A DNA stretch of 64,000 nt from Dastarcus helophoroides (Eukaryota > Arthropoda > Insecta > Coleoptera > Bothrideridae), in the NCBI GenBank assembly GCA_028583605.1, contig CM053326.1, positions 3,392,635 to 3,456,634 on the forward strand. Direction: 5' to 3'. The translations under genes were made by a program, and so were the position numbers. Position 1 is the first letter of the stretch, and every line of letters begins with the position of its first letter. Of the stretch, positions 1-64,000 are shown one piece after another. The notes below the pieces were generated by a model that was given only the letters and a program-made list of their open reading frames with translations, did no database searches and was not told where the DNA came from.

Positions 1-825
1 ACTTCCTTCTTTGGTCGTCGATTTCAGAATTCCACCAATAGGGCACTCGTTTTCGGTTACTCTTACCACCAACCTGGCTGGCCAGACATAATTCCCGCAG
101 CAGTTCTGCACATTTGACAAGATCATTCGCATTATCGTCACCGTCCGCCTAGCCTCCACTGGAGTATCGTTTCGAAGGCGTACCAATCATTTATAGTTAC
201 CATTCGCTCCATACCCATATTGCCTCTATGTTGTTTCATCTCACTGATTTCGAAGTATATAGGATAGTGGTCGCTTAATATTTCGTCTTCTACCATCTGT
301 CAGTTTTTGATTCTGTCTGCGATATTTTGTGTCGAGAGTCACATCTATGTATGATTCCGTGCCTCCTCTGGAGAAAGTTGGTGCTTCTGGACTACCATGT
401 CTCGGGATGCCAGACATTCGGTAAGGTATTCGCCCCGGTAATTTGTAATTGGCGAACTCCACTGTGACGATTTTGCATTGAGGTCCCCTAGGATAATAGT
501 ATCGCCTCCTTCATGATCACTGTCGTTCATTATCTCGTTCATTTCTGCCCTGAAATCGTCCAAGGTGATATTGGGCGAACTGTAGCAGCAAAATATTCGA
601 GTCCCTCTTAAATGGATGCCTACATATCCATTTGCCACCTCTACTCTTCTAGCTTCTAGCTGTTTATTTAGAAATTTTACTGCTACATTCACTCTTATAT
701 CCTTAACCCATTCACTATTGGATACTCGCTTCTTATTTGGTTCGCTGGCTACCAGCATATCTACCTCCTTTCATTTTGCTACTTCCTCAGCTAGATCGTG
801 ACAGTTGTGAGACCTCATTACTTTG
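1..825 (-). pseudogene. Non-LTR retrotransposon ORF2, endonuclease part (R1/I-type), runs off the window
   Basis: The minus strand encodes an apurinic-endonuclease-like domain that would nick target DNA for target-primed reverse transcription. Reading down from about 800 there are an N-terminal stretch ending in ASEPNKK, the core motif GDLNAKSSQW near 500, a following GTESYIDVTL near 360, and the domain end PYWWNSEI near 50. This order is that of R1/I-group endonucleases. The frame is broken: there is an in-frame TGA just before the ASEPNKK segment, a shift between about 460 and 345, and stops in the last 240 bases. The reverse transcriptase would lie beyond position 1. The start is lost to a short repeat inserted at 825-960. 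ORF1 of the same element lies upstream at 985-2917. Dead copy; clade assignment within the I/R1 group is uncertain. Confidence 0.75.
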
Positions 826-960
826 ATGGAACGGACTGGTCCTTGGTTATCTTTAAAAATTAAAATACAGAACTTGTCCCCTGAAACCAAGAAAGATTAA
901 AAAAACACAACAAAGGTTGCTTTAATGCGTTTCGACAGCCAAGCTGTCATCTTCAGAGAG
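825..960 (-). repeat. Short interspersed repeat A (hammerhead-like core), copy 1
   Basis: Copy of a short repeat found at least nine times here (also 5695, 12953, 23045, 37344, 38155, 40623, 41768 and 55558). It carries the family blocks GAACTTGTCCCCTGAAACC and a hairpin block GACAGCCAAGCTGTC followed by ATCTTCAGAGAG. Read on the minus strand the hairpin lies between CTGAAGA and GAAAC, a hammerhead-ribozyme-like order. It sits between ORF1 and ORF2 of the surrounding retrotransposon and interrupts the ORF2 N-terminus. Confidence 0.8.
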
Positions 961-984
961 AAACTGAACCTCATTAGGTTCGTC

Positions 985-2917
985 TTTAGTATTCGAATGG
1001 GTTATAGGTCATTTTTAAATGTGTTTCAGCTTCGTCCTTCGAACCTCCTCTATCATCCTTTTAAAATGGGGGCACCTAGTCTGGTCCTCCCTATAGCCTT
1101 CCTTCTGACATTTACCGCAATGCGGGTTATTATTGCACGCTTTAGCTTGATGTCCCTCTTGTCCACAGGTTGGACAGGCATTGGTCTTATCTCCTTCCCC
1201 CGTGCATTGATGTGATCTATGCCCGAACTAATGACACTTATAGCACCGCAAGACGTCAACCCTTACCTTGATTGGACATTTTGGCCAACCTACCTCAATT
1301 ACCCCTTTCTTTATGATCGCTTGTGCTAGATCCCTTGCTACCGCCACTGTTGCGTTTCTTTGCCCTCTTCTAGTCGATCTTATTGATTTTACACTTAGGT
1401 GCTGCAAATCAGTTTGTAGCTCTTCAGCGATGGAGGTTTTCAGCTCGTCTTCTGTTATCCTTTCCTCCATTCCGTATAACATGAGAGTAGTTTCGCGTTT
1501 CTTTGCACTAACCTCCACCTCACGAAGGTGTGTTCTGATCTCGTTGCTTAATGCTGTAGCTTTATCTCGTCCCTCAACTGTAAGGACTAGTTCATCTCGA
1601 GCTGTTTTTCTAATTCGTTTCATTTCAACTCCAATTTTTTTAACATCGATATTCTCTTTCATTTTCTTTAGCAATTCAGCATATGTCTTCCCACTTGTTC
1701 TGATTACAACTGTTTCTTTATGGTGCTGCCTTCCCTTGGTGCTACTTTGGTTCGGCTTTCTTTCCGCTTTCAGGTTTCTAATTTCGTTTCCCGGAACTAG
1801 GTATCTCACTTTAATGTTGCTACCTCTAAACACCCATTCCACTATTTTTCGGACGTATGTTCTGTCTAAACCCTCCGGTGTGACAAACGTGACTGAATTT
1901 CTCTTTGGTTCAGAGACAGTTTTTTTCCAATCTAGTATGGCCCTTCTTCCATATCATTTGTTCCACCCTTATCCGTTCTATATGGGATTATGAAAATATA
2001 TCTGGTTTGCTCTTGCTCTCCTCTTTTACTCTTATACGTGGTTGTTGACGTATGTATGAATTCTGTTTTGGTCTCCTCGGACTTCTCCTTTAATATCTGT
2101 TCTGAATACCTCTCATTTATTAATTTGAGTACTCCTTATTCGCTTGTATTGATGCCTGGGCTCGCTACTATTGTTAAATCCCATTCCTCAGAGATTTTGA
2201 GGGGGTTTTCCGTTCCCATAGATGTAGCTTGGTACATGTGATCAGGCCATTCCATATCCAGAGCCCGAGCGAACTTCCCAAAGCTGGACGTATCCGCGAT
2301 AAGTTCGTGTATATTTGGCTCTCCTTTATCCAAGCTCGTTTGGATATCTGCTTCCTTTCCTCATCAAGGTCTGTCTGGGTTCCTACTTCTTTTGTGGCTT
2401 TTCTTTCGTCTATTTGCATCCCTTCCTGGTTTAACTCTTTCCCATCCACGACTAAATTGCTACTCCTTTCCCACTCATTTCTTCTGGCGCGCAGTATATC
2501 TACTAGTTGGGCAACTCCCGTTACCCCTTTCTTTATCTCAGCTTTGATGTTCGGGGCGCTTTTAATTGCCAATGTCATATCCTCGCTACATTTGCTTAGT
2601 CTGGTAAGAAGATCCTTTACTTCTGTTAGTTTTTCAGACTCAGGTGATTGCTCACCGGGAGTTTGTGGAGGAGTCTCCTCTCGCATCCTCTTTGCACTCT
2701 ATTTAGCTTCTTCTTTGTACAACTTATAGCTTGACAGATTTAAGATCTCTTCATCACCTATTTTCACTATTTCGGCCGCACTGGATGTTATGCCGGCTGT
2801 TCTCTCAGTTGATTGATTGCTCTTCCCAGAATCCGTGGAACTGCCTGGTTTTCCAGGGTGGGATTCTAGACTTCCAGCCCTACCCACCTGAGGTACTATG
2901 TTCTTATCGCTCGACAT
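985..2917 (-). pseudogene. Non-LTR retrotransposon ORF1 (Gag-like, zinc knuckles), R1/I-type
   Basis: Nucleic-acid-binding Gag-like protein of the element whose ORF2 lies at 1-825. The ATG at 2915-2917 opens MSSDKNIVPQ. A first segment of 72 residues ends at a TAG (2699-2701), and the same frame continues through a helical region and the VGTQTD motif typical of R1-type ORF1. A frame change near 2300-2330 leads into a segment ending at 2136. The RRM-like core (GKTYAELLKKMKENID and onward) lies at about 1750-1290. Zinc knuckles follow at about 1245-1090: CYKC..H..C, then CPTC..H..C, then a degenerate third. Another frame change separates the core from the knuckles near 1230-1260. With at least three lesions it is a dead copy. 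The 5' UTR would be 2918-2998, directly against the trinucleotide tract. Confidence 0.75.
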
Positions 2918-3000
2918 TTCATATTCTTCTAATTTCCCTTTTAGTCGGTTTTTACGACAAGCAGGGACGACTGCAGGTCTATTTTTCCTGAGTGGCCCCG

Positions 3001-3003
3001 ACC

Positions 3004-3042
<39 letters not shown>

Positions 3043-3455
3043 ATAGTGGTAGTGGTAGTGGTAGTGGTAGTGGTAGTGGTAGTGGTAGTGGTAGCGGTAG
3101 CGGTAATGGTAGTAGTAGTGGAAGTGGTAGTGGTAGTGGTAATGGTAGTGGTAGTGGTAGTGATAGTGGTAGTGGTAGTAGTGGTGGTAGTGGTAGTGGT
3201 GGTGGTAGTGGTGGTGGTGGTGGTAGTGGTGGTGGTAGTGGTGGTGGTAGTAGTAGTAGCTGTAGTAGTAGTAGTAGTAATAGTAGTAGTAGTAATAGTA
3301 GTAGTAGTAGCAGAAGCAGTAGCAGTAGCAGTAGCAGTAGCAGTAGCAGTAGCAGTAGCAGTAGCAGTAGGAGTAGCAGTAGTAGTAGGAGTAGCAGTAG
3401 TAGTAGGAGTAGCAGTAGTAGTAGGAGTAGGAGTAGTAGTAGCAGTAGAGCAGTA

Positions 3456-3498
<43 letters not shown>

Positions 3499-3644
3499 TG
3501 GTAGTGGTAGTGGTAGTGGTAGTGGTAGTGGTAGTGGTAGTGGTAGTGGTAGTGGTAGTGGTAGTGGTAGTGGTAGTGGTAGTGGTAGTGGTAGTGGTAG
3601 TGGTAGTGGTAGTGGTAGTGGTAGTGGTAGTGGTAGTGGTAGTG

Positions 3645-3696
<52 letters not shown>
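3001..3696. repeat. (TAG)n / (GGTAGT)n microsatellite tract, about 700 bp
   Basis: Nearly pure trinucleotide and hexanucleotide repeat. It runs TAG units (from 3002), GGTAGT-like units (about 3042-3250), mixed TAG/AGC/AGG units (about 3250-3470), TAG again, a long regular GGTAGT block (about 3492-3650) and a closing TAG run to 3696. Every frame is open on both strands, giving poly-Ser, poly-Val or Tyr-His strings, which are not genes. The GG pairs spaced by TAGT could form two-layer G-quadruplexes. The 5' end of the minus-strand retrotransposon abuts the left edge. Confidence 0.97.
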
Positions 3697-5277
3697 AAGG
3701 TATGAAGATGCTGCAATATTTCTTACACAGAAAAGTTATACTTTATGAAATTAGCTATCTTGAAACATTTTTGAGGTATTTGGATTTGTGCTAGTACTTG
3801 TAATTTAGGTCTCTTTCAAATCATAACAACACATAACACCACTGAACTCGAATTCTTCCAGAGGAAATTTCTTTTCCAGATTTTGCTCAAAATTACAAAA
3901 TTATATTAGATAAATTCGAAATTCTGAGGAAGTTTTTAATAGATCTGGCATTGTGTCGATGAAATTTTGTCTTTTTCCCTAATATTCCAAATTCAGTTTT
4001 TCAAATTTTCAGTCTTTTTTAAAAAATTTTGACATAATAATCGAAATAAAATTTCTAGAAATTGTTCTCAAATTCCTAGTTATTTTTCAAATAAAAAAGT
4101 TCAAGTTTTCCTTGGTCGGTTACAATTTCCTTTTTGTTGGTGTATAGAAATCTACCGCCGTCCTACTGGATTAAAATAAAGGAGAAACCAGCGGCGTAGT
4201 TACGGGAGGACTGTATTGTGCGGAGCACAAGCGCTTTTCTGCACAAGGAGTCCTCTCACAGTTTTTTCTTAAAGCCAATTTAGATTGTACATTGTACATA
4301 AAGTACTGAAGACTGGATTTAAAACTAGGGGCCCAGTTTGTAGAGGGCTTAGGGAAACTAAGCCAACAAGAAATTCGAAATTTATAAGATATTCGCTTTA
4401 ATTCTGCAGGATTTATTATTTCAAGAAAAAGTCGTTTGTTCTTAGACCCAAGATACTATTTGTTTAGCGGAAATTTTTAATCGCGGCATATATTTCCTAA
4501 GAGTAGATCTGAATTAATCAGAGCAGTTAAGAAAGGGCCAATAAAAAAACACGAAATTTATAAAAAATAATTCAATTTAATTCTACGCGATTGTGAAATA
4601 CACCGTTGGTTAGAAGTAAGTTGAAAGTAAACTTTTTTAGAAAAAAGGGAATAAGTTGGCGATTTTGAAAAAAAAATGAAATGTTTTTAAATAATTCTTT
4701 CGAATTTTTGAGTTTAATGGGAAAGTCATACAAAAAAGTGTAAAAGTTCGTAGTTAAAAATAACTGAAAACCATCGGAATTTTCAGACACTAACTTTCGA
4801 AAAAATGTGGAAATTTAAATACTCAAGTCGAAATAATTAACAAAAATTTCATATCAAGAATAAATCTAAATTGACTGTAACTCAAAAATTTAGTTTAAAA
4901 AACGGAAAATTCATAGTAAAAGTTCGAAATTTTGCGAAAATAATCAACAATTTAAAATGGAAAGCCAGAGGGTGAAACTTGAAAAAGAAGAATTTCGAAT
5001 TTAACGTTGAATTTTGGTGAAAAAATGTAAAACATTTAACCTCAGAATTTTGCAATTTTTAGGAAATTTTCGCGACTGAACTCGGAATTACGAGAAAAAA
5101 ACTAAATCTTTCGAAAAATAATCGACATCTTTTGAAACGTTCAAAATTTAAAGTATAAGTCAACATTTCGAATTTAAACTCGTAATTTCAGAAAAAAAAT
5201 CAACATCCTCTGCAAAATCAAAATCTCACCTTTCAAGTCAAAAAATAGGACAAAAAAGTAAACAGAAATGTAGAAAT
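3697..5277. other. AT-rich DNA without genes
   Basis: No coding frame with recognisable content. From about 4550 the sequence is a degenerate low-complexity text rich in words such as TCGAAA, AAATTTTGA and GTCAACATTT. The same texture recurs at 7680-8400, 21.9-24.1, 32.8-35.3, 38.9-41.5 and 42.6-42.95 kb. A GC-richer piece at about 4150-4260 is probably a repeat remnant but I cannot name it. Confidence 0.6.
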
Positions 5278-5411
5278 ATGATAACGAAGACTTCCACGGC
5301 CAGAGTCAGTACAGGATATACTTCTTCCGGGATTGGACCGTGTCAAAGAACACTTTGAACACTTTTAGTAGTTCTTTGACACGGTCCAATCCCGGAAGAA
5401 GTATATCCAGA
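5278..5411. repeat. Short repeat B as a snap-back palindrome
   Basis: The family B sequence starting at AACGAAGACTTCCACGGCC runs to GTGTCAAAGAAC and is then followed by its own inverted copy (GTTCTTTGACACGGTCC to GAAGTATATCC). The arms are about 38 bp and essentially perfect, with a roughly 20-bp spacer. The right arm contains the part that follows the break point in the intact copy at 13420, so it is a fold-back join of two lengths of the same repeat. Confidence 0.85.
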
Positions 5412-5694
5412 AATGTAGAAATTTTGTTATTAAAAACGAAATTTTGAAAGAACGCTTGTAGTTCAAACTTTAAATTTAAAAAAGATCGGGGTTAGGGTTC
5501 CGGAAAAATTACTATAGTGAACAGTCAATAGACCAAATTAAATCATTTTTACTCATGTATGAATTTGAAATTTTATCCAAATATTCTTGTGGTATAATTA
5601 AAAAACAAAAAAAGTGTCTATTTTCAGATGGGCACACTTTTTTCTACAATCAATTCAAATATTTACGGAACTGTTGACTGTATTGATAACTGAT
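5412..5694. other. AT-rich spacer with a hairpin
   Basis: No gene. A hairpin at about 5607-5644 pairs AAAAAAAGTGT with ACACTTTTTT. Weak inverted similarity also exists between GTGAACAGTCAATA near 5518 and the end near 5680, so this may be a small decayed MITE. Confidence 0.35.
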
Positions 5695-5930
5695 ATACAA
5701 ATCTTGTCCCCTAAAACAAAGAAAGATTAAAAAACACAACAACAGTTGCTCTAATGCGTTTCGATAGCCAACCTATCATCTTTATGGAGATACTGATGAT
5801 GAAGGCTTGGTTATCGAAACGCGTTGGAGCAACAGTTGTTAGGGTTTTTAATCTTGTTGGTTTCAGTGGGCAAGATTTGTATATTAATTTTTGAAGATAA
5901 CCAAGGACCAGTCCGTTCCACTAAAATTCT
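5695..5930. repeat. Short repeat A, two copies head to head (fold-back)
   Basis: A minus-oriented copy (AATCTTGTCCCCTAAAACAA, then CGTTTCGATAGCC) is followed by a plus-oriented copy (CTGATGATGAAGG, hairpin, GAAACGCG, GGCAAGATTTG, then GATAACCAAGGACCAGTCCG). The two form a large imperfect hairpin. In the plus copy the hammerhead-like core reads CTGATGA, the canonical form. Confidence 0.8.
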
Positions 5931-7450
5931 TTAGAAAATGTCTCAGATATAAAGCATTTATTCACAATTCGCAATAAGTCGATGACTAACACAGTTTATG
6001 AGATCACCTCGGAGGGCGCTAAATTGTTCGATTCCAACGGCAATTACTGCACTGCGTGAACTGTTGCTAACTCCGAAAATATTTATATGAATGAAATAAT
6101 GTAAAAGACAAATTTGATCTGCATTCTAACATCTATCCTTTAGTTAAATCATTTTATTTATCAAAGTTCCATGTCAAAAATAAGCCAAAAGTTTACAGAA
6201 AGAAATCCTCAAATTTTATATTTTGCTACCGACATATTAAGAAACAGTTTAAGTTGAAAGTGAACTGGAAATTTTAAGAAGTTGAAACGATGAAAAAAAA
6301 AGTTTAAAAATATAGGAGGCTCTGAAAAGTTTCTTGCAAAAGGGCCTCTTGGTTCCCGCTTACGCCTCTGGAATAAGCTTCATTTTTTTCTGCAGATGGA
6401 CTCCAGCTATCTAACCATCCGTCACATAACTAATACAATTATCATCCTTTACTAAATTGAATTGGTATTACGGTATTCCTAATATCATGTAAGTTGGGTG
6501 ACATATTTTGATGATTAATAATTGTTAGTAGTTTTAATACATTTCAATTCTTTTTTCTCAAAAATAATAATTTCTACTGGAAAATAAAATACCGAAACTA
6601 AAGGAATTCCGATCTAGCAGGAAAATAGCATCCATATCAGATTCTGTTTTTTTTTAACCAAAATGATTTTAAAATTATTCAAGAGGAAATAAGGATTTAA
6701 ACACACATAATTAACTGATTTCAATTTTTCTTTATTTGAAATTCTTGCTGTTCATTAATGTTATTTGATTGGGAGCCACAGGAGCTTCAGAGCTCTCGTT
6801 TTTTATCTCTCAAGGGAAGATATCTGCTGTAATTATTTAAGCTATCTTGGGATCGAAGCTTGATGTGGTTAAACCGGAGTAAATTTTTGTTTGCATGAGA
6901 TTTATTTCCGCCAAATGCTACTACCGCTTTCCGACAACTCAGAAGTTGTTATTGTTCTTTATTGATTACACTGGTCAACACTGATTTTGTCACACGAACT
7001 TTGTTAGATAATTATGTTTGGACTGCAGACCCCTATCATGAAACCGTACTTATTTTTTTCCATCACCCCTAGTTTTCTTGTGACAAGGTAAAATTTATTT
7101 TTGGAAATGTAAGTCTTTCCAAATACTGCTCGTTTTTATTTAGGTCCATATATTAATTACATGTCAAAAAATTTTATTAGAAATACAACATAATATCATG
7201 ATCATAGTAATTCTTTATTTGCAGCCTTTTTATCATTAAAATTTGGGTACTTTTTGTGTGACTGTTTGCCCTAGACGTAGGTCTTTAATTTGTAAATAGA
7301 AAACTGTAAAGCATTTACACTTGTAAAGCTCTCTGGTATATTTCTACTACCACTTCATATCAAATTAGGTTTACCAATAATTTTCTAGAGGGGATGGTTC
7401 CCAAGCAAAATGGTTTTTAATATTTTAAAGAGAAATTCCCCAGAATGAGT
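5931..7450. other. AT-rich DNA without recognised features
   Basis: No frame of useful length and no named repeat. A GC-richer patch near 6000-6060 and another near 6760-6960 break the AT-rich text, but I see nothing that identifies them. Confidence 0.5.
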
Positions 7451-7560
7451 GAAGTAGTATTTATTTATATATTTATTTACTTATTTGTTTATTTACAATA
7501 CCCAACAAGCTAGCCCAGTTACAGGGTAGGGATTACAATTATCAAAAATTTAAATATAGT
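7451..7560 (-). repeat. Possible LINE 3' end with ATTT-type tail
   Basis: Read on the minus strand, a short GC-richer segment (CCCTGTAACTGGGCTAGC, then TTGGGTATTGTAAATAAA) runs into a (AAAT)n-like tail at 7451-7490. That is the look of the 3' end of a 5'-truncated non-LTR element. No coding part remains, so the family is unknown. Confidence 0.35.
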
Positions 7561-7679
7561 TATTACAGGATAATTAATTATATAAATTATAGATATTACT
7601 AAGATCTATTTTACGAATATTTGCGATAAAAATATTTAGCGTGCATTGGAATATGTCAATATCTCTACTCATTTTATTT

Positions 7680-8400
7680 CCAATAATACCAAACTGGTTT
7701 ATTTACATTTCTCGAGTTTTTGAGAAAGGTTAGGTTTTTATTTTTAATATGGTCTATTGAACATTTCAACTTTCTCAATTTCCCTCCTAAAATTGGACCT
7801 TCTTTTAAAAATTTAGAATATTTTCTAGAAAATTCAATATTTTTCTGGAATTGCAACGTAATTTTCAAAAATTTAAAATTTTTTTCCCAGTCTTTGTTTT
7901 CGCTGATTTTTCTTTTTAATTTGATTACCGATAATTTCAACTTGTCAGAAATTAATCTTATTCTCCAAATTTTGATTTTTATCTCAAAATTCGAATCTCT
8001 TTCTGGACATTTCCATTTAAAACTGAATTTTTCCACAAAATTGGTTTGTTTTTTTTTAAAATTGGATCGAAATTTTAATAGAAATTTAAACAATCTGATA
8101 AGAATATTTTTAGAAAATTTTGAGAAGTATATTTCTTGAAAAATTTCAAAAATATGACAAAATTGAAATAAAATAAAAATTCTGAGAGAATTATTTTTAA
8201 AAGTTGACATTTTTTACCTGAATTATACTTATTTTGGACATTAAAAATTTTTCACAAAAATTTACCTTTTGAAATTTTGTCTTTTTTACATTTCCTTTTT
8301 TTCGAAATTTCGACATTTCTTTAAGTTCTCCGAAAGGTGTTTTTTTAAGATTGGGTTTTTTTTTCGAAATTTTCACATTAATCTGAAAATGCGACACCCC
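7680..8400. other. Low-complexity AT-rich block
   Basis: Degenerate text with TTTCGAAATTTTGAC-like words. Long open frames exist on both strands here, but their composition (Phe, Lys, Asn, Ile runs) follows from the base composition, and none resembles a protein. Confidence 0.6.
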
Positions 8401-8939
8401 ATTTCTGTAGTTTTTACTTGAAAATATACATTACTAAGCCAGAAGGTTTTTTTGCCCATGAGTTTTTCAGAATGATTGTTGTTGCCCCCCCCTCGCTTGA
8501 AAAAAATCTTGCCTACGCTCATTTCCAAGATACTTCATAATTTGCATTACATGCCTGACTAATCGTGGACATTTATTAATAGTCATTTAGGTAATTTTAT
8601 TAGAATTTTTGAATATCCATGTTGTGAAATCCTTACATTGGTGTTGTTTTATAAATTTAGTAATTTCATTTGTACTCATTTGCAACTGTTTCTATGTTGT
8701 ATATTATTTGACTAAGAAAAAATATGGAAACTGCAAGCAGTTTCTTGGGATTAAAATGTGTTAAATCTCAAATCAAATTGGTTTATTAAGTTTTGAATTT
8801 CCTGGCCATATTTACTTCTATCTGAAGGAATTTCTTTTCTCAAGTATGGAAAATGTTTAGATTTTTGACAACATATGTTTCTTCCAAATGGTAAGTTTTT
8901 TGTTTTCGTCAAATTGTTTCACATTTTCTCTTCCAAAAT

Positions 8940-9009
8940 TTTTCCATAAAACCGCACAAAAATGTTAGGCAGGCCGCATGGGGCCCGCGGGCCGCGACTT
9001 GCTCATCCC
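8940..9009. repeat. Possible hAT-type element terminus
   Basis: A GC-rich patch ending GCGGGCCGCGACTTGCTCATCCCTA. Many hAT elements end with a short inverted repeat of the type TAGGGATGAGCAAG next to a GC-rich subterminal block. No matching left end was found upstream, so this may be a lone terminus. Confidence 0.3.
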
Positions 9010-10350
9010 TACTTTACTTGATTCATACTCAGCAAATAGACATTTAAACTTGACAAAAAATCTGTGGTACCATCAGGAATAGAAGAGGTCCATTTGCAAC
9101 TGCTTTTTTAAAAATTTCGAAAGTATGATTTAATCATGAAAGATTTTTCTTCCATTGTAAACACAAATTAGAACCAAATTTTTTAAGATTATATCTGTTT
9201 ATTTGTCTGTTTAATATACTGATCAAGGAACATACTTAAACATAACAAAAATAACAGTAGTGCACTAGATAGGAAAATTTTTGGCATACATTGCATGCAG
9301 TTACTTTAGAAATATTATAATTAAATTAACAAAGTATGAAAAAATAGTGAAATGTTAAATATTACACTGAGGTAACGCTTCATTTAATGGGGGACTACTT
9401 TCATTGATGAGAATCACTTGAATAATTATAATTCTTATTTTTTGGTCACTATGCAGTGTGTTACTGCTACCTAGCTTTTTTATTATATTGTTATTAATTG
9501 TTATTATTACAGAAAAAAAACAGTTTTGTCCCCTATTCAACTTTTTGTGCATAAAATACCTTCAATTGTTTTAATTTTTAATTTATTGCGTAACTGAGTT
9601 TTTATTTTATTTAATTGATAGAAAATTCTTTCTACAGCTGCAGTTGAATGGGACGAAAAAAGTATTTAAAAACAAATTTTGTCAAACTGGGAAACTTAAG
9701 AGTATCATCTCCAATTTTGATCAAATGTGAAATTAAATTCTTCATTTTTTTGGTGAAGATTAAAACCGTGAGATTTGCTATCTTCTTCGCGAGATCGTCA
9801 ATTTGTAACCAAAATCGTGTAGGTTCACCAATAATCGTAAGATCTGGCAACACTAACCATAAAACCCATAGAGCAACTTATAAGGCACGTTAATTAAAAT
9901 TTACACATTTATGTATTTTTAACCCCTTTGTCACGTTGCATTTCCGTTTCTCCCACCCTCTACTTTACAGTAAGTCACAAGACCTGAACTCCAAACTCCT
10001 AAATAATTGATTACTTTCAACTTCTGCGGCTTTTAGGAAATTGCTAAAGTTGACCATTTAGAATTACGTCCTTTAAGTCGCAGCTGAAAAATAAAGTTTT
10101 TAAATATTAGGTAGGAATAAAATTGATACAGATACCTCAAATGCCTGCCACATCTCGTCTGTTCGATTCCCTTATATTTGTAACGTGGCATCACGCTTGG
10201 CAATTGCCCTTCTTCCCCAGTTTTGCATACGTATATTATGGGCTTCCCCTAATCAACCCTTTTCTATACAATCAATTATATACTAAACGTTTTTCTTTAA
10301 TTCTTAAATCTTATAATAACACGAAGTTGAAGCGAAACTTAGATACATAT
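9010..10350. other. AT-rich DNA, nothing recognised
   Basis: No gene. Short open frames (for example near 9650-9890 and 10120-10360) have no recognisable content. Confidence 0.45.
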
Positions 10351-10455
10351 AAAGGGTGATTTTTTGAAAACTACTCGTCCCAAATGTCTAAAATACAAAA
10401 ACTTTATGTGCAAAATGTCGTAACCGGTTAAATTTGGTTGTAAGGGGGACATTTA
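10351..10455. repeat. Left arm of a long inverted repeat (mate at 14911-15000)
   Basis: Contains ACTTTATGTGCAAAATGTCG, then CCGGTTAAATTTGG and GTAAGGGGGACA. The reverse complement of 14911-15000 gives the same order with moderate divergence. Tc1/IS630-like transposase pieces lie between the arms, so these may be the element's terminal repeats. Confidence 0.5.
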
Positions 10456-10894
10456 ATTAGTGTAGTTTTAGACATACATGTGCACCTTCTTGGCCGGGGC
10501 TGCAGCCCCCTCAAAAATCTTACAGAGAACAGAAGGTTAAAAAGTTTATTGTTTGAAAGGCCCATTTAACTTCTTTTTGAATACATAGTAATTTTTTATT
10601 CCTAGAATTAGTTTTTAAGAAAACCTCACTTTTGTGATAAAATTTGCAAGAAAAAAGTGGAATCTTATTATGTTGCTATCAAGTACTTTTTAAAATAAAA
10701 ACGATGTCTTATGCATTGACATTGATGTCGCGAATATTGTAGGTTACAAATACAATATGCGAAATGGATTGCCTTGGACTCACCTAATTATTAACAAACT
10801 GAAACTGTACATGTATTATATAAATAAGTTCGTAACAGAAAATTGTGTGAACACTCTTGTATCATGGGTAAAGTAAATTTCTACTGATATCATT

Positions 10895-11240
10895 ATTATT
10901 AGGGTGAAAACCCTCTAATTGATCTAATATAAACACTTTCTGCTGATCATAAGGGAAACACCGTCTAAAGTTGATCATGCCATAAATGTCCTCTGATACT
11001 ATTTATAGGGTTAACATTATGGTCATAAGGGAAACACCCTCTAAAGTTGTTCATGCCATAAGTGTACTTTGATACTGATTATAGGGTCAACGCCCTCTAA
11101 AGCTGATTATACCGCAAGCATTCTCTGATGCTATTCTGTAGATGATACTACTTATAGGGTTAACACTCTCTAAATTTGATTCTGAGGTAAACACCTCCTG
11201 GAGCTAATTAAAGGGTAAACACTCTCTCACAATTACATCT
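10895..11240. repeat. Degenerate minisatellite, about 28/56-bp period
   Basis: At least six degenerate units share ATAGGGTTAACACCCTCTAA, followed by GTTGATCATGCCATAAGTG and CTCTGATACTATT. Units vary by point changes and small indels. No coding role is evident. Confidence 0.7.
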
Positions 11241-11828
11241 AAAGTACTTCCTTTCTCTCACATCTCTACACAAACATCTTTACCTTAAAACTGGGATAAC
11301 ACCTTTATTAGTGGCCTCCAACCTCCCCTTACAGCCACCCCTGACTGCCACAGCAATTCTCATCTCAGTATCTTTATTTTACTGTTTTTCATCAACCCTT
11401 ACACTATCTGATAATTACAAGCTTAGACATATCAAAAACTTACCAACAATACTTCTTAATGAGGTCACTGTCCAAAAGGACCACACCCCTTGTCTACACA
11501 CATGCACTTCTAATACTTACGCATTAATTCTTTCTTTCTTTGTTCTCTAGGGACTTTTTATTTTCTCTTCATTTATTTGCTCCGGGTATTCCTCTACCTT
11601 AGAAGCAGACTTTCTCTATGCTCCACCTGCAGTGTTGCCAACAGAAGATTATTCAAATTCAAATAATCGGAACATTCATGGGATTCGCGACTGCAAGGGT
11701 ATTTAATAATAGGCATCCAGATAAGCATTTGAGTCACAAATAGTTTATAGAGCTTGTACAAATATTCACAGACACGGAAGCGGTAATAAATAAGCCCTGA
11801 TAACAGAATGACTCCACTTGAGGTAATA

Positions 11829-12291
11829 GGTCACATTCGTGCCAATCCAACTAACTCTGCACCAGACTGCTGAAGCTACTGGGCTTTCCTATTCATCAGT
11901 TCATAAAGTGAAAAAAAATTATAAGTTTCATCCTTATAAAATGAAAATTGTTCAAGTTCTTGGTGAAGATGATTACGAGAGATAGTATGTCGAGTTTAGT
12001 CACTGCAAACCCAAACTTTGTAAAAAATATCTGCTTCAATGATGAATGCAGCTTTACTTTACATGGTTCTGTTAATAAACACAAGGTGCGTTACTGGAGC
12101 GATGAGAACCCCCACTTTGTCAGAGAAAGACATACTCAAGGTCCCCAGAAACTGAATGTTTGGGCAGGGATTCTTGGAGATGCTGTCATTGGATCCATAT
12201 TTATAAATGAAACACTAACTGGTGATATTTACTTGAATCTGTTAGAAAACATCATGGATTCTTTAATAACCGTGGAATTTTTTTTTAAGGT
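11829..12291 (+). pseudogene. Tc1/IS630-like transposase, first part
   Basis: DDE transposase of the Tc1/mariner-IS630 superfamily, which would cut and rejoin transposon ends. The sequence first shows the end of the DNA-binding region (GLSYSSVHKVKKNYKFHPYKM-like, 11850-11943), then the start of the catalytic domain with FNDECSFTLHG (first catalytic Asp near 12036), RYWSDENPHF and KLNVWAGILGD. A frame change and a stop lie near 11960-11985. The reading frame stops at 12291 where a minus-strand CR1-type copy is inserted. The gene resumes at 12784 and again at 13097. Confidence 0.75.
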
Positions 12292-12783
12292 TTAATTCAC
12301 TTGCAAAGGGTAACCCCATTATGCTTTTAAAGCACTGCGAGTAGCATGCAGAAACAAGGATTGATGGCGATGAACCACCTCCTTAAACAAGGATAGGTTG
12401 TAATTTTTGGGGAACATTTCTTTCGGTAACAAGTTCCATAACTTGGAAGTTCTATAGAAAAAAGAGTCTCCGTAGACAGAAATCCTTACTGTGTCAAGCT
12501 GGACCGCACAGGAATTTGCTGTCTCCTACTGTCTAGTACGCCGCCTCAAGAATCTTGCCCTTGGGGGGATCAATCCTATTATTTCCTGCGAGCATCTTTC
12601 ATGATAGTACATGTAGAAAAGAGACAAGTCACCAACCATATGCCTGTGCTTTAGTGTTTCGAGAGAATCGGTCAGACTCTCGTCATTAATTAGGTGAATC
12701 GCTTTTCTTTGAATTGAATCCAAGAGAGCTAAAGTGAACTCCATACATGAGAACAGTATTCTAAATAGAGAATGAGCAAGATT
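12292..12783 (-). pseudogene. CR1-type non-LTR retrotransposon 3' fragment, copy 1
   Basis: 5'-truncated copy of the commonest LINE in the window (others at 13890, 18253/20770, 46845/48855 and 59038). The minus strand encodes the C-terminal tail of the reverse transcriptase polyprotein with MVGDLSLFYMYYHERC and LIGLIPPRARFLRR-type blocks, then a 3' UTR ending CTTTGCAAGTGAATTAAAC and an A-rich tail. It splits a Tc1-like transposase. Confidence 0.8.
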
Positions 12784-12952
12784 TAGATTTAGAAGAAAAT
12801 CAAATATTGAATGAAAATAAGTTCTTTTTACAACCAGATGGAGCTTCACCACATTAAGCTTTAAATGTTCATAATTGGCTTAACAACCGATTGCCTAACC
12901 TGGTGCCGGATTGGCGGACCTGGTGCAATTGAATGATGACTAGCATGATCAC
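12784..12952 (+). pseudogene. Tc1/IS630-like transposase, middle part
   Basis: Resumes the gene broken at 12291. It encodes NENKFFLQPDGASPH, in which the D of QPDGASPH is the second catalytic Asp, then NVHNWLNNRLPN. There is one in-frame stop after the DGASPH motif. A short repeat A copy follows at 12953. Confidence 0.7.
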
Positions 12953-13096
12953 CAGAGTATCTCCCTGAAGATGTTAGCTTGGCTGTCAAAAGGCATTAGA
13001 GCAACCTTTGCTTTGTTTTTAATCTTTCTTGGTTACAGGGGACAAGTTTTGTATTTCAATTTTTGAAGATAACCAAGGACCAGTCCGTTCCACCAA
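12953..13096 (+). repeat. Short repeat A, copy inside the Tc1-like gene
   Basis: CCCTGAAGATGTTAGCTTGG through GGGGACAAGTTTTGTATTTC to GATAACCAAGGACCAGTCCG. The hammerhead-like GAAAC has decayed to CAAAA in this copy. Confidence 0.8.
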
Positions 13097-13190
13097 GATC
13101 ACCAAACTTGACAAGTGTAGGACTTTTTTCTAGGACCATTTGAAATCAGTGATATACAAAACACAACTGGCTAATTTTGGACGACAACGA
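13097..13190 (+). pseudogene. Tc1/IS630-like transposase, last recognisable part
   Basis: Right after the repeat the frame reads PRSPNLTS, the place of the RSPDLTP motif near the third catalytic residue. The Asp is changed to Asn, and the following block is degenerate. This closes the three-part broken gene. Confidence 0.55.
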
Positions 13191-13419
13191 ATTGTTAATA
13201 GATGCAGGCGATAAACATTTCAAAAAGTGAAGAATTTGAAACCTGGATCTACTACTATACTACCTGGAACAAAACGGTGCTCTCTTCGAGCATCTTTTGT
13301 GAAGTTCAACTATTTTAAATGATAGGATTTGTATTTTTGAAGACACTGATTTTTTTTCATCATTTATGGTGTGTTTCTTTACTTATTAATTGACATTCAA
13401 CTGCTTATTTAAATATAAT

Positions 13420-13560
13420 AACGAAGGCTTCCACGGCCAGAGTCAGTACAGGATATACTTCTTCCGGGATTGGACCGTGTCAAAGAACTACTAAAAGTGT
13501 TCGACGTTTCGCCCACCATCGTAGGGGGCTTCTTCAGGAACAAAGGAAAAAAATAGATGA
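13420..13560 (-). repeat. Short repeat B (hammerhead-like core)
   Basis: Begins AACGAAGGCTTCCACGGCC and includes GACGTTTCGCCCACC and GGGGGCTTCTTCAGGAAC. On the minus strand 13541-13499 reads GTTC, CTGAAGA, a GCCC/GGGC stem, GAAAC, GTC, GAAC: both core strands of a hammerhead ribozyme, with a GTTC/GAAC stem I. The related palindrome at 5278 carries only the distal part. Confidence 0.75.
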
Positions 13561-13599
13561 AAAGAGGAATATGAGGGAATATGCAAAAAAGAAAAAGGC

Positions 13600-13770
13600 C
13601 AATTTCAAAACATCAGAGCACGGTAATTCAGTATGTCCACCATACCAGAGGCGAAACTTTTCTGAATTTAAAATTGGTACAAAGGATAAGAAAGTTTAGA
13701 CAGAAGAGCACGGTAACTCAGTATGTCCACCATACCAGAGGCGAAACTCTTCTGACAGGAAAGAGGGAAA
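13600..13770. repeat. Tandem duplication of an approximately 50-bp block
   Basis: AGAGCACGGTAATTCAGTAT, then CCACCATACCAGAGGCGAAAC, occurs at about 13612-13664 and again at about 13708-13760 with two or three differences. It lies directly downstream of repeat B and may belong to it. Confidence 0.75.
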
Positions 13771-13889
13771 GGGAAACTTTACATACCACGCGTCTGTGCG
13801 ATCACTTCCGAAGATTTCCGATGGTTGGTTTCCAGATGGAGGGAAGCATGTAACCTTCGTCTCTGTTGATGTTATTGGGGAATTTTTGG

Positions 13890-14905
13890 ATTTCGATCTC
13901 GCATCTCATCCGAGACATTTGCGATTAACGTAAGGGTGCCTCAGGGGTCTCTTCTGTCTCCTACTCTGTTTCTGTTACACATAAACGATCTCTTAGCTTC
14001 AACTTCCAATCCTATGTACAGCTACACAAATGATAGTAGCCTGGTGTCAACTTTTTTCTCCGACTAACCATTATCCGTCGCCGCTTCCCATGGAAATAGC
14101 AGATACATATGAATTATCGGCATCTCGAAATCATTCTGGAATGGGGTAAGAAAATTCTGGTCCACTTCAACGCTTTAAAAACTCAGGCCGCGGTTTGCTT
14201 TGAGAAACATCAAGGGATAATGCGACAAACATACTAATGGTCAGTAAAATCCTCCCGATGGGATCTAATCTAACTATCCTAGGAGTAAATGCGAGCACCA
14301 ACTTCTCTTGGGACGATCATGTGCGCACCATTGCCAAGTCTGCCTCTCAGTAGCCCAGCTTTCTTTTTAAAGCTAAAAAGTACTTCACATCTCATCAGTT
14401 ACTCAGACTATACAAAGCTCAACTTAGGCCAACCCTAGAATTCTGTTCTAATGTTTGAAGTTTAGCCCCAAAGTACACTTTAGCTCTTTTGGATTTAATC
14501 TAACGAAGAGCGATTCGCCTAACTGATGACGAGAGTTTGACCGATTCTCTTGAAACACTAGAGCACAGGCAGATGGTTGGTGACTTATCTCTTTTCTAGA
14601 AGTGGGAAATGCTCGCAGGAACTAATAGGATTGATCCCCCTAAGGATAAAATTTTTGAGGCATACAAGACAGATGGAGACAGCATATTCCTGTGCGGTCC
14701 AGCTTGACACTTGACACAGTGAGGACTTCTGTCTATCGAGACTTTTTTCTATAGAATTTTCAACTATCGAACTCGTTACCAAATGCAATTTTGCCCAAAA
14801 ATTACAACCTATCCTTGTTTAAGAAGGTGGTTTATCGCCATCTATCATCAGCAGTGCTTTGAAAGCATAATGGGGCAGCCCTTTGCGAGTGGATTAAACT
14901 AAAAA
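13890..14905 (+). pseudogene. CR1-type non-LTR retrotransposon fragment, copy 2
   Basis: Plus-strand copy covering the reverse transcriptase from the VPQGSLLSPTL region through the C-terminal tail to the 3' end (GATTAAACTAAAAAAAAA at 14892). The catalytic box is degenerate (YTND where YADD is expected near 14025). Several stops and frame changes are present; it is dead. Its 3' end directly abuts the inverted repeat arm at 14911. Confidence 0.8.
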
Positions 14906-14910
14906 AAAAT

Positions 14911-15000
14911 TAGTGTCCCCCTTACGATCAAAATTAACCAGTTTTGGCATTCTGCACATAAGGTTTTTGATTGCTAGATATTTAGGGTGGTTGCCATTTA
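14911..15000. repeat. Right arm of the long inverted repeat (mate at 10351-10455)
   Basis: Contains GTGTCCCCCTTACGATC, AACCAGTTTTGGCATTC and CACATAAGGTTTTTG, the inverted counterpart of the left arm. It supports a single old Tc1-like element spanning about 10.35-15.0 kb before later insertions. Confidence 0.5.
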
Positions 15001-16048
15001 ACAAATCACGCTGTAAATTTATAAATAACTTTGGTTCTTATTAAACAAAATCCATAAAATTATTTGGTAAGAACTATTGATAATATCGATAGTTAAGTAA
15101 GAAATATATCCATACTATTGATAATAGTAACTATCAAAGTTTACTAAACACTACTGATAGCTATGGACTGCACATTATTGTTTTTTGCTTGGCGTTAAAC
15201 AAAAGTATGAATATAATTTAAATTTTAGATTAAAGTTGACGTTTTATGAAAAAAAAGTAAAATGTAATGTTTTCTTATGGATGGAGTTTAATGGCCCAAG
15301 GGAAGATACAGGGGCCCTAGAGACTATAAAGGGCATTTTGGGTTACATTTTTAGGGCAGATATGATTAATTTTCAAGATGACGGTAGGGTATATCGTTTC
15401 TAGGAGAACATCTTTGGGGCAATTTTCGTCGAAATTGGTTTAGCAGTTACTCCGTGAAATAATGACACGCCGAAAAACTTTTGTGTAATTAAATTGGAAA
15501 TGAAATGTTGTTACTTTATTGCACTTGAATCCATTTGTTGTAAGTTACGAATGTAAGAATTTGTGGAGATTTTAACAAATATCCATTTTATTGATTTTTT
15601 TATGTCAGATGTTCAAATAAAGTCATTCTGTTGTCAGGTTATTTACGTATGTCCTAAATAGGTTATCAGCGATTGATAAATGCAAACTTTTATTATAGTA
15701 GAACTACTGTCTTAACAAAGCTACTAAAGGAAAATCTCAGTGATTTTATATAATAGAATTCCTAGATACCTTAAAGCGACTCACCATTTTACGAATTTAT
15801 GTACCTCATTAATTGAAATCATATTTCGTCAGAGAAAATAATTGTCTAAAAGATTTTCTTTTTTTCATAAATTTTTTACCTCTGCATAAATAAGGCGTCA
15901 AAGTAATACTTGACAGATCATCAGAAAAAATAAGTAATTGTATGCCTTATTTGGTACATTTTTGTCTAACAAAGCACACAGTAGACTTGATCACCTTATA
16001 TTGTTGCTTAAACATCTCACCATCAGCAATATTTTATAGCTAATTATG
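15001..16048. other. AT-rich DNA, no gene recognised
   Basis: Contains repeated ACTATTGATAAT/ACTATCAAAG words at 15065-15165 that can fold locally. A short open frame near 15185-15403 does not start with ATG and has no recognisable content. Confidence 0.45.
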
Positions 16049-16050
16049 TA

Positions 16051-16219
16051 CAGTGAAGTCCGGTTATAATGACTGTAAAGGGTAATGGAAAACTGATCAT
16101 AATAAGCGAATTACGAAAGTACACTGAACTTCATATTTAAATTCAAATGTTTTACTGCGTTTACGTCATTCAAAACGATTGGTAACCATAAGCGGAGTCG
16201 TAATAAGCGAATTTCACTG
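16051..16219. mobile_element. MITE with pogo-like ends, TA duplication
   Basis: A 169-bp unit beginning CAGTGAAGTCCGGTTATAAT and ending TCGTAATAAGCGAATTTCACTG. The ends are imperfect inverted repeats (about 24 bp) and are flanked by TA at 16049-16050 and 16220-16221. CAGTGAA ends and a TA target fit Tc1/mariner-pogo type elements. It has no coding capacity. Confidence 0.6.
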
Positions 16220-16221
16220 TA

Positions 16222-17479
16222 ACGGGTTTATTAGGCGATTTATAATAATCGTGGACGTTGCCAGGCAACGAGGGGTTAGCCGAGTCGTCTGGCCACGTCC
16301 GAGATTGTTTAAATCGTTAATAATCGAGTTGCATTCCATTCAAAGCTTTATCGTTTCAGTGACAACAATGACATTAAAAAAATCAACAAACTTTTAATAT
16401 AAAATTTGTATTTAGGGTATTATGATAGGTAACTAACGTATTATAATTGTAACTAACGTATTATGTGCTACTAACAATAAGTTATTATGAAGCTGCTAAA
16501 TATTATGAGGTTAATAATTATCAATAAAGATTTAATTTTAAGGACACTTAATTTTCAATGATACGATAAATATTATAAATGAATTACAACTAAAGTCACA
16601 TAATATTTCCTTTCTGGCATTAATATTGTTGCATTACAAATTTTATTTAAAATCCAAATATTATCGACAATATTATCACCAAAGGCCAAAACTTGTTGGC
16701 GCAATTATTTTTCATTTAATAATAAAAGCAATTTCGGGCATTGACTGTTTGCTTTAGACTTTGTTAATATTTGTAATTCAATATTGTCGACGTGCCCTTT
16801 AGGCATTATATTTATTCAATATACTGTAAATACATTACAGAGATGCTTATTAACATTCTAGATGAAAGATAAAGCGAAACGAGTTCACTTTTCATATTTA
16901 AATGTGCCAAATACATTTATATCTCGGAAACATATTTTCTCTCTTTCACGTTATAGGTGAAACATTCTAAAAAACTGCGAACCCCGGATAAGATGAAGGA
17001 AAAAATATCGCTAATGCCACTTCTAAACCTTTAACACCATCACAAGCGCTTCAAAATCCTTTCTAAAGGGACGTTTCTGAAATATTCCTTTTACTGCTTT
17101 CTACTTATTACGCATTATAAGTTAACAAGATACATAAGAGAACTGGTAAGGGAAAGGAAAATTTTATAAACGGATTTAGCGTTCGTAAACTAACAAAACG
17201 TATTTACTTTGAGAAAACTTGAGGTAAATGACCACTTTGCTAAAATAGAATTCGATTTTAGGTTAGCATATGTAAACTTTGTCGAAGGTGAAATAATTAA
17301 CTTTAATGAATATTAACTAGGGCCGAAGTAGACGTCCTTTGGTTTCTTTAAAATAAGGAAAGCATTTCCCGCCAAATTTATGGGTATATCTCATTTTAGT
17401 GTGTTCTGTGCTATGCTTACAATATAAACTGTACTAAGTTAGATATATTAACTTGAATGATCTATTAACTTGAATAGAG
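16222..17479. other. AT-rich DNA, nothing recognised
   Basis: No gene, no clear repeat structure. Confidence 0.45.
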
Positions 17480-17779
17480 TGTAACGAATTAATGGGATAT
17501 AAATCGTGATGTATATGAATACCTTTAATCGAAGTTATGAGAACGAAAGTACGAGAAGCGAAGTGGGTGACTCATACAAGCAGGTGGCTAATCTAGTCTA
17601 CTAGAGGCTTCTTGAATGGAAACTTCTAGAAATAGATGTGGATTATAAATACGCACACCTCCATCCTGATTCATTTAGTTCAAGAAATCAGTCCAGTGTC
17701 TTCATTCAGTATTTAATTAATATTATTCGTTATTGTACGTTCTGTGTTTTATTAATAGTTTTCCAACAAACATATAACA
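17480..17779 (+). mobile_element. Solo-LTR-like unit with TATA box
   Basis: A 300-bp unit that starts TGTAACGAATTAATG and ends ACATATAACA, the TG...CA ends of an LTR. A TATA box (TATAAATA, 17644-17651) is followed about 30 bp later by an initiator-like TTCATTTAGTTC. The opening TGTAACG matches the better-supported solo LTR at 38518. No target-site duplication is visible (AGAG versus CTAT), so this is tentative. Confidence 0.45.
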
Positions 17780-18252
17780 CTATGTAAAGCTTCTAGAGCT
17801 TGTAGAGCACTTTAACTTGTTATTTGGTGTAGGAAATGAAGAATTGTAATTTAAACTCTATGTTTCTGCTATTTTCTAAAAATTTTGTGTTTCCAGTTGA
17901 CATGTTAGGTACAATCTTAAAAAAGTGTTTTTTTTGAGGTTGTTAAAATGTCAATTTTAAGCTCCGAATTTCTACTGTTTGTCTAATCTTATTACAACAA
18001 TTTCGGATTTATGGTCGAAAATTCGAGTTTAATGTTCTAGATGAAATGGAAAAAGTAACATTTTTGAGAAATATCCTACTCGAAAGGATTCAGCAGGATG
18101 AATATCGCGAAGTGGCCCATAAATGGTAATTTAATGTGCAATTTTTGGTATGTTATTACTTGACATTTCCAACCCTTACTTTGTGGAATTCTTTAATATT
18201 CATAACTAATAAACTTTATTAACGATAAACACGCAACAAAATTTAAAAACAA
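17780..18252. other. AT-rich spacer
   Basis: No gene or repeat recognised. Confidence 0.4.
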
Positions 18253-18581
18253 CGTTCCACTGGCGATCTACTGGCATATGTTACTCATATCTGTACCTCA
18301 GCTATGGAAAAACATGGTGAGGCTAGGATTGTGGCATTGGATATCTCAAAGGCTTTCGATACAGTCTGGTACCGATCCCTTTCCGCCAAATTAACATCTT
18401 ATGGTCTTCCTCCTGGACTCTATCATTTGATATCCAATTTTGTCGCTGACAGATTTCTTCAGGTCGTCGTCCAAGACATTTGCGATTAACGCAGGGGTGC
18501 CTCAGGGGTCTGTTCTGTCTCCTACTCTGTTTCTCTTACACATAAAGGATCTCTTAGCTTCAACTTCCAATCCTATATACA
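18253..18581 (+). pseudogene. CR1-type retrotransposon, copy 3, 5' portion
   Basis: Encodes the reverse transcriptase block EARIVALDISKAFDTVW (first catalytic Asp region) and GVPQGSVLSPTLFLLH in another frame. 5'-truncated near 18253. It is cut at 18581 by an R1-type element and continues at 20756; the 14 bases CAATCCTATATACA occur at both junctions. Confidence 0.85.
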
Positions 18582-20755
18582 CACGTATATATTAACTGAA
18601 GTAAATTTACACTTCATTTTGAGGGTTCCTACACATGCATACCCCTCTAACCTTAACTATTACATAATATTCTTATTTAATTACATTTTATTCCTACTTC
18701 GGTTTGCCGTATGTTCCTAGTCTAGTCTAGTTTCTAACCTACATTTAATCTGCCTAACCTACCCTTCACCTTAACCTAATCTAACCTATTTAATCTAAGG
18801 TTCTTATCTAACGTTCCTCCTCGCGTTGTTTCTTTTTCTTTCCTCTTGCGTTACGTCTAAGGCTGGGTGCTCAATCCCCCAGCTTGTGCCATGTCAAGGT
18901 ACTCGATCCCCTTGACTTCGGATGGTTCCAGGTCAGAACTTGGAGTTCGACGTAGGCTTCCTCCCATATTGTCCTATTCCGCTTTCTCGTAGATTCATTT
19001 CCCAGGTACTCGATCCCCCGGTACTCGAAATCTACTGTTCCTCAAATGAGGACTTGAGTTCGTCAAGCTTTCCAGCGGCTTGGTTCAGAACTTTAAAGAA
19101 ATTTGGGTTCCGAGCCGCTTCATCAATGTCCCCGATACTTCTTGGCCAGAGAACTCCCTTTCTTATCGCTAGCTGCTCTGTTCTGTTCCTCCATTCCTCC
19201 CGATTCCTGCATACGAACATTACATGATCAGCATCCTCGGGCTCTCCGCATTGGCATAATGGTGAGTTCCTTTTCCCCATCCTGTGGAGGTATTCCTGAA
19301 ACCTTCCGTGGCCTGTAAGCAGCTGTACGCATTGCTGCGTAAGCTGCCTTTCTCTTAGACGCCTGTAGCCTTCCACTCTTCTCAGGTAGCCATGAGTCCC
19401 TCTCCCTGTTGTGGCAGAATCCCATCGTTGTTGCCACCTGAAAAAAGAACAACGAGACAGTCTGTTCCTAATAAGCCCAAAGGGCACCTTATCGTATTCA
19501 TATACCACCACCATGTTATTATTATCATTATTGCCTAAACTGCATGCGCCTTTCGCGAGCTCGTCCGCCCTTTCGTTGCCAGTGACTCCCCGGTGTCCCT
19601 TAACCCATTCCAATCGCGTTTTCCTTTGTTCTTGAAGCAGATCTTGCGCTTCCTTAACAAGTTCCGAATTTGGTTTATTTTGCATGGCAGCTATTGCCGT
19701 CTTACTATCACTCCTTATAATGCAACTTTTAAGCGTATGAGCTCGTTCTAGTGCTTTCTTAATAGCTAATACCTCCGCCTGAAACACCGAGCAATTGCCT
19801 CCGAGCCTGTATTGCCCCTTACCTATTTCCTTTCCTTTCCTATAAATAACGTAAGCTGCTCCTGTGCCTGTTTCCTGTTTGGATCCGTCTGTATAAATTT
19901 CGTATTTCGTTGCTATTTCTTGTTTCTTTTGGTCTACTTCCTTTACCGGATGTTTCCTTCTCTTCTTGACCTTTTTCTCTATCTGTTCTGCGTTAATCTC
20001 CAGTCCCGTTTCTTCACGAATTTTTTCCCCTGTCCATTCAAATATTCTTTTTTTGTTTCTTATTTCTTCTAATTTAATATCTATTGGTACCAGCCCTGCT
20101 AATACCAATGCCGCTTCCGTTGACACTGTTCGATAAGCTTTCCCTGCTTTAAGTGCCATTATTCTTTGTACGCTTAATAGCTTCCTTTTTTCTTTGACTC
20201 CCATTTTATCGTACCATAAGTTCGCCCCATATGTTATAATAGGTTCGATTGCTCCTTCGTAGATAGCTGCAATGTTTCTCCCTTTAAGACCCCAGTCTAG
20301 GGCCGCAGCTGCTGTAATTTTCTGTGCTACATTCTTTGCTTTCCCTGTTACGTGTTTTATGTGTTCCTTATAGTTTAATTTCTTATCTAGTATAATTCCT
20401 AAATATTTAAGCGTTTCTTTGCACCTTATTCTGCCACTTCCCATCCTGAAAGTCGGCTCTTGTTGATTTGAACTTTTTCCAAAAAATATAGCTTCCTCCT
20501 TTCGGCCCAGGCTTCTAGCATTATCAGTGCTTCTTCGCCCGCTTGTTTTGTGCCCTTCCATGTGTTATTCCTTATGATAAGTGCCGTATCATCAGCATAT
20601 GCTATGATGCGACACCCATTTGGCAGCTCACATTTAAATATATTGTTATAAAATATTTTCCAAAATAACGGTCCAGACTTCGATCCTTGGGGGCATCCCA
20701 AGTCTGCTGTTTTATTTACTTCAACTCCTTCTTCCTTCATTATCGCTATTCTCTT
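18582..20755 (-). mobile_element. R1/I-type non-LTR retrotransposon, 5'-truncated, with RNase H
   Basis: A 2174-bp insertion flanked by a 14-bp target-site duplication, CAATCCTATATACA at 18568-18581 and 20756-20769. The minus strand encodes the rear half of the reverse transcriptase (CPQGSKSGPLFW, then IIAYADDTALI), a frame change near 20480, then one open frame of about 480 residues ending at 19032. In it are the thumb region, an RNase H domain (YTDGSK, FQAEVLAIKKAL, SDSKTAI, WVKGHRGVTGNERADELAK) and a terminal CQCGEPEDADHVMFVC zinc motif. The 3' UTR is 18582-19031 and has no long poly(A). Apart from the 5' truncation and the shift it is well preserved, so it is younger than the CR1 copy it split. 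Confidence 0.9.
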
Positions 20756-20758
20756 CAA
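19032..20758 (-). pseudogene. R1/I-type pol: reverse transcriptase C-part, RNase H, zinc motif
   Basis: Coding part of the element at 18582-20755. The reverse transcriptase would copy the element RNA at a nicked target; the RNase H domain would remove the RNA strand. All RNase H acidic residues appear present: Asp of YTDGSK, Glu of FQAEVL, Asp of SDSKTA, and the Asp of ERADELAK. The YADD box is intact. The only clear lesion is one frame change near 20480, where KLYF passes into the frame reading GKSSNQQEPTF. The N-terminal fingers and endonuclease are missing because of 5' truncation. Confidence 0.85.
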
Positions 20759-21262
20759 TCCTATATACAGCTACGCAGATGATAGTAACCTTGTGTCATC
20801 TTTTTTCTCCGACAAAACCATTATCTATCGCTGCTTCAGATCGACTAAGGGAACAGCAGATACAGACGATTAATCGGGATCTCGAGATTATTCTGGAATG
20901 GGGTAAGAACAATTTGGTCGACTTCAATGCTTCAAAAACTCAGGCCGCGGTTTTCTCTAAGAAAACATCAATGGATAGTGCAACAAACACACTAATGGAC
21001 GGCAAAATCCTTCCGATGGGATCTAATCTATCTATCCTAGAAGTAAATTTGAGCACTAACTTTTCTTGGGATAATCATGTGCGCGCCATTGCCAAATCCG
21101 CCTCTTAGAAGCTAGGCATTCTTTTTAGAGCTAAAAAGTACTTCACATTTCATCAGCTATTAACACTATACAAAGCTCAAGTTAGGCCAACACTAGCCAA
21201 TACTGTTCTCATCATAATAGGGTAACCCTTTGCGAGTGCATTAAACTAAAAAAAAAAAAAAA
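20756..21262 (+). pseudogene. CR1-type retrotransposon, copy 3, 3' portion
   Basis: Continues copy 3 after the R1-type insertion. It opens with SYADDSNLVSS, so the catalytic YADD is preserved here, then ILEWGKNNLVDFNASKTQAA and KILPMGSNLSILEV. Internally deleted near 21210 and ending in an A-run at 21246-21267. Confidence 0.85.
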
Positions 21263-21267
21263 AAAAT

Positions 21268-22322
21268 GGTATGTTATTAGCTTAAAATATAAATAAAATT
21301 TCTGTGTATTTGGACTTGGTTTGTCAAAATGAGAAAATATGTTAAATTATTTATATATTTTTTATAATAAGTTAAAAGGATTAAATCAACGGTATTTTTT
21401 AGTTTATATTTTGTAGTATATTTATATTTTTTTCATATTTTATCTATGCCAAGAATTGATAGAAAATAATAATTCAATTTTTTAAAATATTTTCATATTA
21501 AAGATGCAATCACTTATTTAGTATAAATATTCATTAAATAAAAATTGGCTCAAAACTTTGCAAAAAAAAATTAAGGTGAAGTAAATACTGTGGCCAAGGT
21601 AACAAAAGCCAGTATCGGCATCTCTAAAACGACAAAATTGATACAGATTTGGTTAAATGAGAAAAAGTTGCCCAATTAAAAGACTATAAAAATGATGCCC
21701 GGAAACATTCCATGCGATTTTTATTTTTAAAGAAAATTGAAAAAAAAGCTAAATTTTTATTTTATTTTTTTTAAGGTTAATAATGATAGAGCAAATCTGA
21801 TGAAAATTTATCAGTTCAGTTTCAAATGAGCTTAAGTAACGAGTCATTAGTTTTTTCATTCGACGTTTCGTCTTCGAGCAAAAATCATCAATTTAACTTT
21901 TTAAATACGCTCCTGACTATTTTATTTTAAATTTTCAAAATGTTATTTTCAAAAATCAAATTTGTGAAAAATCGTAATTTTCGGAATCAGTTAAATTTAA
22001 AGAAAAATAAACTCAATTTACAAAAACATTTCCCTCAGAATTTTTACATTATTTAGAAAATCTTTTGCGCGAAATTTCCATAAAAAATCTAGATTTCTAT
22101 TAAAAATTTGATCCAATTTTGGAAAAATAAACGAATTTTGAGAAAAAAGTCGACATTTGAAAAAAAAGTCCAATTTTAAGTAGAAAATTCCAGAATTGCA
22201 AGACATTGAATTTTGAGGTACAAGTCAATAAGTTCGAGAATAATACGAATTTTGAAAAACAAATTGAGATTTTCGGGAGTCAAATTTAAAAAAAAAGTAA
22301 TATTTTAAAAATGCAGTCGCAA
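21268..22322. other. AT-rich low-complexity DNA
   Basis: No gene. From 21.9 kb the TCGAAA/GTCGACATTT word texture begins and runs into the inverted-duplication arm. Confidence 0.5.
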
Positions 22323-24165
22323 TTTAAAGAAAAATGTAGACATTTTCACAAAATGTTCAAAATTTTTCAGCCAAAGTCCTATTATTTTGAAAGGAAATTA
22401 GAATTTGGATTACTAAGTCATAATTTAAAAAAGAACGAATTTCTATAAAAAACCAAATTTTCAGAAATGTCGGGATTTTGGAACAATCAAATTTAAAATA
22501 AAAACGTAAGGAAATCAAATTTTAAGAAAAAAAATGGCAATTTACAGAAGTGTTATTTCGAAATGGTTATTTTTTATCTAACCTTTGACACAATATTTAA
22601 ATTTCGCTAAAGAAGCTCAATTGACAAGAAATCTGGCTCTAGAACCAAAAATGTCTTTTTTCTAACATTTCGATCTAATTTAGAGAAAACAAACGAATTT
22701 GGTAAAGTCGAAATTTTAGGGAAAAGCCAATTTCGAGGAAAAAGTCGACATTTTTAATAACATGAAATATCGAATTTTGCGATAAAAGTCAAAATTTGGA
22801 AAATAACACGCGATTTAAGATAAAAGTTGACATTTCTGAAAATTTAAAATTAGAAAAAGTCGAAGTTTTTAGAAACAGACGAATGAATATTAAGAATAGT
22901 GGCGAAATGAAAAAAAAAACACTATTTTTGACAGAGAAATCTGAAAGTAGAATCTTTAGAATAAAGTGGAAATGTTAATAAAAAAGTATTGAAGAAAAAG
23001 CGAATATTTAAAAAACAGCAATTTTATGAAATGATTGAAAGTATTGAAATACAGAACTTGTCCCCTGAAACCAAGAAGGATTAATAAACACAACAAAAGT
23101 TGATCTAACGCGTTCCGACAGCCAAGCTGTCATCTTCAGAAAGATACTCAGTATCTCTGTATTTCAATTTATGAAGATAACCAAGGACCACTCCGTTCCA
23201 CCAAAAAAGATTGAAAGTATGAAAAACAAAAAGTCTAAAAAAAGTCAAATTAAAAAAAAAATTAGACTAGTTCAATTTAAAACTAGGAAATATGAGCTGT
23301 AGTTTTAACCCGAACTTAAAAAGAAGTCAAAATATCGAAAATATTTAAAAATAAAGTCTGTCAAATGATCTACCTTTTTATTTGTGGTTAGATGCTTGTA
23401 TCATGTGGAAACGAATCTAATATTTATTGATAATAAAATATACTTTGATATGCTTTAATGGTAACTATAGAATATACTTTTAACAATGGAGCATGTTGGT
23501 AACGCGTGATGGTGACGCATGATAGTCACACCAAACCACAAATTTCTCCTCTATACAAAATATTTCAACGCGCCTAAATAAGTTTTCACTTCCAAAAAAA
23601 TATATAAACGAAAACTTCCCACAGAAAGTCAAATTTTGAGAAAATAGTCAAATTTTTAGAAAAACTTGAGATTGTCAGAAATATATGGGATTGATTTTGG
23701 GATAAGTCAAAATTTCGAATAAAAACGAAGTTCGAGGTAAAGTCGAAAGTTCGACAAAACTCGAACATATTTTGAAAAAAAAAATTCGAGATTTCTAGAG
23801 AATGATCCGAAAAGTCAAAATTTTGTTATAATTCGAAATTATCCAGAAGAAGACAAATTTTGTCAAAAGTTCGAAAAATGGGCAAATATTTTAAAAAGAG
23901 TAGAAATTGTTTGACCAAATATTTATTTTCTTTCGACTACCTGAATCAAGAGTAAGACAAGCGCCCTACCTTGCTCTACCGTGATGTCAGAAAATGTCCA
24001 ATATTGAGATAAATTCCAAAATATTGAAAAAAGAAACAAACAAAAGAATGGAAATTTTTTGTAAGTTGAAGTTATAAAGGCAGTTGAAATTTTCGAATGA
24101 AATTATCTAAAATTTTGTGTCTTTTTCTATAAGCTTTCAAAATTTTCAAATATATATTTCAATTT
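22323..24165. repeat. Arm 1 of a large inverted duplication (mate 39230-41510)
   Basis: The reverse complement of 39230-41510 matches this stretch in order: the block near 23940-24010 (ACCTGAATCAAGAGTAAGAC, GGGCGCTTGTC reversed), the GCATGTTGGTAACGCGTGAT block near 23490, the short repeat A insertion at 23045-23208 at the same site, and the GTAGACATTTTCACAAAATG block near 22340. Homology ends at about 22323 on one side and about 24165, where the errantivirus-like element begins, on the other. Confidence 0.88.
23045..23208 (-). repeat. Short repeat A, complete copy with 12-bp duplication
   Basis: A 164-bp unit flanked on both sides by GATTGAAAGTAT (23033-23044 and 23209-23220), so a target-site duplication is visible. 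Minus-strand order is GGTGGAACGGACTGG, GGTTATCTTC, GAAATACAGAGATAC, hammerhead-like core, CAGGGGACAAGTTCTG. The same insertion at the same site is in arm 2 (40623-40787). Confidence 0.9.
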
Positions 24166-24582
24166 ATTCAGCAATCACCAGCGTATTATAATCGACTGAT
24201 GTGGTCAATGCTGCAACAACACACACCCTTCCCTCAAATAACCCCCAAACCAAATTTACCGCAGCAACAACTTCCGACAAATTCACAAGTATTCGGAAAA
24301 CAGTCCAACGTATGGGCGAGTAAAGGTAAATCAAATCCAAATTTATTAAAACCGACGCCTATGAGTGGTGTCTCCAGCATTCGAACACCAAGAATGACGT
24401 ACAATCAAAACCATTTATTCAATGTAGAACAAACTGACTTGACGGAATTCATCGAGGGAGAAAACCCTTATCAACTTGAAGAACTCCAAGAATCATATGA
24501 TGTAGAAGAATCGTATGAATTTTTCAATAATGAAGAAAATCAAAATTTTCCAACAAACGCCGACTCAAACCAAGGAACCTAG
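24166..24582 (+). pseudogene. Errantivirus-like Gypsy element, Gag C-terminal remnant
   Basis: The element starts abruptly here inside Gag; no 5' LTR or primer-binding site is present. The open frame from 24199 to 24582 is rich in Pro, Gln, Asn and acidic residues and ends with acidic DVEESYEFFNNEE, like the C-terminal part of Gypsy-group Gag. It stops just before the protease frame, consistent with a Gag-Pol frameshift. Not recognisable on its own; the call rests on its place before the protease. Confidence 0.6.
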
Positions 24583-24904
24583 TAGAGCTTCACAGCTTTG
24601 CAGACAAAAAAGAACTTCCGTATATAGAAATTAAAAATCCGCGACTAAAATTTTTAATTGACACTGGTTCAACTAAATCTTTTATTAATCCAAACATAGC
24701 CTTTAACTTCTTTACAAAATATATGGTACATGAGCCATTTGTAGCTATATCAATTTTCCAACACTATTCTCAGGATTATTGTGCTGATATTCCTTGTTTT
24801 GAAGAATTTAAATGTAGAGAAGATTTTAAATTTTATGTTTTTAAGTTTCATAGGACATTTGATGGTCTAATAGGCCTAGATAATTTAAAATTTCTCCAAG
24901 CCTG
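24583..24904 (+). pseudogene. Errantivirus-like Pol, protease domain
   Basis: Retroviral-type aspartic protease in a different frame from Gag. Motif FLIDTGSTKSF has the catalytic DTG at 24660-24668, followed about 75 residues later by GLIGLDNLKFLQ, the second conserved hairpin. A stop at 24903-24905 interrupts the connection to the reverse transcriptase. Confidence 0.75.
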
Positions 24905-27332
24905 ATTAAGTTTTCCAGAGTCGAAATTAATAACTAAGAATGCGATATTACCTATAAAATACTACGAAACTGATAAGAGGCAATTTTACTCCATCCACCT
25001 GCAACCGCATACCATTTTCAGAGTAAGATTACCGGTTAAACAAACTCAAGGAAACATCATCTTTCCAAGCCAAGATGTACAAGGTGCAAAACTAAGAGAA
25101 ACTTTATCTACAGCATGCAACGAATTAGCATGGGCTGAGCTGATAAACGATTCCGAAGAAGAACTTCAGTTTACCCTAACAGAACCCGTTAAGACGCATG
25201 TTATTAATCTAGATCACTTTAACCTCTACACAGCTGACTTAAAACCAGCAGGTGTTGAAGAAATAAATGTAATTCAGTCCATTAGAACAGATCACATGAA
25301 TTCAGAGGAAAAAGTAAAATTACTAAATTATGTCAAAAATATGTTGATATTTTCTATCAAGCAGGATCCCCGTTAACTTTTACGAACCATGTCAAACATC
25401 AAATTAAAACTAAAGATGAAATTCCAATTTATACTAAATCATATAGATACCCTCACGTCCATAAAGCAGAAGTGCAACAGCAAATATTGTCAATGCTAGA
25501 GCAAGGAATTATTAGGCCGAGCAAATCACCTTGGTCTTCACCAATCTGGGTGGTTCCCAAAAAACCAGATGCCTCCGGCAAAATCAAATGGAGAATAGTC
25601 GTAGACTATAGAAAAATAAATGAAAAAACTATAGATGATCGATATCCGATCCCAAATATAACGGACGTTCTAGATAAACTAGGTAGATGTTTGTAGTTTT
25701 CCATACTGGATCTCGCCAGCGGATTCCATCAGATTGAGATGTCCGAAGAAGACATACCTAAAACAGCCTTTAATGTGGAACATGGTCATTTTGAATATCT
25801 ATGGATGCCATTCGGGCTAAAGAATGCTCCGGCAACGTTCCAAAGGACGATGGACAACATTTTAAAAGCGTTACAAAATATCTGCATGGTCTATATGGAC
25901 GACATAATAGTCTTTTCGACATCACTTCAAGAACATATAGTTAACCTTACAAAAATATTTCAACAACTAAGAGAGACAAATTTGAAAATCTAACTCGATA
26001 AGTGTGAATTTCTGAAAAAAGAAGTTTCCTTTTTGGGACATGTTATCACGCCCGAAGGAATAAAACTAAACCCGGATAAGATAATAGCGATACAAAAATA
26101 TCCTATTCCATGAACAATTAAAGAAATAAAAGCATTTCTCGGACTCCTAGGCTATTATCGGAAATTCATTAAAGACTTCGCGAAATTAACTAAGCCATTA
26201 ACATCCTGTTTAAAGGAAGATGCTAAAATTGAGCATACTCCAGAATTTCGACAATGTTTTGAACACTGTAAAAATTTATTGATCAACGAACCATTATTGC
26301 AGTACCCCGATTTCGACAAACCATTCAACCTGACAATCGATGCAAGTAACTATGCTATAGGTGCCGTGTTATCGCAGGGGCCTATTGGCAAAGACCAACC
26401 AATTGCATATGCATCCCGAACACTTAATGATACCGAGCAAAATTATTCAAACATCGAAAAGGAAATGTTAGCTATCATATGGCCCGTACCTTTATGGACA
26501 GAAATTTAAAATATTGTCAGATCATCGGCCATTGCAATGGCTATTTTCTCTTAAGGACCCTAATTCGAAACTTATAAGATGGCGACTAAAGCTAGAAGAA
26601 TTTGATTATGAAGTCATTTATAAAAAAGGTAAAGTAAATACAAATGCTGACGCTCTCTCGCGAATTGAAATTAATACTAAAGAGACATTTGATATGGTAG
26701 AATACATGGAAAATTTTAATAAAGAACTATCGAGAACTGTTGATAACCAAGACAACGTTTCAATGTATAATAATGTATCCCAAAGCGACTTAAATGAAAG
26801 AGAAAAGGAACCAATAATTCATCACCACAAAAATTCGACAGAAACTGCTTACATCAATACTAGTGAAGAAGAAAAAGAACTACAAAATAATGATACTATA
26901 CACACGAATGTAGAAAAGCCAATATTAAGCGTTCCTGTATCCGAAAAACCTCTGAATTATTATAATAATCAGATTGTTTTAAAATATGTAAAATATAGTG
27001 CACTTGGACCAATTACTGAAGAATGCTTTCCTAACAAAAAACGTATTCATGTACAAATAGGCATGGACAACATTGAAACCAATATGGCTAACTTCTTTGA
27101 GGAATATGTGAAACCGAAGACGAAATACGCTATACATTTTGCTCCAGATAACGCTTATCAAGAAACATGCGTGGCATTACAGAGAATGTTTAAACATACG
27201 GCATATGACTTGGTAAAATGTAATGTGATAGTCGAGGACATCATTAATAAAGATAAACAACAGGAAATACTTCGAGCTTACCTGAAGGCAAATCTAACCA
27301 TAGAGGCGCTAATGAAATGGAAACCAAGATAA
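24905..27332 (+). pseudogene. Errantivirus-like Pol, reverse transcriptase and RNase H
   Basis: Gypsy-group reverse transcriptase: [20 protein letters not shown] at 25531-25592, [13 protein letters not shown] (first catalytic Asp), [13 protein letters not shown], then [10 protein letters not shown] at 25889-25918 (catalytic pair), [10 protein letters not shown] and KAFLGLLGYYRKFI. RNase H follows with LTIDASNYAIGAVLSQ and the ADALSRIE end at about 26650-26670. Lesions seen: frame change near 25340-25370, TAG after LDKLGRCL (25694-25696), TAA at 25991-25993, a TGA near 26113, and a frame change at about 26510. A long linker (to 27332) with no known domain joins it to integrase. Dead. Confidence 0.88.
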
Positions 27333-28175
27333 GAAAGCTATAGTGTTGGCCGCTAATGAAAAATGATATACAAAGAATACACCGATTTATGTGATAATTG
27401 TCAAATGAACAAATATGACAGGCATTCCGAAAAACTAAAATTTATGATAACATCGACACCATCTAAACCATTAGAAATTATTCATATTGATACCTTTCAG
27501 GCCGCTGGGCAAAAATTTTTAACAGTAAAAGACTCTTTTTCAAAATACGAACAAGTTTACCCAATTGATGCCGCAATTGCGATAAACATAATTAACGCAC
27601 TTTTAATTTTTATTACCCATCATGATCATTAATGATCATCTCAGATAATGGACCGGAATTCAAAAATGGCTTATTTAAAGAATTTGTTGATCTCCGTGAT
27701 GTTTCAATACACTACACAACTCCGGAAAGTCCCCAATCGAACGGAATGATAGGACGATTTCATTCTACGCTCATTGCTAAAAAAAGATAAAAATAATTTC
27801 GACATCAAACAATTAATGTCATACGCCATTTTAGGTTATAACAACTCGATCCATTCTCTTAATAAGCAAAAACCAATAGATATACTTAATGGACATTTAG
27901 ACACTAAACACCCTTTTAAAATTTATATTAATAAAACTCTCTTAAATAACTATACCCAACAACACCGAGAAAAAACCAAAGCTATTTATAGAGAATTAAA
28001 TGCACAGGCAATCAAAAATAAGGAAACGACTATGTGGAGAAGAAACAAAAAGAGACAAGAACCAATTAAGTATAAACCTTCGACAAAAATATTTACCAAA
28101 ACTACGGAAAAACGAAATAAATTGTTACCAAGATTTACTGAAAAAACTGCTAAATCAGATAATAAAGTCAGTTGA
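27333..28175 (+). pseudogene. Errantivirus-like Pol, integrase
   Basis: Retroviral-type integrase that would insert the cDNA. The zinc-binding part is shifted and only CDNCQMNK is clear. The core has IHIDTFQAAG (first Asp), then in shifted frames SDNGPEF (second Asp) and PQSNGMIGRFHSTL. In that last motif the position normally held by the catalytic Glu (usual motif NGxxERFH) is Gly (codon 27752-27754). Stops and frame changes at 27630-27780 break the core. The C-terminal part runs to 28175 and is rich in Lys and Arg. Confidence 0.82.
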
Positions 28176-28261
28176 ATTACCAACCACGACAATTCATAAG
28201 AAAAATGTAAAACACATTCGATAAACTGACACTGATCCATCGTTACAGACTAACCCTGGTT

Positions 28262-29945
28262 ATGGGACAGGACGTTACGATCCACAATCGAGAAGACAAC
28301 TCCGGGATACTTCCCCTAAAGTTGGGACAAGCAAAGATACAAACTAGCACCCATGATTTCATTCATTACTACAATATGACACCCATCTTCGATGAAATTA
28401 ACAACATAGAAATACAGTTTAATAAGATAACGAATTTTCGTACGAACCAGTCAAGCCCGTACTACGAATTTTTATATAATTTTAATCAAGCGATTGAATT
28501 TCAATTAAAAATCATTTGGAACAAATTTGACACGATTCACCCGTCGCAACGTGCAAGAAGAGGTCTTATTAATGGTCTGGAGAATATAGTAAAAGCAATA
28601 TCAGGAAATCTAGTTCAAGAAGATGCTGAGAAATATGATAAAGCAATTACAGATTTACAGACCAACCAAAATAATATTGTCGTAAAATTAAAACATCATA
28701 TGTCATTAACAAAGGAATTAGTCGACAGCTTTAATAAGACTGTTTCATTGATTGTTTATAATCAGAATGTATTATCTAAATAGATTGATAGAGCTCGTGA
28801 AGATCTCCAAAATTTTAAAATTAATTACGAACGTTTTGTAGAAGCCAAAAATATAATCGATCAATTAAATTTAACTTTACGACTTGTACTACATCTATTA
28901 ACCGATATTGAAAATGCTATAACATTTGCCAGAAGCAATATCCTTCATAACAGTATTCTAAAACCTTTAGAATTAAAATCAATAGTAAATATATTAAGAG
29001 AACACCATTTACCAAATCAACTTCTTTACACAAATGAAGATAATATATTAAAATATTATGATAATTTCTGTAGATGCTTATTACTCTAAAAATTCAATAG
29101 TATTCATTTTGCACTTTCCTCTACTTTACCCTGAATCATTTCTCCATTATCACCTTTATTCAATTCCTACAATTAACTCAACCACGATAATCCCACTTGC
29201 ACCTTATTTGACTGCAAATGCCGCTCTCTACCAGTACTCCGACAACATCTGCCGAAAACTAGGAAATGACTATCTCTGTCAAAGCAATTTCGTCCGTTAC
29301 AACCAAGAAACACAAGATTGCGTTTTCCAAATACTCCAGCTTTCAAACGAAAGAGCGATTTGCCAGCACGTTCCAATTTCTCTAAACATAATCTTTATTG
29401 AAGAGATGACAGAAGAACATTAAATCGGCATATTCCCAAGAGCCACGAAAATCTCAACACACTGCAGTGCTTCTGAAATATTCGTCCTGCATGGAACCTA
29501 CCTTATTCAAGTTCCTACCGGATGCAAATTTACCACCCCTACAGGAAGTTATATAAATTCGAAAGGAAGATTAAAGGAAGCACCCCTCAAACTATTCAAA
29601 ATCAAGACAACCTCAATTAAAAGCGACTACAAATTAAATCCCATTAAACTCCAAAGAATACCTTTAGACGAATTACACAAATTACAAAAGGAGAAAATAG
29701 AACCACTAGAAATTAAACAAAGAAATAACTTAGAACACATTTGGGTTAGCCCGATCTACATCTTTATCACCATTAGCGTAATTGGTTGCATATACATATA
29801 TCGAAGACACAAAAATCGAAAACAAGAAGCCACCCAGCACAAGAATCGAAGAAATAAAGCCACCCAGGAAGTATTATTCGTCCCTCATAAAACTTCAATA
29901 GGGGATGGAGGAGTTAAAAGCAAGAAAATCCTCACCGCAGAGTAA
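28262..29945 (+). pseudogene. Errantivirus-like Env (baculovirus F-type) remnant
   Basis: Third open reading frame of the element, in the place and with the plan of insect errantivirus envelope proteins. A furin-like site RARR followed at once by a Gly-rich hydrophobic segment is seen near 28552-28620, then a coiled-coil-like region, a frame-shifted ectodomain with several Cys (29058-29423), and near 29740-29815 a membrane anchor (WVSPIYIFITISVIG) followed by a basic tail. It is broken by a TAG at 28780-28782, a frame change near 29060, and a TAA at 29421-29423, so no functional envelope can be made. The call rests on gene order, cleavage motif and anchor. Confidence 0.75.
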
Positions 29946-30130
29946 CCCGAGACGTTGCGACGTCAGTATTATAAATGTTATAAAAGAGTAACACATATAT
30001 TATTATGCAGTCTGACCGTTTCCTCTCGTATTGTAAAATTAGTTTATACATGTAAAAACCTCTGTGTGAAATTTTAAAGTAAAAATTAATTGTTTTTAAA
30101 AACTAATTTCCTTAAAAGAAATTAATAACT
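29900..30130 (+). mobile_element. Polypurine tract and 3' LTR of the errantivirus-like element
   Basis: A purine run AGGGGATGGAGG (about 29899-29911) precedes a 219-bp unit that starts AGTTAAAAGC (29912) and ends AATTAATAACT (30130). The AGTTA...TAACT inverted ends are the type found in Gypsy/errantivirus LTRs. A TATA box (TATAAAAG, 29979-29986) lies inside, followed by an initiator-like GCAGTCTGACC. No matching 5' LTR exists at 24166, so the insertion is truncated at its 5' side. No duplicated target is seen. Confidence 0.7.
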
Positions 30131-30262
30131 GGCATACAACAGCCAGCTGAAATATTGGGACCTTGGGACCAAACATTTTAGCACGTCCTCATAAAGCTTG
30201 TTAGACATTGCGAATATGTGAGTGCTTTTTACATGTTGTGGTACGTGCGACATTTTGCTATC
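30131..30262 (+). repeat. Dispersed repeat C (inverted copy at 37456-37580)
   Basis: About 130 bp, GGCATACAA, then TATTGGGACCTTGGGACC, CGTCCTCATAAAGCTTG, GTGGTACGTGCGACATTTTG. The copy at 37456-37580 is inverted and about 90% alike by eye. It directly follows the 3' LTR here, but not in the other copy. Confidence 0.8.
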
Positions 30263-31511
30263 AACTGTCTAAAAAAGTGTCCATTTAAATCTTGACGATT
30301 TCTTCATTTTTCATTTATCCCTCCAAAAAATGTGGATAAGATTAAGTATTCCAGTTAATTGTTAATTGTTGTGATATATTGAATAGACAAATAAATTTAA
30401 TTTGCTTTATTGACTACTCGCTGTAGCTAGTATTGGAACGCACTGATTGGGCGCCTTGACAGATTTTTTTATATTAGTTTAGCTACCAAAGGTAAAAAAT
30501 GAGATTGCAGAATACCTCCCCTTTGAATTCTATATTTTAGCATGGTCGTGGATTTTTATATACTGCAGCTAATTAGTTGGGCAATCCATAAATTTTAACG
30601 TAAATCGGTAAATGTAACTCGCAAGTATTTAATCTAAAGCTGTTATGTTGAGAGTTTCCGGTTTGTTTGTTTATAAAGATGATACCCATATAAATACATC
30701 TGCAATCATATTTATAATTAAATCAGTCAATTAACTGAAATACTTAACTTGATTGTCAGGAATTAAAGCAATGTTTTAATTACCATAAGTATCGTTAGGG
30801 GAGAGCTTGATGGAGAGAATACCGTACAACATATTTGGGTTGCTATGGTGATAAGGATGGGAAGCAGGTGGTTTGTTCCACCAAGTTTTCAATGTAATAT
30901 GAGAGAAAGCACTTTGCCAGTTTTGATGCTCCGAAGCTGTAGTAAAATCCTTAATACTATCTTTAAATAGTTGACAGTGTTTTCGCTTGTCTTATCTTGT
31001 TGAACAATTAGTATTGTGAGCGAAGGTGGAAACTTTGTGAAAGTTTTTTAAAATGTTCTACTCAAAGAGGTTCACGGAGAAAAGCTTTTGTTCTTTTCGC
31101 ACAGGAGTTTGACACAATAGCGAATACATTTATTCCCAAATTAAGGTTATTTCAAAGTTTGGGAAATAAAAAAAGCAAATAAAAAAAAACCATCACACAA
31201 TTTAACTAAAAATAAATAGACTTGACATAGCTATTTCTATTCCGATCAACTTTCGTATTTACAACAACAAGGGGGCACTTAAAGGTTTCTATATATTCCA
31301 TACGCTGCTTGGCCAAATTTATGGATCCTAATTAAAAAGGTATATGGAATACCAAATAGTAGAAATTTTAAATTATAAAATACAAGTCGATAGTGGTTTT
31401 TGAATTCTAGAAAGTCGAATTCTAGGAAGTTGAATTCTAGAAAGCACACGTATCTTTATGTAACTTATATGTATGTGTCATTTTTAATTTTATTTAACAT
31501 TTCTGCTTATA
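30263..31511. other. AT-rich DNA without recognised genes
   Basis: No coding content recognised. Three near-repeats of GAATTCTAGAAAG at 31400-31445 form a small tandem array. Confidence 0.45.
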
Positions 31512-31690
31512 CACTACGGGCCAGTACACGATTTCGGTCTGCTGTAACGTGTAAAGAACAAGGAACATATCAAAATTTTGTAAGGAAAGAGAAGGATGGT
31601 ATGATTTACACTGTTTCAATATATTGCTCGATAGACGCGCTTATCAAATCATGACCACGCATTCGCTGCAAACTGCAAACCTGTCTTGTA
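31512..31690 (+). repeat. Dispersed repeat D, left copy
   Basis: Starts GGCCAGTACACGATTTCGGT and continues over about 170 bp. A diverged direct copy lies at about 32637-32815 on the other side of the transposase remnant, and an inverted fragment at about 35590-35690. Confidence 0.6.
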
Positions 31691-31980
31691 GATATTGCAT
31701 CAGAACCTTATCGGAGCTCGATAAAAGAGTGTCGTTTTAAATGGAAAATACATCTTTACCTATTAATTGATTCTACAATTATTTTCACACCCTAAAAAGT
31801 ATGAAAATAATTGCAGATACTTTACGATTTTGTTTTCTTTAATCAACCGGGTCTCACGAAAAATAAAACAAACATTCTAAAAGATTAATGAACTCTGTGT
31901 AAAAATAATCAGCCGGTGTGATGACAATCTAAACTAAAAACTTAAAAAATGATTCAACAAAAAAATGGAAGAAAAAATGC

Positions 31981-32625
31981 TTATGTAATAAGTGGTTCAA
32001 AAATGTTCCCTCCTGGTGTTTCGCAATAACCTAATCTGTCGTAAAATTCAGTTCTTACGCTTGCCAACATCTCAGGAGAAATATTATCTAGGACTTCTAC
32101 AATTCGATCCCGTAAATGGTCTAAATTACATGGTCTTTCTTGTACGTGGGTTAAGAAATGTCCATCGACATCAACTTTTTCTCTCATAGACTCACAAAAC
32201 TCAAGACGTTTGTATCGATCTTCAGGAAATATTTCTTGGGTTTCAGAAACTTTATAACAGTTGTACCCATTTCTATTTCGCACTGTTCGCGATGGCACAT
32301 TAACTTCTTCTGCGATCTGTTCACTAGAACAAGGTTCATTTTGCTTCGACAAATGCAATACAGCTAACTCCTTAGCCATTCTTTCGTCGGATAATGGCCT
32401 GTCACATTCAGGTTGACGCGCTTCCAAACAACACTTGTTATTACAACCTGTTATGCATCCCGATTTTTCAAATTTGTGGACGATATTTAACACCGTCTTT
32501 GCATCAGGTATTGGTCGATCTTCGTAGGAAAAAGCGAATCGCCCAACGACTTCTTCACCGCTCTGGGAGGTTAAATACCACTTAATAATTAGCACTTTTT
32601 CTTCTGAATCGAATAACAATAACAT
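31981..32625 (-). pseudogene. Tc1/IS630-like transposase with the catalytic core deleted
   Basis: One open frame of about 214 residues. The N-terminal two thirds is a paired helix-turn-helix DNA-binding region (KVLIIKWYLTSQSGEEVVGRF, then a second unit with EEVNVPSRTVRNR). It then jumps from EFCESMREKVDVDGHFL to VQERPCNLDHLRDRIVEVLD and the C-terminal tail GNIFEPLI. The whole DDE core that should lie between (as in the 11.8 kb and 63.5 kb relatives) is missing, yet the join is in frame. The product could at most bind transposon ends. Flanking direct repeats at 31512 and 32637 are not terminal inverted repeats. Confidence 0.75.
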
Positions 32626-32636
32626 CCCGAGTTGGC

Positions 32637-32815
32637 CAATACATCATAATTTCGGTCAGCTGGATGTGTAAAAACAAATTAATTACTCGAATTCTGTAAG
32701 AAGATGGTTAAGAGTGGAAATTGTTGGACGATTCAATAAATTTAATACTGTTGGACCGAATCTCTTATCAAATTATGAGAACCCATGCGTCCGCATTTCG
32801 AGTTTATAATCCAAA
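32637..32815 (+). repeat. Dispersed repeat D, right copy
   Basis: ATAATTTCGGTCAGCTG to CTTATCAAATTATGAG and CCGCATTTCG align in order with 31512-31690, at clearly lower identity than the other repeat families here. Confidence 0.55.
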
Positions 32816-35280
32816 TTCTACTCTTTTCTAAAATTATGACCTTAAAATGTAGACTTTTTTCGCAATCTCATTTTTTTTCTTAAAATATCAAGACAATCAT
32901 TTAAACTAATTAAAATTTTAATTTTCATTTAAAAAAATGATTGAATTCAAAAATCTAACTTATTTTTGAAAGTTTGACTTAAAATTCGGAAATTCGAATT
33001 GAAAATCGAAATTTCAGAAACCATTCTTAACGAATTTCAAGAACAAGATTAAAAGTTTGAATTTAATGTAAAAAATCGACTTTGAAATATAAAATTGAAG
33101 TAAAAAAATAAATAAATAAAATTTGAAGTAACTAATTAGGAATTTTATAAGAAAGTAAAAGTGCCTTAAAGAATTTGAAATGTATTCTCAAAATATTAAA
33201 ATTATAATAGTTTTAACTCTAAATCTCTGGTTTTTTATTTTTATAAGATTTAAAATTTTTCCAAAATTTTGATTTTTTCAGAAACTTTCTTATCAAAATT
33301 TCAAATTTTTTCTCACATTTTTAAAGTAACACTTTCTCATATTTGTCGCAATTTTAAATTTACAACAACATTGAAAAATTGAGTTTAAAAATTGAAAAAA
33401 ATTCGTCTTTAAAGTCGAAAATTCATAATTCATTTTTAATTTAATGTTCAAATTTCGAGAAAAAAAAAAGAATTTCCAAAAAAAGTTCACAATTTCACCC
33501 CAAAAAATGTCTAAATGTTGAGTGTTTTCTTGATTGAAATGTAATATTTTTGTTTTGTTTTTAATTTGGAGTTTGGATTTTAAGAAATGCAAAGTTTAAA
33601 TTTTGACTTCAAAATTCAACCTTTTTTTTCTAGAAATTTGAATTAAAGGTCAAAATTTTAAGTCAAAAAATAAAAATCTTTAAATTTAAATAACTTATGA
33701 AATTTCAGAAAAAATTCGTAATGTCTAGAATATTTATATTTTAAAAAAGTATGCTTTCTCGAAAATTACACTTTTTTTTGCTAAAATTTTCAGTCTAAAC
33801 TCAAATTTCTCAACTCCAGAAATTTGTTTAAACATTTTTGAATTTTCAACAAATGGTGTATTTTTCTCAGATTTTTTCTTTCTTTACAAAATGATCCCTT
33901 TATAAATTCGGTAAATTCGATAAATATCAGTTTTAAAATCTGCAATTAAGACTTCAAATTTCAAAGAAAAAAGTAAAATTTTAAACAACATTATTCGACT
34001 AATGTTGCTTAATTTTAATTATTTTCTTCAAAGTTTTATCTTTTCTGGAAATTTATAGTTTTTTATTTTGAGAAAAAAGTCCGAATTTCTGGATCTAAAT
34101 ATCGACACATAAACAATTGCCACTGTTATTAACAATTAAAGATTTGAAAAAAAACAGTTCAGTTTTTCGCAATTATTTCAAAAACAAAGCAAGTAAAATT
34201 CTTTTTTATTATGTTATTAAATATTAATTCAAAAATTTCACAAATTGACCAAATCATCTAAAACTGTAAAAGAAAAAAAATCTGCTGGAAAAAATGATTT
34301 ACATAAAGTTTTAGATTTTTCGTTTAGATTCCAAGTAGAATAATAATTATTAAAGTTGCTAATATGTTTTTTTTCCTTCGCTAAGGTTTTATGGCAACTA
34401 TACTTAATATTATTGTAATTTTGCGATATTTATAATTGTTATAATCAATCTGGTAATTATTAATTTTTTAAACCATGAAAAACCTAAAAAAAATTAAATT
34501 TCTTAATAGTTTAGATAGTATATTTAATATCTAAATTATAATGTTATGACAGTTAAAAACATTGCAAGTTTTTCTATTAGTATACAACTTAATCTTGCCA
34601 TAAGATCTCCACATAAGGAATTTAGTTAGTAGCTTTTGTTTAACAATTAACTAATTACCAGACTTCGAATTTACACATTTTTAGAAACCTTATAAATTAA
34701 CAAACGGCCTATTTTATGTAAAATTAATGAAAACACTTTTTTTTGGCCGATAGCGAAGCGTGTATCAAAGTAGCGGTTGGACTCGCGATTAATCTTCAAT
34801 TTTATTCTCAAAAAGTGCCGAACATTTTTAAAATATTTTTTTTTAATGTATTACTTTTTTGCCAAAAATTTCTTTTTTTTGCTGGAAGTTATTTCCTAAA
34901 TTCTAAGTATTAAATTTATACTTTTTTATTATCTTCAAGAAAACTAAATTTATAAGCTAGTTTGTCTTTTTGGGGAGATTTTTCCTTTATTTTTAAAATT
35001 TTACAAATTTTTTTTTCACAAAATTTCGAGTTCTTATTTTAAATTTTTACTTTTTCTCTTAAATTGTTGGCATAAACTCAAAACTTCGTTTTTTTTTCAA
35101 GAGATTTTAAAAAATTTTTTGAAGTTCTACTTTTTTTTGAGTGTTAACTGAAAAAACTAGAAACTTCGGTTTTTTCTGCGAATTTTTGACTAACATTTTC
35201 GGATTACTGTCACAATTTAAGGAACAATATGAAATATTTGAGTTTAAAAGTTCGGAAAATTCGATTTTGAAGTATTTTTA
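32816..35280. other. 2.5 kb low-complexity AT-rich block
   Basis: Degenerate TTCGAAATTTTTGAC-like text throughout, with no gene. One atypical piece, GCCGATAGCGAAGCGTGTATC at 34747-34767, is GC-richer and unexplained. Confidence 0.55.
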
Positions 35281-35681
35281 ATTTGGATTAAATCCCCGAC
35301 TACATGCCTATTACCGCCTCCTCGATAGTGCCGCCCGTATGCGTTGTATGCTCCTTACGCCCGCGACGGACGGATTACTAGAGGATGATTTATTTAATGC
35401 AGATTCGGTCCAGTCGTAAGTCCATGTAGAAATAATGCCAATCGATGCCAGGTGACATGTGCGCTACACATGTACCCTTATCATTCTCCCAATTGTTGAA
35501 TCGAAGAAGCGCTGAAGCGATTTATCCCGGTCATAATGAAGGAGATACACATAAATGAATTACCATGTGGCATCTCTGCCGATTTAGTTTCTCTTTCCGT
35601 CTTGCCTCATATCAGAAGTTTGCTTTGTCGTTCTCATTGGCAAGCAGACCGAAATAGTGTACTGGCCGATCCTGTATGTAT
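35281..35681. other. GC-richer stretch with inverted repeat D fragment
   Basis: The base composition rises sharply at about 35290. The last 90 bases contain, inverted, the GGCCAGTACAC/ATTTCGGTCTGC block of repeat D. The rest is unassigned. Confidence 0.45.
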
Positions 35682-35885
35682 TGCTGCGGGCTTATCGGTT
35701 CGAATTTATTACTACGTGTGAATTACACCACTTTATTACTGAACTCAACTTGGATCACCACAATTGAACAATTAACTCACTTATTATTAACTTCTACTAA
35801 CTCACTAATGACACTGACTCTAACTGACTGACTCGAGGACATCATGGTTCTTTGGTAGTTTAACGCGGTTCCGAAACTTTCGTTC
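35682..35885 (-). mobile_element. LTR, R/U5 half (split; other half at 37196-37343)
   Basis: The reverse complement matches the downstream half of the solo LTR at 38518-38875 in order: GAGTCGGTG-like, TAGTGAGTTAG, AGAAGTTAATAA, TGATCC(G/A)AGTTGAG, and the end AATTCGAACCGATAAGC. Clear similarity stops near 35838, with a weak continuation to about 35885, where the Jockey-type element begins. Confidence 0.75.
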
Positions 35886-36217
35886 CTTTGACCGCCGTCT
35901 TTTAGTGAACATTACTGTGTTGATAATTTTGTGAGCTGCGGAGACCGCCGATCGAAAGCTACTCAATTCACCTCCGATGGCAGGCGTCCGTGATCGACAG
36001 CAGTCACTCTAAAGAAGGCTACTCGGTCCACCTTCTTTAGCGCGTGCCTTCGACCGCGCTCGCGTTGTTAGGTGCGCTAGAGAGAGATCTTTTACCGGGG
36101 GGCGAAAGCTACTCAATTCACCTTCGTCGATAAGCGATCGTCGGTTGCGTGTTGTCGCACCAATTGAAAGCTACTCAATCCACCTTCATTGGTACGACTA
36201 ACAACGGTGATTATCGT
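35886..36217 (-). other. 3' UTR of a Jockey-type element with four covarying hairpins
   Basis: Read on the minus strand, immediately after the pol stop codon there are four hairpins with the near-invariant 12-nt loop TGRAYYGAGTAG. On the plus strand they lie at 36159-36193, 36103-36126, 36009-36040 and 35951-35978. Stems differ in sequence but stay paired: the 36009 hairpin has a perfect 10-bp stem CTAAAGAAGG/CCTTCTTTAG; 35951 has 8 bp with two G-U pairs; 36103 has 6 bp; 36159 has about 11 bp with one bulge. G-U pairs form only in the minus-strand RNA (they would be A-C on the other), which fits the pol orientation. The region is GC-richer than its surroundings and has no poly(A). Confidence 0.8.
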
Positions 36218-37195
36218 TTAGTTTCTGTTCATCTTTTGTAGAATCTGTCTGGGCCTTTTGTGCCTACTTTCCGTGGTATCTTCGTAATCTGTTATTTCAG
36301 AGATCTGTATGTTTGTATGATTCTGCATTTTTGCATACGTTTTTGTGGCCAGTGTTTTGATGTGTTCTATAAGCGTTGGAATCTTCAGATCGTTATGGAT
36401 TTGCTCGTTTGTCATGTAGTAAGGCGCGTTGACGCATTGTCTTAGCGTTTTATTTCAATTATTTCTAGCGTATGCAGTTGTCGTGGACTTGCTCTCAGCC
36501 AGACTTCCGATGCATACGTTAAATTCGGTCGGATGATTGCCTTGTACAGGTTTAGTTTGTTTCTGATATCCAACTTGCTTCTGTTGTTTAAGAGTGGGTA
36601 GAGATATCCTTTTAGTTGTTTGGTTTTCGTTGCAATGCTTTGAATGTGTGCATTGTATGAAAGTGTTTTGTCCAGGGTTACTCCGAGGTATTTCACTTGT
36701 TTTACCCACGGAATCGGAGTGTCGTTTAATTTGAGCTTTTGCTCCGGTTCTTTCTTTTTTCTGCTGAATATTATAGCTTGGCTCTTGCTTGCGTTTGTTT
36801 GAATCCTCCATGTATTCATCCAACTTTCTATGTCGTTGAGATGATATTGTAGGTTTTTGGTGATTTTTGTCCATATTCTTGACTGTGTGATTATGGCCGT
36901 GTCGTCTGCGTATAAGGCGATCTTGGTATTCTCCTTTTTTGGTATATCAGCGGTATAGATAAGATACAGTGTCGGTCCTAGTAAAGATCCTTGAGGCACG
37001 CCTGCTGTCATTTCTTTGATGCTGGATGTCTTTTCGGTAATTTTGACGTAGAATTTTCTTCTGTCCAGGTATGATTTAATTATTTTTCCGTAGGCCAGTG
37101 GGATTCCCAGCTGAACTGATTTGTATATCAGTCCAGTGTGCCAGACTTTGTCGAAGGCTTTTGCAACATCTAGGAATATGGCTCCTGAGGTTTTT
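36218..37195 (-). pseudogene. Jockey-type non-LTR reverse transcriptase, 5'-truncated
   Basis: The minus strand encodes the rear half of a Jockey-clade reverse transcriptase. Seen in order: SYLDRRKFYVKI (about 37080), GVPQGSLLGPTLYLIYTADIP, the catalytic box IALYADDTAIITQ (near 36910), WRIQTNASKSQAIIFSRK, VKYLGVTLDKTLSYNAHI, LTYASEVWLRAS, and the C-terminal IHNDLKIPTLIEHI. The YADD residues are intact. One frame change near 36430-36450 separates the last 65 residues, which end at a stop at 36218. It sits inside an LTR (halves at 35682-35885 and 37196-37343), so it inserted later. No poly(A) tail is seen. The 3' UTR carries the hairpin array. Confidence 0.85.
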
Positions 37196-37343
37196 TCAGA
37201 TTAGGCTTATCGTTCCCGAAATTTTTGGAACGCTTATCTGCTATTTGTTTCGTTATCGCGGCCGCTTTCTTCTTATCAGATCCTTCTAGAAACTTTTTTT
37301 ATTTACTAAATTATACAATTCTATTCTAAATTCTATTCTATCT
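37196..37343 (-). mobile_element. LTR, U3 half (split)
   Basis: Matches the reverse complement of the upstream half of the LTR at 38518: AGGCTTATCGTT, GGAACGCTTATCTG, GTTTCGTTATCGCGGCCGC, CTTATCAGAT, TCTAGAAACTTTT, ATCTATTTACATT. The outer end is replaced by short repeat A at 37344. Confidence 0.8.
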
Positions 37344-37455
37344 ATTTACATTGCTTGAAATACAGAACTTGTCCCCTGAAACCAAGAAAGATTAAAAAAT
37401 ACAACAAAGGTTGCTCTAACGCGTTTCGACAGCCAAGCTGTCATCTTCAGAGAGC
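37344..37455 (-). repeat. Short repeat A copy, left of a head-to-head pair
   Basis: TTGAAATACAGAACTTGTCC to CAGCCAAGCTGTCATCTTC. It faces the copy at 38155-38271, the two enclosing 700 bp that include dispersed repeat C. Confidence 0.9.
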
Positions 37456-37580
37456 AAAATGTCGCACGTACCACAACATGTTAAAAGCATTCACATATTC
37501 GCAATGTCTAACAAGCTTTATGAGGACGCGCTAAAATGATTGGTCCCAAGGTCCCAATATTTCATGTGACTCTTGTATGC
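37456..37580 (-). repeat. Dispersed repeat C, inverted copy
   Basis: Reverse-complement match to 30131-30262 over about 125 bp, starting CAAAATGTCGCACGTACC and ending TTGTATGCC. Confidence 0.8.
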
Positions 37581-38154
37581 CGATGGCCATAGTTATTCTG
37601 CCGTAATTACTGTATTACGTGTAATTAATAAGCATATGCCAAGTCCTAAAATACTCATCCAAATAAAATAATAAAAAAACAATTTTGATCTGCACTATAT
37701 GCTTCGTCTTTTTTTTTTTGATAATATTTAATACTACACGGGATTTCTTCGTTCGTAGTGGAGATAGAACATCATTTAATTGGGCAAAATAGTGCGAAAT
37801 ATTTTGCCCATCAACATGTCATCGAACAAACAATGGAATAGCGGCTTGTGTATATTTTAGTAAGAAGTTAAACATGTCATTTTATAAAATGTACTGTAAC
37901 TTCTTCATTTTCAGTTCGACTGAAAAAAAATATTTAATCATTTTAGCTTGGTTGAAAAAACCTTTACAGTGACATGGCCAATTATTTTTTGTGTTTAATA
38001 ATTTCTGAAAAAAACTTTGTTTTTCCTTATTAACACCATGTTGGATTTTTAAATAAATAGAAAAAAAATATCTTTATTTAGCAAACTGCTACATACAATC
38101 AAAACAAAAAAAAACAATTACAAAAAAACAATTTAAAATAAAGAGATAAAGAGA
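37581..38154. other. AT-rich DNA, no gene
   Basis: Nothing recognised between repeat C and the second repeat A copy. Confidence 0.4.
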
Positions 38155-38271
38155 GATATATTTTGGTATCTCTCTGAATATGATAGCTTGACTATTGAAA
38201 CGCGTTAAAGCAAACGTTGTTGTGTTTTTTAATCTTTCTTGGTTTCAGGGGACAAGATTCGTATTTCAAGA
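38155..38271 (+). repeat. Short repeat A copy, right of the head-to-head pair
   Basis: GGTATCTCTCTGAATATGAT, hairpin, GAAACGCGTTAAAGC, then CAGGGGACAAGATTCGTATTTC. The second core strand (GAAAC) is intact; the first is CTGAATA. Confidence 0.85.
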
Positions 38272-38517
38272 ATTTAAACTCGATATTTTAACGTGAATAT
38301 AAGATAAAAAATTTAATTAAAATACGATGTTTTTTAAGTAAATAAATTAGAAATATGAAGCCAACGTCATTTCGTAGTATATTATGTATTTTTCTTTATT
38401 TTTTGGTTAATTCTATGGATCGGAAAAATGATGAGACTTAAAAAAATCGAATAAAAATATTTGTAAAATATTCATTTTATTACAGGGGTTTCTTATCATG
38501 GAGTCCATGGACCATAT

Positions 38518-38875
38518 TGTAACGTAATGTAAATAGATAGAATTTAGTGCGTAAGAAAAGTTTCTAGAAATATCTGATAAGGGGAAAGCGGCCGCGATAA
38601 CGAAACAAGCGGCAGATAAGCGTTCCAGAAATGTCGGCAAACGATAAGCCTTATCTGCGTGATTTTTCTAGAACCCGGGAGCCAAAACTATATAAGGCAG
38701 TCAGCTTTCCCTCGAATAAGTTAGTTAGAGTCGGTGTAGTTAAGTAGTGAGTTAGCAGTTAGAAGTTAATAAGTGAGTTCATTATTCAGTCGTAGTGATC
38801 CGAGTTGAGTTTGAAAATACAGTGGGTATTATTCAATTTACGTGTTAATCAATTCGAACCGATAAGCGCGTAACA
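38518..38875 (+). mobile_element. Solo LTR with 4-bp duplication ATAT
   Basis: A 358-bp unit starting TGTAACGTAATG and ending GCGCGTAACA (TG...CA, with TGTAACG/CGTAACA as short imperfect inverted ends). It is flanked by ATAT on both sides (38514-38517 and 38876-38879). It contains a TATA box (TATATAAG, 38689-38696) that would drive plus-strand transcription. No internal retrotransposon sequence follows, so it is a solo LTR left by recombination. A related LTR, inverted and split, lies at 35682-37343; a possible relative is at 17480. Confidence 0.88.
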
Positions 38876-38879
38876 ATAT

Positions 38880-39229
38880 TATGATTGCCGGGGGTCCAAT
38901 TCGACATTTTTTTGAAATTTAGACTTTTCCTCTCAAAATAAGTCTTTTTTTCACAATTTTTTTTCTTTGGAAATTTCAAATTTATCTCTATTACAAAAAT
39001 CGACTTAATAAATTTCCAATTTATGTGTCAAAATTCGTCGTTCTTTTTTTTTGAACTTTTTTCATTTCCCAAAATTCGATTTTTTCTGAAAGTGTTGACT
39101 TTTTTTAATCCAAGTTTCTGCAGTTTCCGACTCGGTTATCAAAATTTACCTTGTCCTTCGAAATTTCGTCTACCTATGGACAAAGATTTATTGAGACTAA
39201 TATTCATTTGGAAAATTTGAAAGTATATA
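38880..39229. other. AT-rich low-complexity spacer
   Basis: Same TCGAAATTTT texture as elsewhere. No gene. Confidence 0.5.
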
Positions 39230-39308
39230 TTTGAAAGTTTTGAATGCTTGTAGAAAAAGACACAAAATTTCAGATAATTTCATTCGAAAATTTCAACTGC
39301 CTTTATAA

Positions 39309-39775
39309 CATATGCAAGAAGAATGCAACCTAGACTACAAATTCATGCAGCCCTCCAGGCGTGTACAGTGGAATCATAGGTAGCTGAACTACCAACAGTT
39401 GAAACACTCTGCCACCTAGCGAAGCGGTTGCTCTCTAGGAGAGTTCCCAGAAGACAAGGATTCTATTATAATGCACAGACCAATAAGGTTTAAACATTTA
39501 TTATTAGATTCGAAGTTTGGAAACCAAAACAAATACCGGTTTCGATCTTGTTAGATCTTGTCAGTTTGGTATATCCAACTCAAATGCTAATAAATGTTCC
39601 GACAAGTAAGTACTAAAACAATCACAGGCGTCAAGCGAGTGACTCTTTAGTACTACCACCTATTGGTCCATAGAGAAACTATGGCCATCGCCAACAATGT
39701 CGTATAAGAAGAATGCAACCTAGGCTGCATGAATTTGTAGTCTAGGTTGCATTCTTTTGTATTGCATTCTTCTTC
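39309..39775. mobile_element. Non-coding insertion with about 35-bp inverted ends
   Basis: Left end AAGAATGCAACCTAGACTAC then AAATTCATGCAGCC; the right end is its reverse complement, GGCTGCATGAATTTG then TAGTCTAGGTTGCATTC. An extra direct copy of GAATGCAACCTAGGC immediately precedes the right end, so the right terminus is itself a hairpin. It holds a GGTTTCGATCTTGTTAGATC and TTGTCAG block resembling a weak third hammerhead-like layout on the minus strand. It is absent from the equivalent site in arm 1. Confidence 0.7.
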
Positions 39776-40622
39776 CCATTCTTTTGTATTTTCTTTTTTC
39801 AATATTTTGGAATTTATCTCAATATTGGACATTTTCTGACATCACGCTAGGGCAAGGTAGGGCGCTTGTCTTACTCTTGATTCAGGTAGTCGAAAGAAAA
39901 TAAATATTTGGCCAAACAATTTCTACTTTTTTAAAAATATTTGCCCATTTTTCGAACTTTTGACAAAATTTGACTTCTTCTGGATAATTTCGAATTTTAA
40001 CAAAATTTTGACTTTTCGGATCATTCTCTAGAAATTCCAAATTTTTTTTTTCAAAATATGTTCGAGTTTTGTCGAACTTTCGACTTTACCTCGAACTTCG
40101 TCTTTATTCGAAATTTTGACTTATCCCAAAATCAATCCCATATATTTCTGGCAATCTCAAGTTTTTCTAGAAAATTTGACTATTTTCTCAAAATTTGACT
40201 TTCTGTGGGAAGTTTTCGTTTATATATTTTTTTGGAAGTGAAAACTTATTTAGGCGCGTTGAAATATTTTGGATAGGGGAGAAATTTGTGGTTTGGCGTG
40301 ACTATCATGCGCCACCATCACGCGTTACCAACATGATCCATTGTTAAAAGTATATTCTACTGTTACCATTAAAGCATATTAAAGTATATTTTATTATCAA
40401 TAAATATTAGATTCGTTCCCATATGATACAAGCATCTAACCACAAATAAAAAAGTAGATCATTTGACAGAATTTATTTTCAAATATTTTCGATAATTTGA
40501 CTTCTTTTTAAGTTCGGGTTAAAACTACAGTTCATATTTCCGAGTTTTAAATTAAACTAGTCTAATTGTTTATTTTAATTTGACTTTTTTTAGGAAATTT
40601 TTTGTTTTCATACTTTCAATCC

Positions 40623-40787
40623 TTTTTTGGTGGAACGGACTGGTCCTTGGTTATCTTCATAAATTGAAATACAGAGATACTGAGTATCTCTCTGAGGATG
40701 ACAGCTTAGCTGTCGAAACGCGTTAAGAGCAACTTTTGTTATGTTTATTAATCCTTCTTGGTTTCAGGGGACAAGTTCTGTATTTCA
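40623..40787 (+). repeat. Short repeat A, complete copy in arm 2
   Basis: 165 bp flanked by ATACTTTCAATC (40611-40622 and 40788-40799), the same site and duplication as at 23045. Hammerhead-like core at about 40688-40730: CTCT, CTGAGGA, GACAGC-TTA-GCTGTC stem, GAAAC, GC, GTT, AAGAG. Confidence 0.9.
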
Positions 40788-41516
40788 ATACTTTCAATCA
40801 TTTTCATAAAATTGCTGTTTTTTTTAAGTATTCGCTTTTTCCTCAATATTTTTTTATTAAAATTTTCACCTTATTCTAAAGATTCTACTTTTCAGATTAC
40901 TCTGGCAAAAATAGTGTTTTTTTTTAATTTCGCCACTATTTCCTAGTATTCATTCGTCTGTTTCTAAAAACTTCAATTTTTTTTAATTTTAAATTTTCAG
41001 AAATGTCAACTTTTACCTCAAATCGCTTATTTTCCAAATTTTGACTTTTATCTCAAAATTCGATATTTCATGCTAATTAAAAATGTCGACTTTTTTCTCG
41101 AAATTGACTTTTCCATAAAATTTCGACTTTCCCAAATTCGTTTGTTTTCTCTAAATTAGATCCCAATGTTAGAAAAAAGACACTTTTTGTTCTAGAGCCA
41201 GTTTTCTTGTCAATTGAGCTTCTTTAGCGAAATTTACATATTGTGTCAAAGTTTAGATAAAAAATAAAAATTTCGAAATAACACTTCTGTAAATTGCCAT
41301 TTTTTTTTTAAATTTGATTTCCTTACGTTTTTATTTTAAATTTGATTGTTCCAAAATCCCGACCCTTTCTGAAAATTTGGTTTTTTATAGAAATTTGTTC
41401 TTTTTTAAATTATGAGTTGGTAATCCAAATTTTAATTTCCTTTCAAAATAATAGGACTTTGCCTTAAATATTTTGAACATTTTGTGAAAATGTCTACATT
41501 TTTCTTTAAATTTTGA

Positions 41517-41768
41517 CCTTTTTAAAAGTGTTTGCAGTCAAACTCCACTAAAGAGAATTCCTAAATTCTACCAAAAAGTTGTTATTGGGAGGTTTGCGTT
41601 ATAGGGAGGTTTTCGTTATAGGGAGGTTACATGAAAAATACACAAATTATATGTAAAGACGCATATTCTTGCAGGGACTCACAAATTGTTGACGATGTCC
41701 TTACCCTTATTATAACACTATTGATCAATTGAATTTTTTCGCTGAGCATTAAAACTATTTTCTTCGAC
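41517..41768. repeat. Pogo-like left inverted end (mate 46570-46803)
   Basis: CAGTCAAACTCCACTAAAG onward, with GGGAGGTTTTCGTTATAGGG, is the inverted counterpart of 46570-46803 over more than 200 bp at about 85% by eye. CAGTCAAA ends of this type are common in pogo/Tigger elements. A 27-bp extra piece is present in this arm. No transposase of this family remains between the arms. Confidence 0.65.
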
Positions 41769-41898
41769 ATGAAGATGACAGCTTGGCTGTCGAAACGCGT
41801 TAGAGCAACCTTTGTTGTGTTTTTTAATCTTTCTTGGATTTCAGGGGACAAGTTCTGTATTTCAATTTTTGAAGATAACCAAGGACCAGTCCGTTCCA
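41768..41898 (+). repeat. Short repeat A copy
   Basis: GAAGATGACAGCTTGGCTGT, CGAAACGCGTTAGAGC, GGGGACAAGTTCTGTATTTC, then GATAACCAAGGACCAGTCCG. 5'-truncated just inside the first core strand. Confidence 0.9.
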
Positions 41899-42947
41899 TC
41901 CATACATTGCGTTACAGTATTTATGAAAATTCCGCTTACTTAAATGGAATTTGGGGAACATTAACAGCAATCAAAGATTATAAATAGTTTTTTATTATTT
42001 CAACTATTAAACAATTATATGCGATAAGAAAAAGTAATACTACTGTGGGTTTTCATTTTAAATTTCTTTTTTAAGCTTTTAAGCATGAAATTATATGCCA
42101 AAATAAAGGAAGATGTCATGAAAATATACAATCCTGGAATATTAAAATTTCACAAAGAACCTCTTATTAAAGCAAGCGAAGAGAATGACCTTTTTAAGAA
42201 TGCATTCTAAATTATTGTACGGCAAAACGAAACTTATTTTCAATTCGTATAAATAAGAAAACGTCTGTTTCCAGACTTGTAATTTAATTGGCCCGAGGAG
42301 GAGAATCTTTATTTACTTCGGAGAACATTTTAATTAAACACATAAAATGTCACGAATTTTTACATGTGAAATATACAAAGGCTTCTTTTTTTAGGAAAAC
42401 GCTTCAAAATTTATTGTTGAGCAAAATATTTACATTTTGCGTATTCGTCAATAGCTTAAGCTTAAAAATACCAATCAGGAATCAAGGGCGCACCTGCCTG
42501 CGTGTTAATTATAGTTTGGCTGCCCTAAGTTATTTTTGTTCTGAAGTATGGAAACAGGTTTGTATCGAGGAATGTTACATTTTTAAAAATTTATAACAAA
42601 AACTACACGAAATTATCTGGAAAAAAAGCAACATTTGTACTGTAGACTTAAGCTAAAATTAAAAAAAAAATTAAATTATTTGGAAAGTTTCGACATTTAC
42701 AGTTTAAAGTCAACAATTAAAAGAAACTTGAAAAATATAACATTACTTTAAACTTAAAATTTGAAGAACAATTTAGAAATTTCTACGTTAAAATTGGTAA
42801 TATATATGTACACGTTTATAATCATTTTAGAAGAAAAGATAACAATTGAAAATACAAACTTGAAATTATCAGAAACAAGTCAAAATTTCTAACTAACTAA
42901 ACGTTCCTAAAAAATATTAAGAATTGATATTTTAAAATTTAAAGACA
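41899..42947. other. AT-rich DNA inside the pogo-like arms
   Basis: Open frames here (for example 42288-42596) lack an ATG at their start or recognisable content. No transposase motifs found. Confidence 0.4.
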
Positions 42948-42948
42948 G

Positions 42949-43140
42949 TCAAACCCCCCTACAACAAACCTCAACATACCGAATTCCTCTATATAACGAA
43001 CATTTTCACGGAATGCAGCATTTTAAGTAAATATACACATAAAATTACTTCCATTTAACGAACGCAATACCTCCATACAGCAAATTTCTAAACCAAGATT
43101 TTTCAAGGTTTAATTAGTTTTTGTAAATGTTTCCGTTCAG
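42949..43140 (+). repeat. Second pogo-like end
   Basis: CAGTCAAACCCCCCTACAAC then ATACCGAATTCCTCTATATAACG resembles a pogo/Tigger terminus but is diverged from the 41517 end. No inverted partner was found. Confidence 0.4.
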
Positions 43141-43185
43141 AATTTTTTTTTAATTTTTGGAATACCCATACTAATGACTTACAAG

Positions 43186-46100
43186 TAGGGCTTACAATAC
43201 CGGGATTCCGGGATCCCGAATACCGGAATCCCGGACGATTTTTGTCCGGTATTAAAAACCGGTATTTATGTAAAAATACCGGTATTTTGGTATTACATCA
43301 GTTGATAAAAATTTAATTTATGCACAATATAAATCTAATTTAAAATAATATTAATTAATTACAAGAAATCTTTTTTGAAGATAAACAAACAATTTCATTT
43401 CTAGTGATTAGAAGCCTTGGTTTTATTTAATAGAAATGAATAGATTTTAGTTAGTATACTAATTAAATTAAAATTATTATATTTTTCTTAAAAAATAGAT
43501 AAATTTCTGTTTTATTTGTAAATGTGAACTAATAAAGCATTTTTCGATCTTATTTTTGTATTATACCTTTTATCATAATTTATGTTACATAAAACTGAAC
43601 TTGCCCGTTGTAGTTAAAATATCTGATGTTTTATTTTTTCATTTTAAATAACATTAAGCGCAGTTTTCTAATATTTATCATGTAAAAATAAAAGTTGCCA
43701 GATATTTTAAAATATAATAAGAAATTTACTAATATAAAGCCATTGTTTATGTTTTACGTCTACTGCCAATGAATAGGTCTCGTTTATACAAATATATAAA
43801 GTGTGTAACACAAAAATTATTAAATAGTTTAGATTAGATTGTTTAATTTTGCAAATCAGTTGTAGTGTTTACAAGTAAAAATTATATTTTATATTTTCAA
43901 TTTTATTTTTCATTCCGTTGTGTCTTGTGGTGTGTGGATTATGTGCACTTGTTTTCTGGTTTTATTTCTAATAATTGAAAATTATATAACGGTAATTAAA
44001 TATTGATTAATCCATATGAATTATATGATACGCTAAGTTTATATTTGTATTAATGTAAGTTAGAGTGTAATTAATTTACAAATATTAAAATTAATAGGCA
44101 TAAACTGCTATACCCCCTGAAAGATGAATACATTTACAGAGCACCGAAAAGCACAGGACGAAACTTCAGTTTGGAATCATTTTTTGATTGAAAAAAACGG
44201 ACAGGTTGCTAAATGTAAAAAGTGCGCAAAAGAAATAAAGTGTACAGGAGGATCCACAAGAGGCCTTCATACTCACCTAAAAACGATACATGGACTAAAT
44301 CTTAAAAAGAAATGTGAATCTCCCCATGATGTCGAATCAAGTGTTTCTAAACAGCCTAAATTGTTAATAACAAATTATTTTAAAAATAATAAAAACGAAA
44401 AACTTTCAGAGGTGCTTGTCCGAATGACAGCTCGCGATGGTTTGTCTTTTAATATTTTTATAAAATCGTATGACATAAGAGAAGGCTTAAAGGCTAGAGG
44501 ATTCAAAGACATACCAAAATCTGCAGTCACTATTAGAAATATGGTACTTGAATATAGTAAAATTATTAAACAGTCTACAATGCATGAAATTTCTAGACTG
44601 AAATCTGAAGGTAAACGTTTCAGTATCACATTTGACGAATGGACATCTATTCGTAATCGGCGCTACATAAACATTAATGTACATTCTGTTGGAGGAACAA
44701 TGTGGAATATTGGACTAGTGCGCGCTTACGGATCCGTTTCAGCAGAAAAATGCTTATCCCTTGCAGAAGAAAAATTGAAAGATTCTAATTTAGATATATC
44801 TAAAGACATAGTTGGAGTAACTACTGACGGTGCGTCGGTTATGGTAAAATTAGGAAAAATTATAGAGGCTGAACATCAACAATGTATGGCACATTGCATA
44901 AATTTAGCAATTACTGATGTTTTGTATAAGTCAACTTTGAACCCGAGTGTGGATATTGATGTTGTTGAGCAAAATTATAATGATGACGATGTTAATGATG
45001 TTGACGATGACGATGATAACGACGAAGAAGATGGTAATGGAATTTTTATAGAGTTAGATGCTAGTATTACTACAAGTAATATAAATATTAGACATATTGG
45101 TATATCACCTCTAGTTTCGAAAATTCGGAAAGTAGTTAAAACATTTAAGAATTTACCTTCTAAAAATGATAAATATTTACAAAAGTACGTGAGAGAACAA
45201 TTAGGTAAAGAAACAGCGCTAAAATTAGATTGTCAAACAAGATGGAACAGTATGTTATTTATGTTAGAAAAATTTGAAGAAATTAAATTTTGTATTCAAA
45301 AAGCGCTTATTGACATTAGTTCCGATATTCATTTTTCTGACGAAGAATTTAATTTATTATCTTCAATTATTGCTGCTCTTACTCCTGTAAAATTAACAGT
45401 AGATGCATTATGCCGAAAAGATGCAAATCTTTTGACGGCTGACGCTTCTTTAACATTTATGTTATATACTCTTTCCCAGCAAAAATCTGCAATCGCATTA
45501 GAATTATTGGAAGCATTAAAATCTCGAATTTTACTGCGACGAACTGAATTATCACAAATACTTCAGTATCTGCAAAAGGGCTCACAAGATGTTGGAGAAG
45601 TATTTAAACGCATATCCAAATTTACAATCATTAAAAAAATTGTAAACTTAACTAAACGGCTCACACATGAAAATCTAGAAGCTACAGAAGATATGGAAGT
45701 TGTGCAAGAAACATCCCTTTCAATATCTTCCCAAATTAGTAATGAAACAGTATTAGAATCTGACAAGGTAAACGTAAACGCATTAAAGAAAAAACTACAG
45801 GCAGCAATAGACAAAACACTAAATACTTCATCCGTGCCTGCGTTTAAAAAAATTTCAGGTCTGGAACAAAAAATAAAAGATAAAATTACTTTTTTTGAAA
45901 AAACAGGAACAAAAGGAACGTATTTACAAAATGTGTATGATTTCTTAATGACAATAGTGCCGACAAGAATCAGAAAGAGCTTTTTCGGCGACTGGTTATA
46001 TTTGTACGACAATTCGGTCCTCGCTTGATGATGAAACTATTGATTGTTTATGTTTTTTAAGAGCATACTTTAATAAACAAAACACAAGTTAATAATATTA

Positions 46101-46459
46101 TTTCATAAATACTTTCAATTTAATTATACTTTTTGCTTCTTTAATTATATATTGCTATACGAGCCTATTATATGTAAAATGTAACATAGAATTTAATATG
46201 TACTTTTTTTTACTTGCACTTTTTTTGTATCGATCTACTCCTACTCTCTATGTAATAAAATAAATAATATCTACTCATTTCAGAACAATATTTATTGGAT
46301 TTCATATATTATTTGTTAACAAGTCAATATAACAACTGAGGTAAGTAAAAATATAACTAGTAAATTTTTTATTAATAATACCAGTTTTAATACCGGTATC
46401 CGGATATTTCAAATATCAAATACCGGTATTCAGATTTTAGTTCGGTATTGTAAGCCCTA
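43186..46459 (+). mobile_element. hAT DNA transposon, nearly complete
   Basis: A 3274-bp element with perfect 17-bp terminal inverted repeats TAGGGCTTACAATACCG (43186-43202, and inverted at 46443-46459). It is flanked by the 8-bp target duplication CTTACAAG (43178-43185 and 46460-46467), the hallmark of hAT elements. Near each end are subterminal ACCGGTATT/AATACCGGT repeats, probable transposase-binding sites. It carries one transposase gene (44124-46028) with a single late frame change. It sits inside the 41.5-46.8 kb pogo-like region. Confidence 0.95.
44124..46028 (+). pseudogene. hAT transposase with a C-terminal frameshift
   Basis: DDE transposase (634 residues as read) that would excise and insert the surrounding element. 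ATG at 44124. Residues about 17-57 form a BED zinc finger (C31, C34, H51, H56). The catalytic domain has FDEW with Asp171, TTDGASVM with Asp235, and the CMAHCINLAI motif. An acidic insert (DDDVNDVDDDDDNDEEDG) lies near residues 287-305. RWNSM and the later VDALCRKD block follow. After LMTIVPT a one-base insertion at about 45965-45966 shifts the frame. The shifted frame, to about 46070, reads SERAFSATGYICTTIRSSL and LCFLRAYFNK, the hAT C-terminal dimerisation motif, so the read protein lacks it. The rest is open, which points to recent inactivation or a sequencing error. Confidence 0.92.
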
Positions 46460-46569
46460 CTTACAAGGTTTAATAAGCTTTTAATTGCTTTTGGTTAAGA
46501 GAAAGTTCTTAATTGTTGGGATATCCCATGCTAATGACTTTATTTGCCTGTTTCCGCAAAAAGCTGATT

Positions 46570-46803
46570 TCATGTGCCAGAAGAGTAAAAACAGTTTTAA
46601 TGCTGAGTCAAAAAATTTAATTGATTAATAGTGTTATAATGAGTCCCTGCAAGCATATGCACTTTTACATATGATTTGTGTATTTTTCATGTTACCTCTC
46701 TATGACGAAAACCTCCCTATTGCAAAAATCTCCCTATAACAATTTTTTGGTAGGATTTAGGAACTCTCTTTAGGGAGCTTTGACTGTAAACACTTTTAAA
46801 AAA
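46570..46803. repeat. Pogo-like right inverted end (mate 41517-41768)
   Basis: TAATGCTGAGTCAAAAAATT through CTCCCTATAACAATTTTTTGG to AGCTTTGACTG, followed by TA. Inverted match to the left end. Confidence 0.65.
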
Positions 46804-46844
46804 GTCAATATTTTGGGTTTTCAAGCAAACATTTTTTTTAAAAT

Positions 46845-47259
46845 TTAATCCACTCGCAAAGGGTAACCCCATTATGTTTTCAAAGCACTGCGAGTAGTAT
46901 GCGGAAACAAGGATAGATGGCGATGAACCACCTTAACAAGGATGGGTTGTAATTTTTGGGGAAAATTCCTTTCGGTAACAAGTTTCATAACTTGGAAGTT
47001 CTATAGAAAAAAGTCTCCGTAGACAGAAGTCCTCACTGTGTCAAGCTGGATCGCACAGGAATTTGCTGTCTCCGACTGTCTAGTACGCCTCAAGAATCTT
47101 GCCCTTGGGGGGATCAATCCTATTAGTTCCTGCGAGCATCTTCCACGATAGTACTTGTAGAAAAAAGACAAGTCACCAACCATACGCCTGTGCTCTAGTG
47201 TTTTGAGAGAATCGATCAGACTCTCGTCGTCAATTAGGCGAATGGCTCTTCTTTGAATT
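46845..47259 (-). pseudogene. CR1-type retrotransposon, copy 4, 3' portion
   Basis: Minus-strand 3' UTR (starting at the plus-strand AATCCACTCGCAAAGGG) and C-terminal tail with DSLKTLEHRRMVGDLSFF and LIGLIPPRARFLRR. Split at 47259 by a DNA element; continues at 48855. Confidence 0.85.
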
Positions 47260-48854
47260 AGGAAGTTTCCACTTGTCAAAAGTATTACTAATTTTAACGT
47301 TACGTGATAGTATAAAGTAAACTTAAAAAATTGCCGAAAGAATTATTTCAATATTTTTAAATTTGAATAAGTTATTGCACTTTAAAGTATTTATGGTACA
47401 GGCTACTCTGTAAATGTTGTGTGACGTCACTAGGCACGACCCGGCTAATATGCCGGCTGTTACTACCTATAAACTAAGTATATGCTATAAATTAATAAAC
47501 CATAGGGTCAGTGTGAATTCAATGAATTGTTTTATTTTGTTGTTGTCGGGAAATAATCAACAATGGAAAAAGGTTTTGTTCGTGGTGATTCCAAAAATTT
47601 ACCGAAAGTGGATATAGCAATGATTATAGATTTTTTTTCGAATAATTCTCTATATACCAGTGCAGAAATTCGAGGTGCAAAGTAGACTATTTCATTACTT
47701 TCTTAAGAAATTTTGAAGTGCTTATCCTTACATAAATAATTAGTATTGACTAGTGTATAGTAATTGTTATTTAAGAAATCAGTAAATATTTAGTGAGAGA
47801 TCTAATGATGTCATTCTTATGCAGTATGTCGATATCAATATTTGGTTTTGACTTTTTTTTTTGTATAAGAGCGACTTATTAACAAAAATATTATTTATAT
47901 TTAAGGTTGGTAAAAGTGTTATTTCTTTATAAAAATAAATATTTTTGTTGCAGACTTGGAAGAGATCTGGATTGGATACGTATAAGTCAAAAGAGAAGGA
48001 AATCATTGCATTGTACGAGCAAGAATGACACCGGAACATCATTTGAATGTAATGAAAATGAAGAAGTTATCACAAAGATACATCTGCTTCGACCTACAGC
48101 AAGTTTTTGTTGTATTTAATAAAAATAGATTAAATAAAAACCAGTGACGTTACATTTCACTTACGTAATATTAAACTAAATAAAAAATGAAGATTAAAAA
48201 CAGGGCTAAAAGTCATTTTTTTTTTAATATCATATTTTAAGAACGAACGATATTATATTTAAATTTACCCACTTAACAATTATATTATTTATTTATTTGT
48301 CATCCACTGTTTTTACTACAGTAGATCAGATTTATGTTTGTTATTAAATTGGTTTATACTTATATCAAAATGATCTTCACAGTAATATAATGAAGACTGA
48401 CATGAAAGTGGTTGTTTATCATGTATTTCATAACTCTACACCACTTTTTTCTCAAACTTTGTACTTTCGGTACGGAAAAAGAAAAATTTCTCCGGGGTAA
48501 TGACAATAGTTTTTCTACATTTAAAAACTATACAATATTTATATAGGGAAGTCTTTGCACTCATTTTTTGCTGGTTATTATTTAGCACGAAATGAAAACG
48601 GAAACAAGATTTGAAGAAGTGTTAACTGAAAGAGCACGACAAAGACAAGACGACTTTAGGCGATCCAGACTCCTATCATGTTTTATGACGTCACAGATGT
48701 TTTCAGCGGCAAATCGAGAGAACGTGAGAAATTTGAACTTCAAAGGACCATAATTCAGCCAATTCTAAAGATATTTCAAAAAATATTTTTTTCGTTCGTC
48801 TCCTAATTTTTAGGACTATAATTGAGCCTATTTTTAAAAAAATGGAAACTTCCT
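47260..48854 (+). mobile_element. DNA element with 12-bp inverted ends and AATT duplication
   Basis: A 1595-bp insertion in CR1 copy 4. The ends are AGGAAGTTTCCA and TGGAAACTTCCT, and AATT is duplicated (47256-47259 and 48855-48858); comparison with the uninterrupted CR1 copies at 12.7 and 59.4 kb shows one AATT at the empty site. Inside is a short coding remnant (47564-48060) but no recognisable full transposase. The superfamily is unassigned. Confidence 0.8.
47564..48060 (+). pseudogene. Remnant of an arthropod transposon-associated protein, possibly two exons
   Basis: ATG at 47564 opens MEKGFVRGDSKNLPKVDIAM, running 40 residues through TSAEIRGAK to a TAG at 47684-47686. The combination GDSxNLPKVD...EIRG is familiar from the N-terminus of a family of transposon-associated arthropod proteins, but I cannot name its enzyme activity. 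About 270 bp downstream, after TTTTTGTTGCAG (a good 3' splice site), there is a second block with IGYV and VKREGNHCIVRARMTPEHH-like content in one frame. That reads as the next part of the same family with one stop. Only the N-terminal portion survives. Function unknown. Confidence 0.45.
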
Positions 48855-49755
48855 AATTGAATCCAAGAGAGCTAAAGTGTGTTTTGGGGCTGAACTCCAA
48901 ACATGAGAACAGTATTTTAGTGTTGGCCTAACTTGAGCTTTGTATAGTGTTAATAGCTGATGAGATGTAAGGGACTTTTTATCTCTAAAAAGAAAGCCTA
49001 GCTTCTGAGAGGCGGATTTGGCAATGGCGCGCACATAATCGTTCCAAGAGAAATTAGTGCTCCCATTCGCTCCTAGGATAGATAGATTAGATCCCATCGG
49101 AAGGATTTTACCGTCCATTAGTATGTTTGTTGCATTATCCCTTGATGTTTTCTTAGAGAAAACCGCGGCCTGAGTTTTTGAAGTCGACCAAATTGTTCTT
49201 ACCCCATTCCAGAATAATCTCGAGATCCCGATTAATTGTCTGAATTTGCTGTTCCCTTAGTCGATCTGAAGCAGCAATAGACAATGCTTTGTCGGAGAAA
49301 AAAGATGACACAAGATCGTTTATGTGTAACAGAAATAGAGTAGTAGACAGAACAGACCTCTGAGGCACCCCTGCATTAATCGCAATTGTCTCGGATAAAA
49401 TGCCATCGACGACGATCTGAAGAGATCTGTCAGTGAGAAAATCGGATATCAAATGACAGAGTTCAGGAGGAAGACCATAAGATGTTAATTTGGCGAGAAA
49501 AGATTAATGCCAGACTCTGTCAAAAGCCTTTGAGATATCCAATGCCATAATCCTAGCCTCACCATGTTTTTTCATAGCTGAGTTACAGATATGAATAACA
49601 TATGCCAGTAGATCGCCAGTGAAACGTTGTCTAAAATCGTATTGCCTGTCGGAGATGATTCTCTTTTTCTCCAGATATTTGAGAATCTCGATGTTGTTAA
49701 CTTTTTCCATCACATTAGATATAACGGGAAACAAAGCGGGGACAAAAGTCAAAAT
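48855..49755 (-). pseudogene. CR1-type retrotransposon, copy 4, reverse transcriptase portion
   Basis: Encodes NVMEKVNNIEILKYLEKKR, EARIMALDISKAFDRVW and AINAGVPQRSVLSTTL. A deletion then removes about 50 bp including the YADD box: after LHINDL the sequence jumps to LVSSFFSDKALS (compare copies 3 and 5). Then ILEWGKNNLVDF and KILPMGSNLSILG. Catalytically dead by loss of the active-site Asp pair. 5'-truncated at about 49755. Confidence 0.85.
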
Positions 49756-50282
49756 TTAAATGGAAATTGTGACAAGAAGTACCGAAGTTTCCAATTATAA
49801 TAAAATACAATTTTTTTTAAAACTTTTAGCTTAACAAGCAAACATTATTACAAAAACAAAAATGGGAATTACGGAAAAAGCTAAATTTTTAAAAATTTGC
49901 CTTTCTTATTAGAGAATTTCAAACTTAACTCAGAACGTCGAAAAAAATGAAATGAAATGAAACAATACATGCAATTGAAGTGAAGTGAAGGAAGTGAAAT
50001 AAAGTGAAATGAAATAAAATAAAAATGTTGCCTAACAAAGGCAAAATTTCGATAATGTACATACTCAGAATTTGTAAATCTTCGAGAAAAAAGTATTTCC
50101 TAAATTTTAAATTTCAGTTATATATTTTTAAATTAAAATACAATTTTAAAATTGCAATTAAAAATTCTTTTCATGTGTTCTGTTGTTTTTTTAAATTGTA
50201 TTTTGGATATCGAAATCTCGGCATAATTTGCAGAAAAATCAACATATAAACTTCGAAAATCAGTCAAATTAAGAAAGATAAA
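49756..50282. other. AT-rich spacer
   Basis: Includes a short GAAATGAAATGAA-like pentamer stretch at about 49950-50020. No gene. Confidence 0.45.
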
Positions 50283-50285
50283 TTA

Positions 50286-52891
50286 CACAGGCCCACAAAA
50301 AAAAAAGTGGTGTGTGCTGGGTGTCGGACCCACATAGTCCGGCGTATTTTTTTCCGCTGAACACGAATCTGTAGTTTAAATTGGGGGTCAAACTGCTAAA
50401 AGTGGAGAAAAACCAAAAAAACCGATAAAAATCACGATCTCGTATTTTTTTCTGTATGATATTATCATCTTGCAGTTTCTACTTGTTTCTCTCTGTAATA
50501 TCCAACCGTAATGTGCAAATACGTTAATTCACTACTTATTGTGTCTTATTTAAGTGTCACATTGATGATATTTTGTTTTTGACAAAAAATAAGGAAATGG
50601 TTAACTAAATCGGTACATTTACCGGCAGAAACCTGCTACTCCGGAATGATTGGACTACGATGGCAACTGCCCTTTATCGGGATGTGTAGAATGATTCGCT
50701 AGTCAACATTTCGGCGTATCGAAGCCAGCGAAGGCGCGCTGTTTTGCAGGGAAGCGCTAGAATATGAGAATGATGCCGTAGTGTGTCCGACGACGAGTTG
50801 ACATTGTCCTTGTCAAAGTCGGAAAGCCCTCATACTTAGGCCTAGGTATTCTAGCGTGCGGGGTTTATTTATTTTCATGGATTCTTCTACTGAAAATTTT
50901 GCTGGAACTTCTAGTACTCGTGGCAATCACAAATGTACTGGAAATCCCAATGCTTTTTGCTACGTTTGTGCAAAGTACATAGGGATAAAAAATACAAAGA
51001 AACTAACAGATCGTTTCGTGACTTTGTATGAAAAGTGCTTCAATATGAAAGTTTCCCTCGATCTCAAAAATTGGATACCCAATTTTGTTTGTGGCTCATG
51101 TTATAATATGATCAATAGATTTGAAAAGCACCAGGTCAAGGCGAATCTTAAATTTAAAACTCCAGCGATATGGAAAAAGCCACTTGATGCAAGTAATTGT
51201 TACTTTTGCACAACAAATGTCAACACTGTGGGCCGAATGCATAAGGATAAAATTTCTTATCCTTATGTGTCAAGTGTTCAACAACCAGTTGCAAACTTCA
51301 TAGAAGGTTTAGAAGATGACACGTCACAAGACAGTCTGACTAGTGGATTAGACACAATGGAAGTCGACGTCGATCCTGAAAATTCAGCTTTTATTGATAA
51401 AGAGTTTGATACTAGTAGTGAAAACATTTCTAGCGAATCTGAGGAAGAAGAGTTTTCGAGCAATGAAGAATACAGACCTATTGGTGAAGATCGGAAGCCG
51501 GAAAAATACGATCAAAAACATCTGAATGATTTATTCAGAGAGGCTAAACTCTCAAAAGAAGCGGCTGAAATATTGGCTTCGAATATGAAAAAGAGAAATC
51601 TATTGACAAAAGGTACTAAAGTTTCGTTTTATCGGAATCGAGAAGAAGCCTTCCGTAAATATTTTGAAAAAAATGAAGATTTACTCTATTGCACTGATGT
51701 AAAAGGACTTATCGATGAATTTAAGCCAAATTTATATGAGCCAGAAAATTGGCGGTTATTCATTGATTCGTCTCAACAGAGTCTTAAGGCAGTCCTTCTC
51801 CACAACACCAACAAATTCGCTCCTCTACCTTTAGCCCACTCCACTGTACTTAAAGAAGAGTATTCAAACCTCGAAGTTGTCCTAAAGAAAATACAGTACG
51901 AAGAACATAAGTGGCAAGTATGTGGTGATTTAAAAATTTTGTCCATGATCCTTGGACAGCAATCTGGATTCACAAAATATCCATGCTATTTGTGTATGTT
52001 TGACAGTAGGGATCGAAAAAATCACTACGTAAAAAAAGAATGGCCTTTATGATCTTCATTTAAGGTTGGATCACATAATATAATAAAGAAACCGCTTGTT
52101 GATCCAGCCAAAATTCTCATTCCTCATCTTCATATAAAACTTGGCTTAATTAAACAGTATGTCAAAGCTCTTGATAAAGATGGTGAATGTTTTACGTACC
52201 TGCGTACTGTGTTTAAAAAAAAATCTGATGCTAAACTAAGGGAAGGCATCTTCGATGGACCGGAAATCCGAAAGTTATTCAAAGATGAAGGGTTTGTTGC
52301 AGTCATGGATGACCAAGAAAAGGCATCGTGGTTAAGTTTCAAGGAAGTGTGTACCAAATTTTTAGGCAATACCAAGGATGCTGATTACAAAAGCATTGTG
52401 GCAAATATGATAAGAAATTTTCAGCATTCAGGTTGCCTAATGAATTTGAAAATGCACTTCCTTGATTCGCATCTTGACCAATTCCCGGAGAATAACGGAG
52501 ACTTCAGTGAAGAGCAAGGAGAAAGATTTCACCAAGATCTCAAAGAGTTTGAACGGCGGTTTCAGGGACAGTGGGGAATAAATATGTTTGCAGATTACTG
52601 TTGGATGCTACACAGAGAAACTCAAGAAAAAGGAACAAAACGTAGCAGAAATCCACTTCACAGGTCATTTGAAGAAAAAAGGGTCAGGAAAAGACGAAAA
52701 TTATAAGAATGATAATATCAAACAGAAAAAAATACGAGATCGTGATTTTTATCGGTTTTTTTGGTTTTTCTCTACTTTTAGCAGTTTGACCCCCAATTTA
52801 GACTACAGATTCGTGTTCAGCGGGAAAAAATACGCCGGACTATGTGGGTCCGACACCCAGCACACACCACTTTTTTTTTTGTGGGCCTGTG
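50286..52891 (+). mobile_element. Young-looking DNA transposon with about 183-bp inverted repeats, TTA duplication
   Basis: A 2606-bp element. Terminal inverted repeats run 50286-50468 and 52708-52891 and differ at only a few positions. They start CACAGGCCCACAAAAAA and include GTCGGACCCACATAGTCCGG. TTA flanks both ends (50283-50285 and 52892-52894). It carries one gene (50877-52706) with a single internal stop. CAC ends with a 3-bp duplication would suit the CMC/Chapaev-type group, but the protein shows no motif I can use to prove it. Confidence 0.88.
50877..52706 (+). pseudogene. Transposase-like gene of the 50.3-52.9 kb element, one internal stop
   Basis: A single frame of about 609 codons broken once, by TGA at 52050-52052. 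The first real ATG is at 50877 (MDSSTENFAG); an upstream in-frame GTG at 50856 is not a likely eukaryotic start. N-terminal Cys pairs (CYVCAKYIG, CGSC, then CYFC) suggest a zinc-binding module over residues 20-110. An acidic Ser-rich linker follows (SESEEEEFSSNEE). The rear half has a conserved look: GDLKILSMILGQQSGFTKYP then CYLCMFDSRD, LGLIKQYVKALDKDG, GPEIRKLF, HFLDSHLDQFPENNGDFSEE, GERFHQDLKEFERRFQG and FADYCWML. I have met this family as uncharacterised proteins in invertebrate genomes. The Asp and Glu of these blocks (DSHLD, SEEQGE) are candidate catalytic residues by inference only. It ends two bases before the right inverted repeat. The stop probably replaced one sense codon. Confidence 0.8.
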
Positions 52892-52894
52892 TTA

Positions 52895-53173
52895 TTTATA
52901 ACTTTATGATGAGATCATCGGGAAAAAATTATTAAAGACCGTGCAACTTTTTAAAGGTAAGCAAAAATTTGGGAAAATGTTTGGTTGATGCTTTTTTTAT
53001 AGTTACTCAAAAATTGCTAAGACTATAAAAAAGTTTGAACTGCACTTGGAACTCAAACTTGATTTTCGATTATTTTTCCATAAGACCATTTTTTTTCAAG
53101 TTGCAATTTTTTCAAAATCACATAAAAATTTGGAATATTTTTTACATTTCTTATTTTCTGTTTATTAATAATA
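52895..53173. other. AT-rich spacer
   Basis: No gene recognised between the two DNA transposons. Confidence 0.4.
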
Positions 53174-53358
53174 CCAGGCAACCAATAAAGTTCGTGCGGT
53201 TTTTCTTTATTGTCTAATTTTATGAATTATATTCAGTAAGCAGGATGTAGTGGTGGGGTAATTTTGAATATAGGTTAAAACTTATGTCAATGAGTATTAT
53301 TCAGTGTATTTAATAAGTTAGATTACTTTGAATTAAAGTGCAAAATCTTTGCTAAAAT

Positions 53359-53686
53359 ATGACCGTGTCAAATGCAATAATTCGTGCTTGGTTACTTTAT
53401 GAATTCAAACTTGGTACCAAGGCTGCAGAAGCTTGTCGTAAGATATGCGCTGCTTTTAAAGAAGGTACTGTAGCTAAACCGACAGGTCAAAACTGGTTTA
53501 CGAAATTTGCCTCTGGAGATGAAAATCTGGAAAATGAACCTCGCTCCGCAAGACTATCAACGATCAATAACGACGATATCAAGCTGCCGATCGAGCAGGA
53601 TTCAAGTCAGACATGTCAAGCTCTTGCTTTAAGATACAATGTGAGTGAGGAAACTATTCGCATACATTTGCACCTGCTTGGGAAAT
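53359..53686 (+). pseudogene. mariner transposase, N-terminal part
   Basis: DNA-binding half: IIRAWLLYEFKLGTKAAEAC, then ICAAFKEGTV and NWFTKFASGDENLENEPRSA, and a second helix-turn-helix ending RIHLHLLGK. This matches the order of mariner transposases (helix-turn-helix, WF..F..GD, then second domain). A stop (TGA) follows GK at 53686-53688, next to the MITE insertion. Confidence 0.88.
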
Positions 53687-53694
53687 GATGGAAG

Positions 53695-54335
53695 CAGAGA
53701 CTAAATAGACTGAACCTAACACGGTAAGCAGTGAAGCCAGTTGAAAGCCTGGCGAAAGCCTAGCTCCATCTAGCTCGCAATGCCCTCTTATTATTTGACA
53801 GACCTTTGCGAAGATAACATCGGTTTTTTTAAAAGAAAATGGGCTGTAAATATGGGGAAGTGTATTGTGGATCATTGTTGAAACCTCAGTGAACACATTA
53901 GTGAAGGAAAATCAAGAGTTTCATTCTTTGGGTAGGTAAAAATAAAATATATAAATATTCAATTATTGGGGTGCGCGCGCCGCCATTTCACTGCAATCAT
54001 GACGTGTTTACAGCACCGGCTTAACAATATTGCACACAGGCGTCGCGTATTAAAAGAAAATTATTTTACTATTAAACCAAGATGTCTTTGAAAATAGTTC
54101 TCCTGAACTTTTACCAAAAAGCACTTATAAAAATTATCCTATTGGTCCAAAAGCTCCTAATTCTAAAGTTTCATCTAAATCGTTAGAACCGTTACGCGGC
54201 AAGTTTCGTATTTATAAATTTTACTTAATCCGACCATATCAAAGAGTAGTGGAATGCACCTCCCCATTTCCCCACATTTTAGCTTCAACTGTACGCATGA
54301 GACAACATTGAAACGTTCAGTCTATTTAGTCTCTG
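53695..54335. mobile_element. Non-autonomous hAT-type element (MITE) in mariner
   Basis: A 641-bp insertion with perfect 21-bp inverted ends beginning CAGAGACTAAATAGACTG, flanked by the 8-bp duplication GATGGAAG (53687-53694 and 54336-54343). The 8-bp duplication and CAGAG start fit hAT. It has no transposase. Its interior holds a GC-rich patch (53970-54060) and a coding-like stretch (see 53999-54308). Confidence 0.9.
53999..54308 (+). other. Coding-like stretch inside the hAT-type MITE
   Basis: ATG at 53999 opens 30 codons (MTCLQHRLNNIAHRRRVLKE then NYFTIKPRCL). After a one-frame step the next 75 codons are open to a TGA at 54306-54308: DVFENSSPELLPKSTYKNYP, with many Pro and charged residues. 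Composition differs from the random AT-rich frames elsewhere. I do not recognise it. It may be a captured host fragment or a decayed piece of the parental element. Confidence 0.35.
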
Positions 54336-54343
54336 GATGGAAG

Positions 54344-55042
54344 TTAAGCAAATGGGTAACACATGAATTGAATGAAACGAACAATGTACAGCGCTTAACA
54401 ATCTGTTCATCATTGCTTTCTCGCCACAAATTAATGTCGTTTTTTGACCGGATGTTGACGTGTAATAACAAATGGATTATGTACTGCAACAATGAGCGCT
54501 CATAGGATTGGCTACCCATTAAAGATCCGTTGACGTTGACTGCTAAACCAAACATTCACCAACAAAAGATTCTGTTATGTATATGGTGGACTACAGCAAG
54601 TATAGTTCACTATGAGCTTCTGCCAAGTGAACAAACCATTACTGATGAAATCAACTCGGCACAGCTTAACAGAGATGCGGTCACCCTAGATCAAAAACAG
54701 CCTGCTTTGGCGAACAAAAAAGATGTTGCCTTCCATCAGGACAACGCAAGACCACACACAGCAAGAATCACCCAGGAAATTATAGCGTGACTACAATGGG
54801 AAGTTCTACCTTACCCTCCGTACTCACCAGACCTTGCACCAAATGACAACCACCTGTTTTTGGCCTTGGACAACCACATGAGGAATCGGCGATTTGAAAA
54901 TAAAGAGGTTTTGGAAAACGAGGTAATACACTTCTTCAATTCCCAAAGGCAAGATTTTTACAAAAATGGGATATATCATCTTGTATCTAGATGGGAAAGG
55001 GTAATACTTGCTAAGGGTGATTATTTTTTAGAACAAATCTAA
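54344..55042 (+). pseudogene. mariner transposase, catalytic part
   Basis: Resumes with KWVTHELNETNNVQRLTICS and SLLSRHK. The first catalytic Asp should sit in the WWD motif near 54582; here it reads WWTT, so it is lost. The second Asp is in HQDNARPHTA (near 54750) and the third in YSPDLAPND, 34 residues later, the mariner DD34D spacing. Stops occur after NNERS (54503-54505) and after QEIIA (54788-54790), and the C-terminus ends at 55042. Dead by several lesions. Confidence 0.88.
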
Positions 55043-55110
55043 GTTAAACTCATTTTCTGTGTCACTATTTCTTAACCTTCAAAACCGCACGAACTCTTTT
55101 GGTTGCCTGG

Positions 55111-55557
55111 GAGATTATGAAAGAAACTAAAAGCTGATAAATTGTGACAAAACATTTCAAGCATTAATTGTTAGAGGTGATATTTGATAATGTCTAGTAT
55201 GCTGGTTTTTAGCAAATTGAAAATTTTATCTTTATTTACATTACTTGTTTTATTTAAACTCAGAAGGTTTATTTTACTTTTCCCTTCTAGCTATGAAGTG
55301 AAATTAATGTTTAAATGTAAACCGTATGTATTCTTAAACATCTGTTTTAATTGTTTAGAAGAGCGAACGAAACAATTCACCCAGAAGATCATTTATTTTG
55401 TATATTACGTTTTCCTCCGAATGTATAATAAAATAATTTTGTTTGACACATGTCTGAATAGACCTCAGTCATTTTATTTATTAAAGTAGAGTATACGTTT
55501 TATTAAAAAGTACGGATTTTTATAGGGCTCATAAATTGTTAAAAAAATATTGAAAAA
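55111..55557. other. AT-rich spacer
   Basis: An open frame at 55184-55489 has only hydrophobic low-complexity content. Nothing recognised. Confidence 0.4.
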
Positions 55558-55661
55558 TTGATATACAAATCTTGTCCCCTGAACCAAGAATGTTTAAAAC
55601 AGAACACAACACTTGCTCTAACGCGTTTCGATAGCAAAAGCTATCATCTTTAGAGAAATAT
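55558..55661 (-). repeat. Short repeat A copy
   Basis: TTGATATACAAATCTTGTCC to CGTTTCGATAGCAAAAGC and TATCATCTTTAGAG. It lies just past the 3' end of the Jockey-type copy. Confidence 0.85.
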
Positions 55662-55679
55662 TAAAACATTTTTTTAAAG

Positions 55680-57540
55680 AAGGGGAAATCACCTTACGGA
55701 CACCTGGAAAGATAACCAACTTCCGATAAACGGGTACCGACTAAAACCACTGCTTCTTCGGGCCGGGCCAATGGCCCTCAATCCCTCCATCGGAATAGGG
55801 CAATTACGCTTGGACACGAATGCAAGCTCTTTTGCCTGAAACAAACAAAACAAAAATTTCCCTATTGAAAGACGGTTGCTGTTGCAGCCTAGAGAACCAT
55901 CCTCGGTCTTCTGATCCGGGTTGGAATGTTTGGATCGTAATACACTGCCTGTCGAACTAGTTCGTTGGGATGCGTTACCGCTCTCAACATTGCCCTAAAA
56001 TTTACCTGCCTGAGGAAATCTCTTACCTTAGGTAGGTTGACTTCCCTATGGAGTTGATCATTTCTAACAAACCATGGAGCATCCATGGCTTGTCTTCGTT
56101 CTGGAACACCAGTAGTTTCTTCATCTGGTCATTGGCAGCTTGTGACCATGCTACAGATGCGTAGGCCATCGCTGGTCTTATGATTGATGTGTACAGCAAA
56201 ACTTTAAGTCCTACGGACAATTTGGTATTTCTACCAATCATTGTTAGCAGCAGTTTCTTTAGCATTCTGGCATTGGATACTACATAATCGATGTGAGCCT
56301 AAAATGTCAGTGTTTTGTCTACTATTACCCCCAAATACTTCGTCTGAAATCTCCAGTTGACGTTTGCCCATAGACGTGAATATGACCATATGGTTGGAGT
56401 CTTCTTCTGGTGAAGAAAACTGGTTGGGTCTTGTCTGCGTTGACTCTGATTCTCCATGTACAAAAATATTCTATAAGTTGGTCAGTCGCTGTCTGTAATC
56501 GCCTGGTGACCAATTCTGGACTTAGAGAATTTGCCAATAACGCTGTGCCGTCAGCATAAGTTGCCAATGTCATCTGGTCGGTTCTTGGAATGTCTGCTGT
56601 GAGCAGACAATATAGAAGCGGAGACAAGGCAGAACCTTGAGGTACGCCATATCCCAATCTATACTGGTTAAATAGTTCCTGTCCAACCTTCGCTTTAAGT
56701 GAGCGCTGGTGCAGCAACGAGCTTATCATTTGAACCATCGCTAGAGGTATCCCGAAGTGATGCATCTTGAAGACTAATCCTTGGTGCCAAATGTGTCAAA
56801 TGTGTGTCAAATGCCTTGGAGACATAGAAGAAAATTGCTCCTACTAACTGATTTCAGTTCATGCTGTATGTGATTTTTTCAACCACACGCAGAAATTGAT
56901 CCGAGGTAAAGTGCATTAGTTGGAATCTAAATTGTTCCTCAGGAATAATGTCGCGATCGCTGATGATGTTCTGCAGACGCTTCTTCAAGATCCTCCCGCA
57001 ATCTTACCCAAGTTGGACAAGAGGCTTATTGGCCTGTAATTTTGGGAAAAATTGTAGCCAATTTTCCTGGAACATATAATGGTGCTAATATGCTTCCACT
57101 TATTTGCATCCCTGATGATGATAGGCGGAATTTTGGTGTCAGTGGGGGCTCTCTTTTCAGTCTCCTACCCTTAAGAATTAGACGAGCTGCTTACGTCGTG
57201 TTTTGTGTTTCCTTTGCTTGAGACTTGTCGATCGCTGGGGGTTTTTGAATCTCCTCCCTTAAAGAATTCTTTTTAGTTGGAGTTTCTTCTGATGAAGAAT
57301 TTTCCTCCTCCATTTGATGTGCTTTCACAGCTCTTTTGCGTCGTCGAATTATGGCGTTTCCTTCGAGCAACTTGTATTCTTCGTTTCCCGACGAAGAGAA
57401 ACGCTGACGTTTGCTTGCGACGCTCGCCGCTTCACTAGCAATACTTGCCGCTTCGTTCATAACGCTTTTCGCTTCTCTTTCGATCTCGCTGTTGTCGATG
57501 AAAGGTTATTAGAAAAAAACATTAACTTACATGCGTGAAC
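55680..57540 (-). pseudogene. Jockey-type non-LTR retrotransposon, ORF1 fused to reverse transcriptase by deletion
   Basis: Minus strand. From 57460 an ATG opens 89 residues of an ORF1 N-terminus (MNEAASIASEAASVASKRQR, charged, Ser-rich), then PPIIIRDANKW-like ORF1 content near 57100. Without any endonuclease this passes into reverse transcriptase: NYRPISLLSNLGKI (about 57030), GYGVPQGSALSPLLYCLLTA, the active-site box TYADGTALLA (Asp to Gly in the usual YADD), WRIRVNADKTQPVFFTRRR, RPAMAYASVAWS and the tail LPKVRDFLRQVNFRAM to 55889. The 3' UTR runs to about 55680. Internal deletion, frame changes and the lost active-site Asp make it dead. A different subfamily from the 36.2 kb copy. Confidence 0.8.
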
Positions 57541-58020
57541 ACACTAGAAGTATTACATATTTGTAATAACACAAAAAAACTTAATTTTTTGGAAGCAATA
57601 GAAATTTACAAATATTTACATTATAGTAATTTACACTTATGAACGAGGAGCTTGATCTTCCGAATACATCTCTAATTGAAGCTTTGGAAGAGAATTTGGA
57701 TAAGATGGAATATTCGTAGGAGTCTGTGGTCCATAGAGCTTGTTAGCATAACAGATTGCTGGTATGACCACCAGTGATGCATTAATGCGATCCGGTGTTA
57801 GCAAATATTTATCGAAAACCTTGTGGAATTTTTAAATTTTGTTTCGTTTATATCGTTAATAGTGTTATGAATTTTGTTTCTTTTTTTAAAATATCGGTTT
57901 TGCGTTTATCGTTTGAATTATTGAATTAGTAAAAAGGAATCCGTGGATTTTATAACTATCTTTCTGAAGATCACAATAAATAAGAGGCTCTTGAAGAGGC
58001 ATAGATCTTAAAGCAATGGG
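57541..58020. other. AT-rich spacer
   Basis: No gene recognised. Confidence 0.4.
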
Positions 58021-59035
58021 TCGATCCGATGTCTTAATATCTTAATATTAATCTCTGGTGTGGGAGCTTACTGTGGCTTAAAAAGTATTATTATTCTTAT
58101 GGGATCGGTTATCCCTGCAGCACTGAAACTTTTGCTTATTGTGCCCCCACGATTATCTCATAATTCTAAAGTTCTTTTGAAGAATTCCAAAATCTTCTTT
58201 ACGGGTGTTTCCACTATTGTCTTTGGTTCAGTCAGAGCATTCTCGAAGCTGGAATATCCATCTCTTGCCAAAGCCGGACATTCACATAATATGTATAAAG
58301 GAGTTTCTTCTTCCTCTCCACAAATTCTACAAATAAAATTTTCTTTCACGCCAATTATTGTAAGAGTAAATAGTCCAACTGTCCACCTGAGCTGATTTTT
58401 GCTTAACTGTAATAGTTTTCTGGCTCTCTTTTCTGATGGTCCATCAATGAACATCCGCGATTATCTCAGACCACTGACAGCCCTCCAGTGAGTGCTGTGT
58501 TCTTTTCTTAAGAGTTTCTTCATTACCTCTTTTGCTGTTTTGTAAGCAAGCGGACAAGTGGGTCCTATTAGAGGAAACTCGGCTCCTCTTTTGCCTAGAA
58601 GATCTGCTCTCTCATTTCCTTGAATTCCCCGATGGGCCTCAACACATCAAAGTATAACTGTATTGTGGTGTGCCAAGTTGCTTAGTTTATCAACACAATT
58701 TGACCATTCTGGAGTTTATTTCATAAGCTCTCAGCGCATTAAGTGTTGCTTGGCTATCGCTATAGATCACGATTCTTTTGTTTTTATAAGACCTCCTGAT
58801 CGTTGCTTCAGCACAGGCTGTAATTAAAGTAATTTCTGCCTGAAATACGGTTGCCAAAGATCTCAGGTTTATGTAAAATTCATTCCTTGGTTCTTTGTTG
58901 GTTCTTCCCGCACCACTACTTATCTTTGTTTTGGATCCATATGTGAACCAGACTGGTGTACTATCTCTATTTGGTTCTACTAATTGAACTCCCCTTTTTG
59001 AGCGTAAAACGTAAATTAGTTGCTCAATAGTTTTT
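58021..59035 (-). pseudogene. R1/I-type retrotransposon 3' end: RNase H and zinc motif
   Basis: Minus strand. RNase H blocks are seen at 58960-58740: FTYGSKT (Asp of TDGS changed to Tyr), FQAEITLITACAEA, YSDSQATLNAL. After several stops and frame changes the C-terminal part reads QLRWTVGLFTLTIIG and a CRICGEEEETPLYILCEC zinc motif at about 58340-58290, ending at 58158. Same architecture as the element at 18582 but a different subfamily. A CR1-type 3' end lies directly beside it at 59038. Confidence 0.75.
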
Positions 59036-59037
59036 TT

Positions 59038-60080
59038 TTGAGTTTAATCCACTCGCAAAGGGTAACCCCATTATGGTTTCAAAGCACTGCGAGCAGGATG
59101 CGCAAACAAGGATAGATGGTGATGAACCGCCTTCTTAAACAAGTATAGGTTGTAATTTTTGGGGAAAATTCCTTTCGGTAACAAGTTCCATAACTAGGAA
59201 GATCTATAGAAAAAAGAGTCTCCGTAGACAGAAGTCCTCACTGCGTCAAGCTGGACCGCACAGAAATTTGCTGTCTCCGACTGTCTAGTACGCCTCAAGA
59301 ATCTTGCCCTTGGGGGGATCAATCCTTTTAGTTCCAGCGAGCATCTTTCATGACAGTACTTGTAGAAAAGAGACAAGTCGCCAACCATACGCCTGTGCTC
59401 TAGTGTTTTGAGAGAATCAGTCAGACTCCCGTCATTAATTAGGCAAATCGCTCTTCTTTGAATTGAATCCAAGAGAGCTAAAGTGTGTTTTGGGGCTGAA
59501 CTCCAAACATGAAAATAGTATTTTAGTGTTGGCCTAACTTGAGCTTTGTATAGTGTTAATAGCTGATGAGATGTGAAGTACTTTTTAGCTCTAAAAAGAA
59601 AGCCTAGCTTCTGAGAGGCGGATTTGGCAATGGCGCGCACATGATCGTCTCAAGAGAAGTTGGTGCTTGCATCTACTCCTAGGATAGATAAATTAGATTC
59701 CATTGGAAGGATTTTACCGTTTATTAGCATTATTCCTTGATGTTTTCTTAGAGAAAACCGCGGCCTGAGTTTTTGAAGCGTTGAAGTCGACCAAATGGTT
59801 CTTATTCCATTTCAGAATAATCTTGAGATCCCGATCAATCGTCTGTATCTGCTGTTTCCTTAGTTGATCTGAAGCAGCGGTAGATAATGGTTTCTCAGAG
59901 AAAAAAGATGACACAAGGTTATTATTATCTGCGTAGCTGTATATAGGATTGGAAGTTAAAGCTAAGAGATCATTTATGTGTAACAGAAATAGAGTAGGAG
60001 ACAGAACAGTCCCCTGAGGCACCTATGCGTTAATTGCAAATGTCTCGGATGAGATGCCATCGACGACGACCTGAAGAGAT
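59038..60080 (-). pseudogene. CR1-type retrotransposon fragment, copy 5
   Basis: The longest uninterrupted CR1-type copy, minus strand. It has GTVLSPTLFLLHINDLLALT, then SYADNNNLVSS (second Asp of YADD replaced by Asn), NHLVDFNASKTQAAVFSKK, FLFRAKKYFTSHQLLTLYKA, the tail DSLKTLEHRRMVGDLSLFYK and LKGLIPPRARFLRR, then a 3' UTR ending in a short A-rich run at 59030-59040. A frame change lies near 59700. 5'-truncated at about 60080. Useful as the empty-site reference for the insertions in copies 3 and 4. Confidence 0.85.
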
Positions 60081-61290
60081 CTTCTTCTTGACGTCTTAAT
60101 AACTACCATAATTAGACATTTTTACCTTTGGATGAATGCATAATTGCAGAAAGTTGCAGCGATAGTTTATTTTAGTGTAAGAGCTACTCAAAATAATGTT
60201 ACTTTCTACATATTGTCAATTGCTGATTGTCGGTTGATTATTACTCCTGCATGAAAGCTTACTACGAGACGAATGGTAGTTAGTGCTGCTTGTTTCTATA
60301 GTCGCTGGTTGTTCATTGCTCCGATGTGAGAACAGTCTAAGATTTTGTGGCACATATTGTTCAGATAAACAGTTTTTTTAGACTTTCTTTGTTTGTTAAG
60401 CCTTTTGAATACGTGCTTAAAATTAATGACAACATCACCGACTGAGATATAGAACATGTTTATTATCAATTTATACCAGTTAACCAGTTACACCAGTGTA
60501 TAATATTATCGTTAAAGAATTGTATGCGATGCATTCCTTTTTGAAGTTTGAAAAAGATCAAAACACCCCTTTATTTTGAAGTGAATCGAAACGGTTCGGG
60601 ATTTAAATGGAATTTGCTTTGAAATTGAAAGTGTATCTCGATAAGCGCATCACCTAGCAACTGAACTCTTATTTCGTCTCCAATATTGACAATTTTTGTC
60701 TGCATGAAGTAATTTTCAATCCTTCAATTCTTATTTATATTAAAGTGTAATAAATCCTTTTGGAGAGATCTCTCGCTAATCAGAGTAAAGTATATATGAA
60801 AGTCGTAGCATTACTCCTCAACTATAATAAATTATGTTTTAGTTCGCTCCAATAGATGAAATAGATCTAGTCTTTCTGAATTAGATTAATATGATACGAA
60901 TAAAATCGATGGCGCAGGAAATAGGAAATGAAGTTTCAAAGCTTTAATTTTAAATTAAGTAACGTTTTACTGCTTGGGTTGGGAAAAAATTGCAGAAATT
61001 AGGCCAAAATATTATTTCACGACAAATGGTTGATATAGACATATTTTTGATTTCTCAATTACTAATAGGCATGTCTTAAAACGTCAATCAAGGCGTGTTT
61101 AAATGGGAAACCATATCATGACTTAATCGATATATCTATGTATGTAGAAGGCGCCTAATTTCTTTATAAATTTCAAGCAATGAGGTAAGAGGATATACTT
61201 TGTTTTCACAAAATATCCTGATGGCAGAAGAACAAAAAAAAATGACATTAATGAAATTTTGAGATCAAAAAACTAAAGACGCGTATTTTA
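60081..61290. other. DNA without recognised features
   Basis: No gene, tandem repeat or known repeat family seen. Confidence 0.45.
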
Positions 61291-61740
61291 ACAAAAGGAT
61301 AACCCCACTGCTTTTCAATCTAATTATGGAAAAACTCATAGACAGCGTAAAACCATAAATGGGTATAAAATAAGAAGGTACAACCTGACTATTTTGTGTT
61401 ATGCTGACGATCTGGTGCTAATCGCAGACACTGAAGACAACCTACAATTATTTTTCAATTTGCAAATACTTGTCTCAAAAGAGCCTGCAAATCAGAAATA
61501 AGTAATAAAATCATTGAACAAGTGATGTCCTTTACGTATTTGGGAGTAGAAACATCGGGTGATCGGAATAACTACAGGGAAGTCAAACAACAAGTTATGA
61601 AAGCAGCAAGAGTATTTGGGTACTCAAGAGATGTCACCAGGGAAAATAAAAACTTTACTACAGAGAATAAAGCCTTTATATATAAAAATGGAAACTGAGT
61701 GATATACACATTAGGAAAGTCAAACACTATCCATAGGGAG
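61291..61740 (+). pseudogene. RTE-type non-LTR reverse transcriptase fragment
   Basis: Plus-strand remnant in several frames: TPLLFNLIMEKLIDSV (61300), YNLTILCYADDLVLIADTED (61378-61440) with the YADD box intact, SFTYLGVETSGDRNNYREVK and AFIYKNGN. The YADDLVLIADT motif and the FTYLGVE..SD segment point to an RTE-like or related clade. Short and broken by stops and frame changes. Confidence 0.7.
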
Positions 61741-63456
61741 AATGTTAATAAGAGATTTAACATTGAGAGCTAATAGTCGGATAGATGAGTGGCGTCTTAT
61801 ATTCTCCTACACCGGTGTAGGCAATTCAACCAGAGCGCAGCGATCAGTGCTGGTGGAGATTTCAGTAGTACATCATAGCTTCTAACGTGTTTTGTTACAG
61901 GATTACTACTGGCAGGCAACATTTTTATTAAAATACCACATGCGGTTCTTTTAGTCCGTTGATTTAATCAACGTCTGAGGTTAAATAAAACTAATATTCT
62001 TTGATAACCAAAATAAATAAACGAGATTTCTTAAACAAAATAAATAATAACTCTAATGAAGAATATAACATAATAACTCTTTAAATATTACAAGATAAGG
62101 AGTTCAAATAGGCCGCCGGACTGTGCTAAACAATATTCCAGTCTGTTGTAAAACTTGACGAGTTTTTTCTAACATCTAAACTGGAAGATACGAGAATGCT
62201 GCGCCAAAGTAGGGGAATACGTTCAGCGGCCGTAGAAAACTATGGAAGGGACAATTCTTAGCGTTTTACATGGACAATGAAAAATTTTCCTTATACAGAT
62301 AAGTCACAGATACAGATATGTCATGTATCAACGCACAGCCCAAACCGCTAACTCTAAGAACTTGAAATTTGGTACAGAGGGTCTTTTTGGACCGTAGGCG
62401 CACACCAAAGAGAAATTTTTAAAAATTCAACGTGTAAGGGGGCTTATAGGAACGTTAAAAGTACGCTCTGACGTCTGTCAATGTAATAGGTAGCGGTAAC
62501 CAAATTCGAATAAGATGAAAGCAAATTAATATTTTTGATGACAGAACGTTGATAATTGTTTGCCATTTTTGAATTGGTAACTGTTTTTATTTTAATTTAA
62601 CGATAAAACTGATAAGTGACTGTGATATTGATAGGTATCGTCGGGGAAGTGGTGAAATAAATTGTCATTCCCATTATTGGACATGTGAGTGACAAAATTT
62701 GCCTATCAAAAACTTGAAATTTTGCAAAGAACTTTCTGTAATTGTTTCTCTTTTAAAATGAAAAAAAAACAGCCGGATATTTTTGTAATTAAATTTAATA
62801 TAAAAATTTAAGATTAAAATGTAAGGTTCGAAAATTTGAATAAAGCGCAAGACTTTTCAAAAAAAATTTAATAATTTAAAAAATACAATAAGAATTTCAC
62901 ATTTTTTTAATTTTGACTTTAAAGCTGGTGTTTAAATTTTTACAAAAGTCCGGGCCGCTACTTCAGGGGCATATTCTACACATTAAAATATGAAAAATGT
63001 TGAAACACATTTTTTTCTTTAAATTGCCTCCTAACGGAGATATGACCATTTAAAGATGGAGCCCCTAAAGTGGTTTTTTTACTACAAAAAGTTAACGGTT
63101 AGTAGCAAAGTCATGAAATTGGGCAAGCAGTTAAAGAATTGGATTAGGCATATTCTCATGTAACATATTTTTTAAATAAGCAGTAGCGTGGTGTGTAAGG
63201 GGTTGCCCGCGAATATTTTTTGCCGTAACTTTTTTGTGTTGCAATATTTCGACACAAAAGTGCCATAATCGTAAAATGCAACATTTTTTATACAAAAAAG
63301 TTACTCTTTCTCAAAGTCGCTAAAAGTAACCGTTTACGAGAAAAAAGCGTTTAAACAAAATTGTTGCATTTATTAGAATTCGTTTTGCAAATTTCTAATT
63401 TATCCACTACTAACTGCATTGATATAAAAATAGTACAAAATTAAGAATAAAAAAAA
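61741..63456. other. Non-coding stretch with two short palindromes; probable UTR of the following transposon
   Basis: A perfect 16-bp palindrome CCTACACCGGTGTAGG lies at about 61813-61828 and a hairpin CGTTGATTTAATCAACG near 61962. No coding content was recognised. The last several hundred bases, downstream of the minus-strand transposase, are likely its 3' flank. Confidence 0.4.
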
Positions 63457-64000
63457 TCAAAGCAAGTGTTCGAAATTACTGCCCCCTGCAGCAATACATT
63501 GCTCGGCTCGTCTTCTAAGGGAACTCCTTACTCTTTCGCAAATGCCTGGTGTATTGTGAATCTGGTTGAACCCATTTTCAATTCGTTCACGAAGATCATT
63601 GATATTGTCAACTGGTGTGGAGTAGACGATCTGCTTTAGATGTCCCCATAAGTAGAAATCGAGTGGGTTGAGGTCAGGAGACCTAGCTGGCCATGGCATC
63701 GGACCTCCTCGACCTATCCATCGTTGATGATAGTTGTTATTCAAAAATTCCCTAGCAACTGCACTAAAATGGGTAGGTGCCCCATCGTGCATTATCCACA
63801 TTCGCTGTCTTGTTATGAGTGGAACATTTTCAAGTAACACGGGTAACTCTGTTTGCAAAAAATGTCTATATGATGCTCCTGTTAACCTATGAGGTAAAAA
63901 AAACGGTCCAATTATAGAGTCCCCTATTATTCCTCCCCAAATGTTAAGTGAAAAATGTTGCTGATGTCTCGACTGAATAACTGCATTGGGATTTTCAACT
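63457..64000 (-). CDS. Tc1/IS630-like transposase, C-terminal part, runs off the window
   Basis: Open on the minus strand from the window edge (64000) to a stop at 63457, about 180 residues. It covers the DDE catalytic domain of a Tc1/IS630-type transposase: SLNIWGGIIGDSIIGPFFLP, RMWIMHDGAPTHF (second catalytic Asp), GRGGPMPWPARSPDLNPLDF with the third acidic position in PDLNPLD, then YLWGHLKQIVYSTPVD. It ends with a CIAAGGSNFEHLL tail. The catalytic motifs and frame are intact over the visible part, unlike the related genes at 11.8 and 32 kb. The N-terminus is outside the window, so whether the gene is complete cannot be judged. Confidence 0.85.
   Translation of the reverse strand, partial: VENPNAVIQSRHQQHFSLNIWGGIIGDSIIGPFFLPHRLTGASYRHFLQTELPVLLENVPLITRQRMWIMHDGAPTHFSAVAREFLNNNYHQRWIGRGGPMPWPARSPDLNPLDFYLWGHLKQIVYSTPVDNINDLRERIENGFNQIHNTPGICERVRSSLRRRAEQCIAAGGSNFEHLL

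Follow-up and report, generated by a model that had tools for sequence, protein, structure and literature searches.

The window, meaning here the whole 64-kb stretch of DNA that was analysed, contains on its minus strand pol fragments and 3' untranslated regions (UTRs) of two non-LTR retrotransposon insertions, designated P1 and P2, and in each 3' UTR a series of hairpins with a common loop was found. The features are as follows, with hairpins numbered from the ORF2 stop codon onward.

36218..37200, minus strand: P1 pol (ORF2) fragment, Jockey-like reverse transcriptase (RT), 5'-truncated, frame interrupted, stop codon at 36220-36218
35841..36217, minus strand: P1 3' UTR, ending ...CCATGAT; the sequence below 35841 was labelled LTR-like in the first-pass annotation
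36154..36198, minus strand: P1 hairpin 1, loop GGAUUGAGUA, 6 bp + 1-nt bulge + 11 bp
36092..36133, minus strand: P1 hairpin 2, loop GAAUUGAGUA, inner stem of 7 bp, outer stem UUAUCG/CGGUAA, by energy the weakest of the four
36009..36040, minus strand: P1 hairpin 3, loop GGACCGAGUA, 11 bp
35948..35980, minus strand: P1 hairpin 4, loop GAAUUGAGUA, 9 bp + bulge + at least 2 bp
35862..35899, minus strand: P1 hairpin lacking the common loop, located 21 nt short of the element's 3' end, folded piece z = -1.79
19032..20794, minus strand: R1-like P2 pol fragment encoding RT and RNase H, stop codon at 19034-19032
18588..19031, minus strand: P2 3' UTR, ending TTCAGTTAATATA, followed by a TA-rich tail
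18989..19035, minus strand: P2 hairpin 1, loop GGAUCGAGUA, apical stem of 5 bp, with the stop codon contained in an outer stem
18893..18916, minus strand: P2 hairpin 2, loop GGAUCGAGUA, 7 bp
18862..18883, minus strand: P2 hairpin 3, loop GGAUUGAGCA, 6 bp
18597..18616, minus strand: P2 3'-terminal hairpin, distinct from the corresponding P1 hairpin and without the common loop, folded piece z = -2.07

Two further open reading frames lie on the plus strand. That at 44124-46028 encodes 634 aa, with a BED zinc finger and a DUF659 match, the latter under the curated cut-off, and is transposase-like. That at 50856-52052 encodes 398 aa with a zf-AD match under the curated cut-off; it has 971 relatives, the best of them 92% identical over 63%, and the 120 of the 971 that were listed are mostly unnamed, the few names coming from assorted animals. 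This second frame may belong to a mobile element instead of being a host gene.

The first-pass annotation had reported one loop four times on the minus strand, and the loop was found there exactly as TGRAYYGAGTAG at 36171-36182, 36109-36120, 36019-36030 and 35959-35970, the array as a whole spanning 35948-36198. When the P1 RNA is folded, the loop comprises 10 nt, GRAYYGAGUA, closed by a U-G pair. Uninterrupted stems around the 12-nt loop measured 6, 6, 10 and 8 bp for hairpins 1-4 on the minus strand and 1, 1, 10 and 1 bp on the plus strand, where hairpin 3 alone keeps its stem; the other three are lost there because several of their pairs are G-U, and good pairing in three of the four stems is thus confined to minus-strand RNA, the sense RNA of the element. 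Folding of 35925-36230 gave z = -4.12 on the minus strand, with 0 of 100 shuffles as good, compared with z = -0.42 and 29 of 100 shuffles on the plus strand. Given the loops and the base composition, and with the stems taken as independent, the joint chance of stems of 7, 7, 11 and 9 bp is about 6e-16.

Each loop had also been described as enclosed by a different complementary stem. The description fits mainly hairpin 3 and, elsewhere, the outer pairs, since hairpins 1, 2 and 4 have almost identical innermost stems (GAAGG/CUUUC or GGAGG/CUUUC). As excised pieces, hairpin 3 (z = -2.06) and hairpin 4 (z = -2.58) folded as drawn; the hairpin 1 piece, which was cut short, and the hairpin 2 piece did not, and the z of +0.34 for the latter marks hairpin 2 as weak by energy. 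A known Rfam family was ruled out as the identity of the hairpins, since a search of 4227 families at gathering thresholds returned no matches in the window.

P1 has an RT domain of LINE type (PF00078, E = 3e-15), and among the named relatives of its pol are jockey proteins from Trichonephila and Tribolium; judged by the names of these relatives, which supply the clade, it is a Jockey-like non-LTR retrotransposon. The host genome (539 Mb, 50 contigs) was searched for further copies, yielding 233 first-look candidates, of which 40 were scored, all spanning the whole query at 96-100%, and 28 of these best-scoring copies, including the window's own, were taken with their flanks. Lengths measured from the 3' end vary, as in 5' truncation. 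All 28 copies carry the four hairpin sites and reach ...CCATGAT, most then diverging into different flanks, and 13 of the 28 have at least one further GAT. Because the sites are kept in every copy and every copy ends short of where the LTR-like sequence begins in the window, mostly with other flanks, absence of the array from other copies and its ownership by the neighbouring LTR-like sequence were both ruled out, and the initial assignment to a Jockey-type 3' UTR was borne out. Four of the 28 copies (L062, L067, L069 and L083), that of the window counted among them, have similar LTR-like repeats (CTCGAG...TTAGA; in the window from 35841 downward) immediately behind their ends, and this repeat is a possible preferred target of P1.

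P2 combines its RT with an RNase H domain (PF00075, E = 1.1e-16), and its relatives P0122, P0135 and P0137 are named type-1 element or R1DM; on these names, which again supply the clade, it is an R1-like non-LTR retrotransposon. The loop reads GGATCGAGTA in two of its hairpins and GGATTGAGCA in the third. Outside the loop the two elements have little in common: their RT segments are 29% identical over 98 aa and 36% over 64 aa, the longest blastn match between their 3' UTRs is 11 nt (E 0.03), and the closing pair is U-G in P1 and G-C in P2, the stems differing as well. The search for P2 gave 155 candidates, of which 40 were scored at 98-100%, and the three hairpins were present in all 12 fetched copies (the window's own included), one stem being shortened to 6 bp. 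Taken as a whole, the P2 array region is no more stably folded than its shuffled versions (z = -0.50; 54 of 200). The P2 insertions (18247-18592, 18588-20794; L110-L121) show a preference for certain sites: 7 of the 12 fetched copies stop at one TA-rich site, which adjoins an RT fragment, in antisense orientation, from another LINE, and 2 further copies lie elsewhere in that LINE. The bodies of the seven same-site copies are 97-99% identical and their flanks 84-94%, which suggests that they are independent insertions. One P2-like copy (G000:C1:3506977-3507875) has 107-bp hairpin units in tandem.

Specificity of the loop-plus-stem motif was assessed in several ways. GRAYYGAGYA, in which position 9 was widened from T to Y after P2 had been seen, has seven exact matches on both strands of the 64 kb; these are the four P1 and three P2 loops, all within the two 3' UTRs and in stems of 5-11 bp. 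With the narrower GRAYYGAGTA and stems of at least 5 bp, two hairpins were observed outside P1, against a mean of 0.0125 in 400 windows simulated with matched dinucleotide composition, none of which contained two. A 200-kb sample of the genome contained no hairpin at up to one loop mismatch and a 4 bp stem. Chance origin of the hairpins was ruled out by the joint stem probability, by the occurrence of all seven loops in stems and by the simulated windows. Separately, the loop string is contained in a 16-bp minisatellite, TACTCGATTCGAGTTA (G000:C12:4662816-4666870 and C16:66807-71944), apparently by chance; it inflates pattern counts, making up 21 of the 49 rows of one loop-pair list.

Sixteen hairpins (7 from the window and 9 from sister copies; 15 distinct) were aligned structurally, without gaps, over 22 positions. 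In this alignment 95.6% of cells are paired, four of the six pairs show changes on both sides, and the covariation score was reached by 0 of 500 shuffles. Covariation between hairpins is clear, and as the hairpins are paralogues from hand-chosen copies, it says that stems vary while staying paired and does not count independent events. A covariance model (R1) built from these 16 hairpins scored the seven window hairpins at 29-36 bits, the next best match in 264 kb reaching 16.4 bits. With a model built from the 13 P1-type hairpins only, scores in P2 were no more than 11-13 bits (E 2-6), and one unrelated match exceeded them at 19.2 bits; the case for a motif common to both families therefore rests on loop sequence, stem and position, and not on that model.

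Across the 28 P1 copies, 109 of 112 loops fit GRAYYGAGTA exactly, and no copy has more than one of the three that deviate. Substitutions affect 5 of 1120 loop cells and 104 of 7476 spacer cells (Fisher p = 0.006), the spacer counts including subfamily differences; the comparison of loops with stems (5/1120 versus 21/1903) was not significant (p = 0.067). When the genome was searched for two loops 53-79 nt apart, 72 + 69 matches were obtained, compared with 0 + 1 for the reversed pattern, and over the loop-pair patterns used, matches and reversed controls numbered 141 and 1, 49 and 2, and 160 and 3 (minisatellites included). The 53-79 nt matches, of which 100 of 141 were listed, some of them minisatellites, also revealed a diverged sister subfamily of P1, designated P1b.

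The array is kept in this older sister. Five P1b pieces were fetched, and model R1, itself partly built from L123, L126, L127 and L125, found four hairpins each in L123, L124, L126 and L127 and three in L122, whose sequence breaks off before hairpin 4. Several P1b sites are weakened: in L124 the stem of hairpin 2 is absent by direct scan and the loop of hairpin 4 is changed, in L126 the altered loop is that of hairpin 1, and hairpin 3 of L123 has 4 bp only. In hairpin 3, a U-A / C-G exchange and A-U / G-U exchanges distinguish P1 from P1b, and an alignment of five 3' UTRs has 243 of its 248 cells (98.0%) paired. Covariation beyond phylogenetic expectation among such orthologous copies, which the first-pass annotation had proposed as one of its tests, was not established, because there was only one double change and 87 of 500 shuffles scored as high. 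One P1-like copy (L125, G000:C9:11328730-11328877) carries a 23-bp hairpin unit in tandem, with six exact loops, and one more hairpin.

Among P2-type pol genes on contigs C1-C9, 24 of 28 have a loop pair within 1.5 kb downstream. Lower-identity R1-like pol genes were taken as another R1-like family, P3, and at the tested spacing none of 25 had loop pairs downstream. The other non-LTR remnants in the window likewise have no such loop, and their 3' UTRs may be missing. From P3 and these remnants it follows that LINEs of the host genome do not need the array in general. P3 (for example C2:35952443-35954092) has several open frames of 1276 aa and for that reason may be young. A third LINE family with the loop was not clearly seen at gaps of 23-49, 53-79 or 81-110 among the matches listed (100 of 141 and 100 of 160, most rows of the latter list being judged without sequence). 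In viral and bacterial sequence collections no relatives of the array were found; one locus, L044, has four exact loops in AT-rich stems of 5-6 bp, the sole such locus among 61 examined.

The position of the arrays was measured from both ends of the 3' UTR. The first loop begins 36 nt after the ORF2 stop in P1 (7/7 copies examined) and 15 nt after it in P2 (3/12 copies, those with the search string). P1 hairpins extend to 270 nt past the stop, the array occupies 107-357 nt from the 3' end, and the hairpin without the common loop lies 21 nt from that end. The P1 array is thus not the stem-loop close to the RNA 3' end that characterises stringent-type LINEs. P1 and P2 each have a separate hairpin near the 3' end, the two differing from one another and both without the common loop.

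On balance, the hairpins are probably a cis-acting, multivalent protein-binding platform of the Jockey-like LINE that starts right behind the ORF2 stop and has a ligand common to both families. A binding platform for the element's own RT or a host factor had been suggested at the outset; constant loops with pair-preserving stems fit such a platform, but the position of the array and the presence of the loop in two families favour a common ligand over a tail signal for the cognate RT. As P1 and P2 have very different RTs and the same loop, a common ligand would be more likely than each element's own RT. One trans-acting factor would read GRAYYGAGUA, with the stem merely presenting the loop, and several hairpin copies per RNA would give avidity; a bulged-G or T-loop-like fold of the loop is conceivable. 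Bound near the stop while synthesis of ORF2p finishes, this factor could mark the RNA for assembly into its own RNP (cis preference), and the separate hairpin near the 3' end would serve the start of reverse transcription. The putative ligand would be either an RNA-binding protein of the host or an ORF1p related between the families; according to the available part of PMC4120745, Type I ORF1 (RRM + zinc knuckle) is reported from the Jockey clade as well as from R1, and CR1 and L2 are reported cases in which ORF1 has passed from one lineage to another. A more specific version, which we advance tentatively and think rather doubtful, is that one host or widespread RNA-binding protein reads GRAYYGAGUA and that distant LINEs each placed an array behind the ORF2 stop as a co-translational RNP address, the loop acting as a code for cis preference apart from the hairpin for RT start. 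The assembly of an active LINE RNA-protein complex and the generality of cis preference are described as open questions in the part available of a 2025 review (PMC12503042).

Two other explanations bear on the sharing of the loop. The hairpins could be a template signal for each element's own ORF2p, of the stringent type as in zebrafish L2, acting in RT recruitment in cis or in target-primed reverse transcription. The array's presence in 28/28 P1 copies examined agrees with this, as does the binding of a 3' stem-loop by ZfL2 ORF2p (in the available text of PMC4176376); yet the same loop occurs despite RT identities of 29% and 36% between P1 and P2, the array stops 107 nt short of the P1 terminus, and each element has a hairpin of another kind close to its 3' end, and we consider this explanation unlikely, if still to be reckoned with. 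Exchange of a 3' UTR module by template switching, or common ancestry, is a possibility with slightly more to it, if a minor one; it would explain the origin of the common loop and not its function, and is compatible with the platform reading. P1 and P2 are alike in the loop and in its position behind the stop, but their 3' UTRs have no blastn match longer than 11 nt, their closing pairs differ, and R1-like P3 is without loop pairs at the tested spacing.

The remaining explanations are far less probable. Minisatellite-like spread of a short hairpin unit by selfish or neutral local duplication, without function, has precedents in the tandem 23-bp units of P1-like L125 and the tandem 107-bp units of one P2-like copy; we regard it as improbable for the arrays described here, in which the outer stems of P1 differ around near-constant loops, loops have changed less than spacers, and two families have the same loop. 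Action of the structures on translation at the ORF2 stop (readthrough, termination or ribosome stalling) is a shade less probable again. The first loops do lie only 36 nt (P1) and 15 nt (P2) past the stop, and the outer stem of P2 hairpin 1 contains the stop codon; the P1 hairpins, however, extend to 270 nt beyond it, and ribosome stalling is not known to need a loop consensus. Least probable, and very much so, is that the hairpins feed small-RNA pathways as Dicer or piRNA precursors, as hairpin 3 might suggest, its 12-nt loop being closed by a perfect stem of 10 bp: stems of such length are too short for Dicer products, and the families differ more in stem than in loop.

For the study of LINE protein-RNA recognition, the platform reading has a practical side, in that the loop repeat at the stop codon of two LINE families provides a concrete 22 nt RNA bait together with simple mutants. 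If the loop is truly common, different LINEs might exploit, or be recognised by, one protein.

Phage coat-protein hairpins and packaging signals combine repeated loops with variable stems and thereby achieve multivalent binding, and the P1 and P2 arrays are likened to them as an analogy only. Among retrotransposons, R2 has a 3' UTR RNA that is recognised by the element's own R2 protein; R2 belongs to another clade, and a stem-loop or pseudoknot is described for it, with no repeated loop, in the available part of PMC12503042. SART1Bm, a telomere-specific element of the silkworm and thus, like P1 and P2, an insect element, has at least two stem-loops in its 3' UTR, and the portion available of PMC7265360 gives no account of a constant-loop array, the comparison being made without the SART1Bm loop sequences. 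The tails of UnaL2 and ZfL2-1/2 resemble P1 and P2 in that a non-LTR RNA carries a stem-loop towards its 3' end; recognition in those tails is specific for the loop and general for the stem, and in ZfL2 ORF2p a conserved region binds the stem and a variable region the loop, which is read specifically by the cognate protein (PMC4176376, from the part of the text available). A literature search by titles and abstract openings, in which most subscription journals lay outside the coverage, found no description of tandem constant-loop hairpins in LINE 3' UTRs, and the listed papers containing the loop strings are, going by their titles, on other subjects. Stem-loops in LINE 3' UTRs are in themselves already known. 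Unlike the UnaL2 and ZfL2 tails, P1 and P2 have several hairpins per RNA, placed by the ORF2 stop instead of the tail, and one loop across two families whose RTs differ widely.
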